Origin: Sporomusa sp. KB1 | Lineage (GTDB): Bacteria > Bacillota > Negativicutes > Sporomusales > Sporomusaceae | Length of the DNA: 64,000 nt | Reading direction: 5' to 3' | NCBI RefSeq assembly: GCF_007830295.1 | Contig: NZ_VLKC01000002.1 | Coordinates: forward strand, 3,738,356 to 3,802,355 | Shown here: piece after piece, positions 1 through 64,000 of the stretch | Position numbering within the stretch: position 1 is the stretch's first letter | How the letters are laid out: the number at the start of each line of letters is the position of its first letter | Made by a program: the position numbers and the translations under genes | Notes under the pieces: model-generated | The model's database searches: none | Seen by the model: only the letters and a program-made list of their open reading frames with translations | Told to the model about the DNA's origin: nothing

Positions 1-501
1 AATAATCAGCATATCCGATTTATGCTGTGTATACATTTCAATAGCTTGCGACCCAAAATAGTAAATGAGTATGCCTTCCAGTAAAAAACGCTTCGCACGG
101 CCAAGGAAGGAGATCAAAAAAAATACCTTCATATTGATTTTAAGAGCGCCTGCCGTGATGCAGACAAACTTATAGGGAATGGGTGACAAGGACGCTAAAA
201 ATATAGCCCACAGGGCATTTTCCTGTACAGTGGTTTGTATTTTGTCCATATATTTGGGGGGAATAAACTTACGGGCGGCCGGAAGACCAATTTTTAGTCC
301 GATCATATAACCAATTAAGCCACCCAAAATAGAAACAATAGTAGCTGCCAAGCCGTAAAAAATGGCATTTTGCGGCTTAGCTATTGCAAGTGGTATGAGA
401 ATCAGATCAGGAAATACTGGTGAAATAAAGGACTCTGTGAAAGCAGCAAGTAAGAGACCCGTAAGACCCCATTCTAAGAGTATTGCCAGCAGTGCTTCCA
501 T
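1..501 (-). CDS. DedA/VTT-family membrane protein (partial, runs off left edge)
   Basis: An open frame on the minus strand starts at ATG 501-499 and continues for 167 codons to the window edge without a stop, so the C-terminus is missing. The protein is strongly hydrophobic and begins MEALLAILLEWG. It has the family's features: a re-entrant region with the F-I-S-P-V-F-P motif near residues 23-29, a glycine-rich helix (LGGLIGYMIG), and the S-x-x-P-I-P-Y-K segment near residues 107-113. These match the SNARE-associated/VTT (DedA, YqaA-like) group, integral membrane proteins linked to lipid carrier flipping and membrane homeostasis. The exact substrate cannot be told. Family assignment is good; subfamily is not. 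Confidence 0.8.
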   Translation of the reverse strand, partial: MEALLAILLEWGLTGLLLAAFTESFISPVFPDLILIPLAIAKPQNAIFYGLAATIVSILGGLIGYMIGLKIGLPAARKFIPPKYMDKIQTTVQENALWAIFLASLSPIPYKFVCITAGALKINMKVFFLISFLGRAKRFLLEGILIYYFGSQAIEMYTQHKSDMLII

Positions 502-633
502 TGATATATTTCCCTTCTTTTAGATTGTCATTATTACAATAAAGTATACGATACGATAGTAATAGTTTAGCTTACATGTAGTACTTCAGTCAAGAAGTAA
601 GGAGCAGCAAGAATGCGCTAAGAAGGAAAGAAA

Positions 634-673
634 GCAAAATAAAAGCCTGCGAGATAAATCATCGCAAGCTTTT
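634..673 (-). terminator. Rho-independent terminator of tRNA-Ala
   Basis: On the minus strand just past the tRNA 3' end there is an inverted repeat with arms AAAGCTTGCGA and TCGCAGGCTTT around a short AT-rich loop, followed by a T-rich run. It lies 5 bases downstream of the CCA end, as expected for a single-gene tRNA transcript. Confidence 0.75.
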
Positions 674-677
674 GTGT

Positions 678-753
678 TGGTGGAGATAAGCGGGATCGAA
701 CCGCTGGCCTCTTGAATGCCATTCAAGCGCTCTCCCAGCTGAGCTATACCCCC
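678..753 (-). tRNA. tRNA-Ala (anticodon GGC)
   Basis: The minus strand gives a 76-nt cloverleaf. The acceptor GGGGGTA pairs with TATCTCC (with G-T wobbles). The D arm has AGCTCAGCTGGGAGAGC, the T arm has GGTTCGATCC, and the CCA end is encoded. The anticodon stem CTTGA/TCAAG closes the loop ATGGCAT, giving anticodon GGC for Ala codon GCC. It stands alone with its own promoter and terminator. Confidence 0.97.
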
Positions 754-767
754 ATAAATACATATTA

Positions 768-796
768 ATTATACTTAGACAGCAACATAATGTCAA
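768..796 (-). promoter_or_regulatory. Consensus sigma-A promoter of tRNA-Ala
   Basis: On the minus strand, TTGACA (796-791) and TATAAT (773-768) are perfect consensus hexamers separated by exactly 17 bases. They sit about 15 bases before the tRNA 5' end at 753. Confidence 0.9.
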
Positions 797-888
797 GATT
801 TTTTGCTTAATTTCGAACCATTATAGCAGGTACTTATCTATATTATGCAGAATACTTTGAGATTAGAGTAAGGAAGAAGGAAGCAACT

Positions 889-2082
889 ATGCATTTATTT
901 AAAATTGGCCTGTTGATTGACGGGACAGGTTTTACGCCACAAGATTCATGTTACCTGGCGGTTGAAAATGGGTATATTACTGGTATCGGCCAGGCAGATG
1001 ATTTTGCAGCTGCGCAAGTGGCGACAGCAGCTGATTATTCGCAATACACCGTTATGCCAGGGCTAATTGATCCCCATGTGCATTTGTTCTTAGAGGGAAT
1101 CTCTGATCTAAAATCCCGCACGTTACGGTGGAAAGAGGATAAAGAGACAACCTTGCTGCGAGCTGTTAACAACCTGACTAGAACCATTCGCCACGGGGTA
1201 ACTACTGTACGTGATTTAGGTGGTCCGTTTGCTATTAATACAGTATTAAAAAAGGCAGTTAAGCAGGGTATTGTTACCGGGCCGCGTGTGCTTAGTGCCA
1301 GGCAGGCCATTTCCATCACCGGTGGGCACTTTCACTATGCAGGGGGACGGGAAGCCGACGGGGCGGAAGAAGTGGTTAAAGCTGTGCGGGAGCAGGCTAA
1401 AGCTGGTGCTGACTGTATAAAAATTATGATGACTGGCTGCGTTAATTTTGTTCGCCAAGATGCCGGAGTTGTTGAACTATCACTACCAGAAGCCCAGGCG
1501 GCTGTTGCCGAAGCACGGCATCTGAAAAAGATGGTGGCGGCACATGCCAACGGCGTAGACGGCGTGCGCCAGAGTCTGGCAGTTGGTGTTACTACGCTTG
1601 AACATGGTGCACTCATTGATGCAGCTACAGCCGATGTGATTACCGAAAGCAGGGTATATTGGATACCTACGTTAGTTCCTTTTGAACGCATGTTGGACTA
1701 TGGACGCACTCATGAGACCAGAACATTACCGGCCGCGGGTATTGAGGCTGTTTACCAGCAACATCAGGCTATGGTGCAAAGAGCTTATCAGGCTGGGGCT
1801 AACATTGTCGCTGGTACTGACGCCGGCGCATTAGGTGTTGGGCATGGTGATATATGGCGGGAGCTTACTCTATTGGTGGAATGTGGTCTGCCGGCAGCAG
1901 CCGCGCTGCATGCTGCCACTGGCCTTGCGGCCCAGGCAGTGGGGATGGAACAGGAGATTGGGATAGTGGCTGCAGGCAAGCGGGCAGATTTGCTGGTTTT
2001 GGCAGGTAACCCGTTACTAGATATCAACTGTATAAAAAATGTCGTAAAAGTATTCAAAGACGGGAAGGAGTATCTTCCCTAA
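889..2082 (+). CDS. Amidohydrolase family metal-dependent hydrolase
   Basis: A 397-residue protein of the amidohydrolase superfamily (imidazolonepropionase / Xaa-Pro dipeptidase-like branch, cytosolic). The metal ligands are visible: HVH at residues 63-65, a candidate carboxylated Lys178 in CIKIMMTG, His219 in VAAHANG, His239 in LEHGA and Asp311 in AGTDAG. The small beta-sandwich that precedes and follows the barrel is also present (N-terminal DGTG; C-terminal GKRADLLVL). The ATG at 889 follows GGAAGAAGGAAG. It is followed by the MoxR gene after 46 bases. The substrate is unknown; related enzymes cleave prolyl dipeptides or cyclic amides, so amidase or dipeptidase activity is inference. Confidence 0.85.
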   Translation: MHLFKIGLLIDGTGFTPQDSCYLAVENGYITGIGQADDFAAAQVATAADYSQYTVMPGLIDPHVHLFLEGISDLKSRTLRWKEDKETTLLRAVNNLTRTIRHGVTTVRDLGGPFAINTVLKKAVKQGIVTGPRVLSARQAISITGGHFHYAGGREADGAEEVVKAVREQAKAGADCIKIMMTGCVNFVRQDAGVVELSLPEAQAAVAEARHLKKMVAAHANGVDGVRQSLAVGVTTLEHGALIDAATADVITESRVYWIPTLVPFERMLDYGRTHETRTLPAAGIEAVYQQHQAMVQRAYQAGANIVAGTDAGALGVGHGDIWRELTLLVECGLPAAAALHAATGLAAQAVGMEQEIGIVAAGKRADLLVLAGNPLLDINCIKNVVKVFKDGKEYLP

Positions 2083-2128
2083 TTGAGTTGATCGGCCACC
2101 TAAAACAACAGTAACGGAGTTGATACTA

Positions 2129-2992
2129 TTGATAGAAGCAATTGAAGACCTTAAGGCCCAGCTTGGTCAAAATGGATATCTTACTGATGATAGTTTGGCT
2201 GCTGCCCTATATTTAGCGGAGAACCTGGAAAAACCGCTGCTGTTAGAGGGACCGGCTGGTGTTGGAAAAACGGAGTTGGCAAAGGCGTGGTCGCGCCTGC
2301 GTAAGCGGCGGCTTATTCGGCTGCAGTGCTATGAAGGTCTTGATGAGAGTAAAGCACTGTATGAATGGAATTACCAAAAACAGTTATTATATATTCAAAT
2401 CGCAGCATTGACGGAAAAAGGCTGGGAGACAGGACGCAAACAAATTTTTGACCAGGAGTTTTTACTAAAACGTCCCCTGTTATCGGCGCTTACCAGTCCG
2501 GAGCCTGTGGTATTGTTGATTGATGAGATTGATAAAAGTGATCAGGAATTTGAAAGTTTTCTGTTAGAAGCGTTATCTGATTGGCAGGTTACGATTCCTG
2601 AACTGGGTACGATAAGCGCGGTTACCCGGCCCTATGTTGTCTTGACATCCAATAGTACGCGAGAACTTGGTGATGCTTTGCGCCGCAGGTGCTTGCATTT
2701 TACTATTGACTATCCTGAATTTGAACGGGAGTTGGCCATCGTTGAATTAAATGTTCCCGATATTGACCGTAAGTTTGCCAGTCAGCTTGTCGAATTTGTC
2801 CAAACTATTCGCAAGCAGTCGCTCAAAAAACCTCCTAGTGTTACAGAAACTATTGATTGGGTGGCATCAATGACACTGCTTGGCAGCGAGCTAACTACAG
2901 ATACAGTTCGTGCTACGCTTAGTGCTTTGCTCAAATATACCAAAGATCGCGAGCTTGTCACTGATAAACTGCCATTTTTACTAAAACCATGA
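2129..2992 (+). CDS. MoxR-type AAA+ ATPase
   Basis: An AAA+ ATPase of 287 residues. Walker A is GPAGVGKT at residues 41-48, Walker B is LLIDEID near 129-135, sensor 1 is LTSNS at 172-176, and an Arg-rich stretch (ALRRRC) follows. The longest frame opens at TTG 2120, but that codon abuts the GGAG at 2116-2119. The next TTG at 2129 has a proper 9-base spacing and is taken as the start. The gene overlaps the following VWA gene by ATGA. MoxR/VWA pairs act as chaperone-like machines that insert metal or remodel enzymes (the CoxD/CoxE pair for CO dehydrogenase is a known case). No obvious client enzyme lies next to it here. Confidence 0.88.
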   Translation: MIEAIEDLKAQLGQNGYLTDDSLAAALYLAENLEKPLLLEGPAGVGKTELAKAWSRLRKRRLIRLQCYEGLDESKALYEWNYQKQLLYIQIAALTEKGWETGRKQIFDQEFLLKRPLLSALTSPEPVVLLIDEIDKSDQEFESFLLEALSDWQVTIPELGTISAVTRPYVVLTSNSTRELGDALRRRCLHFTIDYPEFERELAIVELNVPDIDRKFASQLVEFVQTIRKQSLKKPPSVTETIDWVASMTLLGSELTTDTVRATLSALLKYTKDRELVTDKLPFLLKP

Positions 2993-4365
2993 AACAATTA
3001 CTTGTTGAATTTGTTCGGCTGTTGCGCCAAGCGGGGCTAACAGTAACAACAATGGAAGCTGTGGATGCATTAAAGGCAGCGGAGCTTACTTGTTTTGACC
3101 CCGCCTTACTGCGGAGCGTGCTGGAAACCACCCTGGTGAAAAGCACTTGGGAGCGTCCTGTTTTTACTGCGTTATTTGAACTATATTTCGATCTTGCGCC
3201 GGAAGCCCCAGTAGTGCAAGCTAACTCTGAGCCGACAGTACTTACGATTAAGGGAGCGACTGCTGATGGCAGCGGGCGTAGTTCGTCAGGCGCCGGTGGT
3301 GATGCCGAGGGTTTGCTGGAAACCATCAATAATCAACCTGCGGCTGTATTGGAAGAACTGGCAAGGCAATTTGCGGCAGATACACCACTTGCTAATGCCG
3401 AGCCGGCAGAGATTTCACAAAAGCTGCGTCAGGTTCAAGTAAATTTAAGATGGTTTGAGGCTGTCAACAAGGTTGAACGTAACTATGCTACCGGAAAGAT
3501 GAAGGAGGCGGCTTTGCTAAAATGGCAAAAAATATTTGCCCAGCTAGAAGCGCTCCTGCGGCGTGAATTGGAGCGCAAGGCTGTCAAACAGTTCGGTCGC
3601 CAGCATATTCTTAAACTGGTAGAACACGCCAATATTCGCCGCCGGGAATTTGATTGCCTGGCAGCGGCGGAAATAATAGCTGTTGAGCAGGAAATTGGCA
3701 AACTAGCAAAAAAAATGGCTGAGAGACCGGGCATTCGCTTGCGCCGGGCCAAACGTGGCAAGGTAGATATTCGCCGTACTTTTCAGGAAGTAATACGAAC
3801 CGGTGGTTGTCCATTACACTTGAAATACCGGGATAAAATTAAAAGCAAAGTTGACTTATGGCTCTTATGTGATGTTTCTAATTCAGTTGAACGGTTTAGC
3901 CGTTTTATGCTGCAATTAGTCCAGGCGGCGCAGCGGCGTTACGCTAACATTAGATCCTTTGTTTTTATTGATGAAGCAGTGGAAGTAACTGATTGGTTTA
4001 AAAGTCAAAACGTTAACGCTTTTTTGCAGGCTAGGCATCTTAGAGACCGGTTTAACCGTCGCGTAGGACTGTCTCGCTATGACTTGGTTTTTGAACAAAT
4101 GGCTCGTTATGAGCTTGCGGCCATTGGCGGCCGGAGTAAGCTGATTATTTTAGGCGATGGACGCAACAACTGGCACCCGGGCGGGGCTGACGAGCTGGCT
4201 AAGCTTGCTGAACGGGCACAGGCCATTTATTGGCTCAACCCTCTGCCGGAAGAGAAATGGCTTGAAGGCGATTGTCTCATGAAAGAATACCAGCCATATT
4301 GCCAACAAGTATTTGAATGTCGCAATTTAGAACAATTAACAGAAGTAGCCAACCGTATTTTGTGA
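2989..4365 (+). CDS. VWA domain protein, CoxE-like
   Basis: A 458-residue partner of the MoxR ATPase, translationally coupled to it by a 4-base ATGA overlap. The C-terminal third is a von Willebrand factor A fold of the CoxE type, with MIDAS motif D295-V-S297-N-S299 and the downstream stretch LIILGDGRNN. The N-terminal two thirds are helical and charged, with a short Gly/Ser-rich linker near residues 93-106. In characterised systems this pair matures metal enzymes. Here the client is unknown, and the family assignment rests on motif and pairing. Confidence 0.85.
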   Translation: MKQLLVEFVRLLRQAGLTVTTMEAVDALKAAELTCFDPALLRSVLETTLVKSTWERPVFTALFELYFDLAPEAPVVQANSEPTVLTIKGATADGSGRSSSGAGGDAEGLLETINNQPAAVLEELARQFAADTPLANAEPAEISQKLRQVQVNLRWFEAVNKVERNYATGKMKEAALLKWQKIFAQLEALLRRELERKAVKQFGRQHILKLVEHANIRRREFDCLAAAEIIAVEQEIGKLAKKMAERPGIRLRRAKRGKVDIRRTFQEVIRTGGCPLHLKYRDKIKSKVDLWLLCDVSNSVERFSRFMLQLVQAAQRRYANIRSFVFIDEAVEVTDWFKSQNVNAFLQARHLRDRFNRRVGLSRYDLVFEQMARYELAAIGGRSKLIILGDGRNNWHPGGADELAKLAERAQAIYWLNPLPEEKWLEGDCLMKEYQPYCQQVFECRNLEQLTEVANRIL

Positions 4366-4387
4366 ATATACGGTTGGCTATTTTTGT
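4346..4387 (+). terminator. Terminator overlapping the end of the VWA gene
   Basis: The arms TAGCCAACCGTAT and ATACGGTTGGCTA form a near-perfect 13-bp stem around the stop codon and are followed by TTTTTG. The left arm is inside the VWA coding sequence, so the last codons double as terminator stem. Confidence 0.9.
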
Positions 4388-4457
4388 TAGGAACAATTTA
4401 TTATAAAAACGGTAATACTAGTATTGTTATTAATTCTGATACAAAGGGGGGAATTTT

Positions 4458-5138
4458 GTGGAGTGGGTAGTAGGACTAATGAGTATTATTACTGTTAACA
4501 TGCTTTTAAGCGGCGATAATGCATTAGTTATTGCTTTAGCCAGTCGTAATCTACCACCTGATCAGCAAAGGAAGGCTATGATTTGGGGTGGGGCGGGGGC
4601 TATTATTTTAAGGATTCTGCTGACCTTTGTCGCCATTGTATTGCTTCAAATTCCTTACTTACAGCTAATTGGCGGTTTAGCTCTGCTGTGGATAGCCGTT
4701 AAGCTTTTAGCGGGGGATGAAGAAAGCCATGAGCTTCAAGCGAATAGAAACTTATGGGGAGCTATTCAAACAATAATTGTTGCTGATATAGTTATGAGTA
4801 TTGATAATGTACTCGCCATTGCCGGAGTAGCCAAGGGGAATATTACGCTGCTGGTTGTTGGTTTGGGAATTAGCATTCCGATTATTATCTGGGGGAGCAA
4901 ACTAATTAATATACTAATGGAACGTTGGCCAATAATAATTACAATCGGTGCAGCTTTTCTGGGCTGGACTGGCGGTGAAATGGCAATTGCCGATAAAAAA
5001 ATTATGCCCATGTTAGAGCCGTATCCCTGGATGCATTGGGCTATACCGGTAGCCTTTGCCGTTATTGTTGTTTTTATTGGATCGCTGCTTGCCGGCCGCA
5101 AGCAATCTGGTAACAAGGAGCCACAAAACAATCTGTAA
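4458..5138 (+). CDS. TerC-family membrane protein (YjbE type), copy 1
   Basis: A 226-residue integral membrane protein with about seven hydrophobic helices. The two TerC signature acidic motifs are present: SGDN (D20, N21) in helix 1 and AD-x5-DN (D110, D116, N117) in a central helix. YjbE-like members help export or handle Mn2+ and other divalent metals, including loading of secreted metalloproteins. The start is GTG at 4458 behind a very strong AAAGGGGGG. The 70 bases upstream are too short for a yybP-ykoY riboswitch, unlike the paralogue at 6506, so the two copies appear to be regulated differently. Confidence 0.85.
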   Translation: MEWVVGLMSIITVNMLLSGDNALVIALASRNLPPDQQRKAMIWGGAGAIILRILLTFVAIVLLQIPYLQLIGGLALLWIAVKLLAGDEESHELQANRNLWGAIQTIIVADIVMSIDNVLAIAGVAKGNITLLVVGLGISIPIIIWGSKLINILMERWPIIITIGAAFLGWTGGEMAIADKKIMPMLEPYPWMHWAIPVAFAVIVVFIGSLLAGRKQSGNKEPQNNL

Positions 5139-5153
5139 TGGTATAACGAGCTG

Positions 5154-6101
5154 TTAACAAGGTATTTTTATGGTGCGTCCAGATGTCTTAATATAAGAAT
5201 CACATGGATGTTGGTCACAATCAAAAATAATTGTGGCACTATGAAGAAAGTCTTGCTTAAAGAAATAACGCAAATCATAAATGTGAACAAGCTTGCCGGC
5301 ATATTCATTATCCTGATATTCAGTAAAATAGCTAAATGGTGTAAAGGAAGCAAAGAATTCGCCTAATATCGTTTTATGCGCTTCTTGAGTGGCGGGAGAT
5401 AATGTTTGTTTAGTAAATTTGGTATGAATCGTCAAACACTGCTGTAATAAGCCGACTTGCCCGACATAATACTGGCCTTGGGTTTCAGCGACAAAATCCC
5501 AGGAAAATACGCTTTTGAGTGAAGGCATAACCAGCAGGCGGATAAGACTGTAGGTAGCGAAATACTGGTTGAGTCGCATGATGGTCTGTCGCTTCAGTAA
5601 GTACCGTATACCAATATATAGGCTGATTAATAGGAAACATAGCAGCGAAGTTTCGCGGGCAGGCAGCTGCTGCATAAATACGGTAAGCATAATGGCTAAC
5701 AGGAAGGGATCAAACACATTTAACAGGCTAAAGCTTTTGCGTTCCCGGCTAAATGGCCATAGAACAGCAGCACCGTGGGCATTGAAAAAATCCAGAATAC
5801 TATGTGACAGTCCGCCCCAAAAGGCCCACATAAATATTTCCGTACAGGCTGCCCCAGGGTAAACGATAAAGAAAATAGCGGCAAGTAAACTTGACCACAT
5901 AGCGAGCCCAGGAATAGAATGCGAGAAGGATCTGTGTTGCTTGAGCAAAGCAAAATTGCCGCGGACTATGGAGAGGATATCTAAATCAGGTGCTTGAGCA
6001 CCGAGTACACTGGCTAAGTAAATAGGATCAGCAAGATTTAGGGGATGGCCAGATAAACCAGCAACAGCAACGCCTAGCAAAGCATGTGATAAAGCGTCCA
6101 T
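5154..6101 (-). CDS. YdjM/DUF457-like membrane-bound metal-dependent hydrolase
   Basis: A 315-residue membrane protein. The N-terminal half carries the family pattern MDALSHALLG ... APDLD ... HRSFSHS ... GGLSHSILD, whose conserved His/Asp residues are predicted to bind metal. Hydrophobic helices follow in the middle, and the C-terminal domain is soluble. The longest frame starts ten codons earlier (6131), but AGGAGGT lies 9 bases before the ATG at 6101, which is therefore the likely start. Family members are annotated as inner-membrane hydrolases; the reaction is not established. The gene converges on the upstream TerC gene with a 15-base gap. Confidence 0.75.
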   Translation of the reverse strand: MDALSHALLGVAVAGLSGHPLNLADPIYLASVLGAQAPDLDILSIVRGNFALLKQHRSFSHSIPGLAMWSSLLAAIFFIVYPGAACTEIFMWAFWGGLSHSILDFFNAHGAAVLWPFSRERKSFSLLNVFDPFLLAIMLTVFMQQLPARETSLLCFLLISLYIGIRYLLKRQTIMRLNQYFATYSLIRLLVMPSLKSVFSWDFVAETQGQYYVGQVGLLQQCLTIHTKFTKQTLSPATQEAHKTILGEFFASFTPFSYFTEYQDNEYAGKLVHIYDLRYFFKQDFLHSATIIFDCDQHPCDSYIKTSGRTIKIPC

Positions 6102-6181
6102 AGAAACGAGACCTCCTAAGTTAGTTAACATAAATTTTAAAATACTACTAATTATATCACAACCAGCAGGGAGGAGGTCTA

Positions 6182-6277
6182 ATGGTAATTGGTGGACAAA
6201 CGAATTTGATGCAGGTGAATTTAGATAAGTATATTGACTTAGCTAAAAATTTATATTATCATTGCATTAGTATTTAG
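6182..6277 (+). CDS. Possible 31-aa small protein upstream of the Mn riboswitch
   Basis: An ATG at 6182 follows GGGAGGAGGT with ideal spacing and opens a 31-codon frame beginning MVIGGQTNLM. It ends at TAG 6275-6277, just before the riboswitch aptamer. The ribosome binding site is among the strongest in the window, which argues for translation. Against it, the frame contains the promoter hexamers assigned to the riboswitch transcript, and the same AG-rich block is, on the other strand, part of the spacer before the DUF457 gene. No family is recognised. Confidence 0.35.
   Translation: MVIGGQTNLMQVNLDKYIDLAKNLYYHCISI
6234..6262 (+). promoter_or_regulatory. Likely sigma-A promoter for the riboswitch-terC transcript
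   Basis: TTGACT (6234-6239), a 17-base spacer and TATCAT (6257-6262) lie about 30 bases before the yybP-ykoY aptamer. An overlapping TATTAT (6254-6259) has a poorer 14-base spacing. Confidence 0.6.
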
Positions 6278-6294
6278 CAAGTACAAGTGAATAC

Positions 6295-6390
6295 CATAAA
6301 GGGGAGTAACTGGCAGGCACAGTCAACAATTCTGCACATTAGTGCATGGTTGTGCCGTTGGATCAGTCCAATAGTGAGACCTTTAGTATA
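6295..6390 (+). ncRNA. yybP-ykoY (Mn2+) riboswitch aptamer
   Basis: The conserved 5' block AAAGGGGAGTAACT (from 6298), the internal GTCAACA and the 3' block GTGAGACCTTTAG (6374-6386) are the hallmark of the yybP-ykoY RNA. The two conserved ends can pair (AAAGG with CCTTT) to form the P1 helix, and an internal arm TGCAC/GTGCA is visible. This class senses Mn2+ and typically sits ahead of TerC-family and metal-exporter genes, exactly as here. The downstream terminator at 6433 is the expression platform. Confidence 0.92.
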
Positions 6391-6408
6391 TGAATGACCA
6401 ATATACTA

Positions 6409-6475
6409 TAATAAGGTCTTGTTGTTATGTTAAAAAGACCTTACCGTTGCTGACGGAGAAGGTCTTTGTTTTATT
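6409..6475 (+). terminator. Riboswitch expression platform: antiterminator/terminator
   Basis: The terminator stem AAAGACCTT / AAGGTCTTT (6434-6466), with inner arm CCGTTGC/GACGG, ends in TTTGTTTTATTT. The aptamer 3' strand GAGACCTT (6375-6382) can pair with the earlier AAGGTCTT (6413-6420). That provides the alternative pairing expected of a transcriptional switch. Mn2+ binding would be expected to allow read-through to terC (known for this class). Confidence 0.85.
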
Positions 6476-6505
6476 TGATTATAATATATAATAGGGGGTC
6501 TTTTA

Positions 6506-7180
6506 ATGGAAATGGAATTATTGGTAGCGTTAGGTAGTATTACTCTGATTAATTTAATCCTAAGTGGTGATAATGCGGTTGTCATAGCTTTGGCTAGTAG
6601 AAATCTGCCTCCTGAGCAGCGGAAAAAAGCTGTACTATGGGGTAGTGCTGGCGCGGTAATCTTACGGATTCTACTTACATTAGTTGCTGCATTTTTGCTT
6701 AAAATCCCGTATGTGCAATTTTTGGGGGGACTTGCTTTGGTATATATCGCAGTGAATTTGCTGGGAGACAAGCAGGAAGAAGTCGCCTGTGAAGGTGCAG
6801 CCAGCTTTTGGGAAGCAATTAAAGTCATCATTTTTGCTGACTTGATAATGAGTCTTGACAATGTATTGGCGATTGCTGGTGTAGCTGATGGACATTTTGG
6901 ATTGTTAGTATTTGGTTTGGTCTTGAGTGTACCGCTGGTGGTATTTGGCAGTCAGATGTTAATGAAACTTATGGATAAGTTTCCTATTATTATTTGGGCG
7001 GGTTCAGCTATTCTTGCCTGGACGGCTGCTAAGATGATGGTTGCTGATGAGAAGCTTGGCGTATGGCTTGAGCCATATGCACTTATGCTTGAGATTGGGG
7101 TTACGGCAGCTGTTTTGGCGATTGGCTATTGGCAGAAAAAATGTGGACAGGCTGGCAGTAAGGATACGTATGGTGCGTAA
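6506..7180 (+). CDS. TerC-family membrane protein, copy 2, Mn riboswitch-controlled
   Basis: A 224-residue paralogue of the protein at 4458. The first 60 residues are nearly collinear, with the same SGDN (D22, N23) and AD-x5-DN (D112, D118, N119) motifs. It is an integral membrane protein of about seven helices. The ATG at 6506 follows AGGGGGTC. The gene sits directly behind a yybP-ykoY switch with an intrinsic terminator, so Mn2+-dependent expression and a role in Mn export or metal loading are well supported by the known behaviour of this RNA class. The two TerC genes are separated by an oppositely oriented gene, suggesting an old duplication. Confidence 0.9.
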   Translation: MEMELLVALGSITLINLILSGDNAVVIALASRNLPPEQRKKAVLWGSAGAVILRILLTLVAAFLLKIPYVQFLGGLALVYIAVNLLGDKQEEVACEGAASFWEAIKVIIFADLIMSLDNVLAIAGVADGHFGLLVFGLVLSVPLVVFGSQMLMKLMDKFPIIIWAGSAILAWTAAKMMVADEKLGVWLEPYALMLEIGVTAAVLAIGYWQKKCGQAGSKDTYGA

Positions 7181-7232
7181 GCTGTTTTCTTACTGGAAAC
7201 GATAAGTTGGCACAATTGGTAAATCGAGAGCA

Positions 7233-7266
7233 AGGGGACTTCAGTCCCCTATGGCTTTCTTTTTCT
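7233..7266 (+). terminator. Terminator after terC copy 2
   Basis: A compact hairpin AGGGGACT/AGTCCCCT (7233-7250) is followed after 5 bases by a long pyrimidine run rich in T. It lies 50 bases after the terC stop and ahead of the hydrogenase operon. Confidence 0.7.
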
Positions 7267-7402
7267 TTTTGTTCTGGCATTTTATACAACAATTCAACAA
7301 AAAATGTGTAAGAAATAGATATGTTTTTATATCGTATAAGTATAATAGTGTGGTATAATATCAAAATGTTACCCATTTACCAATATACCGGAGGCGAGTG
7401 CT

Positions 7403-9433
7403 TTGATTGTTGAGTTATTATTGTATTTTTTGATGGTTTTCTTGATTGTAGGTGTACTATCACCATTTTTCACTGGCAAAAATAAAATAGTCAATTATGT
7501 TGCACATGGAATGGCAGCGCTAGGATGTTTGGCGGCCGTACTGTGTGCTATTTTTATTTTTTACAGTGGAAAGCTTGAAATAATTACGCCCTGGGTTTTG
7601 CTTGCAGAGCCTGTCTATATCCGTTTGGATTATTTGGCCGCCTTTTTTTTGCTGACAATCGGAGTGGTAGGCTGTGCGGCGAGTGTTTATGCTATCGGTT
7701 ACAGCAGAGAGTACCTTGGGGATGGTTGTCGTTACCGGGTAATGGCATCGCTGTATAATGCGTTTTTACTGTCGATGATTTTAGTAGTCTGTGTCAGTCA
7801 CGCCGCCGCGTTTATTATTGTTTGGGAGATTATGGCGCTGACGTCTTTTTTGTTAGTTAATTATGAGCATGAAAAAAATGAAGCCAGTAAGGCCGCCTTT
7901 GTGTATATTGTTATGACCCATGTAGGGACAGCCTTTATTATTACCGCTTTTTTCCTGTTGGCAAATAAGGCCGGTAGTTTAGATTTTTTGCGCTTACTGC
8001 AAAGTGCAGGCAGCCTTGATACTTGGACCAGGAATGCTGTTTTTTTATGTGCCCTTATTGGTTTTGGCGCCAAAGCAGGCATTATTCCCTTGCATATCTG
8101 GTTACCGCGGGCCCATCCGGCAGCACCCAGCCATGTTTCAGCCCTGATGTCAGGTGTTATGATAAAAACTGCTATTTATGGGTTCTGCCGGTTTTATCTT
8201 GAATTCTTGGGAGTGGGCCCGATATGGTGGGGGGTACTTATACTTGGTCTTGCCATTGCATCTTCGGTATTAGGTGTGCTTTATGCGCTAATGGAGCATG
8301 ATATGAAGCGTCTGCTGGCATACCATAGTGTGGAAAACATTGGCATTATTCTCTTGGGAATAGGAGCCGGTTTAGTATTTATGGCCAAAGGGCAAAGCGC
8401 TCTGGCCGCATTGGCTTGGGCAGCGGCACTATACCATGTGCTCAATCATGCTATATTTAAATCGCTGCTGTTCATGGGTGCAGGGGCAGTGCTTCAGTCA
8501 ACTCACACCAAAGATATTGAACTCTTGGGTGGACTTATCAGTAAGATGCCTTATACTGCAGTATGGTTTCTGGTGGGTGCGGCCGCTATTTCCGCTTTGC
8601 CGCCGCTTAATGGTTTTGTTAGTGAATGGATGACTTTTCAGGCTTTATTTTATTTGCCGCAAAGTATGGCTGGGGCTTTAGGTAAAGTATTTAGCGGATT
8701 TTTGCTGGCCTTACTGGGCCTTACAGGGGCATTGGCAGCAGCCTGTTTTGTCAAAGCTTTTGGTATCATCTTTTTGGCCAAGCCACGGAGTAGCCAAGCG
8801 CAGCAGGCCCAGGAAGCCAATAAGCCTATGCTTGGTGCGATGGCAGCGCTGTCGGGATTATGTTTGCTGCTTGGACTCTGGCCTGAGCTGGTGCTCCGTA
8901 TTCTTAGGCAAGTTTTGTCAGGCATAGCTGGAGTTGATCCAAGGCAGGTTTTTGCTGGCACTACCTGGCAGGCTGCTGAAGTTCATGCAGGCGCAGCTAA
9001 TGGCAGTCTGCAAATTCCTGTGGTGGCAGTTCTACTACTGGCAGGTGTAATGGTTGCATGGGTATTATGCAGATTATATGGAAAAGAACAGCTTCATAAA
9101 GGGGAAACCTGGACTTGTGGTATTGTGCCGACTGCCAGGATGGAGTATACTGCTACTGGTTTTTCTAAACCGATTAGGTTGGCGTTTAAAGCTATATTGC
9201 GGCCACAACATGAAACGGTTGCTGATTTGACTCCCAATCGTTATTTTGGCCGGCGGCTGAGTTATCATATGAGTATTACTGATATCTTTAGCGCTATGTA
9301 TCGACCGATTAATAACGGAATTATTGGTGCGGCTCAGTTTATGAAGGCCATTCAGGCAGGCAGTGTTCAGCTTTATATCGGGTATATTACAGCAATTACT
9401 GTGATAGTTCTTATTTTGAGTACTGGGTGGTGA
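7403..9433 (+). CDS. hyfB: Group 4 [NiFe] hydrogenase membrane subunit HyfB-like (NuoL/antiporter family)
   Basis: A 676-residue polytopic membrane protein of the NuoL/MrpD proton-channel family. It resembles hydrogenase-4 component B: about 14-16 hydrophobic helices, the conserved Glu region WEIMALTSFLL, and the channel segment HIWLPRAHPAAPSHVSALMS. It starts at TTG 7403 with GGAGG 8 bases before it. It is the first gene of a six-gene hydrogenase operon and would carry the ion-translocating module that couples ferredoxin-dependent H2 evolution to a membrane gradient. No separate HyfD is present, so the membrane arm is B, C, E and F only. Family assignment is firm; the coupling ion is unknown. 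Confidence 0.92.
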   Translation: MIVELLLYFLMVFLIVGVLSPFFTGKNKIVNYVAHGMAALGCLAAVLCAIFIFYSGKLEIITPWVLLAEPVYIRLDYLAAFFLLTIGVVGCAASVYAIGYSREYLGDGCRYRVMASLYNAFLLSMILVVCVSHAAAFIIVWEIMALTSFLLVNYEHEKNEASKAAFVYIVMTHVGTAFIITAFFLLANKAGSLDFLRLLQSAGSLDTWTRNAVFLCALIGFGAKAGIIPLHIWLPRAHPAAPSHVSALMSGVMIKTAIYGFCRFYLEFLGVGPIWWGVLILGLAIASSVLGVLYALMEHDMKRLLAYHSVENIGIILLGIGAGLVFMAKGQSALAALAWAAALYHVLNHAIFKSLLFMGAGAVLQSTHTKDIELLGGLISKMPYTAVWFLVGAAAISALPPLNGFVSEWMTFQALFYLPQSMAGALGKVFSGFLLALLGLTGALAAACFVKAFGIIFLAKPRSSQAQQAQEANKPMLGAMAALSGLCLLLGLWPELVLRILRQVLSGIAGVDPRQVFAGTTWQAAEVHAGAANGSLQIPVVAVLLLAGVMVAWVLCRLYGKEQLHKGETWTCGIVPTARMEYTATGFSKPIRLAFKAILRPQHETVADLTPNRYFGRRLSYHMSITDIFSAMYRPINNGIIGAAQFMKAIQAGSVQLYIGYITAITVIVLILSTGW

Positions 9434-9438
9434 ACAAT

Positions 9439-10326
9439 ATGGAACAATTGACTACAATAGTAATTTCGCTCGGTTATGCTTTAGCTATTGTGCTAGCGGC
9501 GCCACTAGTCGCGGGAATTATCAAGGTTAGCAAAGCAAGGCTGCAAAACCGGCGTGGGCCAAGAGTATGGCAAGTGTATTATGACTTGTTTAAGTTATTA
9601 CAGAAAGACACTATGGTGTCACCCACTACCTCATGGGTATTTAACCTCGCACCGTATATTTATTTTGCCGGCGCTTTTGGTGCAGCAGCACTGCTGACCT
9701 CAGGTGACTTATTTGCGCTTTTATATCTTTTGGCGGCTAGTCGCTTTTTTCTGGCGCTGTCTTCCCTTGATGCCGGCAGCACCTTTGGCGGCATGGGCGG
9801 TTCACGCGAGATGTATATTAGTGTATTAGTAGAACCCGTGTTATTAGTAACGATGCTTACGGTAGCAGCAAGGGCTGGTTCGACTAAGTTAGCAGCTATG
9901 TCGGCTGCTGCTGCCATTACGCCGTTTTCATTGCCATATATTTTTGCCGCTGTTGCTTTTTTAATTATATTAGTAGCAGAAACCGGACGAATTCCTGTAG
10001 ATAATCCGGATACACATTTAGAATTAACGATGATCCACGAGGCTATGGTACTTGAATATTCAGGCCGCAGGCTGGGATTGATTTTTTTAGCAGCTGCCAG
10101 CAAACAATTGGTTTTTATCCTTTTATTTACAATACTATTTTTACCATGGCAGCCAGACGGCTTATCGCCCTTGCTAACATTCCTTTGGCTTGTTGCTAAA
10201 GTTTTACTTACGGCAGTGGCTTTGGCAGCGATTGAGTCCAGTACCAATAAAATGCGTTTGTTCAAAGTGCCAGGATTTATGGGCCTAGCGGGCATGTTGG
10301 CACTGCTCGCGTTAGTGGCACAGTGA
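9439..10326 (+). CDS. hyfC: Group 4 hydrogenase membrane subunit HyfC-like (NuoH family)
   Basis: A 295-residue membrane protein of the complex I subunit 1 (NuoH/HyfC/HycD) family. The cytoplasmic-loop motif LQNRRGPRVWQVYYDL follows helix 1, and the later conserved segment RIPVDNPDTHLELTMIHEAM carries the acidic residues that face the quinone/ferredoxin arm. A GTG at 9427 inside the hyfB end could extend it by four codons. GGGTGG at 9425-9430 is placed better for the ATG at 9439, which is used here. The protein anchors the catalytic module to the membrane arm. Confidence 0.92.
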   Translation: MEQLTTIVISLGYALAIVLAAPLVAGIIKVSKARLQNRRGPRVWQVYYDLFKLLQKDTMVSPTTSWVFNLAPYIYFAGAFGAAALLTSGDLFALLYLLAASRFFLALSSLDAGSTFGGMGGSREMYISVLVEPVLLVTMLTVAARAGSTKLAAMSAAAAITPFSLPYIFAAVAFLIILVAETGRIPVDNPDTHLELTMIHEAMVLEYSGRRLGLIFLAAASKQLVFILLFTILFLPWQPDGLSPLLTFLWLVAKVLLTAVALAAIESSTNKMRLFKVPGFMGLAGMLALLALVAQ

Positions 10327-10338
10327 GGGGGTGTAGCT

Positions 10339-10965
10339 ATGAATTTACTTATTATCATTTTGCTGTTTTTGTCACTTTTATTGAGTCGGGTCACCAGTCT
10401 TAGAACGGCTGTAAATATTTTACTGTTTCAGTCGGTTTTGGTGGCATTGGCCTGTGCATTTGTCGCTGCCGAAACGGGCGCGGTGCATACGTATATTGCC
10501 GCAGCCCTTACACTTAGTATTAAAGCCGGGCTTATTCCTTACGCTCTTTTCCGTATTGTAAGAATGCTGCGCCGCGAACGGGAAGTTAATCCAATTATAA
10601 GTCCTAACCATTCGGTTATGGCTGCCGGTATTATGATTGTTCTGTCCTATGGACTGATTGACCGGGCATTGCCGGAAATTGTCAGCCGGGATGCGTTGGC
10701 TGCAGCGGTAGCCATGATGTTAATTGGTCTGACAATGATTATGACCCGGCGACAGGCAGTACTCCAAATTGTTGGTTTGATCACTATGGAAAACGGCATA
10801 TATTTAGTAGGACTTTCGGTCACCAAAGGATTGCCGCTGATTATTGAACTTGGTGTATTTTTGGATGTGTTAGTGGCGGTAGTGGTGCTGGTTATTCTGA
10901 CTTATCGGCTCAAACGCTCCTTTATGTCTACAGATACCAGTATGCTAAAAAAATTAAAGGGATGA
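10339..10965 (+). CDS. hyfE: Group 4 hydrogenase membrane subunit HyfE-like
   Basis: A 208-residue membrane protein with about six helices, similar in order and pattern to HyfE (NuoK-like). It has the segment SIKAGLIPYALFRIVRML and a conserved Glu in MENGIYLVGL. The start ATG at 10339 is preceded by AGGGGGTG. It lies 12 bases after hyfC and 4 bases before hyfF, consistent with one transcript. It belongs to the ion-pumping arm; a separate catalytic role is not expected. Confidence 0.88.
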   Translation: MNLLIIILLFLSLLLSRVTSLRTAVNILLFQSVLVALACAFVAAETGAVHTYIAAALTLSIKAGLIPYALFRIVRMLRREREVNPIISPNHSVMAAGIMIVLSYGLIDRALPEIVSRDALAAAVAMMLIGLTMIMTRRQAVLQIVGLITMENGIYLVGLSVTKGLPLIIELGVFLDVLVAVVVLVILTYRLKRSFMSTDTSMLKKLKG

Positions 10966-10969
10966 TAGT

Positions 10970-12448
10970 ATGGGGCATTTGATCGTGTTAGCGCTTGTTC
11001 TGCCGCTTATAACCGGTGCTGTTACTATGACCCAGTCAGGGCAAAAAGCAATCCGGTTTATTAACTTGCTAGGCAGCCTATTATTGAGTTTCACGTTGCT
11101 AATGATTGTACAGGCTGTAGTGAAAACAGGGAACATTCATGCCAGACAATTCTATATTGACTCATTGAGTGCGGTTGTGCTGTTGGTAGTAGCTACTCTT
11201 ACCTGTACGGCTACTTTGTTTTCCCTCTCTTATATGGAAAAGGAAATCCGGGAGGGAAAGGTTTCCTTAAAAATGCTAAAACGCTATTTTGCGTTGTTTA
11301 ATTTATTTGTTTTTACGATGGTTTGCGTGCCTGTAGTAGAAAATATGGGGCTGCTCTGGGTGGCGGTTGAGGCTACTACCCTTAGTTCGGCGCTGCTGGT
11401 AGCTTTTTATTTTAACCGGGCAGCATTGGAAGCGGCCTGGAAATATGTTATGGTGTGTACAGTTGGCATATGCTTGGCTTTATTAGGGACTATTCTCTTG
11501 TATTATGCGCAAGTGAATGCTGATCTCAGCGGTGCAGGCAGGGCACTAAGCTGGCTGGAAATCCAGGCGGTTAGTGATAAACTTGATCCGGGCATGATTA
11601 AGTTAGCCTTTGTATTTATATTGATTGGCTATGGTACAAAAGCTGGCTTAGCGCCAATGCATACCTGGCTGCCTGATGCTCATAGCCAAGCGCCGTCGCC
11701 TGTTAGCGGGCTGTTATCAGGAGGTCTTTTGAGTTGTGCTTTATATGGTATTATTCGCATGGTTATTATTGTAAAGGGGGCTGTAGGGCCTGCTTTTCCT
11801 GAGCAGTTTTTGATCGGCTTTGGCATATTATCCATTGTGATTGCTGTGCCGTTTATTTTAGTACAGCAGGATCTTAAACGCTTGTTAGCTTATTCAAGCA
11901 TCGAACATATGGGGCTGATTACTTTGGGATTGGGGCTGGGAACTCCGCTTGCCTTATATGGCGCGCTCTTGCATATTATTAATCATGCGGTAACAAAGTC
12001 AACCTTATTTTATCTGGCTGGGGCTATTATTCAGCATTATGGGACAAAGAATATTTTGCGTATTAAGGGGCTGGTGAGCGCTATGCCGGTAATTGGTGCA
12101 ATGTTTGTTGCGGCCGTGCTGGCTATTGCGGGGTTACCGCCATTTAGCATCTTTTATAGCAAACTGATCATTGTCTGGGCTGCATTTCAATCAGGGAATT
12201 CCTGGTTGGGGGCGATTATATTGCTGTTGATGGCGGCTATTTTTGCCGGTATGATTTACTATACTTTGAAAGTGGGGTTTGGTCCAATACTAGGCAAAGT
12301 AACTGTCAACTATCGGCTGGGCAAACCAGCTATGGCAGCTGTGGCGGTTTCTATGGTGATAATGCTTGTTGGCGGAATATATCTGCCCCCCTGGCTTGAT
12401 ATGCTTATTAAGCAGGCGGTAGCTATTATAACAGGAGGGAAATTATGA
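10970..12448 (+). CDS. hyfF: Group 4 hydrogenase membrane subunit HyfF-like (NuoN/antiporter family)
   Basis: A 492-residue polytopic protein of the NuoL/M/N family closest in position to HyfF. The motif GTKAGLAPMHTWLPDAHSQA, followed by PSPVSGLLSG, marks the discontinuous channel helix. A Glu in VAVEATTLSSALL matches the conserved glutamate of helix 5. It overlaps hyfG by 4 bases (ATGA at 12445). Together with HyfB it gives the complex two antiporter-like modules. Confidence 0.92.
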   Translation: MGHLIVLALVLPLITGAVTMTQSGQKAIRFINLLGSLLLSFTLLMIVQAVVKTGNIHARQFYIDSLSAVVLLVVATLTCTATLFSLSYMEKEIREGKVSLKMLKRYFALFNLFVFTMVCVPVVENMGLLWVAVEATTLSSALLVAFYFNRAALEAAWKYVMVCTVGICLALLGTILLYYAQVNADLSGAGRALSWLEIQAVSDKLDPGMIKLAFVFILIGYGTKAGLAPMHTWLPDAHSQAPSPVSGLLSGGLLSCALYGIIRMVIIVKGAVGPAFPEQFLIGFGILSIVIAVPFILVQQDLKRLLAYSSIEHMGLITLGLGLGTPLALYGALLHIINHAVTKSTLFYLAGAIIQHYGTKNILRIKGLVSAMPVIGAMFVAAVLAIAGLPPFSIFYSKLIIVWAAFQSGNSWLGAIILLLMAAIFAGMIYYTLKVGFGPILGKVTVNYRLGKPAMAAVAVSMVIMLVGGIYLPPWLDMLIKQAVAIITGGKL

Positions 12449-13956
12449 TCGAGACATTACAGGTTATACCGGCAGCAACCCTCAGGGCCGCGGCCACTGT
12501 GCTACGTCATGGTGGACGCTATCAGTTGACAGCGATGTTTGCTAATGATGAACGGGTGATAAACGGTAATTTTGCTATATATGCCATATTTTTTAGTAAG
12601 GAAGATGCGGCATATAAAACAATCAAGGCCATAATTAAACAGGATGAACCGCTGGAGTTTCCCTCACTTACACCGCTTATGGCAGCTGCTGCCTGGTATG
12701 AACGGGAAATTCATGACTTGTTTGGCTTAACACCGGTGGGACACCCGGATTTACGACCGTTGGTACTGCATGAAAACTGGCCGCAGGGACGATATCCGCT
12801 TAGAAAGGATTTTAATCCTGCCAGCCTGGAGTCTGGAGAAAGAACCCAATATCTAGTGCCGCCTGTTCAGGGAGAAGGGGTATTTGAAGTACCTGTTGGA
12901 CCCATTCATGCCGGCATTATTGAGCCAGGACATTTCCGGTTTAGCCAGGCTGGTGAAAATATCATCAACCTTGAAGCCAAACTGTTTTTTACGCATCGCG
13001 GTATTGAAAAGTCGGTGGAAGGTCTCTCCTTTAGCAAAGCGTTATTGCAGACGGAACGTATTTGTGGTGTTTGCTCAGTGGCCAATACACTTTCTTATGT
13101 TCAGGCAGTGGAACGTCTTGCTGGTACTGAGGTTCCGGTAAGAGCTGAGTATGTAAGAGTATTGGCTGCTGAGTTGGAGCGATTATATAATCATGTTGGT
13201 GATATTGGTAATTTGTGTGCTGGCTTAGGCTTTGCTCCCGGTACCAGCAATGGGTCTCGTCTTAAAGAGCAGTTAATGCGGCTTAATGAGCGATTGACAG
13301 GAAATCGCTTCTTGCGTGGCTGGATTACCCTGGGTGGGGTTACCATGGATATAACGCGAGAAATGGTGCAGGATATTTCGCAGCTGCTTGCTGGGATTAT
13401 GAGCGAGCTTGGTGAGTTAACCGGTCTGCTGCGTGATAATGATGCATTTTTAGACAGGGTTAACACGACAGGTATTTTGCCTGAGCAGGCGGTACTTGAT
13501 CTGGGGGTTGTCGGTGTGGCGGCCAGAGCGTCAGGCGTTGACGTTGATGTGCGGCGGGATTTCCCTTATGCTGCCTACAGTCGTCTTACTTTTGACGTAC
13601 CGGTATATACTAAAGGCGATGTAGCTGCCCGACTGTGGGTAAGAGCTGACGAAGCAGTCGAGTCCATCAAACTTATCGGTCAGCTGCTCGCAGGGTTACC
13701 AAGTGGTAAGCTTACAAGTAAATTGGGTTCCGTTGAGCCATATCAGGCAGCATTTAGTGTGACAGAATCACCGCGTGGCTCTAATTTGCACTGGCTCATG
13801 GCTGGCGAGAATAACACAATTTACCGTTATTTTGTCCGTTCGGCTTCATACCCGAATTGGCCGGCGCTTACTGTTGCTGTTCCAGGAAATATTATTCCGG
13901 ATTTTCCTTTGATTAATAAAAGTTTTGAATTATGTTATGCTTGTCTTGATCGGTAA
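12445..13956 (+). CDS. hyfG: Group 4 [NiFe] hydrogenase large subunit HyfG-like (NuoC-NuoD fusion), no C-terminal extension
   Basis: A 503-residue catalytic subunit. Residues 1-130 form the NuoC-like (30 kDa) domain ending in NWPQGRYPLRKDF; the remainder is the NuoD/large-subunit fold. All four Ni-Fe ligands are present: C207/C210 in ERICGVCS and C497/C500 in LCYACLDR. The protein stops at R503, three residues after the last ligand, so there is no C-terminal peptide for a maturation protease to remove. CooH-type enzymes are known to share this, whereas HycE/HyfG of enterobacteria do not. No formate dehydrogenase gene is nearby. Ferredoxin-dependent H2 evolution is the likely role. Confidence 0.93.
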   Translation: MIETLQVIPAATLRAAATVLRHGGRYQLTAMFANDERVINGNFAIYAIFFSKEDAAYKTIKAIIKQDEPLEFPSLTPLMAAAAWYEREIHDLFGLTPVGHPDLRPLVLHENWPQGRYPLRKDFNPASLESGERTQYLVPPVQGEGVFEVPVGPIHAGIIEPGHFRFSQAGENIINLEAKLFFTHRGIEKSVEGLSFSKALLQTERICGVCSVANTLSYVQAVERLAGTEVPVRAEYVRVLAAELERLYNHVGDIGNLCAGLGFAPGTSNGSRLKEQLMRLNERLTGNRFLRGWITLGGVTMDITREMVQDISQLLAGIMSELGELTGLLRDNDAFLDRVNTTGILPEQAVLDLGVVGVAARASGVDVDVRRDFPYAAYSRLTFDVPVYTKGDVAARLWVRADEAVESIKLIGQLLAGLPSGKLTSKLGSVEPYQAAFSVTESPRGSNLHWLMAGENNTIYRYFVRSASYPNWPALTVAVPGNIIPDFPLINKSFELCYACLDR

Positions 13957-13967
13957 AGGGGGATACT

Positions 13968-14690
13968 ATGCTTAACCTTCTAAGAAAAATTATAAAAACA
14001 GGCTGTGTTACTGAGCCTTATGACGGCGGTAGTGTGCCGCCCCGTTTTCGGGGCGAAGTATCTTGGGCAGAAAGTCAATGTCAGGGTTGCCAGCGCTGCC
14101 AGAGTGCCTGCCCTACAGGCGCTATTGGATTTAGCGATGGAAAATTGACAATTGATCACTTGGCCTGCATATTTTGCGGACAGTGTGTTGCTGCTTGTGA
14201 ACATAATGCAATAGTTCATACGGGTGAATACCAGTTGGCAGAGATGAAGAATCGGTTATCTGGTAAAATTAAGTCGGTGCTTAAGCGTTCACTTCATATT
14301 AGACATGTTGATGCCGGCTCTTGTAATGCCTGCGATTGGGAAATGACGGCGCTGAATAATCCTATTTACGATTTACAGCAGTATGGTATTGATTTTGTAC
14401 CGTCGCCGCGGCATGCAGACATGTTGATGATTACTGGCGTAGTGACCCGCAATCTCTCGCAAGCCCTTACTATGACCTATGAGGCGACACCTGCTCCTAA
14501 ACTAGTAATGGCGGTAGGTGCTTGCGCTGCTAGCGGTAAGGTTTATGGCAACAGCTATGCAATTTGTGGTGCTGTTGATACAATCGTACCTGTTGATATC
14601 TATGTGCCAGGTTGTCCGCCGCGTCCGGCGGCGCTTATCTACGGGCTGCTATTGGCACTTGACCGGTTAGAGGAGGCCCGCAAGGTATGA
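13968..14690 (+). CDS. Fused polyferredoxin/small subunit of group 4 hydrogenase (HyfH-HyfI fusion)
   Basis: A 240-residue protein joining two subunits that are normally separate. Residues 34-80 carry two [4Fe-4S] motifs (C38, C41, C44, C48 and C67, C70, C73, C77). Residues 110-240 form the NuoB-like small subunit with C119/C122 in CNACDWE, C186 in GACAASG and C216 in PGCPPRP. These four ligate the proximal [4Fe-4S] cluster next to the Ni-Fe site. The fusion shortens the ferredoxin-to-active-site wire to one polypeptide. It starts at ATG 13968 behind AAAGGGGG and overlaps sdaAB by ATGA. Confidence 0.93.
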   Translation: MLNLLRKIIKTGCVTEPYDGGSVPPRFRGEVSWAESQCQGCQRCQSACPTGAIGFSDGKLTIDHLACIFCGQCVAACEHNAIVHTGEYQLAEMKNRLSGKIKSVLKRSLHIRHVDAGSCNACDWEMTALNNPIYDLQQYGIDFVPSPRHADMLMITGVVTRNLSQALTMTYEATPAPKLVMAVGACAASGKVYGNSYAICGAVDTIVPVDIYVPGCPPRPAALIYGLLLALDRLEEARKV

Positions 14691-15352
14691 ATATTTTTGA
14701 CATTATTGGTCCGGTTATGGTTGGCCCGTCCAGTTCTCATACTGCCGGAGCGGTACGGTTAGGGAATGCTGCCCGCGCTATCTTGGGAGAACCAGTGGCT
14801 GAAGCCGTCATCGGTCTGCACGGTTCCTTTGCCCAAACTGGCCAGGGGCATGGCACTGACCTGGCGCTGGTAGCAGGTCTAATGGGCTGGCCTACTGATG
14901 ATTTGCGGATTCCGCAAGCCTTTGCTTATGCCAAAGAAACCGGCTTGAACTATGTTTTTAAGAATATTAATGCTGGTGATGCGGCTCATCCCAATTTTGT
15001 TACGTTTCAGCTAATAGGGAAAGCGGGAAATGAGAGTCAGGTGGCTGGCGCTTCTATCGGCGGCGGCCGGGTGGCTATCAGCGAGGTGGATGGCTTTTCA
15101 CTTGAATTTACCGGAGATTTTCCAACTATCCTGACACTGCATGAAGACCGTCCGGGGGCGGTAGCTGAGGTCACTGGCATTTTATCTAAGCGCGGTGTAA
15201 ATATTGCCCAAATGCGTGTCTTCCGCAGGAACAAAGGTGGGTTGGCCTGCATGGTGCTGGAAACCGACCAGCCGGTGGATGATTCTGATATCGCTGCCGT
15301 GACAGGGTTGCCGCTGATTCGATCAGTACGGCGTATTGCTGCAATAAGCTGA
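14687..15352 (+). CDS. sdaAB: L-serine dehydratase, iron-sulfur-dependent, beta subunit
   Basis: A 221-residue beta chain of the two-chain iron-sulfur L-serine dehydratase (serine to pyruvate plus ammonia). The N-terminal domain has the substrate-binding signature GPSSSHTAGAVRLGN. The C-terminal part (about residues 145-221) is an ACT regulatory domain (HEDRPGAVAEVTGIL). It overlaps the hydrogenase small-subunit gene by the tetranucleotide ATGA, so it is translationally coupled to the hydrogenase operon. The pyruvate it makes could feed a pyruvate:ferredoxin oxidoreductase and thereby the hydrogenase (inference). Confidence 0.95.
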   Translation: MNIFDIIGPVMVGPSSSHTAGAVRLGNAARAILGEPVAEAVIGLHGSFAQTGQGHGTDLALVAGLMGWPTDDLRIPQAFAYAKETGLNYVFKNINAGDAAHPNFVTFQLIGKAGNESQVAGASIGGGRVAISEVDGFSLEFTGDFPTILTLHEDRPGAVAEVTGILSKRGVNIAQMRVFRRNKGGLACMVLETDQPVDDSDIAAVTGLPLIRSVRRIAAIS

Positions 15353-15368
15353 TAGGGAGTGAACGTGC

Positions 15369-16256
15369 ATGGCGTTAGCCAAAATATCACTTGAGGAATG
15401 GATTCAGACCGCTACCGCGCAAGCGGTTTCTTTTGCGGATTTTTGTGTGGAGTTTCAAAGTAAAGAGTTGGAATTAACAGCCACAGAAGTATTAGCACAG
15501 ATGGAAGGCTTGCTTTCGGTGATGGAAGAGTCTATTGCCGCCGGGCTTAAAGGCCCACGTTCCAAAGGTGGTCTGGTAGGCGGTGACGCCCAAAAGCTAC
15601 AGCGATATCTGGCAGGTAAACAACAAAGCATGCTGGGAAGTTTTATCGGCAAAGCCGTAGCTTATTCGATGGCAGTCGGTGAAGCCAATGCTGCTATGGG
15701 ACGGATTGTAGCTGCACCCACGGCTGGTTCAAGTGGTGTATTGCCCGCCATTTTGTTGGCCCTGAAAGAGGAGTATAACATCAAGTCGCTTGATTTAGCC
15801 AAAGGCCTGGTAGTAGCCGGAGCTGTTGGCATGGTTATTGCTTCGCGAGCTTCTCTTGCCGGTGCGACTGGCGGTTGTCAGGCAGAATGCGGTTCGGCAG
15901 GGGCTATGGCCGCTGCGGCGATGGTATCCTTATTAGGCGGGACACCATCGCAGGTTGGGAACGCTGTTGCCATTACTATCAAAAATATGCTAGGCCTGGT
16001 GTGTGACCCAGTGGCGGGTTTAGTCGAGGTACCTTGTGTTAAACGCAATGCCGGGGCTGTATCCCAAGCTGTTGTTGCTGCCGAAATGGCACTCGCCGGG
16101 ATTGAAAGCGTCATCCCGGTAGATGAGGTTATTGATGCTATGGATTCAGTCGGTCAGTCAATGCATTGTTCACTCAAAGAAACAGCTCAGGGTGGTTTGG
16201 CGGTTACACCTACCGCCCTGGCATTGGCGGAAAAAATTTTTGGGAACAAAAAATAA
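15369..16256 (+). CDS. sdaAA: L-serine dehydratase, iron-sulfur-dependent, alpha subunit
   Basis: The 295-residue alpha chain. It carries the [4Fe-4S] cysteines in GGCQAECGSAG (C170, C174), CDPVAGL (C212) and EVPC (C223); three of these ligate the cluster whose open iron binds serine. The length matches the two-subunit clostridial form. ATG 15369 follows GGGAGTG. It is separated from sdaAB by 16 bases and followed after 63 bases by ridA, in one apparent operon. Confidence 0.95.
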   Translation: MALAKISLEEWIQTATAQAVSFADFCVEFQSKELELTATEVLAQMEGLLSVMEESIAAGLKGPRSKGGLVGGDAQKLQRYLAGKQQSMLGSFIGKAVAYSMAVGEANAAMGRIVAAPTAGSSGVLPAILLALKEEYNIKSLDLAKGLVVAGAVGMVIASRASLAGATGGCQAECGSAGAMAAAAMVSLLGGTPSQVGNAVAITIKNMLGLVCDPVAGLVEVPCVKRNAGAVSQAVVAAEMALAGIESVIPVDEVIDAMDSVGQSMHCSLKETAQGGLAVTPTALALAEKIFGNKK

Positions 16257-16319
16257 ACAGGTTTTTACAGGTACAATGTAGAAAGACCAAAGAGAATATA
16301 ATTTTTGGAGGGCTGCAGC

Positions 16320-16700
16320 ATGAAAACAGTTGTTTCTTCTGATCGTGCCCCGCAGGCCATTGGTCCCTATTCCCAGGCAATTAAGGCCAATGGTTTTTTG
16401 TTTGTGTCAGGGCAAATCCCCCTGGACCCCATTACCGGACAAATTGTCTATGGTGGCATAGAGGGTCAAACGCCTCAAGTATTTACTAATCTTCAGGCTA
16501 TTTTAGAAAAAGAAGGATTAAGTTTTGCTAATGTTGTGAAGACAACAGTATTCTTGAAAGACATGGATGACTTTGCGGCAATGAATAAAATCTACAGTCG
16601 ATACTTTACTGCTGAGCCGCCTGCCCGTGTATGTGTTCAGGTGGCAAAGCTGCCGCGTGATGTTAGTGTGGAAATTGAACTGATAGCGGTGTATTCCTAA
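16320..16700 (+). CDS. ridA: RidA-family 2-iminobutanoate/2-iminopropanoate deaminase
   Basis: A 126-residue RidA/YjgF protein. It begins MKTVVSSDRAPQAIGPYSQA and ends with the signature PPARVCVQVAKLPRD, whose Arg and the later Glu line the active site. RidA hydrolyses reactive enamine/imine intermediates such as 2-aminoacrylate from serine dehydration. Its place immediately after the serine dehydratase genes is therefore functionally coherent. A TTG at 16305 would extend the frame by five codons, but it overlaps the GGAGG at 16307-16311 that serves the ATG at 16320. Confidence 0.95.
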   Translation: MKTVVSSDRAPQAIGPYSQAIKANGFLFVSGQIPLDPITGQIVYGGIEGQTPQVFTNLQAILEKEGLSFANVVKTTVFLKDMDDFAAMNKIYSRYFTAEPPARVCVQVAKLPRDVSVEIELIAVYS

Positions 16701-16707
16701 ATAAAAA

Positions 16708-16739
16708 GCCGAAACCTTTGAACAGGTTTCGGTTTTTTT
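16708..16739. terminator. Bidirectional terminator between ridA and lgt
   Basis: The stem CCGAAACCT/AGGTTTCGG is followed by seven T on the plus strand and preceded by five A (T on the minus strand). It therefore can stop both the ridA transcript and the convergent lgt transcript. Confidence 0.9.
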
Positions 16740-16743
16740 ACTC

Positions 16744-17541
16744 CTACTTACTTTTTTTATCTGCCAGCCCGATACGCTCAGCATGGTAACCTTGCCAGAT
16801 AAACAGGATAACCCCGATGAGTATAACTGCCAGGCTGGTAAGTTGGGCTGATTTTAGGCCAAACATAAGTGTACCGTAGTCTCCCCGGAGAAATTCCAGA
16901 AAAAAGCGGGCTGTCGAATACAAAATGGCATAAAGGATGAAAACCTGTCCTTTGGCATGATTGGTTGTTCTGAAGATTAATAACAGAACAAAGATAATGA
17001 TATCAATCTGCCCTTCCCAAATTTCAGCCGGCCACAGGGGCTTATCGCCGTATACCTGGTGGGCTAAGGTGGTTGAAGGATAGATTATACCAAAATTGCC
17101 GCCTGTAGGGTGTCCGAAGGCATCACCATTCATTAAATTGGCCATTCGGCCAATGGCTTGTCCGATGATAATTGCCGGTGCAGCCACAATATCAGCAAAG
17201 GCCCAGGTATCAATTTTGTGGATTTTGGTATAGATAATGCCGGCAATTGCGCCTAGTAAAACACCGCCCTGAATGGCCATACCGCCCTGCCAGACAAAAG
17301 GAATTTCCAGTAGGTGGTGCTGATAATATTCCCAGTCAAAAAAGAAAACATCCCATAGTCGTGCGCCGACAATACCGGCTAACCCACAGTAAATTCCGAT
17401 GTCTGGTACATGCTGGTGCCAGCGGCCGTCTTGTTTTGCAAGAAAATAAGCGGTGCCGGTAGCTAGAATAATACTTAGACTCAAGATTAATCCATAAGCA
17501 CGGATAGGAAAATCGCCAATAAAAAAGAGGTACTGATGCAT
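16744..17541 (-). CDS. lgt: Prolipoprotein diacylglyceryl transferase
   Basis: A 265-residue polytopic membrane enzyme that transfers diacylglycerol from phosphatidylglycerol to the lipobox cysteine of prolipoproteins. The family signature GRMANLMNGDAFGHPT is present near residues 132-147, with its essential Arg and Asn. The early motif GGMAIQGGVLLG replaces the classic HGGLxxxGG region. The ATG at 17541 is preceded by GGAGG on the minus strand. It is divergent from the thiol-redox gene at 17620. Confidence 0.93.
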   Translation of the reverse strand: MHQYLFFIGDFPIRAYGLILSLSIILATGTAYFLAKQDGRWHQHVPDIGIYCGLAGIVGARLWDVFFFDWEYYQHHLLEIPFVWQGGMAIQGGVLLGAIAGIIYTKIHKIDTWAFADIVAAPAIIIGQAIGRMANLMNGDAFGHPTGGNFGIIYPSTTLAHQVYGDKPLWPAEIWEGQIDIIIFVLLLIFRTTNHAKGQVFILYAILYSTARFFLEFLRGDYGTLMFGLKSAQLTSLAVILIGVILFIWQGYHAERIGLADKKSK

Positions 17542-17619
17542 AGGCTGTTGAAACCTCCATTAATAATTAATATTCGTAAGCTGTCAAACATATATTTTTC
17601 ATAGAGGAGCGGGGAGAGT

Positions 17620-18153
17620 ATGCCAAGAAGATTTATCGTATTAGCGATAGCAATGATAGCGCTGACTGTCGCTATGGGCTTTATGGCCATGCAGCCGGAG
17701 AAATTTTTCGGGCCTGATGCCAGTAAACCGGCAGTAGATACGGGTGTAACTGTTGGAAAACGGTTACCAGAATTTGCCCTTGCCAATCTAAATGGCAAGG
17801 AAACCAAGGTTACCCTGGATAAACAACCTATTGTGCTCAATTTTTGGGCAACATGGTGTCCACCCTGCCGCCAGGAGATGCCTGAGCTTGACAAATTTGC
17901 CAGACAGCATAATGGAAAATTGACATTTTATGCTATTAACATTCAAGAGCCTGTTGATAATGTAACTGAATTTCTGGTCCAAAACCAGTACACCATGAAT
18001 GTGCTTACTGATAAAGACGGGGAGGTGGCCAAGGCCTTTCATATTAACAGTATTCCGACAACATTGGTAATTGATAAACAAGGTATTATCAAATATCGAA
18101 AGTCAGGGCCGGTTACGGCAGCTGAACTGGAAGGAGTGCTGAATGGATTATAA
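17620..18153 (+). CDS. Membrane-anchored thioredoxin-like protein (TlpA/ResA type)
   Basis: A 177-residue protein with an uncleaved N-terminal membrane anchor (about residues 5-23) and an extracytoplasmic thioredoxin fold. The redox motif is WCPPC at residues 79-83, and the cis-proline is in NSIPTTLVID. TlpA/ResA proteins reduce disulfides outside the membrane, for cytochrome c maturation or other thiol enzymes. It overlaps ccdA by 11 bases, and CcdA would supply its electrons. No cytochrome c synthase genes are nearby, so the substrate is open. Confidence 0.9.
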   Translation: MPRRFIVLAIAMIALTVAMGFMAMQPEKFFGPDASKPAVDTGVTVGKRLPEFALANLNGKETKVTLDKQPIVLNFWATWCPPCRQEMPELDKFARQHNGKLTFYAINIQEPVDNVTEFLVQNQYTMNVLTDKDGEVAKAFHINSIPTTLVIDKQGIIKYRKSGPVTAAELEGVLNGL

Positions 18154-18847
18154 CCTCACCATCATAACAGTTTTTGGGGCAGGCGTAGTCTCGTTTTTGT
18201 CACCCTGCGTGCTGCCAATGCTGCCGACCTATACGGCTCTTTTAGCTGGTACGGAAAATCAAATAAATCCAGGTACTAACCGCTGGAATTTCATTGTGAA
18301 TGCCCTTAGTTTTTTGAGCGGATTTACCTTGATATTTGTCGCTATGGGGGCTACTGCCTCTTATATTGGCGAGCTTTTTATAAATTATCAGGAGGTTATC
18401 CGTAAAGTAGGGGCGGCCTTCATGGTACTCATGGGTTTACAGGTGCTTGGGGTAGTAAAGCTTCCAGGTCTGGAGCGCGAATATCGTCCCTCATTACAGG
18501 GAACCTTTACTGGTCCCTGTGGGGCCTTTTTGCTAGGGTTGGCATTTACTGCCGGCTGGACACCCTGTACGGGCCCGATCTTAGCTGCCGTACTTATGTA
18601 TGCTGGTTCTACGGCCACTGCTCTTCAAGGCGCTTTTTTACTGTTTATTTACGCTATGGGCTTTTGTTTGCCCTTTTTGGCATTAGCTATCGTGATAAAT
18701 CGCTATATGAACCAAATAAAAGGGCTATATAAGTGGTTGCCGCTTATTCAACAGACAGCGGGAGTTGTACTTGTTATGGCAGGTATGCTGATCTATTTTG
18801 ATTTGCTGCATAAAGTGTTGGGACTATTCTCAGGCTTATTTTATTAA
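18143..18847 (+). CDS. ccdA: CcdA-type thiol-disulfide electron carrier
   Basis: A 234-residue membrane protein with six hydrophobic helices. The two conserved cysteines of the family are C22 in SFLSPCVLPMLP and C142 in AGWTPCTGPIL. CcdA shuttles reducing equivalents from cytoplasmic thioredoxin to extracytoplasmic TlpA/ResA proteins. The preceding, overlapping gene encodes exactly such a partner. Length and helix layout are typical of the short CcdA form rather than full DsbD. Confidence 0.93.
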   Translation: MDYNLTIITVFGAGVVSFLSPCVLPMLPTYTALLAGTENQINPGTNRWNFIVNALSFLSGFTLIFVAMGATASYIGELFINYQEVIRKVGAAFMVLMGLQVLGVVKLPGLEREYRPSLQGTFTGPCGAFLLGLAFTAGWTPCTGPILAAVLMYAGSTATALQGAFLLFIYAMGFCLPFLALAIVINRYMNQIKGLYKWLPLIQQTAGVVLVMAGMLIYFDLLHKVLGLFSGLFY

Positions 18848-18857
18848 ACGGGCTTCT

Positions 18858-19553
18858 TTAGATAAGTGGTTTTACTGTAAAACCTAAGGCATCGCAAGAT
18901 ACCAGATGGTAGGCGGTGCCATTAATCATGCCGGTAGCGGCATGATTAATGGATGATTCACTGTGCAAATGACCATAAACACAGTGAATCACCTGATACT
19001 TGTTAATTAGACCGGCAAAGCCTGTTTCTGTTTGGTGGTTATAGAACGGGGGAAAGTGGAGCATAAGAATGATTTGGGAAAAACCGGCAGCGCGGGCAGC
19101 GCTGAGCGAAGCTTCGACGCGCAAGAGCTCGTGGTCAAAAATTGCCTGATCCTTAGACTTAAATAGTGGGTCTTCCGGGCATGTCCAGCCCCGGCTGCCG
19201 CAAATTGCCCACTCACCGGCGATGGCAAAATTGTTATTAAGAAATTCAAATTTGCCCTCAGTGGCTTTGGTCATCTTGCTTACAGTCTGCCACCAGTAGT
19301 CATGATTACCGCGAATCACGATTTTTCGGCCAGGCAGGCTGGCAATGGCATTCAAATCGACAAGCGCATCTGAAAGTTTCATTGCCCAGGAAATGTCGCC
19401 AGCAAGCAAGACAACATCTTCATCAGCTACTTGTTTTTGCCAGCTTGCTTTGATTTTTCCCCAATGCCCCTCCCAATGGCTGCCAAAAATGCTCATAGGT
19501 TTGATGACTGGCTGGCCTGACAAGTGGGTGTCGGCTATGGCAAATATCTTCAT
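18858..19553 (-). CDS. Calcineurin-like metallophosphoesterase
   Basis: A 231-residue phosphoesterase of the YkuE/ACR type. It has the dinuclear metal motifs D8-x-H10 (IADTHLSG), GDISW (D53) and GNHD (N83, H84), then HFPPF and GHLHS. The frame can extend 11 codons upstream, but GAAGGA lies about 10 bases before the ATG at 19553, which starts exactly at the first beta strand (MKIFAIADTH). It is cytosolic; the substrate is unknown. It converges on ccdA with a 10-base gap. Confidence 0.85.
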   Translation of the reverse strand: MKIFAIADTHLSGQPVIKPMSIFGSHWEGHWGKIKASWQKQVADEDVVLLAGDISWAMKLSDALVDLNAIASLPGRKIVIRGNHDYWWQTVSKMTKATEGKFEFLNNNFAIAGEWAICGSRGWTCPEDPLFKSKDQAIFDHELLRVEASLSAARAAGFSQIILMLHFPPFYNHQTETGFAGLINKYQVIHCVYGHLHSESSINHAATGMINGTAYHLVSCDALGFTVKPLI

Positions 19554-19652
19554 AAAAGAAAGCATCCTTCGTATGTTTTTTTGCAAAGGCTTACCCCTAT
19601 ATTTTAGCGAATAGTTGAATGAATAGCAAATGGATAAGCACTACACGTGTTT

Positions 19653-22600
19653 CTATAACGTAAATAACTCTCTGATTTCAGTTTCATTCATCTTAGTCAG
19701 GAGGCTTTCACCAGGCTTAATGAGAGAGTCAATCATTTCCTTCTTTTTCTGCTGCAGCAGGTATATTTTTTCTTCAATCGTATTTTTGGTAATTAATTTA
19801 TAGACTTGGACAGAATTTTTTTGCCCAATTCGGTAAGCACGGTCGGTAGCCTGATCTTCAACAGCCGGATTCCACCACGGGTCATAGTGAATAACTATGT
19901 CGGCGCCAGTAAGATTGAGGCCGGTTCCACCTGCTTTCAGCGATATGAGGAAGACCTCTTTTTCACCGGCATTAAAAGAATTAACTAGTGTAATTCGATC
20001 CTCAGCCTTAGTTGCGCCATCTAAATAGTAGTAGTTAATTTTCATAGCCGCAAGTTTTTGCTTAATTATGGCTAACATGCCGGTAAATTGGGAGAATAGC
20101 AGAATTCGGTGACCACCATCGGTAGCGTCTTTCAATAATTCCTGCAGCATCTCAAGTTTGCCGCTGTCTCCCTGATAATTTTCAATAAACAAGGCGGGGT
20201 GGCAACAGATTTGTCGCAGGCGGGTTAATAAGGATAATATTTTAATATGACTTTTTTCAAAGCCCCTGGTGCTGACTTCAGTTTCAAACTCCTGCCTGGC
20301 TTTTAAGAGCCAGGCGGCATATAAATTGGTTTGGTCGGAGGTCATTTCGTTAACCATTTTGCTCTCAATTTTTTCCGGCAGTTCTTTTAGAACTGCTTTT
20401 TTCATGCGCCGCAAAATGAAAGGTTTAATATGACGGCCTAACTCTTGCAGTGCTTTCTGGTCGCCATTTTTGACTATGGGAATTTCGAACCGGTTGGTAA
20501 AAACCTTGTGTGTGCGCAGATAGCCTGGCATTAAAAAATCGAAAATTGACCATAACTCTGTCAGTGTATTTTCAATAGGGGTACCGGTAAGCGCAAAATA
20601 GCTTTTGGCTTTGATTTGTTTCACTGATTTGGCATTTAAGGTGTTGGGGTTTTTGATATGTTGCGCTTCGTCAAGAAAACAGTACGAGAAGTTTCTTTTT
20701 TTGTAGAATTCGATATCCCGTTTGATAAGGGCATAGGAGGTTATAACTAAATCGGTGTTATCAATATCTTTGAACTGTTCTAACCGTTCTGTAGGCTGAC
20801 CGGAGATAACGACTGTTTTTAGACTCGGGGCAAATTTTACTACTTCTTCTTGCCAGTTATATACCAGTGAGGTTGGTGCAATAACAAGTGATGGTGCAAG
20901 AGAATGTTCTTTTTCGGCAAGAATGAAAGTGAGTACTTGCAGGGTCTTTCCCAGACCCATGTCGTCAGCCAGAATTCCTCCCAAACCGTAATGTGCCAGT
21001 GACTTAAGCCACTTCAAACCTGTTTTCTGATAATCTCGCAGCTTTCCCTGAATTCCCGGGGGAACAGCATATTCAATGTCTTGTGGTTCACGGATATCTT
21101 GCACCATGCGCTTAAAAGCGCTGTTTCTTTCAAAGGAAAAGTCAGCTGTTTCTCTTGCTAAGCTATCCAAGTATAAGGCCCGGTATTTGGGTAGTTCAAC
21201 AACTTGTTTTTCAATATCCCCGGGACGGAGACCTAATTCCTCAATAAGTCCGGCAACCGTCTGGAATTCAGGGGAATCAAGCGGTATAAACCCGCCTGTA
21301 GGGAGGCGGTGATACCGTTTTTTTAATTTATAGGCAGCTAATAATTCAATTAACTCTTTTGCTGATATATCCTCAAGATTAAGGGAAAACTCCAGCATGT
21401 CAGTAGCTGTATTCAGTCTTATACCGGCGGCGATTTTCCCGGGAGGCTGGATTTTCATATTGTTAAATTCATCTGAATAAAAAATTTCAGCACTATCTTG
21501 CAGCTCCGGCAAAGCCTGCTGCAAAAAGGTGTAGGCGGCTTCTTCTTCGGCTAAAATGAACTTGTCGGCTGTCCAGACAAAACCATGCCGCTGAAAAATG
21601 TTTACTAGTATTTTTTCTTCAGTGGCCGACCGCAGCAGCCATTTATCGTTAACAGCAGTTGGTGCTGGACTGGTGCTGGCATTATACTGGATAATCACAT
21701 CGCCGTAGCAAAATTCAATTTTGGCACTTATGCCTTCGGCAAATTTATCGAGATATACCCGTTTTTGCAAGTGCTTTTTATGGAATTTCTTATGTACAGC
21801 TGAATCAATGGTAACAGAGGCAATTGTTTCCAGTGCCGGTAAGGTGGCTGATACAAACTCTGACACCGCTGCAGCAGGAATATATAATTCAGGTTTGCGA
21901 TTTTCACTAAAGCAATTCAGTAAGTGTTTAATATATTGTGCGAAAATAGCATCCACGTGATAGATGGCTTTATTATGAAAGATGTATTGAAAATCAGTAT
22001 CAAGCCCATAAAATACGTCATTTGTTAAATTCATGGTTAGGTTTAAGCCGCCATTAATGGCCGTAATAGCCAGATCGACAGGCGGTCTGCCATTACAAAT
22101 AGTGAGTTTTGTTATTTTTTGGTCGTTAACTATCGCTGTAAATGGCTTAGTGCCCATAGCCGTTAAAAAATGCAACAGATTTGTATTCGTAAGTTTAAAT
22201 TGCCGCGAATCGCTAAAGGCGGAAAGTGATGTAGAGCCTGAAAAGGTGGGCAGGTTCCAAAAGACTCGCTCCTTTTCTTCTTTATAAGCCTGCTGCAGCA
22301 TTTTTAGCAACAGAGCTGACAAATCATCAAACAATACTTCCTGCGGATTCAAAGTCAAATTTTTACCAAAAACAATTTCCTGGTTTGTATCTAAGGCGAC
22401 AAGTAGTTGCGGAATATCCTTCAGGACATACATGCGGTCAGAACCAATGGTAAACTCTAAGTAACTTATTTTTCTCGTATTATACACATGGAAACCATAG
22501 GTAGGAGCTAGCTTTACTAACTGACTTGCGCCTGGTCTTTCAGAAGTCCCTGCGGTAGCCTGGTTTTGGAAAAAATCAAGCATTTCCTGAGTAGACCGTG

Positions 22601-22919
22601 TAAGCGGCACTGATTTTAAAGTACCAAAGTAATCTGACCAGGCGTGTTGAATGGCTTTTAATACGGCAACAACATGTTTACAGGCACCTTTGCGATGATG
22701 AAATGCAGGGCAATCACAGACGTAATTTTTGATTTTCTCTTGACCGTTAAAGGTCACGGATACGATATAGAAATAGTGGCCGCGAACCCGGGCTTCAAAG
22801 GTGTTATCCTGGCGTGTCAAATGTAAGTTATCAACGCAATTGTTGTGATAATAATGGCAGCCTCGTATATAGGAAGCGTCAGAATCTGCTTCATACTTAA
22901 TTGTTTCATCTGCTAACAT
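19653..22919 (-). CDS. SWIM-domain SNF2-family helicase
   Basis: A 1088-residue Swi2/Snf2 ATPase. An N-terminal SWIM zinc motif is present (C68-x-C70 ... C80-x-H82, in CDCPAFHHRKGACKH), followed by a large linker. The SNF2 helicase has motif I DDMGLGKT near residues 650-660, motif II DEAQ near 749, and the C-terminal helicase half with GGTGLNLTGAD and DRAYRIGQ. Such proteins remodel protein-DNA complexes using ATP and often act with RNA polymerase or in repair. It appears to be a single-gene transcript between an oppositely oriented aminotransferase and the phosphoesterase. Confidence 0.93.
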   Translation of the reverse strand: MLADETIKYEADSDASYIRGCHYYHNNCVDNLHLTRQDNTFEARVRGHYFYIVSVTFNGQEKIKNYVCDCPAFHHRKGACKHVVAVLKAIQHAWSDYFGTLKSVPLTRSTQEMLDFFQNQATAGTSERPGASQLVKLAPTYGFHVYNTRKISYLEFTIGSDRMYVLKDIPQLLVALDTNQEIVFGKNLTLNPQEVLFDDLSALLLKMLQQAYKEEKERVFWNLPTFSGSTSLSAFSDSRQFKLTNTNLLHFLTAMGTKPFTAIVNDQKITKLTICNGRPPVDLAITAINGGLNLTMNLTNDVFYGLDTDFQYIFHNKAIYHVDAIFAQYIKHLLNCFSENRKPELYIPAAAVSEFVSATLPALETIASVTIDSAVHKKFHKKHLQKRVYLDKFAEGISAKIEFCYGDVIIQYNASTSPAPTAVNDKWLLRSATEEKILVNIFQRHGFVWTADKFILAEEEAAYTFLQQALPELQDSAEIFYSDEFNNMKIQPPGKIAAGIRLNTATDMLEFSLNLEDISAKELIELLAAYKLKKRYHRLPTGGFIPLDSPEFQTVAGLIEELGLRPGDIEKQVVELPKYRALYLDSLARETADFSFERNSAFKRMVQDIREPQDIEYAVPPGIQGKLRDYQKTGLKWLKSLAHYGLGGILADDMGLGKTLQVLTFILAEKEHSLAPSLVIAPTSLVYNWQEEVVKFAPSLKTVVISGQPTERLEQFKDIDNTDLVITSYALIKRDIEFYKKRNFSYCFLDEAQHIKNPNTLNAKSVKQIKAKSYFALTGTPIENTLTELWSIFDFLMPGYLRTHKVFTNRFEIPIVKNGDQKALQELGRHIKPFILRRMKKAVLKELPEKIESKMVNEMTSDQTNLYAAWLLKARQEFETEVSTRGFEKSHIKILSLLTRLRQICCHPALFIENYQGDSGKLEMLQELLKDATDGGHRILLFSQFTGMLAIIKQKLAAMKINYYYLDGATKAEDRITLVNSFNAGEKEVFLISLKAGGTGLNLTGADIVIHYDPWWNPAVEDQATDRAYRIGQKNSVQVYKLITKNTIEEKIYLLQQKKKEMIDSLIKPGESLLTKMNETEIRELFTL

Positions 22920-23074
22920 TTATAGTTTCCTTTCGCGCTTCTATCAGTAGTCCAATTAGTATTAATTACCCTGTTGCAAGTAAAAATCCTGCATTATTAT
23001 TCCCAATATATCGTTGTTCAGCATATAGTATAGGGACGGTAGATAGCTAGAATAATATAAAGCGGGGTTGAAAC

Positions 23075-24454
23075 ATGAGCTACCATAAGAGGAATAGCTA
23101 TTTCCGGAGTTTAGTGGCCGGAACAGAAACCAAGATACCGCTGGCAAATGGCAAATATGTTACCGCCATAAATTTTGATAATGCGGCTACTACGCCACCA
23201 CTTTGCTCCATACTGAAAGAAATAGCCCAATTTGCTCCTTGGTATGCCTCTGTTCATCGTGGCAAAGGCTATAAGTCCATTCTTACTTCTGAATATTATG
23301 AAAATAGTCGGGATGTGGTAAGGAAATTTGTTAAAGCAGATAAACGTGACGCTGTAATATTTACCAAGAATACCACAGAATCAATCAATATGTTAGCCTA
23401 TGCGCTTGTCAATCAGAGTGAGCAGCAAGTTGTTTTGTCAACATACATGGAACATTTAGCCAATGATATGCCCTGGCGGGATAAATTCATAATTGATTAT
23501 ATAACACTAACTAAATCTGGCAGGTTGTCACTGCAAGACTTAGAGTCAAAGCTTAAGGCCTATGAAAACAGGGTTAAACTTGTAACGGTAGCAGGTGCTT
23601 CTAATGTTACCGGTTATGTTAATCCCATTAATAAGATTGCTCGGCTGGCTCATCAATATGGAGCTAAGATTCTGGTAGATGGTGCCCAGTGGGTGCCACA
23701 TATGCCTGTTGACATGAAACCGGTTAATTCTCCCGAACACATTGATTATTTGGTTTTTTCTGCTCATAAAATGTATGCACCCTTTGGGACTGGGGTCCTC
23801 ATTGGACCCCAAGAAACGTTTGAGAAGGCTGTTCCTGTATATCAGGGTGGTGGAGCCGTTGGCCTAGTTTCGCATCAAACAATAGAATGGGATAATCCAC
23901 CTGCCAAGTATGAAGCCGGAACACCTAATATGATAGGTGTGTTAGCACTTACTACGGCAATGGATGCATTATGCGAGTTAGATCTCAACAATATTTATCA
24001 GCATGAGCGCGAATTGATTGACTATGCCATTAGTGGTTTGGCAACGATACCGGGAATTACATTGTACAGTATGGGGAATAACAGCGAAGAACGAGTGAGC
24101 CTGATATCATTTGCTTTAGAGGGACTGCACCATAGTCAAATCGCTGAGATACTATCTCAGGAAGCGGGGATTGCTGTTCGCAATGGTTTGTTTTGCGCCC
24201 ATCCGTATGTAGCAAATTTACTTAATGTAAGTACAGAAGAAATTAACTACTATCAGACCCATGATGATAAAACGATACCAGGATTGGTGCGAATTAGTTT
24301 TGGTTTATATAATACTATGCGGGAGATCGATATTTTTTTGAACCTATTGTCATGTATTGCCACCCAGCGGCAGTATTATGCCCGTAAATATGGTTATGTA
24401 ATAGCGCCTGGACGCTGCAATACCAGCCAGACAAAAGAATATCCCTACTGCTAG
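23075..24454 (+). CDS. Class V aminotransferase (cysteine desulfurase-like)
   Basis: A 459-residue PLP enzyme of aminotransferase class V, nearest to the Csd/NifS-like group. FDNAATTPP lies at the N-terminus. The catalytic Lys232 is in FSAHKMYAPFG, with DGAQWVPHMPVD before it. A C-terminal arm has RVSLISFALEG. Cysteine desulfuration is possible, but an isolated gene with no iron-sulfur scaffold neighbour leaves the substrate uncertain. Its stop codon TAG (24452-24454) is the first base triplet of the 106-bp direct repeat, and its last ~50 codons recur in degraded form at 25573. Confidence 0.85.
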   Translation: MSYHKRNSYFRSLVAGTETKIPLANGKYVTAINFDNAATTPPLCSILKEIAQFAPWYASVHRGKGYKSILTSEYYENSRDVVRKFVKADKRDAVIFTKNTTESINMLAYALVNQSEQQVVLSTYMEHLANDMPWRDKFIIDYITLTKSGRLSLQDLESKLKAYENRVKLVTVAGASNVTGYVNPINKIARLAHQYGAKILVDGAQWVPHMPVDMKPVNSPEHIDYLVFSAHKMYAPFGTGVLIGPQETFEKAVPVYQGGGAVGLVSHQTIEWDNPPAKYEAGTPNMIGVLALTTAMDALCELDLNNIYQHERELIDYAISGLATIPGITLYSMGNNSEERVSLISFALEGLHHSQIAEILSQEAGIAVRNGLFCAHPYVANLLNVSTEEINYYQTHDDKTIPGLVRISFGLYNTMREIDIFLNLLSCIATQRQYYARKYGYVIAPGRCNTSQTKEYPYC

Positions 24455-24557
24455 GCACTGATAAACTAATACCACCCAGATTCCGCGTTACGGGTTCTGG
24501 GTGGTATTAGTTTTATTGGCTGACTCTGCATTCGTTTAATTAGTAGAACTGGCTGAT
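24452..24557. repeat. Direct repeat A1 (left boundary of the secA2 insertion)
   Basis: These 106 bp match 28955-29060 with three substitutions. The block contains the aminotransferase stop codon, a strong terminator hairpin and the last codons (SASSTN plus stop, minus strand) of the gene whose complete copy is at 29039-29443. After position 24557 the sequence changes abruptly into a truncated transposase reading frame. Confidence 0.95.
24466..24515 (+). terminator. Terminator hairpin, copy 1
   Basis: A 14-bp stem, CTAATACCACCCAG against CTGGGTGGTATTAG, is followed by TTTTATT. Copies recur at 25758 and 28969. The copy at 25758 has a compensatory pair (C-G for T-A at the second stem position), consistent with selection for the hairpin. 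Confidence 0.9.
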
Positions 24558-24561
24558 ACCA

Positions 24562-25116
24562 TTGGAACAAGTAATGCGTCGGTTATGTGGGAGTTATGTA
24601 TATTGGTATAATACTAAATATCGGAGAGTAGGTAATCTATTTCAAGACCGATTTAAGAGTGAAGCAGTAGAAGACGATCAATATTTTCAGACAGTGCTAA
24701 GATATATTCATCAGAATCCGGTCAAAGCGGGACTAGTAAAATGCGTTGAAGAATATAAATGGAGTAGCATGCAGGAGTATATAAACCAAGCAAAATTCGT
24801 AAATGTAAATTTGCCACTAGAAATGATAAGCTGCGATAGAGAAAAGAGAATAGAAAAATTTATAGAATATACTAATGGAATAAATGAAGATAAATGCTTA
24901 GATACAGATAATGAGGCCAAAAAGCGAATCATGGACGATGAAGCAAGAGAAATAATAAAAATGGAATGTACTATAAAAAATGCAATGGAGTTGCAGCAAT
25001 TTGATTGCAAAACAAGAAATAGATACTTAAAGACATTAGAAGATAAACATAGCTTGTCGATTCGACAAATTGAACGGCTTACAGGCATTAATAGGGGAGT
25101 AATTTTAAAAGCATAA
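24562..25116 (+). pseudogene. REP-associated (Y1/HUH, IS200-like) transposase, N-terminally truncated
   Basis: The frame encodes 184 residues matching the middle and C-terminal part of REP-associated tyrosine transposases: GSYVYWYN, RVGNLFQDRFKSE, VEDDQYF and LRYIHQNPVKAGL, then a helix-turn-helix-like tail. The N-terminal catalytic half with the HUH motif is missing. The homology begins exactly where the direct repeat ends (24557), so the gene was cut by the rearrangement and is surely inactive. The TTG assigned as start has no gene-start context. A hairpin at 25118-25146 follows the stop and may be the element's own end. Confidence 0.85.
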
Positions 25117-25117
25117 T

Positions 25118-25146
25118 GGTGTCGACAACCCCGTCCCATTGACACC
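25118..25146. repeat. Hairpin after the transposase remnant
   Basis: The inverted arms GGTGTC and GACACC enclose AACCCCGTCCCAT and lie immediately after the transposase stop. I infer that this is the right-end structure of the REP-type element; only one copy is visible here. Confidence 0.45.
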
Positions 25147-25572
25147 CCCGCACCCCCGGAATTTAGGTCTTGATCGCCTACTAAAACTGTCAGGACTTCT
25201 CTGGGCATGACAGTAAAATCGCCCCGTGCTTTTGCACCAAGACCACTCTACGTCTGTCGTTTCCACCACTCGCACCAATGGCTGTGATATTTATAGATGT
25301 TACATTTACAGGAACGGTAAAATATTGTAATTCCCCTGTATAGACAAATGTCACAGTTCCCGTGGAATATTCCCCCTTTTATGAAAAAATTAGTCTTTTC
25401 ACTATCATCTTATGTTAGGTGTTTTTCCGAGGACAAAATTTAATGGCCGCTTTTAAAATATAGGTACGGGCTTTGGCTCTATAGGTTAAGATACATCCGC
25501 CATTTTGATAGGAGTAAATTGCCCCTTTATTGTTCAATTCCATATAAAACAATTGGAGTAATTATACATACC
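25147..25572. other. Non-coding stretch inside the insertion
   Basis: There is no supported gene. The stretch is unlike its surroundings, starting C/A-rich and becoming AT-rich towards 25440-25560. Short frames on either strand lack ribosome binding sites. It is probably eroded insertion material. Confidence 0.5.
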
Positions 25573-25810
25573 AACTATTATCAGACCCAATTAGTTTTGG
25601 CTTATATAATACTATGCGGGAGATTGATGTTTTTTTGAACCTATTGTCACATATCGCCACCAAGCGGCAATATTATGCCCGTAAATATGGTTATGTAATA
25701 GCGCGCTGCGGATACCATCCAGACAGAAGAATATCCCTACTGCTAGGCACTGATAAACCAATACCACCCAGATCCCGTGTTACGGGTTCTGGGTGGTATT
25801 GGTTTTATTG
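25573..25810 (+). pseudogene. Degraded copy of the aminotransferase 3' end plus terminator (repeat A2)
   Basis: 25573-25589 matches 24245-24261. After a 31-bp deletion relative to the intact gene (24262-24292 absent) the match continues from 25590 through the stop region and the terminator hairpin (25758-25802), then stops at about 25810. Scattered substitutions show it is older or from a different strain than repeats A1 and A3. It is not translated as part of any complete gene. Confidence 0.9.
25758..25806 (+). terminator. Terminator hairpin, copy 2
   Basis: The stem CCAATACCACCCAG/CTGGGTGGTATTGG is followed by TTTTATT. The second base pair differs from copy 1 on both arms, keeping the stem intact. 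Confidence 0.85.
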
Positions 25811-26031
25811 GCGAACCTGAAATATATTGCATCCTTGAAATTCATTTTAGTAGTATCTTTTGTACTGTAAGCCTAACAAATCTAGCAATATATATAGTAT
25901 GTCATTGGGTAGTATTTTTAAAAAATAAATATAATAGTAAGGTGTAACAGAAATGCTATGGTATAATAATGATAATTATTTGGGAATGCGCCAACGTGAA
26001 ATGATGACACATTAGGAGTAATAACCGCACT

Positions 26032-26239
26032 ATGTTTTATTTATTGGGCCCATATTTTGAGGTATTTAGGATTATCAGAGTTGGCTCTTTTCTTTTCCTG
26101 CTGCTGCTCTGCTTGTCATAAGTGCACTATTGTGGTCAGGTCAGCTTTTTCAGGGATGAACGCCAAGAGCTTTTTTGAGAATGAAAATTTGGAGCAACTG
26201 GATATAAAATCTTATGGTGGAGATATAACGCGATGTTAA
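26032..26239 (+). other. Small membrane-protein reading frames in shifted phases (possibly one broken gene)
   Basis: AGGAG at 26014 precedes ATG 26032, which opens a 29-codon hydrophobic frame (MFYLLGPYFEVFRIIRVG...) ending at 26118. In the next phase the same stretch continues as a membrane-like segment (LVISALLWSGQLFQG) up to a TGA that overlaps an ATG at 26156. That ATG opens 27 codons (MNAKSFFENENLEQLD...) ending at 26239, over the start of the next gene. Read together they would form one short membrane protein with two frame changes. Either this is a damaged gene or a set of coupled micro-ORFs; the sequence alone does not decide. Confidence 0.3.
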
Positions 26240-26682
26240 TTGTTCTTCTTTTCATGACATTTTATATAACGATTCCTTTAGTATTTACGGGATTTTTATT
26301 CGGCGCCTTCCTGTTCAGGTCAGGCTCCATGAAGTTTGCCGATTTACAGATAATCCTGGGGTTGTTTTTTGGCAGCACGATACTTTGGGTTTATACTGAG
26401 CAGGTTGTTAGCGGAATCCTGCGACTTATAATTGAAAACTTATTTTCGCTGTCGGGTCATTATATAGTATCCGAGGCCATACGATCTTTTTCCCTGTTAA
26501 TGATGGCCATTGTTTTTTTGATTCTAGTTAATCCTTGGGAATCAAAATGTTTCCCCAACTTTCCGAAGCATTTAACCGTACGTAATGCTTACAACGAAGA
26601 GGGGGGAACATTATATTTATGTTGGAGAAATTATCCAAAATTGTTTGTGCGATTCGGGATATCCAGAGCCGGTGGAGTATAA
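26233..26682 (+). CDS. Small integral membrane protein upstream of secA2
   Basis: A 149-residue hypothetical protein with three hydrophobic segments (about residues 1-28, 40-65 and 85-105). GGTGGAG lies 10 bases before the ATG at 26233. The first ~117 residues look like a genuine membrane protein. The last 32, which overlap the secA2 frame by 97 bases, are Trp/Arg-rich and may be an artefact of a lost stop. No family is recognised. Its position suggests a membrane partner for the SecA2 motor (inference). Confidence 0.5.
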
Positions 26683-28957
26683 CCTTGAATTTTATCAAAA
26701 AGTTTTACAAGAAATCAACACTGTCAAGTTTAATTCTCTGAGTAATGGCAGACTGCAGGAAATATCCGCGGAACTTAAGAGCCGGTCCTTCACAGAAGCT
26801 TTATCCGATTCCCTGCTAGTAGATTCCGTCGCTCTTGTTCGGGAAGCAGCCAAACGGGTATTGGGCATATACCCGTTTGATACTCAGGTTATTGCAGGCA
26901 TTGCCCTGCACAAGGGTAAGATAGTGGAAATGCAAACTGGTGAGGGTAAAACACTGGCCGCCGTAATGCCGGCATACATAAATGCGTTGGCAGGCAAAGG
27001 CGTTCATGTGCTCACTTTCAACGATTATCTTGCCCGTAGGGATGCCCAATGGATGGGCCCGATATTTGAATTTTTGGGCCTCACTACAGGGTATGTCAAT
27101 GAGGGTATGAGTACAACCGCAAGACAGCAGGCCTATTCCTCCGACATAACGTATGTAACCGCAAAGGAGGCGGGCTTTGACTACTTGCGGGATTTTTTAT
27201 GCACGGAAAAAGAGAAGCTTGTCCACCGGCCATTCCATTACGCCATTGTGGATGAAGCCGACTCAATCCTTATTGATGAAGCGCGAGTGCCGCTTGTAAT
27301 TGCAGGGAATGTGGGGAACGACGAGGAGAATCCGCTTCAATTGGCCGGAATAGTCCGTGGCCTTAAGCAGGGAACCGACTATGATACTGATCAGTACAGA
27401 AGTAACGTATACTATTCCGACTCGGGTCTACTGCAGATTGAAAAAATGCTGGGATGCGGGAATCTGTATGCTTCCAAGAATTTAAGTCTACTGGCTAGAC
27501 TGAATTGCGCGCTGTATGCCGAGGTGCTGATTGAAAGAGATAAAGACTATATCGTCAAAGACAACAAGGTGGAGCTTATTGATGAGTTTACCGGCCGTAT
27601 TGCTGCCAAACGCCGCTGGCCGGAAAACCTTCACGCGGCAGTTGAAGCCAAAGAGGGCTTAATAGCCACATCCAGGGGAACTATTGTGGGCTCTATTGCG
27701 CTGCAGTACTTTTTAAGACTGTACCCGCGAATTTCCGGAATGACCGGAACAACCAGCACGGCTGCGACTGAGTTAAGAGAGCTCTATGGGCTAGACGTGC
27801 TTGTAATCCCTACGAATAAACCTTGTATCCGTATAGATCACCCGGACATGATCTTTACGGATAAGAATGCGAAGCAGACAGCCCTGATTGCGGAAATCAA
27901 AAAAGTTCATGACACGGGGCAGCCAATACTTATTGGTACGGGAAGCGTAGAAGAGTCGGAGATGCTCGTGGAGAAACTGAAAAAAATAGGTATCCTGTGC
28001 CGGATTCTAAATGCCAGAAATGACGAAATGGAAGCGAAAATAATTGCCGGGGCGGGAGAGCTTGGAGCGGTAACGGTGTCCACCAATATGGCCGGCAGGG
28101 GTATTGACATAAAGCTAGGTGGCGAATTCGAGCAGGAACGCAGCCGGGTAGTAGAGTTGGGCGGACTTTATGTTGTCGGGACTAACCGGCATGAAAGCCG
28201 CAGGATCGATAACCAACTCAGAGGCAGGGCCGGTCGTCAGGGTGATCCGGGCGGAAGTAGATTTTTTATTTGTCTGGAAGATGATCTAATAAAAAGATAT
28301 GATATCGCGAAGTTGATTCCCGTCAGAAAATTTCCGGCAAAACAGGAGTCCGTAAACAACCCTGCCGTGTCGCGCGCGGTGGAACGAGGCCAGAAGATTG
28401 TCGAGGGATACAATTCCGATATTAGAAGGCAACTATGGAAATACTCTTTTCTAATCGAGCAGCAGCGCCGCATTATTCATAACAAACGTCAGGAAATACT
28501 GCTGGATAAGAAACCGTTAAATCTTTTAGCGGCAGAAGCCGCTGATCGTTATGGTACGCTGCGAGATCAAGTCGGGGAGGACGTTTTAAAAAAAGTCGAA
28601 AAGCAAATTACCCTTTATCAGATAAACAAATGTTGGGCTGATTATTTGGACTATATCAGCTATGAACGTGAAGGCATACATCTAGTTGCAGTTGGCAAAA
28701 AAGACCCTCTCACCGAGTTTCACAGAATTGCTATAGAAGCATTTGACGAGATGATGGACAATATCGACTCTGAAATAGTTAGGACCTTCGAGATCGTTGA
28801 TATCGGAAAAAACGGAATTGACATGGCGAAAGCCGGCCTCAAGGGTCCTTCGGCTACCTGGACCTACCTTATTAATGACAGTCCGTATCAATTTAGCCGA
28901 CTACCCAGCTTGATCAAAGCCGCCATAACTAAGCTTAGCAGGCCTTCGGACACTTAG
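26585..28957 (+). CDS. secA2: Accessory preprotein translocase ATPase SecA2
   Basis: A 790-residue SecA motor. It has Walker A TGEGKT at residues 118-123, DEAD at 223-226 followed by [22 protein letters not shown] and [13 protein letters not shown]. It is shorter than housekeeping SecA (about 830-900) and lacks the C-terminal Zn/SecB-binding tail, both usual for SecA2. The start is uncertain: the first ~30 residues in this frame look non-native. An ATG at 26619 in another phase, after AGGGGGG, gives a more natural opening ([16 protein letters not shown]) that would join this frame only through a shift near 26675. There is no SecY2, Asp or substrate gene nearby. The stop codon lies inside direct repeat A3. 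Confidence 0.88.
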
Positions 28958-29060
28958 GCCCTGATAAACAAATACCACCCAGATTCCGCGTTATGGGTTC
29001 TGGGTGGTATTAGTTTTATTGGCTGACTCTGCATTCGTTTAATTAGTAGAACTGGCTGAT
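28955..29060. repeat. Direct repeat A3 (right boundary of the secA2 insertion)
   Basis: This 106-bp block is 103/106 identical to 24452-24557. Its TAG at 28955 ends secA2 just as the same TAG ends the aminotransferase in copy A1. To the right it continues into the complete 29039-29443 gene. Confidence 0.95.
28969..29018 (+). terminator. Terminator hairpin, copy 3
   Basis: This is the same hairpin as at 24466, with one mismatched pair in the stem (A opposite A at position 2), ending in TTTTATT. It serves secA2 and lies convergent to the 29039 gene. Confidence 0.85.
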
Positions 29061-29443
29061 TTAATCCACTCCTCTAACTTGGCCAATACTTCTGTTCGGG
29101 CATCGTCTACTTCTGCTCCATGCCATTCTTGCCCTGTCTGACTATCGAACCATGAATCCTTTTGTGAAAAAGTTCCGCTGGGGTACATTTTTTCTTGGGC
29201 AGCATCCAAGATACCATCGAGCATGCTTTGCTTGACGGATTTTCTGATCATACGGCAACCGGCCTTCTCTGTAGTAGCAACCTCTATGCCATCCGGGCCG
29301 GCGCTAAGGCCGACATGAGAAAGCAATTTACCTTGCTGGCCAGCGGCGGAAATAGCCTGCTTGGCATAAGCGGCGGCCTGCTCCCGCTTAATACTGTCAT
29401 CATCTACAGTTACTCTTACATTGCCGATAATAAGCTTATACAT
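29039..29443 (-). CDS. Conserved-looking hypothetical protein (134 aa)
   Basis: A 134-residue soluble protein beginning MYKLIIGNVRVTVDDD, with Gln/Ala-rich helices and a C-terminal acidic helix. There is no signal peptide or membrane segment. AGGAGGTG sits 6-7 bases before the ATG at 29443, so it is clearly a translated gene. The 3' end (last seven codons and beyond) is duplicated at 24530-24557 as part of direct repeat A1. I do not recognise a family, and nothing nearby hints at a role. Confidence 0.75.
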   Translation of the reverse strand: MYKLIIGNVRVTVDDDSIKREQAAAYAKQAISAAGQQGKLLSHVGLSAGPDGIEVATTEKAGCRMIRKSVKQSMLDGILDAAQEKMYPSGTFSQKDSWFDSQTGQEWHGAEVDDARTEVLAKLEEWIKSASSTN

Positions 29444-29514
29444 GACGCACCTCCTTATGAACTATTGTATGACTATTTATTTGAGATAGAACAGTTTTTG
29501 AGACGCAGGTTAAG

Positions 29515-29543
29515 TTGACTTTTACAATTTGTTGCTATATAAT
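29515..29543 (+). promoter_or_regulatory. Sigma-A promoter of the leuS T-box transcript
   Basis: TTGACT (29515-29520) and TATAAT (29538-29543) are separated by exactly 17 bases and lie just ahead of the T-box leader. Confidence 0.9.
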
Positions 29544-29557
29544 GGAACATACAAATC

Positions 29558-29775
29558 TGAAGAGGCAGAATAGTATGCTTATAACCCAGTTCAGAAAGTT
29601 GGCGGATGTTGCGAGCCAATCTGCGTGATAGCTGAACTCGCTGCGGAGGAGTGGCTGTGAAGGATTAGCAGTCGCCGTAAGCCTGCGTTATAGGCAAAGA
29701 GTGGATGATATTTGTCATCAAACAGGGTGGTACCGCGAGAATCTCGTCCCTGGCGTTAGCCACGGGACTTTTTTA
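29558..29775 (+). ncRNA. T-box leader (leucine) of leuS
   Basis: The invariant T-box sequence AGGGTGGTACCGCG is at 29724-29737, followed by the terminator stem GTCCCTGGC/GCCACGGGAC and six T (29746-29774). Stem I and the specifier region lie upstream. The likely specifier triplet is CTC at 29637-29639 in the context TGAACTCG, matching the downstream leucyl-tRNA synthetase. Uncharged tRNA-Leu would favour the antiterminator and leuS expression (known for the class). Confidence 0.93.
29746..29775 (+). terminator. T-box terminator
   Basis: The arms GTCCC-TGGC and GCCA-CGGGAC around GTTA are followed by TTTTTTAT. The left strand overlaps the T-box antiterminator partner. Confidence 0.88.
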
Positions 29776-29872
29776 TACCCTACAGGTATAAACGCAATAT
29801 TGGCTTTCGCGTTCGTCAATGGTTTGGCGTAAGCCGTGTTTCCTTTACTATTTGTCCGAGGGGGATTACTCG

Positions 29873-32353
29873 ATGAATGAAAAATACACGCCGAATGAGA
29901 TTGAGACCAAATGGCAAAAACTCTGGGGCGAAAACGATGCTTTCAGCACAACTATTAACCGCCAGCGACCAGAATACTATGTCCTGGAAATGTTTCCTTA
30001 TCCGTCGGGAAATTTGCACATGGGCCATGTACGCAATTATTCTATCGGCGATGTTATTGCCAGATTTAAAGTAATGCAAGGTTATAATGTGTTGCACCCC
30101 ATGGGCTGGGATGCTTTTGGCATGCCTGCCGAAAATGCTGCCATCAAGAATGGCATTCATCCTTCGGCCTGGACCTGGGATAATATTGCTAATATGCGCC
30201 GGCAACAGCAAGAACTGGGCTTATCGTATGAATGGGACCGTGAGGTTGCTACCTGTCATCCTAAGTATTATCACTGGACGCAATGGCTGTTTTTACTGTT
30301 TTTTGAACGCGGTTTAGCGTACAAAAAGAAAGCTGCTGTAAACTGGTGTAATGACTGTAATACCGTACTGGCTAACGAGCAGGTAGTTGATGGCCGCTGT
30401 TGGCGTTGTGACTCGGTTGTTGTAAAAAAAGACCTTGAACAATGGTTTCTAAAAATAACAGATTATGCGGATCGTCTGTTAGCTGACCTGAATGAGTTAA
30501 AAGGCTGGCCTGACCGGGTCAAAACCATGCAAGAAAATTGGATTGGCCGTAGTGAAGGTGCACAGTTCAGCTTTGCCGTACCTGAGATTGATGATAAGAT
30601 TTCCGTATATACTACCCGTCACGACACCGTATTTGGTGTTAGTTATATTGTGTTAGCACCAGAACATTCACTGGTGGACAAGCTTATTGCAGGCAAACCG
30701 GAAGAAGCTGCGGTAAGAGAGTTTATAGCACGTGTTCGTAATCAAAGTGATATTGCCCGCACCTCCAATGAAACAGAAAAAGAAGGTATCTTTACCGGTG
30801 CTTATGCCATTCATCCGTTTACTGGCGAACAAGTGCCCATTTGGGTTGCTAATTACGTATTGGTAGAATATGGTACAGGTGCGGTTATGGGTGTGCCGGC
30901 TCATGATCAACGTGACTGGGACTTTGCCGGTAAGTATGGATTACCCAAAAAAGTGGTAGTTCGGCCTGTTGATAAAGAGCTTACGATTGATGATATGACC
31001 GAAGCTTATGATGGCCAGGGGACGATGGTTAATTCCGGGGAGTTTAGCGGTCTGGACAATGAAACCGGTAAGGTGAAGATTGCCCAGTGGTTTGAAAACC
31101 AAGGCATTGGCAAACGCCGTATTAATTACCGCTTGCGCGACTGGCTCATTTCCCGTCAACGTTATTGGGGGGCACCGATTCCTATTATATATTGTCCGGA
31201 TTGTGGCACAGTACCTGTGCCGAAAGAGCAACTTCCGGTTTTGCTGCCTGAAAATATCGACTTTGCCAGCGGTTCTGTATCGCCGCTGGCGAAAGCAGAG
31301 GATTTTATCAATTGCACATGTCCTAAGTGTGGTGGCAAAGCGCGGCGAGAAACCGACACTATGGATACCTTTATTTGTTCGTCCTGGTACTATTTCCGTT
31401 ATACCAGCCCGCATAGTGCAGATGAGCCGTTCGATCCCGACAAAGCTAACTATTGGATGCCTGTTGACCAATATATCGGCGGTATTGAACATGCTATTTT
31501 ACATCTTTTGTATTCGAGATTCTTTACCAAGGTGTTAAAAGATGCTGGCTTGGTTAATGTCAATGAGCCATTCAAAAACCTGTTGACTCAGGGGATGGTC
31601 ATCAAAGACGGATCCAAAATGTCCAAATCTAAAGGTAATGTAGTTTCACCTGAAGAAATTATTGGTAAATATGGTGCTGACACGGCCCGGTTATTTATCT
31701 TATTTGCTGCACCGCCAGAGCGTGATCTGGAATGGAGCGATCAAGGTGTAGAAGGTGCCTACCGTTTCTTAGGCCGGCTGTGGCGGATTATTGATCATTA
31801 TGTGCCACTGATTAAAACAGAAGCAGCAAGCGATGATACCAACGAGCTAACCAAACCCGAAAAGGAACTGCGCCGTATTCTGCATATAACGATCAAACGC
31901 GTTACGGAAGACATTGGTCAACGTTTCAATTTCAATACAGCCATCAGTGCCATTATGGAATTAGTTAATGCTATGTATGCGCTTAAAGAGCAGAACGTAA
32001 TACCAAGTGTAGCTTTGGCACGGGAAGTGGTAGCTGGCCTGCTGAAGATGCTGGCACCATTTGCACCGCATATTACGGAAGAACTATGGCAAGAGACCAT
32101 TGCTGAAGGTAGTGTTCATAAGCAGTTATGGCCTGTTTTCGATGCTTCTGCCTTGGAAGTGGAAGAAGTCGAGATTGTTCTTCAGATTAATGGTAAAGTT
32201 CGGGATAAAGTTACTGTCCCTGTGGGCCGAACTTCCCAGGAACTTGAAAAAATAGCTCTTAAGCAGCCAAAGGTTCAGGAACTTATTGCTGGAAAAACAG
32301 TAATCAAAGTAATATCAGTGCCGCAGAAGCTGGTTAATATTGTTGTCAAATAG
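29873..32353 (+). CDS. leuS: Leucyl-tRNA synthetase
   Basis: An 826-residue class I synthetase charging tRNA-Leu. The HIGH-type motif is HMGH at residues 49-52 and KMSKS is at 582-586. Zinc-type cysteine clusters occur (CNDCNT and CWRCD near 160-180; CPDCG and CPKCG further on), and the CP1 editing domain lies in between (e.g. [12 protein letters not shown]). The longest frame starts 18 codons upstream at 29819. GAGGGGG at 29859 points to the ATG at 29873, which gives the family's usual N-terminus [11 protein letters not shown]. It is controlled by the leucine T-box leader. Confidence 0.97.
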
Positions 32354-32388
32354 AGATAATAGATTAATGAGGAGGCGAACAAACAAGT

Positions 32389-32706
32389 ATGCTTACTATT
32401 ACAAATGTAACAGAGTTCAATGAGGCAGTACTTAAATCCGACAAACCTGCGCTGGTTGATTTTTGGGCGCCCTGGTGTGGTCCCTGCAAGATGGTAGCAC
32501 CGGAAGTGGAGGCGATAGCCAAAAACTTCGAAGGCCGGGCAGTGGTAGCAAAGGTTAATGTTGATGAACAGCAGGACCTGGCTAGTCATTACAATGTTAT
32601 GAGTATTCCTACATTGATAGTTTTCAAGGCAGGTAGTGAAGTTGGCCGGATTACCGGTTATCGTCCACAAAAGGACATTGCAGATATATTAGAAAAGGCA
32701 CTATAA
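32389..32706 (+). CDS. trxA: Thioredoxin
   Basis: A 105-residue thioredoxin with the canonical WAPWCGPCKM active site (C30, C33), the cis-proline in MSIPTLIVF and the final KAL. It is cytosolic. GGAGG lies about 14 bases before the ATG at 32389, and the gene follows leuS by 35 bases, so it may share the leuS transcript. It is the probable electron donor for the CcdA relay encoded elsewhere in the window (inference). Confidence 0.95.
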   Translation: MLTITNVTEFNEAVLKSDKPALVDFWAPWCGPCKMVAPEVEAIAKNFEGRAVVAKVNVDEQQDLASHYNVMSIPTLIVFKAGSEVGRITGYRPQKDIADILEKAL

Positions 32707-32709
32707 AAT

Positions 32710-32745
32710 ATAACTCCCGGTAAACATCCGGGAGTTTATATTTTG
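32710..32745 (+). terminator. Terminator after trxA
   Basis: The stem AACTCCCGG/CCGGGAGTT with loop TAAACAT is followed by TATATTTT. Confidence 0.85.
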
Positions 32746-32816
32746 CTTAGTAACTTGTATTTATCTGGAAGCTTTGTCATAATTAGAACTATAGGAAGAA
32801 GGGGGCGGGAATTTAG

Positions 32817-34382
32817 ATGTTTGCTAGAAAGTTAACTGTATTTATTGCTATTATATGTATTAGTCTACTATGTTTTTTACCATCAGCTTTGGCAGCAGGA
32901 GAACCAAACGAAACCGTAGTTGTCAATATTCTCACAGTAAATGACTTCCATGGTGCATTGTCTGAGAGTGGCAAGAATCCAGGTATGGCAAAACTTGCTG
33001 CTTTTTTGAAGGCGGAGGTGGCTAAGAATCCCACAGGAACAATTATTGTCAGTGCGGGTGATATGTTTCAGGGAACGCCTGAATCCAATATGCTCTACGG
33101 CAAACCGGTAGTTCAAGCAATGAATGAGATTGGATTTTCGGCGATGGCTATTGGCAACCATGAATTTGATTGGGGTACCCAGGTGTTAAGGGAACGGATT
33201 GCACAATCAAGTTTTCCCTATCTGGCAGCCAATATTATTGATAAAGCAACTGGCCAGGTTGTGAGTTTTGTCAAACCATATGTAATAGTTGAGAAAAACG
33301 GGCTAAAAATTGCCATAATCGGTCTGGCGACCCCCGAAACAGCGTATAAGACCAGCCCTAAGTACAGTAAAAACTATATTTTTGCTGATCCGGCCCAAAC
33401 AGTAACCCAGCGTATTCCTGAGTTGAAACAACAAGGAGCCGATATAATTATTGTATTGTCGCATTTGGGCAGTGAAGTTGAACCGTTAACCCGGCAAGTT
33501 ACAGGCGAGGCCGCCGATTTGGCGCGTGCAGTTACTACAATTGATGCCATTATCTCAGGCCATACTCATCAGAAGGTGTCCGGTGCGGTGAACTCAGTAC
33601 CAATCATTCAGGCTGGTTATAATGGACGGGCTGTAGGCAATCTTTGCTTAACCTTTTCTAAAAAGGACAAGCAGGTAGTAGCTGCAGAGAGCAATGTCAT
33701 TGAGTTAGCAGCTGCCAATTTGGTTGCTGATCCAGCGGTAAAGGAAATTGTGGATAAGGTACAGGAAGAAGTAGCGCCGATGAAAAACAAGGTGTTGGGG
33801 CATACTGTTTCTGAATTGAAGCATGAAAAATACTCTCATTCTGTTTTAGGTCAGTGGGTAACAGATAGCATGCGTCAGAGAGTTAAAGCCGATATTGCTT
33901 TTGAAAATGGCGGGGGTCTGAGGGCCAGTATCCCGGCTGGAGCTATCACGCTAGGCAGTCTGTATCAAGTAGTACCATTTGATAATACGTTGATTACTGT
34001 AGAACTAACCGGAAAACAGATCATGGAGGTTCTTGAACACGGTATCGATAATCAGCAAATCGGTATGGTGCAGTTTTCGGGTCTTAGGGTGGAGTATGAT
34101 AAGACATTGCCTGATGGTAAGCGAATTACCAAAGTAACCTTAACTGATGGCAGTCACCTCAGTCTTACTAAGCTATATAAGGTTGTAACAAATGATTTCC
34201 TGGCGCAAGGCGGTGATGGCTTTACCACGTTTAGCCAGGGAAAACATCTGATTGACACCCAGCTTCCACTTCGCGATTGCTTACTGGAGGCTGTAACGAA
34301 GACGAAAGTCATTAATGCTACTGTTGATAAGCGTTTTATCGAGGTTATGCCAGTAAATACTGTAAATAGACTTGCTGCCTAA
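32817..34382 (+). CDS. Secreted 5'-nucleotidase / UshA-type metallophosphoesterase
   Basis: A 521-residue exported enzyme. A signal peptide spans about residues 1-26 (cleavage after SALA). The N-terminal metallophosphoesterase domain has VNDFHG, SAGDMFQGTPESN, GNHEFDWG, SHLGSE and SGHTHQ. The C-terminal nucleotidase domain has ENGGGLRASIPAG and NDFLAQGGDGF, the substrate-binding motif. It would hydrolyse extracytoplasmic nucleotides or nucleotide sugars to scavenge nucleosides and phosphate. GGGGGCGGG precedes the ATG. There are no sorting or repeat domains at the C-terminus. Confidence 0.93.
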   Translation: MFARKLTVFIAIICISLLCFLPSALAAGEPNETVVVNILTVNDFHGALSESGKNPGMAKLAAFLKAEVAKNPTGTIIVSAGDMFQGTPESNMLYGKPVVQAMNEIGFSAMAIGNHEFDWGTQVLRERIAQSSFPYLAANIIDKATGQVVSFVKPYVIVEKNGLKIAIIGLATPETAYKTSPKYSKNYIFADPAQTVTQRIPELKQQGADIIIVLSHLGSEVEPLTRQVTGEAADLARAVTTIDAIISGHTHQKVSGAVNSVPIIQAGYNGRAVGNLCLTFSKKDKQVVAAESNVIELAAANLVADPAVKEIVDKVQEEVAPMKNKVLGHTVSELKHEKYSHSVLGQWVTDSMRQRVKADIAFENGGGLRASIPAGAITLGSLYQVVPFDNTLITVELTGKQIMEVLEHGIDNQQIGMVQFSGLRVEYDKTLPDGKRITKVTLTDGSHLSLTKLYKVVTNDFLAQGGDGFTTFSQGKHLIDTQLPLRDCLLEAVTKTKVINATVDKRFIEVMPVNTVNRLAA

Positions 34383-34483
34383 TAGCCAGGAAAGTAGGCA
34401 AGGGCAGCAGGGAAGATGTTGAAACATGTCGAATTTATTGTTTGGCATAATACGTAAGATTACTGATTACAAGGAGTAATGGA

Positions 34484-35476
34484 ATGATAATCTCATGGAA
34501 TACTACCCAGCAGTGCAATATTAACTGTGTACATTGTTATCGCGATGCCGGTGCCAAACGTACTGATGAATTAAGTACCGCCGAAGGCAAAAAACTGCTT
34601 AGTGAGATCGCTAAAGCCGGTTTCAAGATTATGATATTAAGCGGCGGTGAGCCGATGCTTCGCTCTGATATCTATGAACTCATTACTCATGCTGTTTCCG
34701 TCGGCCTTCGCCCTGTTCTTGGGACCAATGGCATTTTGTTTACTGGCGATGTACCTGCCAAACTCAAAGCGGCCGGCTTGATGTGTGCTGGTATTAGTGT
34801 GGATAGTTGTGATGCTGAGCGCCATGATACCTTTAGGGGGGTGAAAGGCGCCTGGCAGCAAACTATGGCTGGCATCAAAGCATGCCGGGAAGCTGGTTTA
34901 CCGTTTCAAATTCATACTACAGTCACTAATTGGAATGAACAGGAAGTGACGGACATTACTGATTTGGCAGTTGAACTGGGCGCTGTTGCCCACCATGTTT
35001 TTTTTCTGGTGCCTGCTGGACGGGGAAAAGACATTGAAGAAACGACACTTAAGACCAATCAGTATGAAGCCGTATTGAACCGCATTCTTGATAAGCAGGC
35101 TACTACTGCTATTGAGATAAAACCTACCTGTGCTCCCCAGTTCATGCGGATTGCCAAAGAAAGAGGCGTACCGATGCGGTATACCCGCGGCTGTCTGGCA
35201 GGAACAGCCTATTGCGTAATATTGCCTAATGGGGATGTTCAGCCTTGCCCGTATCTGCCACTGAAAGTCGGGAATGTACGTAAGACGGCCTTTGATACTA
35301 TTTGGCAAACCAGCCAGGTATTTAACGAGCTTCGTAACGGGCCGCTTAAAGGTGGCTGTGGTTCCTGTGGGTTTGATAACTTATGCGGTGGCTGCCGTGC
35401 CAGAGCCTACTTCTACTCTGATGGGGATTATCTTGCGGAAGAACCCTGGTGTAGCCGGGGAATTAGAGAAAAGTAA
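34484..35476 (+). CDS. Radical SAM protein resembling NirJ2 (heme d1 / alternative heme pathway-like)
   Basis: A 330-residue radical SAM enzyme. The cluster motif is C11-x3-C15-x2-C18 in QQCNINCVHCYRD; the glycine-rich SAM motif is LSGGEPML. The C-terminal SPASM/twitch-like cysteines occur in TRGCLAG, YCVILPNGDVQPCPY and GGCGSCGFDNLCGGCRARA. From memory of family sequences this closely resembles NirJ2 of anaerobic Firmicutes, a relative of AhbC/AhbD and NirJ that modify tetrapyrroles. No other heme or d1 genes are adjacent, and the next operon is the uptake hydrogenase with a cytochrome b. A peptide-modifying role cannot be excluded. AAGGAG precedes ATG 34484. Confidence 0.8.
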   Translation: MIISWNTTQQCNINCVHCYRDAGAKRTDELSTAEGKKLLSEIAKAGFKIMILSGGEPMLRSDIYELITHAVSVGLRPVLGTNGILFTGDVPAKLKAAGLMCAGISVDSCDAERHDTFRGVKGAWQQTMAGIKACREAGLPFQIHTTVTNWNEQEVTDITDLAVELGAVAHHVFFLVPAGRGKDIEETTLKTNQYEAVLNRILDKQATTAIEIKPTCAPQFMRIAKERGVPMRYTRGCLAGTAYCVILPNGDVQPCPYLPLKVGNVRKTAFDTIWQTSQVFNELRNGPLKGGCGSCGFDNLCGGCRARAYFYSDGDYLAEEPWCSRGIREK

Positions 35477-35495
35477 AAATTATTCTGATAAATTA

Positions 35496-35524
35496 AGAGG
35501 AAACTGAGGAAAAAAGTAGAATAG
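35496..35524 (+). promoter_or_regulatory. Possible sigma-H-type promoter upstream of the uptake hydrogenase
   Basis: AGAGGAAAC and GTAGAATAG are separated by 11 bases and sit 47 bases before the hydrogenase small-subunit start. They fit the Bacillus sigma-H pattern (RNAGGAWWW, 11-12, RNNGAATWW) apart from the last base of each box. It is suggestive only. Confidence 0.3.
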
Positions 35525-35571
35525 CAAAATAAGGATTAGTAAGTAGTACTATTTTTAAAAGGGGGGCGACT

Positions 35572-36702
35572 ATGGAAAAGCGGGATACTCTTTGGAAATT
35601 ATTTCAGAAGAAGAATATCAGCAGGCGTGACTTTCTTAAAACATGTGTGGCCTTGACAAGCATGATGGGGTTATCCACTGATCTACTACCGCAAGTCATA
35701 GAGGCTGCTGAGAAAAAACCATTACCGCCGGTGATCTGGCTTCATGGGCATGAATGTACAGGTTGTGATGAAACTTTTATCCGGTCCCAGTCACCATTGG
35801 CCTCAGACCTGGTACTTAATATGATTGCTCTTGAATATATGGACGTACTGGCAGCTACTGCCGGTGAGCAGTTAGAGCAGCATTTAGAAGAAACTATGCA
35901 AAAATATTCCGGTCAGTATCTAGTGATATTTGAAGGGGCTGTTCCGGAAGCAGAAAATGGTATTTATTGCATGGTGGGCGGTAAGCCCATTATTGAGACA
36001 CTGAAACATGTAGCCAAAGGTGCTGCCGCTATTATTGAAAATGGTTCCTGTGCTGCCTGGGGTGGTATTCAGGCCGCTAGGCCCAATCCCACTAAATCGG
36101 TGTCTGTTAGTGAAGTAATTAGCGGCAAACCCATTATTAAAGTGCCTGGCTGTCCGCCCATTCCTGAAGTACTGACAGGCACAATTATGCACTATGTGTT
36201 ATTTGGTCAGTTGCCGCCTGTTGATAATCAAGGACGGCCCAAACAATTTTTTGGCAACCGGATTCATGATACCTGTTACCGGCGTCCTTTCTTTGATTCT
36301 GGTATGTTTGTGGAGAAGTTTGATGACATGGCAAGTAAAGCCGGTTGGTGTTTGTATAAGGTAGGCTGCCGGGGGCCAGAAGCCTATAATTCCTGTGGTA
36401 ATATGCGATGGTGGAATGGCATGAGCTATCCTATCCAATCAGGTGCCCCTTGTGTAGCCTGCGCTGCCAATAACTTCTGGGATAATGATCCTTTCTATGA
36501 ACGGCTGCCCAATATTCCAATGCCTAACTCTATCGTCAATGCCGACAAAGTCGGGGCTGTATTGGCTGGCGTGACTACCGCCGGCGTAGTGACTCATGGC
36601 ATAGCATCCTATGTCCAACACAAAATGCACGAAGCTAAAGCAGAGAAAGCGTTAGAAACCACTGATGAACATAAGCCGGAGCGCGGCCAGGATAATGAAT
36701 AG
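35572..36702 (+). CDS. hynA: Uptake [NiFe] hydrogenase small subunit (Tat-exported)
   Basis: A 376-residue electron-transfer subunit of a group 1 periplasmic [NiFe] hydrogenase. The Tat signal SRRDFLK occurs at residues 17-23 followed by a hydrophobic stretch. Cluster cysteines: C62/C65 in HECTGCDE, GSCAAWGG and PGCPPIPE for the proximal cluster; the distal and medial set follows (HDTCYRR, GWCLYKVGC, CGNMRWW, CVACAANNFW). A C-terminal helix near residues 325-345 would anchor it in the membrane next to the cytochrome b. It would be exported folded with the large subunit. ATG 35572 follows AGGGGGGC. Confidence 0.95.
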   Translation: MEKRDTLWKLFQKKNISRRDFLKTCVALTSMMGLSTDLLPQVIEAAEKKPLPPVIWLHGHECTGCDETFIRSQSPLASDLVLNMIALEYMDVLAATAGEQLEQHLEETMQKYSGQYLVIFEGAVPEAENGIYCMVGGKPIIETLKHVAKGAAAIIENGSCAAWGGIQAARPNPTKSVSVSEVISGKPIIKVPGCPPIPEVLTGTIMHYVLFGQLPPVDNQGRPKQFFGNRIHDTCYRRPFFDSGMFVEKFDDMASKAGWCLYKVGCRGPEAYNSCGNMRWWNGMSYPIQSGAPCVACAANNFWDNDPFYERLPNIPMPNSIVNADKVGAVLAGVTTAGVVTHGIASYVQHKMHEAKAEKALETTDEHKPERGQDNE

Positions 36703-36724
36703 CGGATGAGGAGGAACGGCTTAG

Positions 36725-38617
36725 ATGAAACATATCGTTGTTGACCCAATAAACCGGATTGAAGGTCATCTGCGGGTAGAAATCAAAGTAGATGAAGCTA
36801 CCGGTAAAGTCGAGGATGCGCTATCCAGCGGTACTGCGTGGCGGGGTATTGAATTGGTCTTGAAGGGCCGCGATCCAAGGGATGCTTGGCTGTTTGCCCA
36901 ACGGATTTGCGGCGTATGCACAACCGTACATGCTTTAGGTTGTTTACGGGCAGTTGAAGATGCATTGGGCATAGAAATCCCCAAAAACGCCAACTATATT
37001 CGTAATATAATTGCTGCTTCTCAAATGGTGCATGATCATATTGTGCATTTTTATCACTTGCATGCGTTAGACTGGGTAAGCCCGGTTGCTGCGCTCAAAG
37101 CCGATCCAGCGGCTGCGGCAGCTCTCCAAAATACCGTGCTGGAAAAATACAGTCTTAAGTTTGAAGGCCCTGTTAGTTTTGCTACCAATGCCTATCCTAA
37201 GGATTTTCCAAAAGCGACTACCGCCTATTTTAGAGAAATTCAAAATAAGATAAAGGCCATTGTCGAGAGTGGACAACTTGGCATTTTTGCGGGTCATTAC
37301 TGGGATCATCCTGATTACAACGTATTGCCGCCAGAAGCACATCTTATGGCAGTGTCTCATTATTTAAACATGCTTGACCGTCAGCGGGATTTAGTTTACT
37401 CGCATCTCGTTTTTGGCGGCAAAAACCCCCATCCCCACTATATTGTCGGGGGGATGCCTTGCTCTATTTCACTGAATGATATGAATGCACCAGTCAATAC
37501 TGAGCGCTTAGCACTTGTGGACACCTCAGTTAATCTGGGTATAGATCTGGTAAATAATTTTTATATTCCTGATTTATTGGTAATTGGCGATTTATTTGTT
37601 AAGGCCGGTTATGTGGATGGCGGCGGCTTGGCCGGACAGCGGGTATTATCTTTTGGGGATTATCCGGAAGAAGGCTATAGTGGTGTTGCTAACGGCGAGT
37701 ATTTTAAAAATTTATTAGTCAATTCAAGCGGTGTTGTCGAAAACTTTAATCAAGGTGTGGCAAAAGCTTCGTTCTATCCGCTTGAGGGCAAAGACTTAGG
37801 CGATCCGAATGTATTGGCTGAAGGGGTTGAACATTCCTGGTACAATTATCCCGAAGCTGGTAAGGACCTTCATCCTTGGAGTGGTGTTACCAGCCCACAA
37901 TTTACCGGTCCTAAGGAAGGAACTAAGACCAACTGGAAATATCTTGATGAAACTGGCAAGTATTCCTGGATAAAGACTCCGAAATGGAATGGTAAGATGG
38001 CGGAGGTTGGTCCGCTGGCTAAGTATATTGTTGTATATACTAAGGTTAAACAAGGTATTATTCAGCAGCCAACTTGGGCGGAAAAGCTTATGGTCGAGCA
38101 AGTTGATGCTGTGTCCAAGCTTCTTAATGTACCACCGGAAACCTGGATGCTTACCACAGTGGGACGGACAGCCGTCCGCGGGCTGGATGCCCAACTGAGC
38201 GCCTATATAAATAAATACTTCTTAGATAAACTGATAAATAATATCAAAGCTGGTGATACCACAGTGGCCAATACGGCTAAATGGGACCCGGCAACTTGGC
38301 CCAAGGAAGCGAAAGGTGTTGGGTTGCACGAAGCACCGCGCGGCGGTCTTAGTCATTGGGTAACAATTAAGAATGGAAAAATTGACAACTATCAGGCTAT
38401 TGTTCCTTCTACCTGGAATGCCTGTCCCCGGGACGGCAAGGCCGGGTATGGTGCGTATGAAGCCAGCATGATTGAAACCAAAGTAAAGATTGCTGAAAAA
38501 CCGCTTGAAATACTACGGGTGCTGCATTCATTTGATCCATGCTTAGCCTGCGCGACCCATCTGTTTGATAAAGAGGGTAAGGAAATTACTGTCGTTCGCA
38601 CAGACCCGTATTTATAG
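36725..38617 (+). CDS. hynB: Uptake [NiFe] hydrogenase large subunit
   Basis: A 630-residue catalytic subunit. The Ni-Fe ligands are C62/C65 in RICGVCTT and C606/C609 in DPCLACATH. After H612 there are 18 residues that the maturation protease encoded at 39371 would remove, in contrast to the group 4 enzyme in this window. It is on the outer side of the membrane, carried by the small subunit's Tat signal. The gene lies 22 bases after the small subunit and is preceded by GAGGAACGG. The length is slightly above the family average, with extra sequence around residues 370-430. Confidence 0.95.
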   Translation: MKHIVVDPINRIEGHLRVEIKVDEATGKVEDALSSGTAWRGIELVLKGRDPRDAWLFAQRICGVCTTVHALGCLRAVEDALGIEIPKNANYIRNIIAASQMVHDHIVHFYHLHALDWVSPVAALKADPAAAAALQNTVLEKYSLKFEGPVSFATNAYPKDFPKATTAYFREIQNKIKAIVESGQLGIFAGHYWDHPDYNVLPPEAHLMAVSHYLNMLDRQRDLVYSHLVFGGKNPHPHYIVGGMPCSISLNDMNAPVNTERLALVDTSVNLGIDLVNNFYIPDLLVIGDLFVKAGYVDGGGLAGQRVLSFGDYPEEGYSGVANGEYFKNLLVNSSGVVENFNQGVAKASFYPLEGKDLGDPNVLAEGVEHSWYNYPEAGKDLHPWSGVTSPQFTGPKEGTKTNWKYLDETGKYSWIKTPKWNGKMAEVGPLAKYIVVYTKVKQGIIQQPTWAEKLMVEQVDAVSKLLNVPPETWMLTTVGRTAVRGLDAQLSAYINKYFLDKLINNIKAGDTTVANTAKWDPATWPKEAKGVGLHEAPRGGLSHWVTIKNGKIDNYQAIVPSTWNACPRDGKAGYGAYEASMIETKVKIAEKPLEILRVLHSFDPCLACATHLFDKEGKEITVVRTDPYL

Positions 38618-38636
38618 GAAAAGGAGGATACCGGTC

Positions 38637-39359
38637 ATGCGCCAAGGAGCTATGAAACCCTATTACCTGTTTAGCCCATGGACACGGATTTTCCACTGGG
38701 TCATGGTAATATGTGTATTTATCCTGTTTGTTACCGGACTGTACATCGGTAACCCCTTTTTCCTGGGGACACAGGGGATGGAACCCACTTTTGCCGTTAC
38801 TAATGGTATGGCAATGGAGATGATACGATATATCCATTTTCTTGCTGCTTATGTCCTTGTCATCTCCTTTATCCCGCGTATTTATGGCTTTATTATTAAT
38901 CCGGGCGACAGGCTGCTTCCTAAGCCCTGGACGAAACTGTATTGGACCGGGATTATGGATACTCAGCTGCACTATATGTTCCTGCGCAGCAAACACCGGC
39001 CCTATTTAAGAAATTCATTAGCTAGGTCAGGTTATTTAGCAGTGTATTTCATGTTTTTAATTGAAATTATAACTGGATTTGCTATGTATTACATGGTTGA
39101 GCCTAACCGTTTTTTGGCAAAGATCTTTGGCCCTTTCAGTAACTGGCTGGTCAATGAATATGTGGTACATCTGATTCATCACTTTGTTGCCTGGTTTATC
39201 ATCCTGTTTGTCATTGTCCATGTCTATATGGCCATCAGAGCTGATTTTACGGAAAAGGGCGGCGAGGTATCATCTATGTTTTCGGGTATTAAATATCTGG
39301 AGGAAGAGCCTGACGATGCAGGAGATCTGATAGATGCCAAGAAATGCAAGGCAAAGTAG
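38637..39359 (+). CDS. hynC: Hydrogenase-associated cytochrome b subunit
   Basis: A 240-residue membrane protein of the HyaC/CybH family with four to five helices. His residues placed for two hemes occur in FHWVMVICVF, MIRYIHFLAAY and HLIHHFVAWF / VIVHVYMAI. It passes H2-derived electrons from the small subunit to the menaquinone pool. The frame extends 24 codons upstream into the large-subunit gene. AGGAGG at 38622 with 9-base spacing selects the ATG at 38637. Confidence 0.93.
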   Translation: MRQGAMKPYYLFSPWTRIFHWVMVICVFILFVTGLYIGNPFFLGTQGMEPTFAVTNGMAMEMIRYIHFLAAYVLVISFIPRIYGFIINPGDRLLPKPWTKLYWTGIMDTQLHYMFLRSKHRPYLRNSLARSGYLAVYFMFLIEIITGFAMYYMVEPNRFLAKIFGPFSNWLVNEYVVHLIHHFVAWFIILFVIVHVYMAIRADFTEKGGEVSSMFSGIKYLEEEPDDAGDLIDAKKCKAK

Positions 39360-39370
39360 GAGTTTTACCT

Positions 39371-39853
39371 ATGGAAAAAATCGTTGTTCTCGGTGTTGGC
39401 AATATCTTAATGCAAGATGAGGGGTTTGGTGTCCGGGTGGTTGAAGAAATCACCCGGCGCTATACATTCCCGGAACAGGTGCAAATTCTTGATGGTGGCA
39501 CTCTCGGGATGGAACTGCTGCGCTTTATTGCCGGTGTCGATTGCCTGCTGATTATCGATGCGGTAAACGGTGGCGGCGTGCCTGGCGAGTTTTATCAATT
39601 TGCCAATGAAGAAGTTAAGGTCTATTTTAAACAAAAGGTATCTATGCACGAGTTAGGGGTTCAGGATGTGCTGACAGCACTAGAACTTTTAGGAGAGCCA
39701 GTAAAAGAAATAGTCGTTTTGGGCGTTCAGCCTGCCGTGATTGATATTGGTCTTGAACTGAGTCAGGTTGTGCAACCGGCTATTGATCAGGCTGTACTAC
39801 GGACGCTTGCTGTTTTGGATTCTTGGGGTATAAACTGCCTTCCGCATACATAG
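39371..39853 (+). CDS. hynD: Hydrogenase maturation protease (HyaD/HybD family)
   Basis: A 160-residue nickel-dependent endopeptidase that trims the large subunit C-terminus after Ni insertion. Family motifs: GVGNILMQDEGFG (acidic ligand near residue 17), IIDAVNGGG and MHELGVQDVL, with the His ligand. The longest frame begins at 39344 inside the cytochrome gene; AGGAG at 39358 with 8-base spacing favours ATG 39371. Only the periplasmic large subunit in this window has a peptide for it to cleave. Confidence 0.93.
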   Translation: MEKIVVLGVGNILMQDEGFGVRVVEEITRRYTFPEQVQILDGGTLGMELLRFIAGVDCLLIIDAVNGGGVPGEFYQFANEEVKVYFKQKVSMHELGVQDVLTALELLGEPVKEIVVLGVQPAVIDIGLELSQVVQPAIDQAVLRTLAVLDSWGINCLPHT

Positions 39854-39880
39854 TAATTTACAAATGCGGGAGGTGGGGCT

Positions 39881-40195
39881 TTGAATTACCGTGTTCTGTA
39901 TGTTATTCTTACCCTGAATGAAGAACCAGAGGTATTTCCCGCCGAGGATTACCGGTATAACCAGGAAAATAGCTGTCATGAGCTATTAATAACAGTTTTT
40001 GACCAGAAGCTTTGGGTAGATACCCGGGCAGTGAAGTTAAAAAAGGTATCAGGAGCCATTTTTTGCTGGCGGGAGTATGAGCAGAGACAATACATAGAAC
40101 TTAATCAGTCAGATGCTGTTTGCCCCGAATGTGGTTGGTGGCGGTGCCATGTATGTGGTTCTTGCCGGTGCAATAAACCGCTAAAACAGGATTAA
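39881..40195 (+). CDS. Small Cys-rich protein at the end of the hydrogenase operon
   Basis: A 104-residue unrecognised protein. Residues 1-75 are soluble and mixed. The C-terminus carries six cysteines in CPECGWWRCHVCGSCRC, arranged like a zinc ribbon or a small metal/iron-sulfur site. TTG 39881 is the start, with GGGAGG 7-12 bases before it. It lies 27 bases after the protease gene and is probably part of the same transcript, so an accessory role in hydrogenase assembly is a guess from position. It does not match HypA, HypC or HyaE/F as I know them. Confidence 0.6.
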   Translation: MNYRVLYVILTLNEEPEVFPAEDYRYNQENSCHELLITVFDQKLWVDTRAVKLKKVSGAIFCWREYEQRQYIELNQSDAVCPECGWWRCHVCGSCRCNKPLKQD

Positions 40196-40282
40196 TAACA
40201 AAACAATGTACAAAGCTTGCAGGAAAAATGCTAATTTACGCGTATATTATATAAGGGTTTTTACTTAATTCTTTCTTGGGGA

Positions 40283-40645
40283 GTGGTGATTATACTACGC
40301 GGTATTCGTGGTGCAACAACTGTTACAACTAATAATCGTGAAGAAATATTTGAATGTGTAGCCGAACTGCTTGCGGCAATTTCACGGGAAAACTTGCTGA
40401 ATACCGAAGACATTGGGGCCGTAATCTTTAGCTCAACTCCTGACTTAAACGCTGCCTTTCCGGCAGCCGGGGCAAGAAAGTTTGGTTGGACTCAAGTACC
40501 GCTATTCGGGACGCAAGAAATCGAGTGCCCTGATGCGCCGGCACTTTGTATTCGTGTACTGATTTTGTGGAATACTGATTTGAGACAGCAAGACATTAAG
40601 AATGTATACCTACATGGCGCTGTCAGTTTACGTCAAGATAGTTAG
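40283..40645 (+). CDS. aroH: Monofunctional chorismate mutase (AroH type)
   Basis: A 120-residue enzyme of the AroH fold (chorismate to prephenate). It has LRGIRGATTV (the conserved Arg near residue 6), EIECPDAPALCIRVLIL (Glu and Cys-Ile-Arg of the active site) and VYLHGAVSLRQD. The length is typical. Two GTG codons (40283, 40286) lie inside or directly behind the GGGGAG at 40278-40283. The true initiation may therefore be the second GTG or a rarer codon a few bases downstream; the protein start is uncertain by a few residues. Confidence 0.9.
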   Translation: MVIILRGIRGATTVTTNNREEIFECVAELLAAISRENLLNTEDIGAVIFSSTPDLNAAFPAAGARKFGWTQVPLFGTQEIECPDAPALCIRVLILWNTDLRQQDIKNVYLHGAVSLRQDS

Positions 40646-40672
40646 TGATACCGATAGGCTTGTCGTTTTAGC

Positions 40673-40708
40673 ATAAAACCTGCTTTGTAATTTGCAAAGC
40701 AGGTTTTA
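40673..40708. terminator. Long hairpin terminator after aroH
   Basis: A 13-bp perfect stem AAAACCTGCTTTG/CAAAGCAGGTTTT around TAATTTG lies 30 bases after the aroH stop. The flanking A and T runs are symmetric. Confidence 0.8.
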
Positions 40709-40790
40709 TGCTTACTTTTTATAGTGTGTATTTGCAATCATACGCCAGCAGTGCAATAATATAGTGGTGACAAGGAGGCTTGCATAGTTG

Positions 40791-41774
40791 ATGGGTGTAA
40801 TCAATACATTGATATCTATTGTTGTGCCAGTATATAACGAACAGGAAAATATTGATAATTTCTATAGTGAAGTTGTTAAACATATGGAACAACTGGCCTA
40901 TTGTTTTGAAATTATTTTTGTCGATGATGGCTCAAGTGATGCCACGCCGCTTATTTTGGAGCGGTTAGCTACTGGTGATAAGCGGGTACGGGCGCTTATT
41001 ATGGCTCGTAACTTTGGTCATCAGGTGGCCTTAACCTGTGGCTTGGATCATGCCCAGGGAGATGCGATAATCACTATGGATGGTGATATGCAGCATCCGC
41101 CGGAAATGGTACCGTTGTTAATTAGTAAATGGGAGGAAGGCTTTCAGGTTGTCCAAACAGTCAGGATAAATACCGAGGGCGTATCTTGGTTTAAAAATTT
41201 TACCTCAGGTATGTTTTATAAGTTGATGAATGCCTTATCGAATGTCCAGGTTGCCGAGGGTGGTTCTGATTTTAGATTATTAGACAAGCAGGTGGTAGAC
41301 AGTTTTCGACGTTTTCGGGAACGAGCCAGATTTATTCGTGGTATGATTAGTGCAATTGGCTACCGTCAAACTAACATCGAATTTATTGCTCCCAAACGGT
41401 TTGCCGGTCAATCTAAGTTCTCTTTAAAAAAAATGCTGCATTTTGCCCTTGATGGGATTACTGCTTATTCTAAAACACCACTTCGTTTTGCATTTTACAT
41501 CGGGATTCTGTTGGGATCTGTAAGCATTGGCCTAACCCTGCATGTTCTCTACATAAAAATCTTTACCACCGAAGCAGTTCCTGGTTGGGCGACAATTACT
41601 GCCAGTATTTTGCTCTTAGGCGGCTTACAATTGGCGGGAATTGGTATTATTGGAGAGTATGTTGGCCGGATATTTGAAGAAGTAAAGCAGCGTCCTCTTT
41701 ACTGGTTGCGGGCTGAGCTTGGCCAGCAAGTGACAAAAGATAAACAGGCGACATTTGGCGAAAAAGAAAGCTGA
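40791..41774 (+). CDS. Family 2 glycosyltransferase, polyprenyl-phosphate type
   Basis: A 327-residue glycosyltransferase. The GT-A catalytic domain is N-terminal (SIVVPVYNEQENI; DD in VDDGSSD; DGDMQHPP). Two C-terminal transmembrane helices (about 230-255 and 265-290) give the GtrB/DPM-like architecture. It probably transfers a sugar from a nucleotide sugar to undecaprenyl phosphate at the inner face of the membrane. Start options are TTG 40788 and ATG 40791 after AAGGAGG at 40772; ATG is preferred. It appears monocistronic, ahead of the c-di-AMP riboswitch. Confidence 0.9.
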   Translation: MGVINTLISIVVPVYNEQENIDNFYSEVVKHMEQLAYCFEIIFVDDGSSDATPLILERLATGDKRVRALIMARNFGHQVALTCGLDHAQGDAIITMDGDMQHPPEMVPLLISKWEEGFQVVQTVRINTEGVSWFKNFTSGMFYKLMNALSNVQVAEGGSDFRLLDKQVVDSFRRFRERARFIRGMISAIGYRQTNIEFIAPKRFAGQSKFSLKKMLHFALDGITAYSKTPLRFAFYIGILLGSVSIGLTLHVLYIKIFTTEAVPGWATITASILLLGGLQLAGIGIIGEYVGRIFEEVKQRPLYWLRAELGQQVTKDKQATFGEKES

Positions 41775-41845
41775 CCTAATAAATGTAAAAAAAAACACGA
41801 TTTTTGGGAAGGAATTTCTAAATCTAGGCCGAATAGTAGTTTTAG

Positions 41846-41980
41846 AGCATTATAGAAAGCCGAATCCAGCTCTGGTACGGGGGAACCAAGTAAGGGGGTG
41901 AAACTTGACAAGCGTCAGCTTTTCAAGTAGGGTGCCTGCAACCCTAACCCGTCAGCTAACCTCGGAGGCAAGTGAGAGGA
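41846..41980 (+). ncRNA. c-di-AMP (ydaO-yuaA) riboswitch
   Basis: Class-defining blocks are present in order: GCCGAATCC (41859), GGTACGGGGGAACC (41874), GGGGGTGAA (41894) and, further on, CCCGTCAGCTAACCTCGGAGGC (split here as CCCGTCAGCTAAC, CTCGGAGGC; 41948-41969). This is the ydaO-yuaA RNA, which turns off cell-wall hydrolase and potassium-transport genes when c-di-AMP is high. The gene behind it encodes an exported NlpC/P60 hydrolase, a typical target. Confidence 0.93.
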
Positions 41981-41988
41981 GAAACCAT

Positions 41989-42657
41989 TTGCAAAAGTTT
42001 TTCAGGCTTATTGTCGCTTTATGCCTCTTTTTGGGGACAGCTGCTTTTGCCCACGCTTCAGGTACATATGAGGCTGGCGACCAGGGAGATGATGTTGCCG
42101 CTATTCAAGCTCAGCTTAATAATCTGGGGTTTAATGCCGGTGCAGCGGACGGTGATTTTGGAAACGCAACGCTTAATGCTGTTAAAGCTTTCCAAAAAGA
42201 GCGCGGTCTTGAATCAGATGGTGTGATTGGAGCGCAAACCTATCGTGCTCTGATGGGACGGGATATTCCAGCCAGTCGTGATTCCTCTACTGCTTCGGTA
42301 AGGCGTATCATTCAGACTTCCATGCGTTACAGAGGTGTACCGTATGTATTTGGTGGGACAAGCCCTGATGGTTTTGATTGTTCGGGCTTTACTCGCTATG
42401 TTTTTGCTCAGAGCGGCATCTATTTGCCACGAATGGCTGATGAACAATTTGAAATTGGGCGGCATGTATCTTACGGTCGTCTTCAGCCTGGAGACTTGGT
42501 GTTTTTTAGCACTTACACTTCAGGAGCATCACATGTCGGCATCTATATTGGCGATAGTAGATTTATCAGTGCTACGTCTAGTAGCGGTGTAAGAATTGAC
42601 AGTCTAGATAGTGGTTACTGGGGTTCGCGCTACATTGGTGCTCGCCGGGTGATGTAA
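41989..42657 (+). CDS. Exported NlpC/P60 cell-wall endopeptidase with peptidoglycan-binding domain
   Basis: A 222-residue protein. A signal peptide spans residues 1-24 (MQKFFRLIVALCLFLG, then AHA-S). A peptidoglycan-binding type 1 domain covers about residues 28-90. The C-terminal NlpC/P60 cysteine peptidase has C131 in FDCSGFT and H182 in SHVGIYIG; the third polar residue is in FISATSSSGV (Ser where many members have His). The longest frame starts at 41905 inside the riboswitch. AGAGGAG at 41976 and the perfect signal peptide show that the real start is TTG 41989. It cleaves peptide stems of peptidoglycan and is probably repressed by c-di-AMP. Confidence 0.93.
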   Translation: MQKFFRLIVALCLFLGTAAFAHASGTYEAGDQGDDVAAIQAQLNNLGFNAGAADGDFGNATLNAVKAFQKERGLESDGVIGAQTYRALMGRDIPASRDSSTASVRRIIQTSMRYRGVPYVFGGTSPDGFDCSGFTRYVFAQSGIYLPRMADEQFEIGRHVSYGRLQPGDLVFFSTYTSGASHVGIYIGDSRFISATSSSGVRIDSLDSGYWGSRYIGARRVM

Positions 42658-42666
42658 AGTAAGAAA

Positions 42667-42692
42667 GGAAGGCAGGAAAGCCTTCCTTTTTT
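42667..42692 (+). terminator. Terminator after the NlpC/P60 gene
   Basis: The stem GGAAGGC/GCCTTCC with loop AGGAAA is followed by six T. Confidence 0.9.
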
Positions 42693-42775
42693 ATTGCCTG
42701 GGTACTTGTATTTAACGATAGGAACTGAGACAATATAAGTGTAAAGTCAAGCATTATTATAGTGGAGATATTATT

Positions 42776-44506
42776 ATGTTTAGTTTTTATTGGCGAAAGT
42801 TTATAATACCGTATTGGTTATTAGCTTTAACAGCGGTACTGTGTTTTATTGTTGCAAGTTTAGCGGGCTTAGCGGCGCCGCTGATAGTTAAGCTGCTGAT
42901 TGACGATGCACTGACCAGCGCCAATATTGCGTTTTTGCATCTGATTACTGCGGGTATCATAATCCTATACTTCATCCGTGGTTTATTTTCTTATTTTTAT
43001 GGATGCAGTATGGCCAAAGCTGGCAATAAGATGCTGGCTAAACTGCGGCAGGATATGTTCAGTAAGTTGCAGTCACTAGATTATGCCTATTTCATGAAGA
43101 CTCCGTCAGGTGAGCTTATTTCGCTATTTACCAATGATCTATTATTTATTCAGCAGGCAGTTACGGTAGGTATTCCTGACGCTATTGTTGAGTCGCTGAA
43201 TCTACTGGCTATCATGGCAATCATGATTTATTTTGATTGGGAACTGGCGATGGTGACTTTTGCAACTTTGCCATTTATCATCGTTGCCATCGGTTTTTTT
43301 AATAATAAAGTTGGCCGATTAGGCGTGCTTGTTGAACATACGTTGGCGAAAGTCACAGCCATTATTCAACAATCGCTCATATCGATCATAGTTGTGCAAA
43401 GTTATGTCCGGGAAGGTTATGAATACAAAAAATTCAGTGACAAGATTCAGCAAGCAGCAAACGAATTGCTAAAAGCTCAGCGATTAAGTGCAATTTTGGT
43501 GTCATTGGTAGAATTTCTTGCCGCTATCGGTTTAACTATTATCGTCTGGTATGGCGGGCGGGAGGTTATTCAGGGTGATCTGAGTATTGGCGGGATGTTT
43601 GCTTTTCTGGTGTATATTATCAATATACCTATGCCAGTACGCAAAATCAGTCAGGCTTTGACTTGTCTGAAACTTGGTGCGGTAGCCTGGGGGCGTATTA
43701 ACAGCTTGCTTAACGAACAAACTCCGTCGGTGGTTGATGGTTATTTACAAATTCCTAAGGCGGAGGGATTAGTCGAGTTTAAGGATGTGTCATTTGCTTA
43801 TCAGACTGGCAAGCTGGTGCTGGAAGATATTAATATTCTTGCGAGGCCAGGAGAGGTAATTGCTATTGTTGGTCCCAGCGGGGCAGGTAAATCTTCATTT
43901 GCTAATTTACTCTTACGCTTTTACGATCCTGACAAAGGGGCTGTTTATTTAGACGGAATAAATATTAAAAAACTTAAAATTAGTGATTTGCGGCGGCAGA
44001 TTGGCTTTATTCAGCAGGAACCGGTTCTATTTAACACCACTATTCTGGAAAACCTTCGCTATGGCAGGCCTAATGCAACCATAAGCCAGATTGAGCAAGC
44101 AGTTAGATTATCCAATGCTTACGACTTTATTATGGCCTTGCCACAAGGCTATGATACGATAGTAGGAGAATTGGGCGGAAATCTGTCTGGTGGTCAGCGA
44201 CAGCGGATTGCTATTGCCAGAGCAATAATTATGAAACCTGCCATATTGCTTTTTGACGAACCGACTGCTGCCCTTGATGCTCATACCGAAAAACAGGTTA
44301 TGTCAGCCATTCGGCAAGCCAGCACGGGACGGACAGTCTTTATTATTACCCACCGTATGTCGACAATTATGGCTTCAGACAGGGTAGTGTATTTGGCGGG
44401 GGGCAAGGTGGCGGAAATGGGTACTCATCAGGAACTTATTGACAAAGGGGGCTTATATGCTCAGGCAGTCCGGCTTGATGAACTTGAACTGCGTATAAAC
44501 CCGTAA
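42776..44506 (+). CDS. ABC transporter, fused permease and ATPase (MsbA-like exporter half)
   Basis: A 576-residue half-transporter. There are six N-terminal helices (about residues 10-290), then the nucleotide-binding domain with Walker A GPSGAGKSS, signature LSGGQRQRIAIARA, Walker B ILLFDEPTAALD and switch His in FIITHRMS. It would work as a homodimer exporting lipids, peptides or drugs. It is followed at 30 bases by the HD gene. Neighbours do not reveal the substrate. Confidence 0.93.
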   Translation: MFSFYWRKFIIPYWLLALTAVLCFIVASLAGLAAPLIVKLLIDDALTSANIAFLHLITAGIIILYFIRGLFSYFYGCSMAKAGNKMLAKLRQDMFSKLQSLDYAYFMKTPSGELISLFTNDLLFIQQAVTVGIPDAIVESLNLLAIMAIMIYFDWELAMVTFATLPFIIVAIGFFNNKVGRLGVLVEHTLAKVTAIIQQSLISIIVVQSYVREGYEYKKFSDKIQQAANELLKAQRLSAILVSLVEFLAAIGLTIIVWYGGREVIQGDLSIGGMFAFLVYIINIPMPVRKISQALTCLKLGAVAWGRINSLLNEQTPSVVDGYLQIPKAEGLVEFKDVSFAYQTGKLVLEDINILARPGEVIAIVGPSGAGKSSFANLLLRFYDPDKGAVYLDGINIKKLKISDLRRQIGFIQQEPVLFNTTILENLRYGRPNATISQIEQAVRLSNAYDFIMALPQGYDTIVGELGGNLSGGQRQRIAIARAIIMKPAILLFDEPTAALDAHTEKQVMSAIRQASTGRTVFIITHRMSTIMASDRVVYLAGGKVAEMGTHQELIDKGGLYAQAVRLDELELRINP

Positions 44507-44536
44507 ATTATATGACATACAACCAGGAGGCTTACA

Positions 44537-45106
44537 ATGGACTATAGTAGATCAGGTGCTTGGAAACTATTATGTAAACATGTTCAAAGCGAAGTACTTT
44601 TAAAACACTGCCTGGCAGTTGAGATTGCCATGCGCGCTTATGCCGAAAAATTTGGACAAGATGTTGAATATTGGGGGGCAGTAGGCCTGCTTCATGATGT
44701 TGATTTTGAAAAATATCCTGAAGATCATCCGAACCATGGCCGAGAAATTCTTATTGCCGCTGGCTATGACAGTCAGTTTGCTACTGATGTGGAGGCTCAT
44801 GCTCGTGATTGGCAGCCAGAGCGTACACTGTTGCAAAAAACATTATTAGCAGTGGATGAACTGACTGGGTTTATTATTGCCTGCGCTCTGGTGCGTCCTG
44901 ATAAGAGTCTGGACAATTTAGAGGTAAAATCAGTTATAAAGAAATTCAAAGATAAAGCTTTTGCTCGTGCTGTTAATCGTGAAACCCTGACAACAAGTGC
45001 TGAAGCTATGAATGTTGACTTTAAAGAACATGTTGCTTTTGTTACCAAGGCACTGGCTCAGGCTGTGAAAATGCCTGAATACCAGGAATTGCCGTTGATT
45101 GGATAA
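44537..45106 (+). CDS. HD-domain phosphohydrolase
   Basis: A 189-residue HD-superfamily protein. HCLAVEIAM near residue 24, LLHDVDFEKYPEDHPNHG with the HD pair near residues 53-54, and a distal His (DVEAHARDW) supply the metal ligands. Such single-domain HD proteins act on nucleotides or phosphoesters; the substrate is unknown. AGGAGG precedes ATG 44537. It lies between the ABC exporter and yyaC and could share the exporter transcript. Confidence 0.85.
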   Translation: MDYSRSGAWKLLCKHVQSEVLLKHCLAVEIAMRAYAEKFGQDVEYWGAVGLLHDVDFEKYPEDHPNHGREILIAAGYDSQFATDVEAHARDWQPERTLLQKTLLAVDELTGFIIACALVRPDKSLDNLEVKSVIKKFKDKAFARAVNRETLTTSAEAMNVDFKEHVAFVTKALAQAVKMPEYQELPLIG

Positions 45107-45174
45107 CGAATACCAAACATATACTGGATAAAAGGTGCATATAGATTAACGAGATAGCTAAGAGGAGAGAGAGC

Positions 45175-45768
45175 ATGGCAAAAAATGCCCTTAATAGGCT
45201 TACTGTTAATCTACATGACATCGATATCCGGAACAAATTATACGAACATTTGATACTACTTTTAAAACGTCAGGAAGGGATCGGGTTGCGACCACTTGTG
45301 GCGCTCTGTATTGGTTCTGATCGTTATACGGGCGATGCTTTAGGGCCGTTAGTTGGTACCCACCTTGAGGGAAAAACCGAATGTAATGTGTATGGCACAC
45401 TAGAACAGCCTGTTCATGCAGGTAACTTTGTAGAGACGATAAATCGGATAACTCACCAGCATCATCATCCACTTATTATTGCCATTGATGCTTGTCTTGG
45501 CAAAAGTTATCAAGTCGGTAATATTGAAATCTGGCAGGGGGGGTTGGCCGCAGGGATTGCAGTAGGCAACAGATTGCCTACTATCGGTGATATCTCAGTT
45601 ATCGGTGTAGTCAATGCCCAAAGTCAGATTGGCTATCTGGATCTGCAAAGCACGTCTTTAGCTAAAGTGATGAAACTCAGTAAAGTTATCGGCGAAGCCA
45701 TTAGTGAGGCCATTCATACGGTAGTTGCGGAGAACATGCCCGCTTGTACACAATCAGTTGCTAAGTGA
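45175..45768 (+). CDS. yyaC: YyaC family sporulation protein
   Basis: A 197-residue protein of the YyaC/DUF1256 family, which is fold-related to the Gpr-type spore proteases. It has the conserved core LVALCIGSDRYTGDALGPLVG, then VHAGNF and LIIAIDACLG, with the Asp residues of the protease-like site. YyaC is conserved among endospore formers and found in the forespore programme. The gene is a strong indicator that this organism sporulates. AGGAGAG precedes ATG 45175. Confidence 0.9.
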   Translation: MAKNALNRLTVNLHDIDIRNKLYEHLILLLKRQEGIGLRPLVALCIGSDRYTGDALGPLVGTHLEGKTECNVYGTLEQPVHAGNFVETINRITHQHHHPLIIAIDACLGKSYQVGNIEIWQGGLAAGIAVGNRLPTIGDISVIGVVNAQSQIGYLDLQSTSLAKVMKLSKVIGEAISEAIHTVVAENMPACTQSVAK

Positions 45769-45772
45769 ACTC

Positions 45773-45860
45773 GTTTCAGCATAGCTGAAACATTGGGGAT
45801 TCAGGTGGAGAGTCTACTCCACCTGAATTAACGCCGCCTGTAGAGGTGGGAGTCTTGACT
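45773..45860. repeat. Paired inverted repeats, possible mobile-element tail
   Basis: Two adjacent palindromes follow yyaC: GTTTCAGC/GCTGAAAC (45773-45791) and ATTCAGGTGGAG/CTCCACCTGAAT (45800-45829). A conserved-looking block GGTGGGAGTCTTGACTCGC comes after. There is no T-run, so it is not a classic terminator. The arrangement resembles the structured right ends of IS200/IS605-type elements, but no transposase or TnpB gene is attached; that reading is inference. Confidence 0.4.
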
Positions 45861-45885
45861 CGCTTACTAAGATAACGTGAAGATA

Positions 45886-45922
45886 AAAGAACGAGATTGC
45901 CTAAAAAGCAATCTCGTTCTTA
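45886..45922 (-). terminator. Terminator of the 30-aa membrane peptide gene
   Basis: The arms GAACGAGATTGC and GCAATCTCGTTC form a perfect 12-bp stem. On the minus strand it follows the stop of the small gene by about 10 bases and ends in TTTTATC. Confidence 0.85.
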
Positions 45923-45928
45923 GTTGTG

Positions 45929-46021
45929 CTATTCTTCCGGAAACAATCTGTCCCACAGCATGTATAGTGCTACCAATGTGCTGGCAAAGAATATGCCAAT
46001 ATCGGCAATATAACGTTCCAT
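45929..46021 (-). CDS. 30-aa single-helix membrane peptide
   Basis: The minus strand carries AAGGAGG, 8-9 bases, then ATG at 46021. It opens a 30-codon frame (MERYIADIGIFFASTL...) that ends PEE at TAG 45931-45929. A single hydrophobic helix spans about residues 8-24 with acidic ends. The ideal ribosome binding site and a dedicated terminator 10 bases downstream mark it as a real small gene. It resembles YvrJ-like or holin-like micro-proteins in shape, but I cannot assign it. It lies between yyaC and sigK. Confidence 0.75.
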   Translation of the reverse strand: MERYIADIGIFFASTLVALYMLWDRLFPEE

Positions 46022-46182
46022 CAAGCCATACCTCCTTGAATAGCAACTACTTCTTATTTGGATTATAGGCTACTTACGGCCTTTGTGCAAGGTAGAGTAA
46101 TAAATATTTTTTGTTGCCAGGCACATTCACCTTGTCTGCCCCATAAGCTTTATCGACAGACTTTTCGGGGGTGAATGACTGA

Positions 46183-46896
46183 ATGGCTATTTCGTTTTTA
46201 ACGGTATTAGCAACATCGATAATCAAAGGCATCACCCTGCTTGTTTCCTACATAGCCAATAATACGTTTCCTTTACCGTTGTCAGAGAAAGACGAACGTG
46301 TCTATTTGCAACGGCTAAAAGGCGGGGATGAAGGTGCCCGTAGTGTATTAATTGAACGTAACCTGAGACTGGTAGCCCATATTGTTAAAAAATTTGATAA
46401 TACAGGTGAAGACGTTGATGATCTAATCTCCATTGGCACCATTGGTCTTATTAAGGCGATTAATACCTTCGATCCGGCCAAAAAAATTAGGCTGGCCACC
46501 TATGCTGCCCGCTGCATTGAGAACGAAATACTCATGCACCTGAGAAGCACCCGGCGCATTCGCACAGAAGTTAGTTTGTATGATCCGATTGGGGTCGACA
46601 AAGAAGGCAATGAGATAACTTTAATTGACGTATTGGGCACAGCTCCTGATATTGTGGGTGAAGCGGTAGAAAGTTTATGTGAGCAGGAAAGATTGACTCG
46701 TGAAATCCACCGTCTGACAGCCCGGGAAAAATGGGTGCTTGAAATGCGTTTTGGTTTGCCTGACGGCAGACGAAAAACCCAGCGCGATATTGCCAAAATT
46801 TTAGGGATTTCTCGCAGCTATGTTAGTAGAATAGAAAAACACGCTATTACCAAGCTAGGGAAGACACTGTCTGCAAGTGATACTACACCTAAATAG
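46183..46896 (+). CDS. sigK: Sporulation sigma factor sigma-K (intact)
   Basis: A 237-residue sigma-70 family factor of the SigK/SigE branch. There is a short hydrophobic pro-sequence-like N-terminus (about 25 residues), region 2 with RNLRLVAHIVKKFDN and IGLIKAINTFDP, a -10-binding helix (YAARCIENEILMHLR) and region 4 ([21 protein letters not shown]). It directs late mother-cell transcription. The gene is uninterrupted, unlike the skin-split sigK of Bacillus subtilis. However, its 3' end from 46625 onwards is duplicated at 52136, bracketing a 5.1-kb insertion. GGGGGTGA lies about 10 bases before ATG 46183. Confidence 0.95.
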   Translation: MAISFLTVLATSIIKGITLLVSYIANNTFPLPLSEKDERVYLQRLKGGDEGARSVLIERNLRLVAHIVKKFDNTGEDVDDLISIGTIGLIKAINTFDPAKKIRLATYAARCIENEILMHLRSTRRIRTEVSLYDPIGVDKEGNEITLIDVLGTAPDIVGEAVESLCEQERLTREIHRLTAREKWVLEMRFGLPDGRRKTQRDIAKILGISRSYVSRIEKHAITKLGKTLSASDTTPK

Positions 46897-47015
46897 AGCT
46901 GTAGGCTAATGCGGTATAAAAAACAGAAAAAGAGGCGGCTAGTCTGCTGCCTCATCTTTTAAAAACTCTTCCAACGCTTCTCTGTGTTTATGCTCATTGG
47001 TCATAGCTTCAGAAA
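46625..47015. repeat. Direct repeat B1 (sigK 3' end plus truncated small gene)
   Basis: This 391-bp block matches 52136-52526 with about ten substitutions and two compensating single-base indels. It spans sigK region 4, the stop, the intergenic stretch and, on the minus strand, the last 25 or so codons of the gene that is complete at 52450-52623. At 47016 the match ends and unrelated sequence begins. Confidence 0.95.
46943..47015 (-). pseudogene. 3' fragment of the 57-aa gene (see 52450-52623)
   Basis: On the minus strand the frame ...SEAMTNEHKHREALEEF... with its stop is present, but the first 33 codons and the ribosome binding site are missing. The truncation coincides with the end of direct repeat B1. 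Confidence 0.85.
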
Positions 47016-47399
47016 TTACTTTTCTATAACCTTAGCCGAACTATGACAAGACTATGTTCGGAAGAAATTTTAAGAAAATTAATAAAAAAGGAGAACTTGC
47101 TATATCAAAAAGACAAGTTCTCTTTTTTTGTATATGGATCGCACAATGGGACTGAAATAACTTGTAGTGTGAATTAAGGGTATCGTTTTCACACGGTCTG
47201 CCGTTCTCTTGACACCTATTTTAGTTACACCAGTGCATATTCTATATTTAGCAATAGAAAAAATTAGCGAATTTTACAGGAATATAGATTAATTTGGAGA
47301 ATGGATAATCTGGCATGATTTTACGGTCATTTACCTGCTGTTTAGATATATAATATATTGTTTCTGAAGGATTTTCCTAAACTAAAAAAATATCATAAA
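47016..47399. other. Intergenic stretch at the left end of the sigK insertion
   Basis: The only clear element is a terminator-like hairpin GAGAACTTG/CAAGTTCTC (47091-47122) followed by seven T on the plus strand. The rest is AT-rich without supported frames, except that it lies downstream of the minus-strand HTH gene. Confidence 0.6.
47091..47129 (+). terminator. Rho-independent terminator without an upstream gene
   Basis: A 9-bp stem GAGAACTTG/CAAGTTCTC with a 14-base loop is followed by TTTTTTT. It stands 195 bases past the sigK stop and just inside the insertion, so it may have belonged to a gene lost at the junction. Confidence 0.75.
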
Positions 47400-47837
47400 C
47401 TATTTTCTGTGATCTGATAAGGTGCCAAGATCGAGGGAACTCAAAATTTCATTCGCTTGCGTAATAGACTTCCCAGTTTCAAGGGAGTGGATAATAATGG
47501 CATCGCGTTTGTTTTTGGGATATAGTGCGCCTACCTCGGCAAATTTGAGCAGTCTAGCAGTTTCCTCGTTATTCAGCCCGAAGCCAAATGCTAAAGACAA
47601 TGTTTGATTTCTGCCCGGTTTCGTTTTGATTCCACTGAAAAGTTGGTTTATGTAGTTGCTGTCAAGATTGGCACTTTTGATTACATCCTGCCTTTTTAAT
47701 CCTTTTAATGACAATAATTTTTCTAAATATTCCCGTAATGTAGGATCGGTAATAGATGATTCGTTTTCTTGCAGAAAGATTTTGAGGTCCTTCGCGTTTT
47801 TCAGGATTTTTATTAATGCACCGGTGGATATTTCCAT
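47400..47837 (-). CDS. Helix-turn-helix regulator paired with the Ser/Thr kinase
   Basis: A 145-residue XRE-like DNA-binding protein beginning MEISTGALIKILKN. A helix-turn-helix spans roughly residues 48-75 (LKRQDVIKSANLDSNYINQL), and the following helical domain contains TLSLAFGFGLNNEETARLL and ALYPKNKRDAIIIHSLE. The frame could start 18 codons earlier, but GGGGGTC precedes the ATG at 47837. It is divergent from the kinase gene (48-base gap). I recall similar HTH-kinase pairs in Clostridia and Paenibacillus. The regulator is a plausible kinase substrate or controller of the pair. Confidence 0.8.
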   Translation of the reverse strand: MEISTGALIKILKNAKDLKIFLQENESSITDPTLREYLEKLLSLKGLKRQDVIKSANLDSNYINQLFSGIKTKPGRNQTLSLAFGFGLNNEETARLLKFAEVGALYPKNKRDAIIIHSLETGKSITQANEILSSLDLGTLSDHRK

Positions 47838-47885
47838 TCTGCGACCCCCAATATTTTTCTCTATTGTAATATTGAGGTGTTTGGA

Positions 47886-48950
47886 ATGCAATACTTTGCT
47901 GAAGATTTTGACCCGCAGGAATATGATAGCCTGACTGATTTAAGCGGGAATGAAAATGTAACCCTTATGTGCCATAACGAAACGAAAAAACTGATTGTTC
48001 GAAAAATAATCAGCGGAATAAATAAGGAATTGTATAAGCAGTTGGTTCACGTAAGACATAAAAACTTGGTTCAGGTCATGGGTCTGGAAGAAACCACATC
48101 TAATTGCTATACCTATGAAGAATACATCAACGGCGAAACGTTAGCGGAGATTCTTGCCAAGGGGCCGATACAGGAGGAAAAAGCGGTACATTGGATCAGA
48201 CAGTTATGCGAAGCGGTAAGGCTGCTCCATGAGCAGAGTCCAAGTATCATTCACAGGGACATTAAACCGGACAATATCATGCTTTCGTCTGATGGCGTTA
48301 TAAAACTCATTGATTTTGATGCCTCGAAAGAGTTTACGCCTAACAAACAAAGAGATACGCAGCTTGTTGGAACGCCCAATTATGCCGCTCCTGAACAATA
48401 TGGTTTTGCGTCGTCAGACCCCCGAACTGATGTATACGCCATGGGTATCCTTTTTCATGAACTTATCACCGGCTATAAACCTAATGAAATCAACTTCTCT
48501 TACAAAGGGCGATATGGAAAAATAATACAAAAATGTATTGAACTCGACCCGAAAAAGCGGTATCAGAGTGTACAGGAGTTAGAACGTCAGCTTGGAGTGC
48601 ACGAGGTAACAGGGTTAATAGAGCACATACCAGGATTTCGTACAGGAACATGGTGGAAAAAGGAAATAGCGTTAGGTGCCTATATAATCATCGCTGTATT
48701 TATGACTGCCTCTGTTTGCTCAGAGTGGAATTTACATGGAAATATAGTGAAGTCACTTGCTGTGCTTGGGTGCTGGGTCATCTTATTTGTTCCTCCCTAC
48801 ATACTGATTACAAACTTCCTGCGGCTTCGGGAAAAACTGCCGTTACTAAGGTCAAAGTTTATCATAGTAAAAGTCTTTGGTGCTGTTCTTTATCTTCTAT
48901 TATGGTTATTGCTGTTTTCTAGTACAACATCTATTGAACGGCGTCTCTAA
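47886..48950 (+). CDS. Membrane-anchored eukaryotic-type Ser/Thr protein kinase
   Basis: A 354-residue protein. The kinase domain covers about residues 15-240, with catalytic Lys near residue 40 (LIVRKI), HRDIKPDN at 123-130, DFD instead of DFG at 143-145, and GTPNYAAPEQYG in the activation segment. The glycine loop is poorly conserved. Three hydrophobic segments follow at the C-terminus (about 258-345), so the kinase faces the cytoplasm. There are no PASTA repeats, unlike the housekeeping PrkC. GTG 47877 is possible; ATG 47886, 6 bases after GAGGTG, is preferred. It is cargo of the sigK insertion. Confidence 0.9.
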   Translation: MQYFAEDFDPQEYDSLTDLSGNENVTLMCHNETKKLIVRKIISGINKELYKQLVHVRHKNLVQVMGLEETTSNCYTYEEYINGETLAEILAKGPIQEEKAVHWIRQLCEAVRLLHEQSPSIIHRDIKPDNIMLSSDGVIKLIDFDASKEFTPNKQRDTQLVGTPNYAAPEQYGFASSDPRTDVYAMGILFHELITGYKPNEINFSYKGRYGKIIQKCIELDPKKRYQSVQELERQLGVHEVTGLIEHIPGFRTGTWWKKEIALGAYIIIAVFMTASVCSEWNLHGNIVKSLAVLGCWVILFVPPYILITNFLRLREKLPLLRSKFIIVKVFGAVLYLLLWLLLFSSTTSIERRL

Positions 48951-49260
48951 CGGCGCAAAGCAAAGACAGTGCTACCAGCACTGTCTTTGAGAATCGCTTT
49001 ATGCTTAAATATATAGGTAAGATATATATTTAGCAATCAAGGTTGTTTACAAAACAAAACCCTGTAAAACCTTGGTTTTGCCGGATTAGTTGCTATAAAA
49101 AACTTCAAACTCACGTTATTTACTCAATTTTCGCAGGCCCGATTAGGCAGGTAATCCTTATTTTTTCTGTTGGCAATCTTACATGCCTTAACGTCTTAGT
49201 TCAAATTTTTCCCTGGGAAAATTGAGTTGTTTAAAATAATAAAATAGAGAGGGGTACATT
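48951..49260. other. Intergenic stretch between kinase and TPR genes
   Basis: It contains a perfect hairpin AAAGACAGTGCT/AGCACTGTCTTT (48962-48988) directly after the kinase, probably its terminator although the T-run is weak. The remaining 270 bases are AT-rich with no supported frame. Confidence 0.6.
48962..48988 (+). terminator. Hairpin after the kinase gene
   Basis: A 12-bp perfect stem with a three-base loop (ACC) lies 12 bases past the stop. It lacks a good T tract, so it may be a processing or stability hairpin. Confidence 0.55.
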
Positions 49261-50352
49261 ATGAGTCATTTTTTTGCTATAATTGCGTTTTTGGCGTTTT
49301 TGGCTGGAGTAATATACTTTGGAAGGTGGTTATTTGCTTTATTTAAAAAAAATCCTAAAAAACCGTGGGCAATAAAAATGGGTATATGTTGTGTAACATT
49401 TTTTGTAGCGATGTCAGCATCGATGATGCTGGGGCAAGCTGAATGGGATAAACTGTCCCCCGAAGAAAAGGCAGCTAGACTAGAACAAAAGAGAGTAGAT
49501 GAGTTGGCTAAACAAGAAAAGCAAAAAAACCAAGAAGCCACTAAAGAAGAAAAGAGAAAAACGGAATCTGAGGCCTATTTTGATAGAGGCAAAATGTTCT
49601 TTGATAGAAAAGAATGGAATGCTACCATTCGGGAATTAACAGAGGCTATAAAGCTCGACCCCAATTACACCGAAGCCTATCTTTACCGTTCCAGAGCTAA
49701 CAATGGCAAAGGCGATTATGATCAGGCACTTGCCGATGCGAACCATGCACTTCAGCTTAATCCAAAACTTGGAATTGCTTATCGTACCCGTGGTGTTGCA
49801 TATGCTGGCAAAGGCGACTATGACCGATCTATCGCGGATTCTACCGAGGCTATAAGGCTGAATCCCAATGATGATGGTGCGTATGTTAACCGCGCTAGTG
49901 ACTATCGTCGCAAGGGCGACTATGATCGCGCCATTGCGGATGTTAACGAGGTGATAAGGCTGAAACCCAGTGATGGTGAGTCATACGCAATGCGTAGCGC
50001 TTTGTATGCTGACAAGGGCGACCATGACCGCGCCATCGCGGATTCCACTGAGGCTATTACAAGGCTGAATCCAAATGATGCTACTAAGGTTGCTCTTATG
50101 TATTCCATACGTGCCCTTGCATATCATCGTAAGCGCGATTACAACCAGGCAATAGCGGATTATGATCAAGCAATCAAACTGACGCCCAATGATGCTACTA
50201 TGTATTGTGGCCGTGGTGGTGCGTATGCTGCCAATCGCGATTACAACCGAGCAATCACGGATTTTGAAGCGGCGCTACGGATCGATCCGAACCATGCGCT
50301 CGCCAAGCAGAGTCTTGAGAGAGCGAGGCAACTCAAGATGTTATTGGGGTAA
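49261..50352 (+). CDS. Membrane-anchored TPR repeat protein
   Basis: A 363-residue protein. Two N-terminal transmembrane helices (about 5-25 and 40-58) are followed by a charged Lys/Glu coiled-coil-like linker (75-105). About seven tetratricopeptide repeats of 34 residues follow, with the recurring pattern AY..RG.AY..KGDYDRAIAD...AIRLNPN. The repeats are closely similar to each other (e.g. KGDYDRSIADSTEAIRLNP), suggesting recent internal expansion. TPR arrays bind partner proteins. The location in the sigK insertion, next to a kinase and exported proteins, suggests a scaffold (inference). GAGAGGGG precedes ATG 49261. Confidence 0.88.
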   Translation: MSHFFAIIAFLAFLAGVIYFGRWLFALFKKNPKKPWAIKMGICCVTFFVAMSASMMLGQAEWDKLSPEEKAARLEQKRVDELAKQEKQKNQEATKEEKRKTESEAYFDRGKMFFDRKEWNATIRELTEAIKLDPNYTEAYLYRSRANNGKGDYDQALADANHALQLNPKLGIAYRTRGVAYAGKGDYDRSIADSTEAIRLNPNDDGAYVNRASDYRRKGDYDRAIADVNEVIRLKPSDGESYAMRSALYADKGDHDRAIADSTEAITRLNPNDATKVALMYSIRALAYHRKRDYNQAIADYDQAIKLTPNDATMYCGRGGAYAANRDYNRAITDFEAALRIDPNHALAKQSLERARQLKMLLG

Positions 50353-50558
50353 ATGGTGAAATACAATTGTTAGCTGCTATTTCATGTATCAGTTAACTGC
50401 CGTAATTTGTATATACCTGCATCAATGTCGATGATAAATACCAGTTCGGTTAAGCCTTTTTTCATGAAGAATTTGTTAATCTTCAATAAAACCATCGCAA
50501 AGGAAGATAGTAAATTAGGTCAAGTGGCAGAACGGCCTTTAACTGCTGGAGATTAGTT

Positions 50559-51026
50559 ATGAGAAAAATAGTATCTACCTTTGTGGGAGTAATCATGATG
50601 ATGTTAGCTTCCGCAGCATTTGCCTATCCAGCGCATTTGAATGGAGATTCAAATTACATCTTGTGCGATGGAAATAAGGGAACGGGGTATTATGTTGATC
50701 GTAGTTCTTTGAACGTGAAACAATATACGCCGCCGATTTATATTATTGCTGTTAACATCGTAAGAGTGCCTGATGCTGATATGGGAAAGACTAAAATATC
50801 AGATGTGAAAACCCATTATTTCCTATATAAATATAATGTTCGAGAAATGTATGTTCCTGCTGAAGGAGATTCAGATTATGATTGGCGCCTCCTGAAACCA
50901 CGAGGAAGTTATGCAGAGACAGGAATTTCCATGCCAGCTGGCGAAATAGCCTTTTACTTGGCGTATAATTTACGTTTCTATGGTGAAAAAGCCGGTTATG
51001 GTGATTCATTTTATGACAAAATCTAA
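50559..51026 (+). CDS. Exported hypothetical protein (155 aa)
   Basis: A signal peptide spans residues 1-22 (MRKIVSTFVGVIMMMLASAA, cleavage near AFA-Y). The mature ~130-residue domain is rich in Tyr and beta-type sequence (YYVDRSSLNVKQYTPP, YFLYKYNVREMYV). There are no cysteine pairs beyond one Cys and no anchors. I do not recognise a family; it is reminiscent of small surface proteins of Negativicutes. GGAG precedes ATG 50559. It is part of the sigK insertion cargo. Confidence 0.7.
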   Translation: MRKIVSTFVGVIMMMLASAAFAYPAHLNGDSNYILCDGNKGTGYYVDRSSLNVKQYTPPIYIIAVNIVRVPDADMGKTKISDVKTHYFLYKYNVREMYVPAEGDSDYDWRLLKPRGSYAETGISMPAGEIAFYLAYNLRFYGEKAGYGDSFYDKI

Positions 51027-51041
51027 ATCTAGGGAAACGAG

Positions 51042-51065
51042 GTGACGGTGGTGTGCCACCGTCAC
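51042..51065 (+). terminator. GC-rich hairpin after the exported protein gene
   Basis: A perfect 10-bp stem GTGACGGTGG/CCACCGTCAC with a four-base loop lies 15 bases after the stop. It has no T-run, so termination is uncertain. Confidence 0.5.
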
Positions 51066-51304
51066 TCTGTCTATATCCTGGGAGGCGATTTTATTGCAGT
51101 AAAAGATAACAAGGTTTCTTAATTGACTCCCGGGGGAATATTCTGTCGCCTGTATCGTTTGAGGATACATTGCAGTTTTGGGGAGGGATTCCGGGTAAAA
51201 ACTGATTTGGCTACTAGTGTTTTCATTGTCGGCTTTAGGAAAATATTCCCAATTATAAATAGGAAAAATATCCATAAAGAATATACACAAGGAAGGGATG
51301 CCTT

Positions 51305-51949
51305 ATGAGTAAAAAAATGATAATTCTATTTATTATTTTGCTTTTTAGCAGTTCTGCCTCATGCTTTGCGATCACCTTATCACAGCCGGTAGAAATTGGC
51401 AGTGTATATACTAAAGACCTTGTGCGTTATGGTTCGCAATCTGCTTTGCCCACATCGCTAAAAGATAAATATTATGATTTTGGCAAAGACAAGGTTGTTC
51501 GTTTGTATGTAAATTTTTATGGTCAAGACAGATTTGGTGACACTAAGAATATAAATAATACCGTTTCTCTTAGGGAGGGTCGTCATAGGAGTGCTTTTTA
51601 TGAAATTTTTGAAATAGCAGGCAATAAAGGCGAGGTATTCTATGTTATAGGATGCGGAGGAACAGATGGATATTCAGACTTTGCTATTATAGGTAAAACG
51701 TCTGACGGAAAATACATAACTTATGTAAGCAGAAATCATTTTGAAAATCTTCATCCTACTATCAAAGATTCTGTTACGGGACCAACTGTTGGCGCAAAAA
51801 TTGCTGTAGAAGATGATACTATAGTGTTAAATTGCGGACGTAAAGGTATGGTGCCGCCTCTTGTGCCTACATTCTGGCAATACCGATTAAAATGGGATGA
51901 TAAGGCTCAATGGTTTGGAATTGAATACATACCCCTTCGGAATGAATGA
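51305..51949 (+). CDS. Exported hypothetical protein (214 aa)
   Basis: A signal peptide spans residues 1-22 (MSKKMIILFIILLFSSSASC); the cysteine at residue 20 makes a lipoprotein possible, but the lipobox is poor. The mature domain is beta-rich, with GCGGTDGYSDFAIIGKTSDG and ENLHPTIKDSVTGPTVGAK. The family is not recognised. GGAAGGGATG lies before ATG 51305. It is cargo of the sigK insertion. Confidence 0.7.
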   Translation: MSKKMIILFIILLFSSSASCFAITLSQPVEIGSVYTKDLVRYGSQSALPTSLKDKYYDFGKDKVVRLYVNFYGQDRFGDTKNINNTVSLREGRHRSAFYEIFEIAGNKGEVFYVIGCGGTDGYSDFAIIGKTSDGKYITYVSRNHFENLHPTIKDSVTGPTVGAKIAVEDDTIVLNCGRKGMVPPLVPTFWQYRLKWDDKAQWFGIEYIPLRNE

Positions 51950-52135
51950 TACATAACAGTAAAATAATGAAAAAGGAAGGGAAGTTTGATGGAGCGAACT
52001 TGCCGTATTCGAGAGTTAATCCTAGGTAAGTATGGTAACAATCGTAATGGTTGGAATACTTAGCATCGTATTTGCAGAAAGAACATATATGCTATGAGCT
52101 TTCTGAGCCTAAGCTTCTTGGAGCTGTTATGAGTG

Positions 52136-52406
52136 TTGACGTATGGGGCACAGCTCCTGATATTGTGGGTGAAGCGGTAGAAGGTCTATGTGAGCAGGAA
52201 AGATTGACCCGTGAAATCCACCGTCTGACAGCCCGGGAAAATGGGTGCTTGAAATGCGTTTTGGTTTGCCTGACGGCAGACGAAAAACCCAGCGTGATAT
52301 TGCCAAAATTTTAGGAATTTCTCGCAGCTATGTTAGTAGAATAGAAAAACACGCTATTACCAAGCTAGGGAAGACATTGTCTGCAAGTGATACTACACCT
52401 AAATAG
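52136..52406 (+). pseudogene. sigK 3' fragment, frameshifted
   Basis: This repeats the last 90 codons of sigK (46625 onwards) at about 97% identity. A one-base deletion in the run GGGAAAATGGG (five A in the intact gene) shifts the frame, and the reading frame that enters from 52051 stops at 52314. The upstream 85 bases (from ATG 52051) are unrelated to sigK and join it in the correct phase. Not functional. Confidence 0.93.
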
Positions 52407-52526
52407 AGCTGTAGGTTAATGCGGTATAAAAAAACAGAAAAAGGGGCGGCTAGTCTGCCGCCTCATCTTTTAAAAACTCTTCCAACGCTTCTCTGTGTTT
52501 ATGCTCATTGGTCATAGCTTCAGAAA
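52136..52526. repeat. Direct repeat B2 (right boundary of the sigK insertion)
   Basis: This is the second copy of the 391-bp repeat. It starts at TTGACGTAT within sigK and ends at CAGAAA inside the 57-aa gene, after which that gene continues intact. Confidence 0.95.
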
Positions 52527-52623
52527 CAATGGATTTATTGATTTCCTTGCGCGATAACCCGTTGTCGCCAGCACTCATGGCATATTCACTTGCAAATGAT
52601 TCCATTTGAGATTTTTTACGCAT
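52450..52623 (-). CDS. 57-aa small acidic protein downstream of sigK
   Basis: On the minus strand AGGAGGTG precedes ATG 52623, which opens a 57-codon frame (MRKKSQMESFASEYAM...) ending LKDEAAD. It is hydrophilic, helical and without cysteines. Its 3' half is duplicated in repeat B1, showing that before the insertion it was the convergent neighbour of sigK. No family is recognised. The ribosome binding site is excellent and the frame is kept in copy B2. Confidence 0.75.
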   Translation of the reverse strand: MRKKSQMESFASEYAMSAGDNGLSRKEINKSIVSEAMTNEHKHREALEEFLKDEAAD

Positions 52624-52828
52624 AAATTTACACCTCCTAGTTTAGTGTTCCCTTGTGAGTATTTCTATACATCAGAAAATAGTGGGTTGAAGGGCGACTG
52701 GCTATTTTCACGCCTGGATAAGGCAGGAATTAATTTCCTGCTAACCAGCCATCATTTATTAGGTGGTTCGAATATTTTAACGAATACAAACACATGCTGT
52801 CATAGAGACTCAATAAAGGAGGATGACT

Positions 52829-52924
52829 ATGACGCGCATAAACAGACGTGAATATTTTAAGATTCTCGGAAACCATCCTGAAGAAGTTAAGCGAACAAAA
52901 CATGGGTTTTGGGTTTGGAAGTAG
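52829..52924 (+). CDS. 31-aa basic micro-protein
   Basis: AAGGAGG lies 6-7 bases before ATG 52829. The 31-codon frame (MTRINRREYFKILGNHPEEV...) ends in WVWK and is followed within 10 bases by a strong terminator. Both flanking signals support translation. It is basic and aromatic with no membrane segment; the function is unknown. Confidence 0.65.
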   Translation: MTRINRREYFKILGNHPEEVKRTKHGFWVWK

Positions 52925-52933
52925 ATAGCTAAT

Positions 52934-52967
52934 ACCGCCGACGATAATGTTGGCGGCTATTTTTTTC
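52934..52967 (+). terminator. Terminator after the 31-aa gene
   Basis: The arms ACCGCCGAC and GTTGGCGGCT (one wobble/mismatch) are followed by seven T. Confidence 0.85.
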
Positions 52968-53084
52968 CAGGCACCTCCTTATTGCGATTAAATACCAAAT
53001 TTAGTAGAATATAAATATCCCGAATATTGAGAAGCGCATCATTTTTTTTATACAGCTCCGCATTTTAAAGGTGTTTTTTCCCAA

Positions 53085-53294
53085 TTGGAGAATATATCTG
53101 TAAAAGCATGGATGGTGATTATCTTGAAAATTACTAAGGTTGTCCCTATTTTACCAAGCCAAAAAGCGAATATACAAGACCAATATACTGAAACTGCATA
53201 TTTTCCAAGGAGAAAGCCAAAAATATCGTTTAAGAGTTTGTTAGAAAAAGAGCTGCACTCCCAAGTAGGTTCCAAAATAATTATACTGTTTTAG
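53085..53294 (+). CDS. Small hypothetical protein (up to 69 aa)
   Basis: The frame ends at TAG 53292-53294, and a terminator hairpin (GCGTCC/GGGCGC, then TTTTCTT) begins there, which supports a real gene. The start is uncertain: TTG 53085, ATG 53112 or TTG 53124 (LKITKVVPILPS...). None has a strong ribosome binding site. The protein is basic with the segment RRKPKISFKSLLEKEL. No family is recognised. Confidence 0.45.
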   Translation: MENISVKAWMVIILKITKVVPILPSQKANIQDQYTETAYFPRRKPKISFKSLLEKELHSQVGSKIIILF

Positions 53295-53315
53295 CGTCCC
53301 TCGGGCGCTTTTCTT
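53292..53315 (+). terminator. Terminator overlapping the stop of the small gene at 53085
   Basis: The stem AGCGTCC/GGGCGCT around CTC is followed by TTTCTTAT. Confidence 0.7.
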
Positions 53316-53401
53316 ATACCTGTATTTTAAGTTATAAAATAACCTGGAAAAAAGAATGAACCCCAAGTAATAGCAAAAAGATGGCTGGGAGGAAGGTCAC
53401 C

Positions 53402-53626
53402 ATGGAACGGAAACTCAAAACAGCCCTGTTGAATACCATTAATGAGTATAATAGTATTGTCAAGCAAATTGATGATCCTAATACAACACCGTCCAGAGGA
53501 TTACAATTAGTTGCCGCCAAAGAAGCTTTGAATCAGGTCTTAGAGTATTTTGCCACGGCAGAATACGTTGAACATGTTAATGGGCAGTGGCGAATTAAAG
53601 TAATTGTTGTAATGGAACGTAGTTGA
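53402..53626 (+). CDS. Small helical hypothetical protein (74 aa)
   Basis: GGGAGG lies 8 bases before ATG 53402. The 74-residue product (MERKLKTALLNTINEYN...) is predicted to be mostly helical, with VAAKEALNQVLEYF and a short C-terminal strand. No cysteine or membrane segment is present. It is followed by its own terminator at 53639. The function is unknown. Confidence 0.65.
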   Translation: MERKLKTALLNTINEYNSIVKQIDDPNTTPSRGLQLVAAKEALNQVLEYFATAEYVEHVNGQWRIKVIVVMERS

Positions 53627-53638
53627 ATAGGGAAGTTT

Positions 53639-53668
53639 GCCGTCTGCCTTCAGGTGGGCGGTTTTTGC
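53639..53668 (+). terminator. Terminator after the 74-aa gene
   Basis: The arms CCGTCTGCC and GGTGGGCGG (with G-T pairs) around TTCA are followed by TTTTTGC. Confidence 0.8.
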
Positions 53669-53702
53669 TTCTTATTTTGTGCATGATCCTGAAAAAAGAT
53701 GA

Positions 53703-53731
53703 TTGACAAGTATTATATAAATTGGTATATT
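53703..53731 (+). promoter_or_regulatory. Sigma-A promoter of the AbrB-type gene
   Basis: TTGACA (53703-53708), 17 bases and TATATT (53726-53731) lie 48 bases before the regulator's start codon. Confidence 0.85.
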
Positions 53732-53778
53732 TAACTTGTAATATTTTGTCGAATATGGCAGAACGGGAGAAATGCAAA

Positions 53779-54027
53779 ATGAAAGCAACTGGAATTGTTA
53801 GAAGAGTGGATGAGCTTGGTCGAGTAGTACTACCTATTGAATTGCGTCGTATCTTTGGCATCGAACAAAAAGATGGCCTTGAGATATATACCGAAAATGA
53901 CCGAATCGTTTTGCGGAAACATGAGCCTGCTTGTGTATTCTGCGAAGGTGTTAATGAGGTAATACAATTCAAGGGCAAAAATGTTTGTAAAGAATGCCTT
54001 ACAGCTATGGGCCACAAAGCAGTTTAA
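53779..54027 (+). CDS. AbrB/SpoVT-type transition-state regulator
   Basis: An 82-residue protein. The N-terminal swapped-hairpin DNA-binding domain is MKATGIVRRVDELGRVVLP, as in AbrB and Abh. The C-terminal part differs from B. subtilis AbrB in carrying CVFCEG and CKEC, two CxxC pairs that could bind zinc. It is likely a global regulator of the transition to stationary phase or sporulation. The longer frame from 53722 overlaps the promoter, so ATG 53779 with GGGAGA before it is the start. Confidence 0.92.
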   Translation: MKATGIVRRVDELGRVVLPIELRRIFGIEQKDGLEIYTENDRIVLRKHEPACVFCEGVNEVIQFKGKNVCKECLTAMGHKAV

Positions 54028-54055
54028 TAATTTGATCAATATATTGATAGGATAG

Positions 54056-54090
54056 TTAGCCGTCTTGCCTTCGGGCTACGGCTTTTTTCT
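54056..54090 (+). terminator. Terminator after the AbrB-type gene
   Basis: The arms TAGCCGT/ACGGCT with inner GCC-TTCG-GGC are followed by TTTTTTC. Confidence 0.85.
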
Positions 54091-54155
54091 TTTGTTTTTT
54101 TTATCATCATGCTATAATTTTTATTAATTGACACAAAGTGAAGTGGGAGGGAAAA

Positions 54156-54659
54156 TTGCTCAAATTATTAGTGCCTTGTATGGTGGTAAATACGTTGTAT
54201 GATATCAAGCTTACTGAATTGAAGCAACGTGGTATTCGCGGTATAGCATTTGATATGGATAATACCATAATTCCCTGGAACAGCCCGGATATCTGTCCGG
54301 AAGTATTGGCATGGCTGAATCAATTGGCTGCCCAGGATTTCAAACTGTGTTTCGTGTCCAATAATGGCAAAAGGCGAGTGAGAAAAATAGCGGAACAATG
54401 CGACGTTCCCTTTGTGGCCCGGGCGCTAAAACCATTGCGCAGCGGCTTTCGTCAAGCGGCTCAGACTATGGGATTACGCCCGGAAACAGTTGCCGTTGTC
54501 GGGGATCAACTTTTTACAGACATATTAGGTGGTAATCGGCTCGGCATGGTTACTATTTGGGTTAAACCATTGACTACTAAGGAATTTATTGGCACAAAAG
54601 TTACCCGCCAACTGGAAAAGCTGGCTGTACACATATTAAAAGTGACTGGGCGACTATAG
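54156..54659 (+). CDS. yqeG: YqeG-family HAD phosphatase
   Basis: A 167-residue HAD superfamily phosphatase. Motif I is FDMDNTIIPW, motif II is VSNN, and the conserved Lys lies in ALKPLRSG with GDQLFTDILGGNRLG as motif IV. YqeG homologues act as phosphatidylglycerophosphate phosphatases in some organisms; that role is inference. The longest frame uses GTG 54138, which lies upstream of the ribosome binding site GGGAGG (54145-54150). TTG 54156 is therefore the start. aroE follows at 51 bases, as yqeG-aroE order is common in Firmicutes. Confidence 0.9.
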   Translation: MLKLLVPCMVVNTLYDIKLTELKQRGIRGIAFDMDNTIIPWNSPDICPEVLAWLNQLAAQDFKLCFVSNNGKRRVRKIAEQCDVPFVARALKPLRSGFRQAAQTMGLRPETVAVVGDQLFTDILGGNRLGMVTIWVKPLTTKEFIGTKVTRQLEKLAVHILKVTGRL

Positions 54660-54710
54660 AAAAGTAAAGTTGCGTATAAGTATAGCCTTGAAACCGAAGG
54701 AGTAATGAGT

Positions 54711-55577
54711 ATGCATATAACTGCCAAAACCAAAAAAGTAGGATTGCTAGGCTGGCCACTTGGTCATTCATTATCACCGGCCATGCACAACGCCGCCTTT
54801 GCTGTTAGTGGTTTGGATTACGTATATTTGCCGTTGTCTACGCCACCAGATTTATTGCCACAAGCGGTGGCGGGGATTAAGGCGCTGGGGTTTGTCGGTG
54901 TGAATGTGACTATTCCCCACAAAGTTACTATAATGGATTATTTGGATGAAGTTGATACCAGTGCTAAGTTGGTCGGAGCGGTTAATACCATAGTAGTTAA
55001 AGAAGAACGCTTAATTGGTTATAACACCGATGCTGACGGCTATATCCGTTCCCTTGAGCAAGCAGGCATTGCTGTAGCTGGTAAATCTGCCGTTATTTTC
55101 GGAGCAGGGGGTGCTGCACGGGCGGTAATTGCTGGACTGGCCAGTGCCAATATTGCCTCAGTAACTATTGGGGCTCGTGACCAAAGCAAGGCTGATGGCA
55201 TTGCGCAGTTATTTGCTGGAACTGTACCTGTAAATGGTGTCGCTTGGGATAGTAATGCATTTGCTGCAGCATTGTCTCAGACCAATCTTGTGGTCAATGC
55301 AACCCCCTTGGGCATGTATCCGGCTATTGCCAGTCAACCATCAGTTCATTGGGATCTTCTGCAACAGTCAGTGGCAATCTCTGATTTAGTGTATAATCCG
55401 CCGATAACTGGTTTTATAGCTGAGGGTACTCGCCGGGGACATACGGTAGTTGGCGGGGCAGGTATGTTGATTGAGCAGGGAGCACTGGCATTTGAGTTGT
55501 GGACAGGCTGCAAGGCAGACACGCAGGTAATGCGACAGGCGCTGCTAGCAGGGTTAGAAGCTATTAATAAAAATTAA
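54711..55577 (+). CDS. aroE: Shikimate dehydrogenase
   Basis: A 288-residue NADPH-dependent shikimate dehydrogenase. The substrate site has GHSLSPAMHNAAF and NVTIPHK (the catalytic Lys); the nucleotide-binding loop is GAGGAARAV; NATPLGM and GAGMLIEQGALAFELWTG follow. It belongs to aromatic amino acid synthesis, like aroH in this window. ATG 54705 is too close to GAAGGAG (54696-54702); ATG 54711 has the right 8-base spacing. Confidence 0.95.
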   Translation: MHITAKTKKVGLLGWPLGHSLSPAMHNAAFAVSGLDYVYLPLSTPPDLLPQAVAGIKALGFVGVNVTIPHKVTIMDYLDEVDTSAKLVGAVNTIVVKEERLIGYNTDADGYIRSLEQAGIAVAGKSAVIFGAGGAARAVIAGLASANIASVTIGARDQSKADGIAQLFAGTVPVNGVAWDSNAFAAALSQTNLVVNATPLGMYPAIASQPSVHWDLLQQSVAISDLVYNPPITGFIAEGTRRGHTVVGGAGMLIEQGALAFELWTGCKADTQVMRQALLAGLEAINKN

Positions 55578-55620
55578 TAGAAATTTATTTGAATTTTATT
55601 AAAAAAATCTGCGTAGTATA

Positions 55621-55649
55621 GCAGGAATTTTTGTTTGGACTGCGAATAT
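55621..55649 (+). promoter_or_regulatory. Possible sigma-H promoter of the type IV pilus operon
   Basis: GCAGGAATT and TGCGAATAT are separated by 11 bases. Compared with the B. subtilis sigma-H consensus (RNAGGAWWW, 11-12 bases, RNNGAATWW) only one position differs. The site lies between aroE and pilB, in the pilus orientation. Confidence 0.55.
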
Positions 55650-55743
55650 AGTCAATATAAAACAATAATTGTAAAAATTGGTAAATATGTGGCGATGAAG
55701 CTTGGGTTTATAGTAGGGCACTTAGTCCAGGCAGAATAAGTAA

Positions 55744-55799
55744 AAGCAACCGACCATCCGCAAAACAGGTTCTGTTTTGCTATGCCGGTTGCTTTTTTT
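55744..55799 (+). terminator. Attenuator-like terminator upstream of pilB
   Basis: The outer stem AAGCAACCG/CGGTTGCTT encloses a second perfect stem GCAAAACAG/CTGTTTTGC and is followed by seven T. It lies 47 bases before the pilB start and downstream of the candidate promoter. It either ends aroE transcripts or attenuates the pilus transcript. The 95-base leader before it does not match a riboswitch class I know. Confidence 0.85.
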
Positions 55800-55845
55800 C
55801 CAGATGGAAAGGTAACTTTCCCTGGATAGAAGTGGAGACAACAGC

Positions 55846-57522
55846 ATGGTAAATAGCCGTAAACACCTGGGGGACTTGCTAATTGAAGCTAACTATCTCA
55901 GACCGGAGCAATTGGAGCAGGCAGTAAGGGTTCAAAAAAAGACCGGTGAACGACTGGAAAAGGTACTTATCAATTTAGGCTATATTACGGAAGCCAATAT
56001 GATTGAAGTACTGGAATTCCAGCTTGGTGTGCCATATGTTAATATGGTGGCTATGGATGTCGCGCACGAAATTGCTGCAACGATACCTGTTTCCCTGGCT
56101 GAACGCTACAAGGTTATTCCTATCAAAAAAGAGGGGCGTAAATTAACACTAGCCATGGCTGATCCCACAAACTTTTTTGCTATTGATGATGTGCGGATGG
56201 CCTCCGGTTGCGAAGTTGAGCCAGTAATTGCCGCCGAGCGTGAAATTATGAGGGCTATTAATCAGTCTTATGGTGTGCAGGACTTAGTTGAGAAGGCTGT
56301 TAATAAGCTGAAGGCAGATGAATCCGACAGGATTGCTGAAGTTCAACTGACAGATGATGCACCAATAGTAAGTATTGTTAACTCCATCATCAGTCAAGCC
56401 ATTAAAGAACGTGCCAGCGATATTCACATTGAGCCACAGGAGAAGTTGCTTAGAGTCCGGTTCAGAGTTGATGGTGTGCTAAGAGAAGTTGTTACTTTTC
56501 CACGCCATACCCATGCGGCCATCATTTCCCGGATTAAAATTATGAGTGAACTGGATATTGCCGAAAAGCGGCTGCCGCAGGATGGGCGGATAAAGGTTCA
56601 GGAATTTGGCCGGGATATTGATCTTAGGGTGTCTACCTTGCCAACTATAACCGGTGAAAAAATTGTTTTGCGGATACTTGATAAAAACTCGATCATTTGT
56701 GATATTAAGGGATTAGGCTTTGCTCCTCAAAATTTAACACGGTATCGTAAGTTGTATTCCCAATCCTATGGCATGATCCTCGTAACCGGGCCCACCGGAT
56801 CGGGCAAAACCACAACCTTATATTCAACACTGACCGAAATTAGTACGCCAAGCAAAAATGTTATTACTGTTGAAGAACCGGTTGAATATCGGTTGGACGG
56901 TGTCAATCAGGTGCAGATAAATCATAAGGCTGGCCTGAATTTTGCCAATGGCTTGCGCTCTATTTTGCGTCAAGATCCCAATGTAGTGATGGTTGGTGAG
57001 ATACGGGATGCCGAGACAGCCGATATTGCCATTCGTGCGGCGCTTACTGGCCACTTGGTATTTAGCACACTGCATACCAATGATGCGCCTGGGGCAATTA
57101 CCAGGCTAATTGATATGGGTATTGAGCCCTTTCTGGTAGCCTCTTCGGTGCTTGGAATTGTTGCTCAACGGCTGGTACGGGTGATATGCCCGGAGTGCAA
57201 GCAACAATATGTGCCTGAGGTTGGTTCACCGGAGTGGCAGTTTCTGGGAAGTGATTCCGGGCGGGAAATTGTCTTATATCGGGGCGCTGGCTGCTCATGT
57301 TGCAGTCATACCGGCTATTTTGGACGTATGGCCATCCATGAGGTAATGTCTGTCGGCTCAGCAGTGCGCGAGGCTATTAACCGGCAAGTATCCAATGACA
57401 TGTTAGCAACGCTTGCCGCGAAAGAAGGTATGATATCAATGCGGGAGGATGGTATTTCTAAGGCATATAACGGTCTTACAACAGTGTCAGAGGTTATGCG
57501 AGTTGCCTACGCGGGAACATGA
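55846..57522 (+). CDS. pilB: Type IV pilus assembly ATPase PilB (GspE family)
   Basis: A 558-residue secretion ATPase. The N-terminal GspE/MshEN domain spans about 1-150 (LGDLLIEANYL..., ALADPTNFFAID). The ATPase core has Walker A GPTGSGKTT starting at residue 315, an Asp box and VGEIRDAETADIA (Walker B region). A C-terminal tetracysteine zinc site is formed by CPECKQQY and GCSCCSHTG. It powers pilus extension. ATG 55846 follows GTGGAGA. It is the first gene of the pilus operon. Confidence 0.95.
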   Translation: MVNSRKHLGDLLIEANYLRPEQLEQAVRVQKKTGERLEKVLINLGYITEANMIEVLEFQLGVPYVNMVAMDVAHEIAATIPVSLAERYKVIPIKKEGRKLTLAMADPTNFFAIDDVRMASGCEVEPVIAAEREIMRAINQSYGVQDLVEKAVNKLKADESDRIAEVQLTDDAPIVSIVNSIISQAIKERASDIHIEPQEKLLRVRFRVDGVLREVVTFPRHTHAAIISRIKIMSELDIAEKRLPQDGRIKVQEFGRDIDLRVSTLPTITGEKIVLRILDKNSIICDIKGLGFAPQNLTRYRKLYSQSYGMILVTGPTGSGKTTTLYSTLTEISTPSKNVITVEEPVEYRLDGVNQVQINHKAGLNFANGLRSILRQDPNVVMVGEIRDAETADIAIRAALTGHLVFSTLHTNDAPGAITRLIDMGIEPFLVASSVLGIVAQRLVRVICPECKQQYVPEVGSPEWQFLGSDSGREIVLYRGAGCSCCSHTGYFGRMAIHEVMSVGSAVREAINRQVSNDMLATLAAKEGMISMREDGISKAYNGLTTVSEVMRVAYAGT

Positions 57523-57541
57523 TATCGGGAGGAGATACCAT

Positions 57542-58600
57542 ATGCTAACTATAGATAATCTGCTGCAAGAGGCCGTAGCAGTACAAGCCTCTGATATTCA
57601 TCTTACTAGCGGGGTTGCTCCAATTTTTCGTATCAGAGGTGTTTTAACTGCTACTCAACATCCAGTACTTGACGATAAAGATACCGAAGCAATGGTTATG
57701 GCAATTACTAATGCTGCGCAGAAAGAAAAATTTCAGCAGCTTGGCGAGCTTGATTTTTCGTATGCCATAGCGGGTTTGAGTCGTTTTCGTATTAATACTT
57801 TTCGGCAGCGTAGTTCAAGTGCCATAGTTATCCGGGTGGTGGCTGAGCAGATACCTACATTAGAACAGCTTGGGCATACGGAAGTGTTAAAAGTGTTGGC
57901 TCGTAAGCCGCGAGGACTGGTGCTTGTCACTGGACCTACCGGCAGCGGTAAATCAACTACATTGGCAGCCATGCTTGATTTAATTAACACCGAGCGGGCT
58001 TGTCACATCATTACTTTGGAAGATCCGATTGAATATCTGCATACGCATAAAAAAAGTATTGTTAATCAACGCGAGATTAACACTGATACCAAGTCGTTCG
58101 CCAACGCGCTCAGGGCAGCGCTCAGGGAAGATCCAGATGTAATTCTGGTGGGTGAGATGCGCGATGCAGAGACAATTGGTATTGCCATAACTGCTGCTGA
58201 AACTGGACATTTAGTGTTTGCTACCTTACATACTAGCGATGCTGCGCAGACCGTTGACCGAATTATTGATGTATTTCCACCCTACCAGCAGCAGCAGATC
58301 CGGACTCAGTTGTCACTTACGCTGCAGGGAATCGTGGCACAGCAGCTATTGCTGCGCCGCGACGATTCAGGCCGGGTTGCCGCCATGGAAGTGCTAATGG
58401 CAACACCCGCGGTGCGTAATATAATCCGTGAAGGCAAGACCCAGCAGCTTGTATCAGTTATCCAAACAGGGGCTAAGACTGGCATGCAGGCTATGGATAT
58501 GTCGCTGCGTGATCTATACTGGAAGGGTATTGTGACTTATGAGGAAGCACTGGCACGGGCGATGGATCAGGAAATATTTGCCCGGTTGGTAAACGGTTAA
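57542..58600 (+). CDS. pilT: Type IV pilus retraction ATPase PilT
   Basis: A 352-residue ATPase. Residues 1-100 form the PAS-like domain (ASDIHLTSG); Walker A is GPTGSGKSTT from residue 131, then GEMRDAETIGIAITAAETGHL. The AIRNLIRE-like segment is seen as AVRNIIREGKTQQL. It drives pilus disassembly, needed for twitching and DNA uptake. A longer frame begins inside pilB, but GGGAGGAG at 57528 selects ATG 57542. Confidence 0.95.
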   Translation: MLTIDNLLQEAVAVQASDIHLTSGVAPIFRIRGVLTATQHPVLDDKDTEAMVMAITNAAQKEKFQQLGELDFSYAIAGLSRFRINTFRQRSSSAIVIRVVAEQIPTLEQLGHTEVLKVLARKPRGLVLVTGPTGSGKSTTLAAMLDLINTERACHIITLEDPIEYLHTHKKSIVNQREINTDTKSFANALRAALREDPDVILVGEMRDAETIGIAITAAETGHLVFATLHTSDAAQTVDRIIDVFPPYQQQQIRTQLSLTLQGIVAQQLLLRRDDSGRVAAMEVLMATPAVRNIIREGKTQQLVSVIQTGAKTGMQAMDMSLRDLYWKGIVTYEEALARAMDQEIFARLVNG

Positions 58601-58637
58601 TTGTTTATTCACTTGGCAAACAGCGAGGTGTGGCTAG

Positions 58638-59861
58638 GTGGCAAAGATATATAGCTATAGGGCAAAAAAACGCAACGGTCAGTTGTTGTCAGGCAATATC
58701 ATGGCCGAAAGCGAAGCCGCAGTAGCCGCCTATATTCAGGATAAAGGCTATTTCGTTACTCAGATTAAAGTGCAAAAATCAGTAATCTGTACCCAAACGT
58801 TTTGGACAAGCCTGCAAAGGGTAAGTATAAAAGAGCTGGCTGTTTTCTGCCGTCAGTTTTCCACAATGGTGGATGCTGGATTATCGTTGGTAGTCTGTCT
58901 GAGTATTTTAATTGACCAAACCTACAACCCCAAACTCAAAGCCGCTTTGCAGGTTATTTATAAGAAGATACAGGAAGGCGAAACGCTGTCACAGGCGATG
59001 AATGGGTACTTGAATATTTTTCCGGAGATTATGATCAGTATGGTGGAAACCGGGGAAGTAGGTGGTGTGCTTGACAAGGTGCTAAACAGGTTGGCAATCC
59101 ACTTGGAAAAAGAGCACAAGCTGAATGAACGGATAAAATCTGCCATGGTTTATCCGGCAGTGGTTATTGGTATGGCGTTAGCGGCGGTTGCCTTTATTTT
59201 GACTTTTGTTTTGCCGACATTTATGAAGCTGTTTGATAATATGCAGGTTGACTTGCCTTTTTCGACACGTATTCTACTAGATCTAAGTGGTTTTATTACT
59301 CATTACGGGGTGTGGTTGGCTGTTATTTTAACAGTGGTTGGCTATGGATTACTCTTATTAAAACGGCAGCCTAAGTATCGACTTGTTATAGAGCAGCTGT
59401 TGTTTGTTTTGCCAGTGTTTGGTTTATTGTGGCGTAAGGTAGCTATTGCCCGCTTTAGTCGGACGCTTTCTACGCTAGTGCGGGGCGGGGTGCCTATTAT
59501 TACCGCCATAGAGGTAGTAAAAAAGACTTCAGGTAATCTCAGTATGATACGAGCGCTAACTGCGGCGCAGATTAGTATTCGTGAAGGAATGGGTTTGTCA
59601 GCACCATTAGGATCCAGCAAGGTTTTTACTCCGATGGTGGTGCAAATGGTAGCCATTGGCGAAGAAACCGGCGAATTGGATACTATGTTGGAGAAAATCG
59701 CCGATTTTTATGATAGTGATGTTGAGGACATGGTTAATCGGTTGAGTAGTATGTTGGAGCCCGTCTTGATCGGCGTTTTGGGAGTGATAATTGGGTTTAT
59801 CGTGATTGCAGTAATGCTGCCGATGTTTGATGTTCTTACTAATTTCAACAAAGTTGTATAA
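58638..59861 (+). CDS. pilC: Type IV pilus inner-membrane platform protein PilC (GspF family)
   Basis: A 407-residue membrane protein with two GspF repeats (about 65-190 and 270-395). Each ends in hydrophobic helices; the cytoplasmic segments contain FCRQFSTMVDAGLSL and FSRTLSTLVRGGVPI. It links the ATPases to the growing pilus. The start is GTG 58638 with GCGAGGTG upstream. Confidence 0.95.
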   Translation: MAKIYSYRAKKRNGQLLSGNIMAESEAAVAAYIQDKGYFVTQIKVQKSVICTQTFWTSLQRVSIKELAVFCRQFSTMVDAGLSLVVCLSILIDQTYNPKLKAALQVIYKKIQEGETLSQAMNGYLNIFPEIMISMVETGEVGGVLDKVLNRLAIHLEKEHKLNERIKSAMVYPAVVIGMALAAVAFILTFVLPTFMKLFDNMQVDLPFSTRILLDLSGFITHYGVWLAVILTVVGYGLLLLKRQPKYRLVIEQLLFVLPVFGLLWRKVAIARFSRTLSTLVRGGVPIITAIEVVKKTSGNLSMIRALTAAQISIREGMGLSAPLGSSKVFTPMVVQMVAIGEETGELDTMLEKIADFYDSDVEDMVNRLSSMLEPVLIGVLGVIIGFIVIAVMLPMFDVLTNFNKVV

Positions 59862-59903
59862 TAGTATAAGGAGTGAAAGATCATTATAACCATCAAAAAC
59901 AAA

Positions 59904-60281
59904 ATGAAAAGTCAAAAAGGGTTTACATTGATTGAATTAATGGTTGTTATTGCCATAATTGGCATTCTCACCGCAATTGCTGTGCCAAAATTCGGTTCTG
60001 CCGCTGATTCAGCTAATAAGGCCAAAATACAGGCAGATTTAAGAACATTAGATAGTGCTATTTCTATGTACTATGCTAAAGAGGGAAAGTATCCGGATAC
60101 GCTGCTGAAATTAGCCCCTGATTTTATCGTAGCAGTACCTAGTGTGCCTAGTCCCTATAAGGGTAGTTCGGGTCTAACATACAAACTTGATAACGAGGGA
60201 ACTTCACCTACCTATCGAGCGTATATTGAAATTGCAACCGGTACAAAAATATTCGCAGACACTACTACTCCTGCTTGGTAA
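59904..60281 (+). CDS. pilA: Major type IV pilin / GspG-like prepilin
   Basis: A 125-residue prepilin. The class III leader MKSQKG is cut before F (GFTLIELMVVIAIIG), giving N-methyl-Phe and Glu5 in the mature pilin. A hydrophobic helix follows and a short globular domain ends at residue 125. The sole good ribosome binding site, AAGGAG at 59868, is 30 bases before ATG 59904 but 9 bases before an in-frame ATT at 59883. Translation may therefore start at ATT with a 13-residue leader. Confidence 0.92.
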   Translation: MKSQKGFTLIELMVVIAIIGILTAIAVPKFGSAADSANKAKIQADLRTLDSAISMYYAKEGKYPDTLLKLAPDFIVAVPSVPSPYKGSSGLTYKLDNEGTSPTYRAYIEIATGTKIFADTTTPAW

Positions 60282-60317
60282 TTTAAATACTAAATAGCTG
60301 AAAATTAGGAGTTTATA

Positions 60318-61067
60318 ATGTTTGATTTTATGATACTAGTAATTGGCATTATAATCGGCAGTTTCCTTACGGTATGTATTTACCGTCTGCCGCAAAACCA
60401 ATCAATCGTAACCTTGCCGTCACACTGTTTACATTGCAATACTAAGCTTAAAGCAGGGGATTTAATTCCTATCCTCAGTTATCTTCTCTTGCGCGGCAAA
60501 TGCCGCTACTGTGGTAAGCCTTATTCATCACGCTATGCTGTGGTGGAACTCATTACCGGACTTTTATTTCTATGGTGCTATCAGATTGTTGGCTGGAGTC
60601 CGGACTTGCTTAAAGTACTTATATTTACAGCATTTCTTATTGTCATTACATTCATTGACTACGATCACCAGCTTATCCTTGATAAGGTGTTACTATGGTT
60701 TGCCGGCGTTGGGGTTGCCATAAATTTAGGTAATGGTTATCCCCACATTTCTGATATGGTTATTGCCGCGCTGGCCGGTGGTGGGTTGCTGCTTTTTGTC
60801 GCTGTGCTTACCAGAGGTGGCATGGGCGGCGGTGACATCAAATTTGTTGCTGCGCTAGGCCTGTGGTTAGGAGTAAAGCTAGTACTAGTTACGCTGCTGT
60901 TAGCATTTATTATTGGTGGTATCGGCAGCGCGTTATTGCTAATTTTCAAGGTGAAAGGCCGCAAAGATTTTATACCCTTTGGGCCATTTCTTGCTATCGG
61001 AGCTCTTAGTAGTATATTGTATGGCAGTAAGCTTGTTTGGTGGTATTTGCAGACAATTGCCAAGTAG
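60318..61067 (+). CDS. pilD: Prepilin peptidase PilD (leader peptidase/N-methyltransferase)
   Basis: A 249-residue polytopic enzyme. The N-terminal methyltransferase part has the zinc-type tetracysteine CLHCNTKL ... CRYCGKPY. The aspartyl protease residues are in FIDYDHQLI and GGGDIKFVAALG. It processes the prepilins encoded around it at the cytoplasmic face of the membrane. AGGAG precedes ATG 60318. Confidence 0.95.
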   Translation: MFDFMILVIGIIIGSFLTVCIYRLPQNQSIVTLPSHCLHCNTKLKAGDLIPILSYLLLRGKCRYCGKPYSSRYAVVELITGLLFLWCYQIVGWSPDLLKVLIFTAFLIVITFIDYDHQLILDKVLLWFAGVGVAINLGNGYPHISDMVIAALAGGGLLLFVAVLTRGGMGGGDIKFVAALGLWLGVKLVLVTLLLAFIIGGIGSALLLIFKVKGRKDFIPFGPFLAIGALSSILYGSKLVWWYLQTIAK

Positions 61068-61089
61068 GAATTGGAGGAAGCTTTAGGAT

Positions 61090-61551
61090 ATGGCTGCCAG
61101 TAATAAACAAAACTGTGGTTTTATGCTAATAGAGCTAATCATTGTTATGGCGATTATTGGACTATTGGCAGCTATGGCTATTCCTAAAATAAATCAGGCA
61201 GTAGCAGAAAATGAACTGGACGGAGCGGCGCGGCTGTTAGCTGCCGATATACGTGGTATGCAACAAATGACAATCAACAGTGGTGATACCGCATATATAC
61301 TCCGCTTTATTAATGATACTGAACCACGCTACAATTTTACTGCCGGACCGCAAACCATACGTAAGGTTTATTTACCCAATTCTGTAAAGATGATGGGATA
61401 TCCGGGCGATATAGTATTTAGGCTGGATGGAATGCCATTTATAGGCGAGCAGACAATTGAACTCCAGAGTAAAGTTACGGGTAAATCTCTGTACATCAAG
61501 TTGGCTCCTGTAACCGGACGGGTACGAATTACCGGCAGCAATGGGGACTAA
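61090..61551 (+). CDS. Minor pilin / pseudopilin (GspH-like)
   Basis: A 153-residue prepilin. The leader ends in CG before FMLIELIIVMAIIGLLAA, with Glu at +5 of the mature form. A GspH/FimT-like beta domain follows (QTIELQSKVTGKSLYIKL). It is probably part of the pilus tip or initiation complex. GGAGGAAG precedes ATG 61090. Confidence 0.88.
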   Translation: MAASNKQNCGFMLIELIIVMAIIGLLAAMAIPKINQAVAENELDGAARLLAADIRGMQQMTINSGDTAYILRFINDTEPRYNFTAGPQTIRKVYLPNSVKMMGYPGDIVFRLDGMPFIGEQTIELQSKVTGKSLYIKLAPVTGRVRITGSNGD

Positions 61552-61566
61552 TTGGGGAGAATTTTT

Positions 61567-61989
61567 ATGAATTTAATCAAGGGTCAGAGCGGGTTTTTGC
61601 TGGTAGAGGCGGTAGTAGTCATCGTAGTTATTTCAGTAGCGTTGGTAGCCATGCTGGGGATGTTTATCCAGTCGTTGCAGGCCACTGCCAATGCAGCAGA
61701 TTATACGGTTGCTGCCAGCTTAGTTCAAGAACAAATGGAACAAATGAAAATAAAAGATGAACTATTCTGGAATAGCCTAAGTTTTCCTTATCAGTCTGCG
61801 GCCGAATTTATTTCTATGAATAAGGCTACTTATACAAGAACTACTCAGGCTGAGCTTAGTCCACTGGACCCAGAGTATCCGGTGAAGCAGCGAATTATTA
61901 AAGTAACCGTGAATGTTGAATGGCTGGGTGCCCCAAAAATTAGCATGGTTACTTATGTGCTGCGGGAGCTGCCGCAGTTTGCTAACTAG
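61567..61989 (+). CDS. Minor pilin / pseudopilin (PilV/GspI-like)
   Basis: A 140-residue prepilin. The leader MNLIKGQSG is followed by FLLVEAVVVIVVISVALVAM, with Glu at +5. The longer frame from 61552 overlaps the GGGGAG ribosome binding site, so ATG 61567 is chosen. The globular part is short. Confidence 0.87.
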   Translation: MNLIKGQSGFLLVEAVVVIVVISVALVAMLGMFIQSLQATANAADYTVAASLVQEQMEQMKIKDELFWNSLSFPYQSAAEFISMNKATYTRTTQAELSPLDPEYPVKQRIIKVTVNVEWLGAPKISMVTYVLRELPQFAN

Positions 61990-61999
61990 TGGGGTAGTT

Positions 62000-62560
62000 A
62001 TGCGGAGATATGTTTCTGAGCAAAAGGGTATGCTGCTTGTTGAAGTAATTACAGGAATGACAATTATTGTACTATTGGTGTCAGGCATTGCACTTATGCT
62101 GCCAACAGCCGTTAAAGCTTGGCAGTTAGGCCGCTCGCAAGCTGAAATTCAGCAGACTGCCCGACTGGCAATTGAGCGAATTACCCAGCATGTGCGTTAT
62201 GCCAGTAAGGTATCGTTGGCCGATGCTGGCGATACACTTGTGATAAAGGATGGAAATGGCTGGGATATAAAGTTTACTATTAGTCCTAAAACCAAGGCTC
62301 TGTGTATAAGTGTGAATGGATCTGCTGCGGACCCGCTTACTGGTAATGGTATTGGCGGTGCAGAAGGGACAATCGTAGTTGTAGCAAATCCAGACAATAA
62401 AAAACGGTTTGCTGTTCAAGAGGTAGCTATGCGGGATAACGATGGTAAACTGCAATATATTAAACTGGTTACGGTTATGTTTACTGTTAGGGACAAACAG
62501 ACTGGTACTGCTTATACTATGAAGGCGGCTACCCTGGCCTTTAACACGTCGTGGAGGTGA
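62000..62560 (+). CDS. Minor pilin / pseudopilin (PilW/GspJ-like)
   Basis: A 186-residue prepilin. The leader MRRYVSEQKG precedes MLLVEVITGMTIIVLL, with Glu at +5 and Met at +1 instead of Phe. A larger domain of about 150 residues follows, as in PilW/GspJ. The frame extends upstream into the previous gene, but GTGGGGT before ATG 62000 and the leader shape decide the start. Confidence 0.87.
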   Translation: MRRYVSEQKGMLLVEVITGMTIIVLLVSGIALMLPTAVKAWQLGRSQAEIQQTARLAIERITQHVRYASKVSLADAGDTLVIKDGNGWDIKFTISPKTKALCISVNGSAADPLTGNGIGGAEGTIVVVANPDNKKRFAVQEVAMRDNDGKLQYIKLVTVMFTVRDKQTGTAYTMKAATLAFNTSWR

Positions 62561-62567
62561 ACTAAGA

Positions 62568-62960
62568 GTGTATTTTGGTTGGAGCAGCTGTAAAAATCGG
62601 CATGGGTCAGCAAGTATAGTAGCCCTTGTTGCAATGCTGTTTTTAGGCGTTTTGGGTAGTGCTTTTATTGGTGTCAGCAGTACCGAAGTGAATATGGCGG
62701 CAAATTATCGCGATGGTATAGCTGCTCAGTACTTGGCGGAAGCAGGAGCACGCCGGTCTATTGTCGAATTATCTAAAAATCCCAACTGGAAGCCTGTCAA
62801 TCCCTATAAGGAAGGCAGCGGAAACTATAGCTTAACGATTATTGCAGGTACCCCAACCATTATAGAAGCAAAAGGTGTTGTCAATAATGCGGTCCGCAAA
62901 GTTGTAGTAAAAGCTACTGTTGTTCCCCAAATCAATATTGTTTCCTGGAATTATCATTAG
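62568..62960 (+). CDS. PilX-like pilus-associated protein
   Basis: A 130-residue protein with one N-terminal hydrophobic helix (ASIVALVAMLFLGVLGSAFIG) and the segment AAQYLAEAGARRSIVELSK, typical of PilX/GspK-N-like proteins. The prepilin cleavage motif is absent or very degenerate. GTG 62568 is the start, with GGAGGTGA 9-10 bases before it. Confidence 0.8.
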   Translation: MYFGWSSCKNRHGSASIVALVAMLFLGVLGSAFIGVSSTEVNMAANYRDGIAAQYLAEAGARRSIVELSKNPNWKPVNPYKEGSGNYSLTIIAGTPTIIEAKGVVNNAVRKVVVKATVVPQINIVSWNYH

Positions 62961-62972
62961 GGAGGTATAGCT

Positions 62973-63245
62973 ATGCATGTTAAAAACTATATGGAGGATT
63001 TAGTTTTTCAGCGGCTTGCTGAGGTGCTGGACAACCATAGAAATGTTTGTACTTGTGAAAGATGCCGTTATGACATTGCCGCAATTGCTCTTAATTTTTT
63101 ACCGCCACGGTATGTTGTGACTAGCCAGGGTGAAACCTTTGCAAAGACAAAATCGCTGGAACAACAGTTTAATGTGGATGTCGTTACAGCCATTAGCCAC
63201 GCGATTCAGCTTGTGTCTAGTCAGCCACATCATGGTTCTAAATAG
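62973..63245 (+). CDS. ComFB-family late competence protein
   Basis: A 90-residue protein of the ComFB family. The N-terminus is HVKNYMEDLVFQRL; the zinc motif CTCERCRYDI precedes ALNFLPPRYVVT. ComFB homologues have been linked to c-di-nucleotide sensing and competence in other bacteria; here its place within the pilus operon suggests a regulatory role. It overlaps pilM by 14 bases. Confidence 0.9.
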   Translation: MHVKNYMEDLVFQRLAEVLDNHRNVCTCERCRYDIAAIALNFLPPRYVVTSQGETFAKTKSLEQQFNVDVVTAISHAIQLVSSQPHHGSK

Positions 63246-64000
63246 GTTTAATACTATTACAAGCAAGCTGGGTAACTGGTTAATCAAACAGCCAGCAAGC
63301 GCTGTTGGTATTGATATTGGTTCAAGCTGTGTTAAAGCAGCGGAAATTTCATTTAGTAATGGACAAAAAGAACTTAGAGCAGCAGGCGTACTTGATTTGC
63401 CTAAGAACGTTACGGAAGAGGGCTTTATTACTAATCCCCAAGCGCTTACAGAGGTTATCCGGCAATTGCTTATCAATAGCGGCATTGTCTCTCGTGAAGT
63501 TGTTGTTGCCGTCAGTGGTCGCTTAGTGTTCGTTAGGGAGGTAATGCTTCCGGTAATGAATCAGGCTGAAATTAAAGAAGCCATAAAATGGGATATGGAG
63601 AAATATGTTCCTTATGAGCCTGGTAGTTATTATTATGATTTTGCTGTAGTTGGACCAGGCAACAATGAACTAGAGATAAAAGTGCTGCTGGTAGCCGCGC
63701 CGCACGAACTGGTAAATACCCTTGTCAATTGTATAAAGCAGGCTGATTGCAGGCCAATTGCTGTTGATATTGAACCTTTGGCTATATACCGCTCACTGAG
63801 TGATGCAGAGAGTGCCATGATTATTGATATTGGCAGTCATGTATCACAGTTAATGCTGTTTCAGGGAGCTTCGCCAGCCGTCAGCCGGTTTATTCCCATT
63901 GGTGGACTCAGTTTTACTGAGGTAATTATGCGAACGCTTGAAATTGACTATGCTGAGGCTGAACGGTTGAAGCAGTGTCATACTGGTCAAAATCCTGACT
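63232..64000 (+). CDS. pilM: Type IV pilus assembly protein PilM (partial, right edge)
   Basis: The frame from ATG 63232 runs to the window end (256 codons) without a stop. It shows the actin-like fold of PilM: phosphate-1 motif AVGIDIGSSCVKAAEI, then LVFVREVMLPVM, EAIKWDMEKYVPYEP and the second nucleotide motif AMIIDIGSHVSQL. PilM sits at the inner face of the membrane and recruits PilN. The start overlaps comFB in another phase and has only a weak ribosome binding site, suggesting translational coupling. Confidence 0.92.
   Translation, partial: MVLNRFNTITSKLGNWLIKQPASAVGIDIGSSCVKAAEISFSNGQKELRAAGVLDLPKNVTEEGFITNPQALTEVIRQLLINSGIVSREVVVAVSGRLVFVREVMLPVMNQAEIKEAIKWDMEKYVPYEPGSYYYDFAVVGPGNNELEIKVLLVAAPHELVNTLVNCIKQADCRPIAVDIEPLAIYRSLSDAESAMIIDIGSHVSQLMLFQGASPAVSRFIPIGGLSFTEVIMRTLEIDYAEAERLKQCHTGQNPD

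Follow-up and report, generated by a model that had tools for sequence, protein, structure and literature searches.

Sporomusa sp. KB1 carries, directly downstream of an intact sigK gene, a block of accessory genes bracketed by two diverged copies of the sigK end and its border. We assign a probability of about 0.58 to the reading that this is an old, fixed Campbell-like insertion and not a developmental switch. The feature is real and old, and probably inert. It lies in a window of 64,000 nucleotides (the whole stretch of DNA analyzed), in which the following features are relevant.

46183 to 46896, plus strand: intact sigK, 237 aa.
46522 to 46523, no strand: site A, position of the 25-kb skin-type insertion in sigK of congener G007.
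46609 to 46613, plus strand: site B, core AATGA, split point of sigK in congeners G002, G003, G004 and G006.
46625 to 47015, plus strand: left repeat, comprising the sigK 3' end (to 46896) and 119 bp downstream.
46939 to 47015, minus strand: decaying remnant (3' part) of the 57-aa gene, cut at 47015.
47400 to 47891, minus strand: 163-aa ORF, HTH-like by eye, 77% amino acid identity to an ORF on contig C26 of G004.
47877 to 48950, plus strand: Ser/Thr protein kinase (Pfam), 357 aa.
49261 to 50352, plus strand: TPR protein (Pfam), 363 aa.
50559 to 51026, plus strand: exported-looking 155-aa ORF, 77% amino acid identity to an ORF on contig C26 of G004.
51305 to 51949, plus strand: exported-looking 214-aa ORF with no family match.
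About 51989 to 52135, plus strand: small frameshifted ORF that runs directly into the right repeat and is cut by it.
52136 to 52526, plus strand: right repeat, comprising a frameshifted sigK 3' fragment (to 52406) and downstream sequence.
52450 to 52623, minus strand: complete 57-aa gene, present also in G007 and G008.

The direct repeats of 391 bases each are 97% identical by local alignment, lie 5,511 bp apart from start to start, and differ at 12 points (10 substitutions and two 1-base indels). A search of the entire genome (6.06 Mb in two contigs) returned two copies only, the ones in the window that the sequence-only reading had first described. Because the copies have diverged and their flanks are distinct, chance is excluded and an assembly artifact, a concern raised in that reading, is unlikely. 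The complementary truncations it had reported were likewise borne out: complete sigK stands with a cut 57-aa gene on the left, and a frameshifted sigK end with the whole 57-aa gene on the right. The left sigK is an open frame scoring 351.2 bits against a cut-off of 298.65 for the NCBIfam SigK equivalog, and the right sigK end is frameshifted by the loss of one base opposite 46727 and carries two missense changes, L151W and S164G. The repeat reaches 119 bp beyond the sigK stop codon, unlike the att-type copies of most other genomes described below. Elsewhere in the window, direct repeats of 106 to 116 bp (74-97% identical) occur between 24292 and 29060.

The decay of the two copies is polarized. 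With two outgroups, G008 and G007, and few changes to score, seven of the eight differences inside sigK proved derived on the right copy, one on the left; downstream of sigK, three of four are derived on the left copy, none on the right, and one is ambiguous (Fisher p = 0.024 for the contrast, leaving out the ambiguous change). This opposite polarity indicates that each half has been maintained in one copy and is decaying in the other. A tree built from 14 sigK 3' ends places both window copies in one group, apart from those of G007 and G008 (support 0.885), which argues that the duplication is confined to this lineage and arose after its split from G007 and G008.

Comparison of the sigK locus among relatives, which the earlier reading had proposed, revealed an empty site at which the border is single-copy. 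In G008, whose sigK region is about 95% identical, a gene for a 237-aa SigK is followed by some 90 extra bp and the 57-aa gene once, and the cargo is absent; in none of the eight other genus genomes searched does the cargo lie at sigK. The segment 52436 to 54088 (57-aa, 81-aa and AbrB-like genes) is present in G007 and G008 and has no DNA match in the loci fetched from G002, G003 and G004, in which the 54088 region comes directly after sigK.

Direct repeats at both ends, truncation of the upstream gene at one end and of the downstream gene at the other, and an empty site in a relative are all shared with Campbell-type integration, and the geometry claimed at the outset therefore stands; the difference is that the circle has not been seen here. 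To arrive at the repeat, the polarity of decay and the empty site that we observe, a unit of about 5.5 kb (391 bp of sigK 3' end and downstream neighbor plus 5.1 kb of accessory genes) would have entered the border between sigK and the 57-aa gene, and we infer that it did so as a circle by a single homologous crossover. One homologous plus one illegitimate join would give an identical product. The upstream half kept a full 3' end, so that sigK would be expressed from the left copy and the 57-aa gene from the right, and the remaining halves of both would be drifting relics. Looping-out between the repeats would remove 5,511 bp, as had been anticipated, but the further claim that it leaves sigK intact would hold only for a crossover 3' of the frameshift at 46727. 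Three points weigh against a Campbell-like origin: only 12 bp separate the right boundary from a skin core used in relatives, a coincidence that we estimate at about 1 in 20 for a random join; searches for a circle, or for plasmid or viral relatives of the cargo, found none, the viral scan having used two cargo proteins; and the polarity test draws on few changes and two outgroups.

The composition of the cargo was in part as predicted. The kinase and the TPR protein were recovered by Pfam, but the putative HTH regulator was not confirmed by profile, with no Pfam match at 1e-3 and an NCBIfam match at the level of noise (E about 0.08); the two exported-looking ORFs had no match in Pfam or NCBIfam. 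For the broken ORF at 51989 to 52135, its own genome gave no relative besides itself, and a search of 27 further genomes from the order was likewise negative. Across the eight other genus genomes, the 5,120-bp cargo gave long matches only in G004 (86% over 1,318 bases and 84% over 644), on contig C26, with sigK of that genome on C73; matches in G006 and G007 were short. A TniQ gene (PF06527) lies near the G004 cluster. A 41-bp stretch at 50426 to 50466 is an inverted match to the start region of an ORF in the G004 cluster, VWA-type by eye, which may point to a rearrangement or a loss inside the cargo. We also considered the cargo as a plasmid or viral element, which was set aside after plasmids gave no match and viral contigs, scanned with two cargo proteins only, gave no relatives. 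A role in defence was likewise set aside, the PADLOC matches being generic ones to kinases.

The locus is a hot spot for skin elements in this genus. Among the eight other genomes, sigK is split in five and probably six, four times at site B and once (probably twice) elsewhere, and is intact in G005 and G008. The site-B elements measure 42 kb (G002), 4.5 kb (G003), 3.7 kb (G004) and 58 kb (G006). G001, an assembly that is 58% complete, contains only the sigK 5' part, ending near the equivalent of 46532, where its gene is probably split as well. A 525-aa serine recombinase adjoins attL, the left end, in the site-B elements of G003 and G004, and in the site-A element of G007 one is located at the right end. 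Nine site-B right junctions share the motif GATAA (eight) or TATAA (G007) exactly 12 bp before the core; this motif is absent in the window. G007 combines the 25-kb split at site A with a second 3' copy bearing a site-B arm (loci L114, 6449-11690, and L115, 5005), and a further 13 kb separates this displaced copy from the 57-aa gene. The genome of the window encodes two recombinases elsewhere (G000:C1:3917655-3917981 and 2184576-2184899, loci L138 and L137), scoring 387 and 344 bits with the profile of the sigK-site recombinases, that may interrupt other genes.

The proposal that sigK is a site of skin insertion thus holds for the locus, but the tests do not support it for the insertion in the window. 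With the skin elements of B. subtilis and C. difficile the window shares sigK as the gene concerned, and site-B elements of its genus (G003, G004) share a serine recombinase; it differs in that its sigK is whole, in having no recombinase and in having no detectable att site. The sigK frame is uninterrupted, none of the six PF07508 matches in the genome falls inside the window, and Pfam detected no large serine recombinase among the five cargo ORFs. At the right junction, alignments with the attR arms of five relatives were matched by 980 to 2,499 of 3,000 shuffles. We examined this junction as a decayed attR, including a resemblance seen by eye at TGTTATGAG, and rejected it since the alignment was not significant for any of the five arms. 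A regular expression for the arm found no match in the window; it recovers six of nine known site-B arms and misses three, so a decayed arm is possible.

An active element excised during sporulation is on these grounds very improbable: sigK is the classical skin site and is split in most of the genus, but here the gene is whole before any excision, the window encodes no recombinase and no att site was found. The two-step alternative, in which the border of sigK and the 57-aa gene was duplicated in tandem first and the cargo was inserted separately between the copies, yields an identical map, and the TniQ gene near the cargo relatives suggests an independently mobile cargo. It would, however, need two events with coincident borders, and inspection of the sequence by eye at 47016 and 52135 noticed no transposon ends or target duplication; we regard it as unlikely.

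The leading rival, which we judge possible yet clearly the less probable reading, is a fossil skin element: a site-B element once inserted at 46609 to 46613, sigK was restored in full upstream of it, and the right end of the element persisted together with the displaced 3' sigK, the att arm and core at that junction being deleted later. Similar arrangements that retain an attR-like arm and core exist in the sister species G007 (where the copies share 96.5% identity and their starts lie 4.9 kb apart), in G046, in a clostridial metagenome-assembled genome (MAG; L098) and in B. licheniformis. In addition, the right repeat of the window begins 12 bp past the site-B core, where a cargo ORF is cut. 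Against this reading, neither the shuffles nor the regular expression (with its three of nine misses) detects an arm, the window copies run 119 bp past the stop codon, and the surroundings in G007 are more complex, with the extra 13 kb between displaced copy and 57-aa gene. Given the negative recombinase and arm tests, the Campbell-like insertion remains our best reading, with the fossil element as its first rival.

Displaced sigK 3' ends are not confined to this genus. In a sample of the class, 52 of 150 genomes had a SigK-like 3' match, and besides the window second 3' copies occurred in G007, G009 and G046, and in G081 on separate contigs; the left sigK of G046 encodes 212 aa with an apparent internal deletion, and its intactness is uncertain. 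Among 80 loci chosen for good SigK matches, two had a displaced 3' copy within 10 kb (L091, Paenibacillus rubinfantis, and L098, the clostridial MAG). A phylum sample of 249 genomes gave extra sigK copies in G171, G363 and G152 among the matches listed. B. licheniformis SRCM100141 (NZ_CP021671, labeled a plasmid, yet carrying chromosomal genes) has an intact sigK followed by two displaced 3' copies (L165; 15957-16682, 26093-26391 and 32345-32649). These two copies are 94-95% identical and lie behind arms that are almost the same, and three weaker remnants occur further on.

The window may or may not belong with these copies. Those with attR-like arms (G007, G046, L098, B. licheniformis, G171, G363, G453 and G568) share with it a complete or nearly complete sigK, cargo and a displaced 3' end, but there the displaced copy begins at a core, preceded by a conserved arm, and in most cases runs only to the stop codon; neither is true of the window. 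A counterpart in layout, G009 from another genus of the family, has an intact sigK, then a partial copy of the following gene, the cargo, a degraded 3' piece of sigK and finally the complete following gene, with no arm seen; it differs in that the downstream gene encodes a HAD phosphatase, the cargo is smaller and about 490 bp more lie between the sigK piece and the HAD gene on the right. A free circle carrying a sigK 3' end was sought, and the candidate, B. altitudinis 'p1' (NZ_CP139562, 3,154 bp), was rejected as it carries a whole, frameshift-ridden sigK and a transposase. The arm patterns had no match in viral contigs, and the arm-plus-core stretch had none in plasmids or phages.

Arrays of displaced 3' ends occur in one large family, which on our reading is Paenibacillus-like: L159-L161 and L169-L171 (G171), L156-L158 (G363), L176-L182 (G453), and L183-L185 and L189-L191 (G568). 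The displaced copies of G171 and G363 share one start position in sigK, at about codon 66, with a conserved arm in front of it; most of them terminate with the stop codon. Across 28 junctions from six genomes, a single base accounts for at least 22 of the 28 in 10 of the 15 columns between -27 and -13, and no column from -60 to -28 reaches this level; the 12 bases next to the core, which defined the junctions, were left out of the count. The arm-plus-core pattern, allowing up to two mismatches, is present in 35 of 197 family genomes and occurs at least twice in 15, with up to seven occurrences (G453) and six (G568), counts that also cover the junctions of plainly split sigK genes and copies located on separate contigs; the reversed pattern was not found among the genomes listed. 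In G453, an intact sigK is followed by seven junctions. A serine recombinase lies just upstream of intact sigK in G363 and G491 and beside a displaced 3' copy in G568; G171 has 265-aa pieces only, and the stretch examined in G453 contains no recombinase. Upstream of the intact sigK, G363 and G568 additionally carry displaced 5' halves that stop near codon 69 and precede an inverted arm (L190, L191 and L199), so the complete gene there stands between fossil attL- and attR-type halves. No such 5' halves were found in about 50 kb upstream in G171 and G453. Ten array cargo proteins were mixed, including a transporter, hydrolases, transposases and an Mrr-type nuclease. An exclusively horizontal exchange of site-C units among distant lineages is not favored, as copies for the most part cluster with others of their own lineage (own-best identity 83.4-94.5%), with the exceptions that G431 intermixes with G171 and G418 with G363.

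We tentatively speculate that in spore formers sigK acts as a site of accretion that renews itself; the window would be a young-looking member of this class that has lost its right arm. Skin-type insertions would split sigK repeatedly, and each time a complete sigK would be present upstream, as in G363 and G568; the gene would thereby escape dependence on excision, leaving the site open for the next element, and displaced 3' ends with attR arms would accumulate as a fossil record with metabolic or other cargo between them. Parallels exist in other systems. Insertions of e14 in E. coli icd and of SCC elements in rlmH supply the 3' end of the host gene, so that the gene stays whole and its old end is displaced, and SCC elements form tandem arrays; both differ in involving other genes and recombinases and in having no link to sporulation. 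The recurrent sigK pattern itself is apparently undescribed. Titles and the opening lines of abstracts, in a literature from which subscription journals were largely excluded, gave no description of displaced sigK 3' copies or arrays; the works consulted were PMC13141910, PMC5025042, PMC4374763 and PMC12456013.

The window is of interest mainly as a lead to this pattern. It indicates that a skin-prone gene can acquire accessory DNA yet stay whole, and it provides a dated, testable pair of empty and filled sites; displaced sigK ends also account for some odd short SigK annotations. If the arrays are fossil skin insertions neutralized by a second sigK, they would record host escape from, or element avoidance of, developmental excision, and comparison of arrays would make it testable why some skin elements persist and others vanish.
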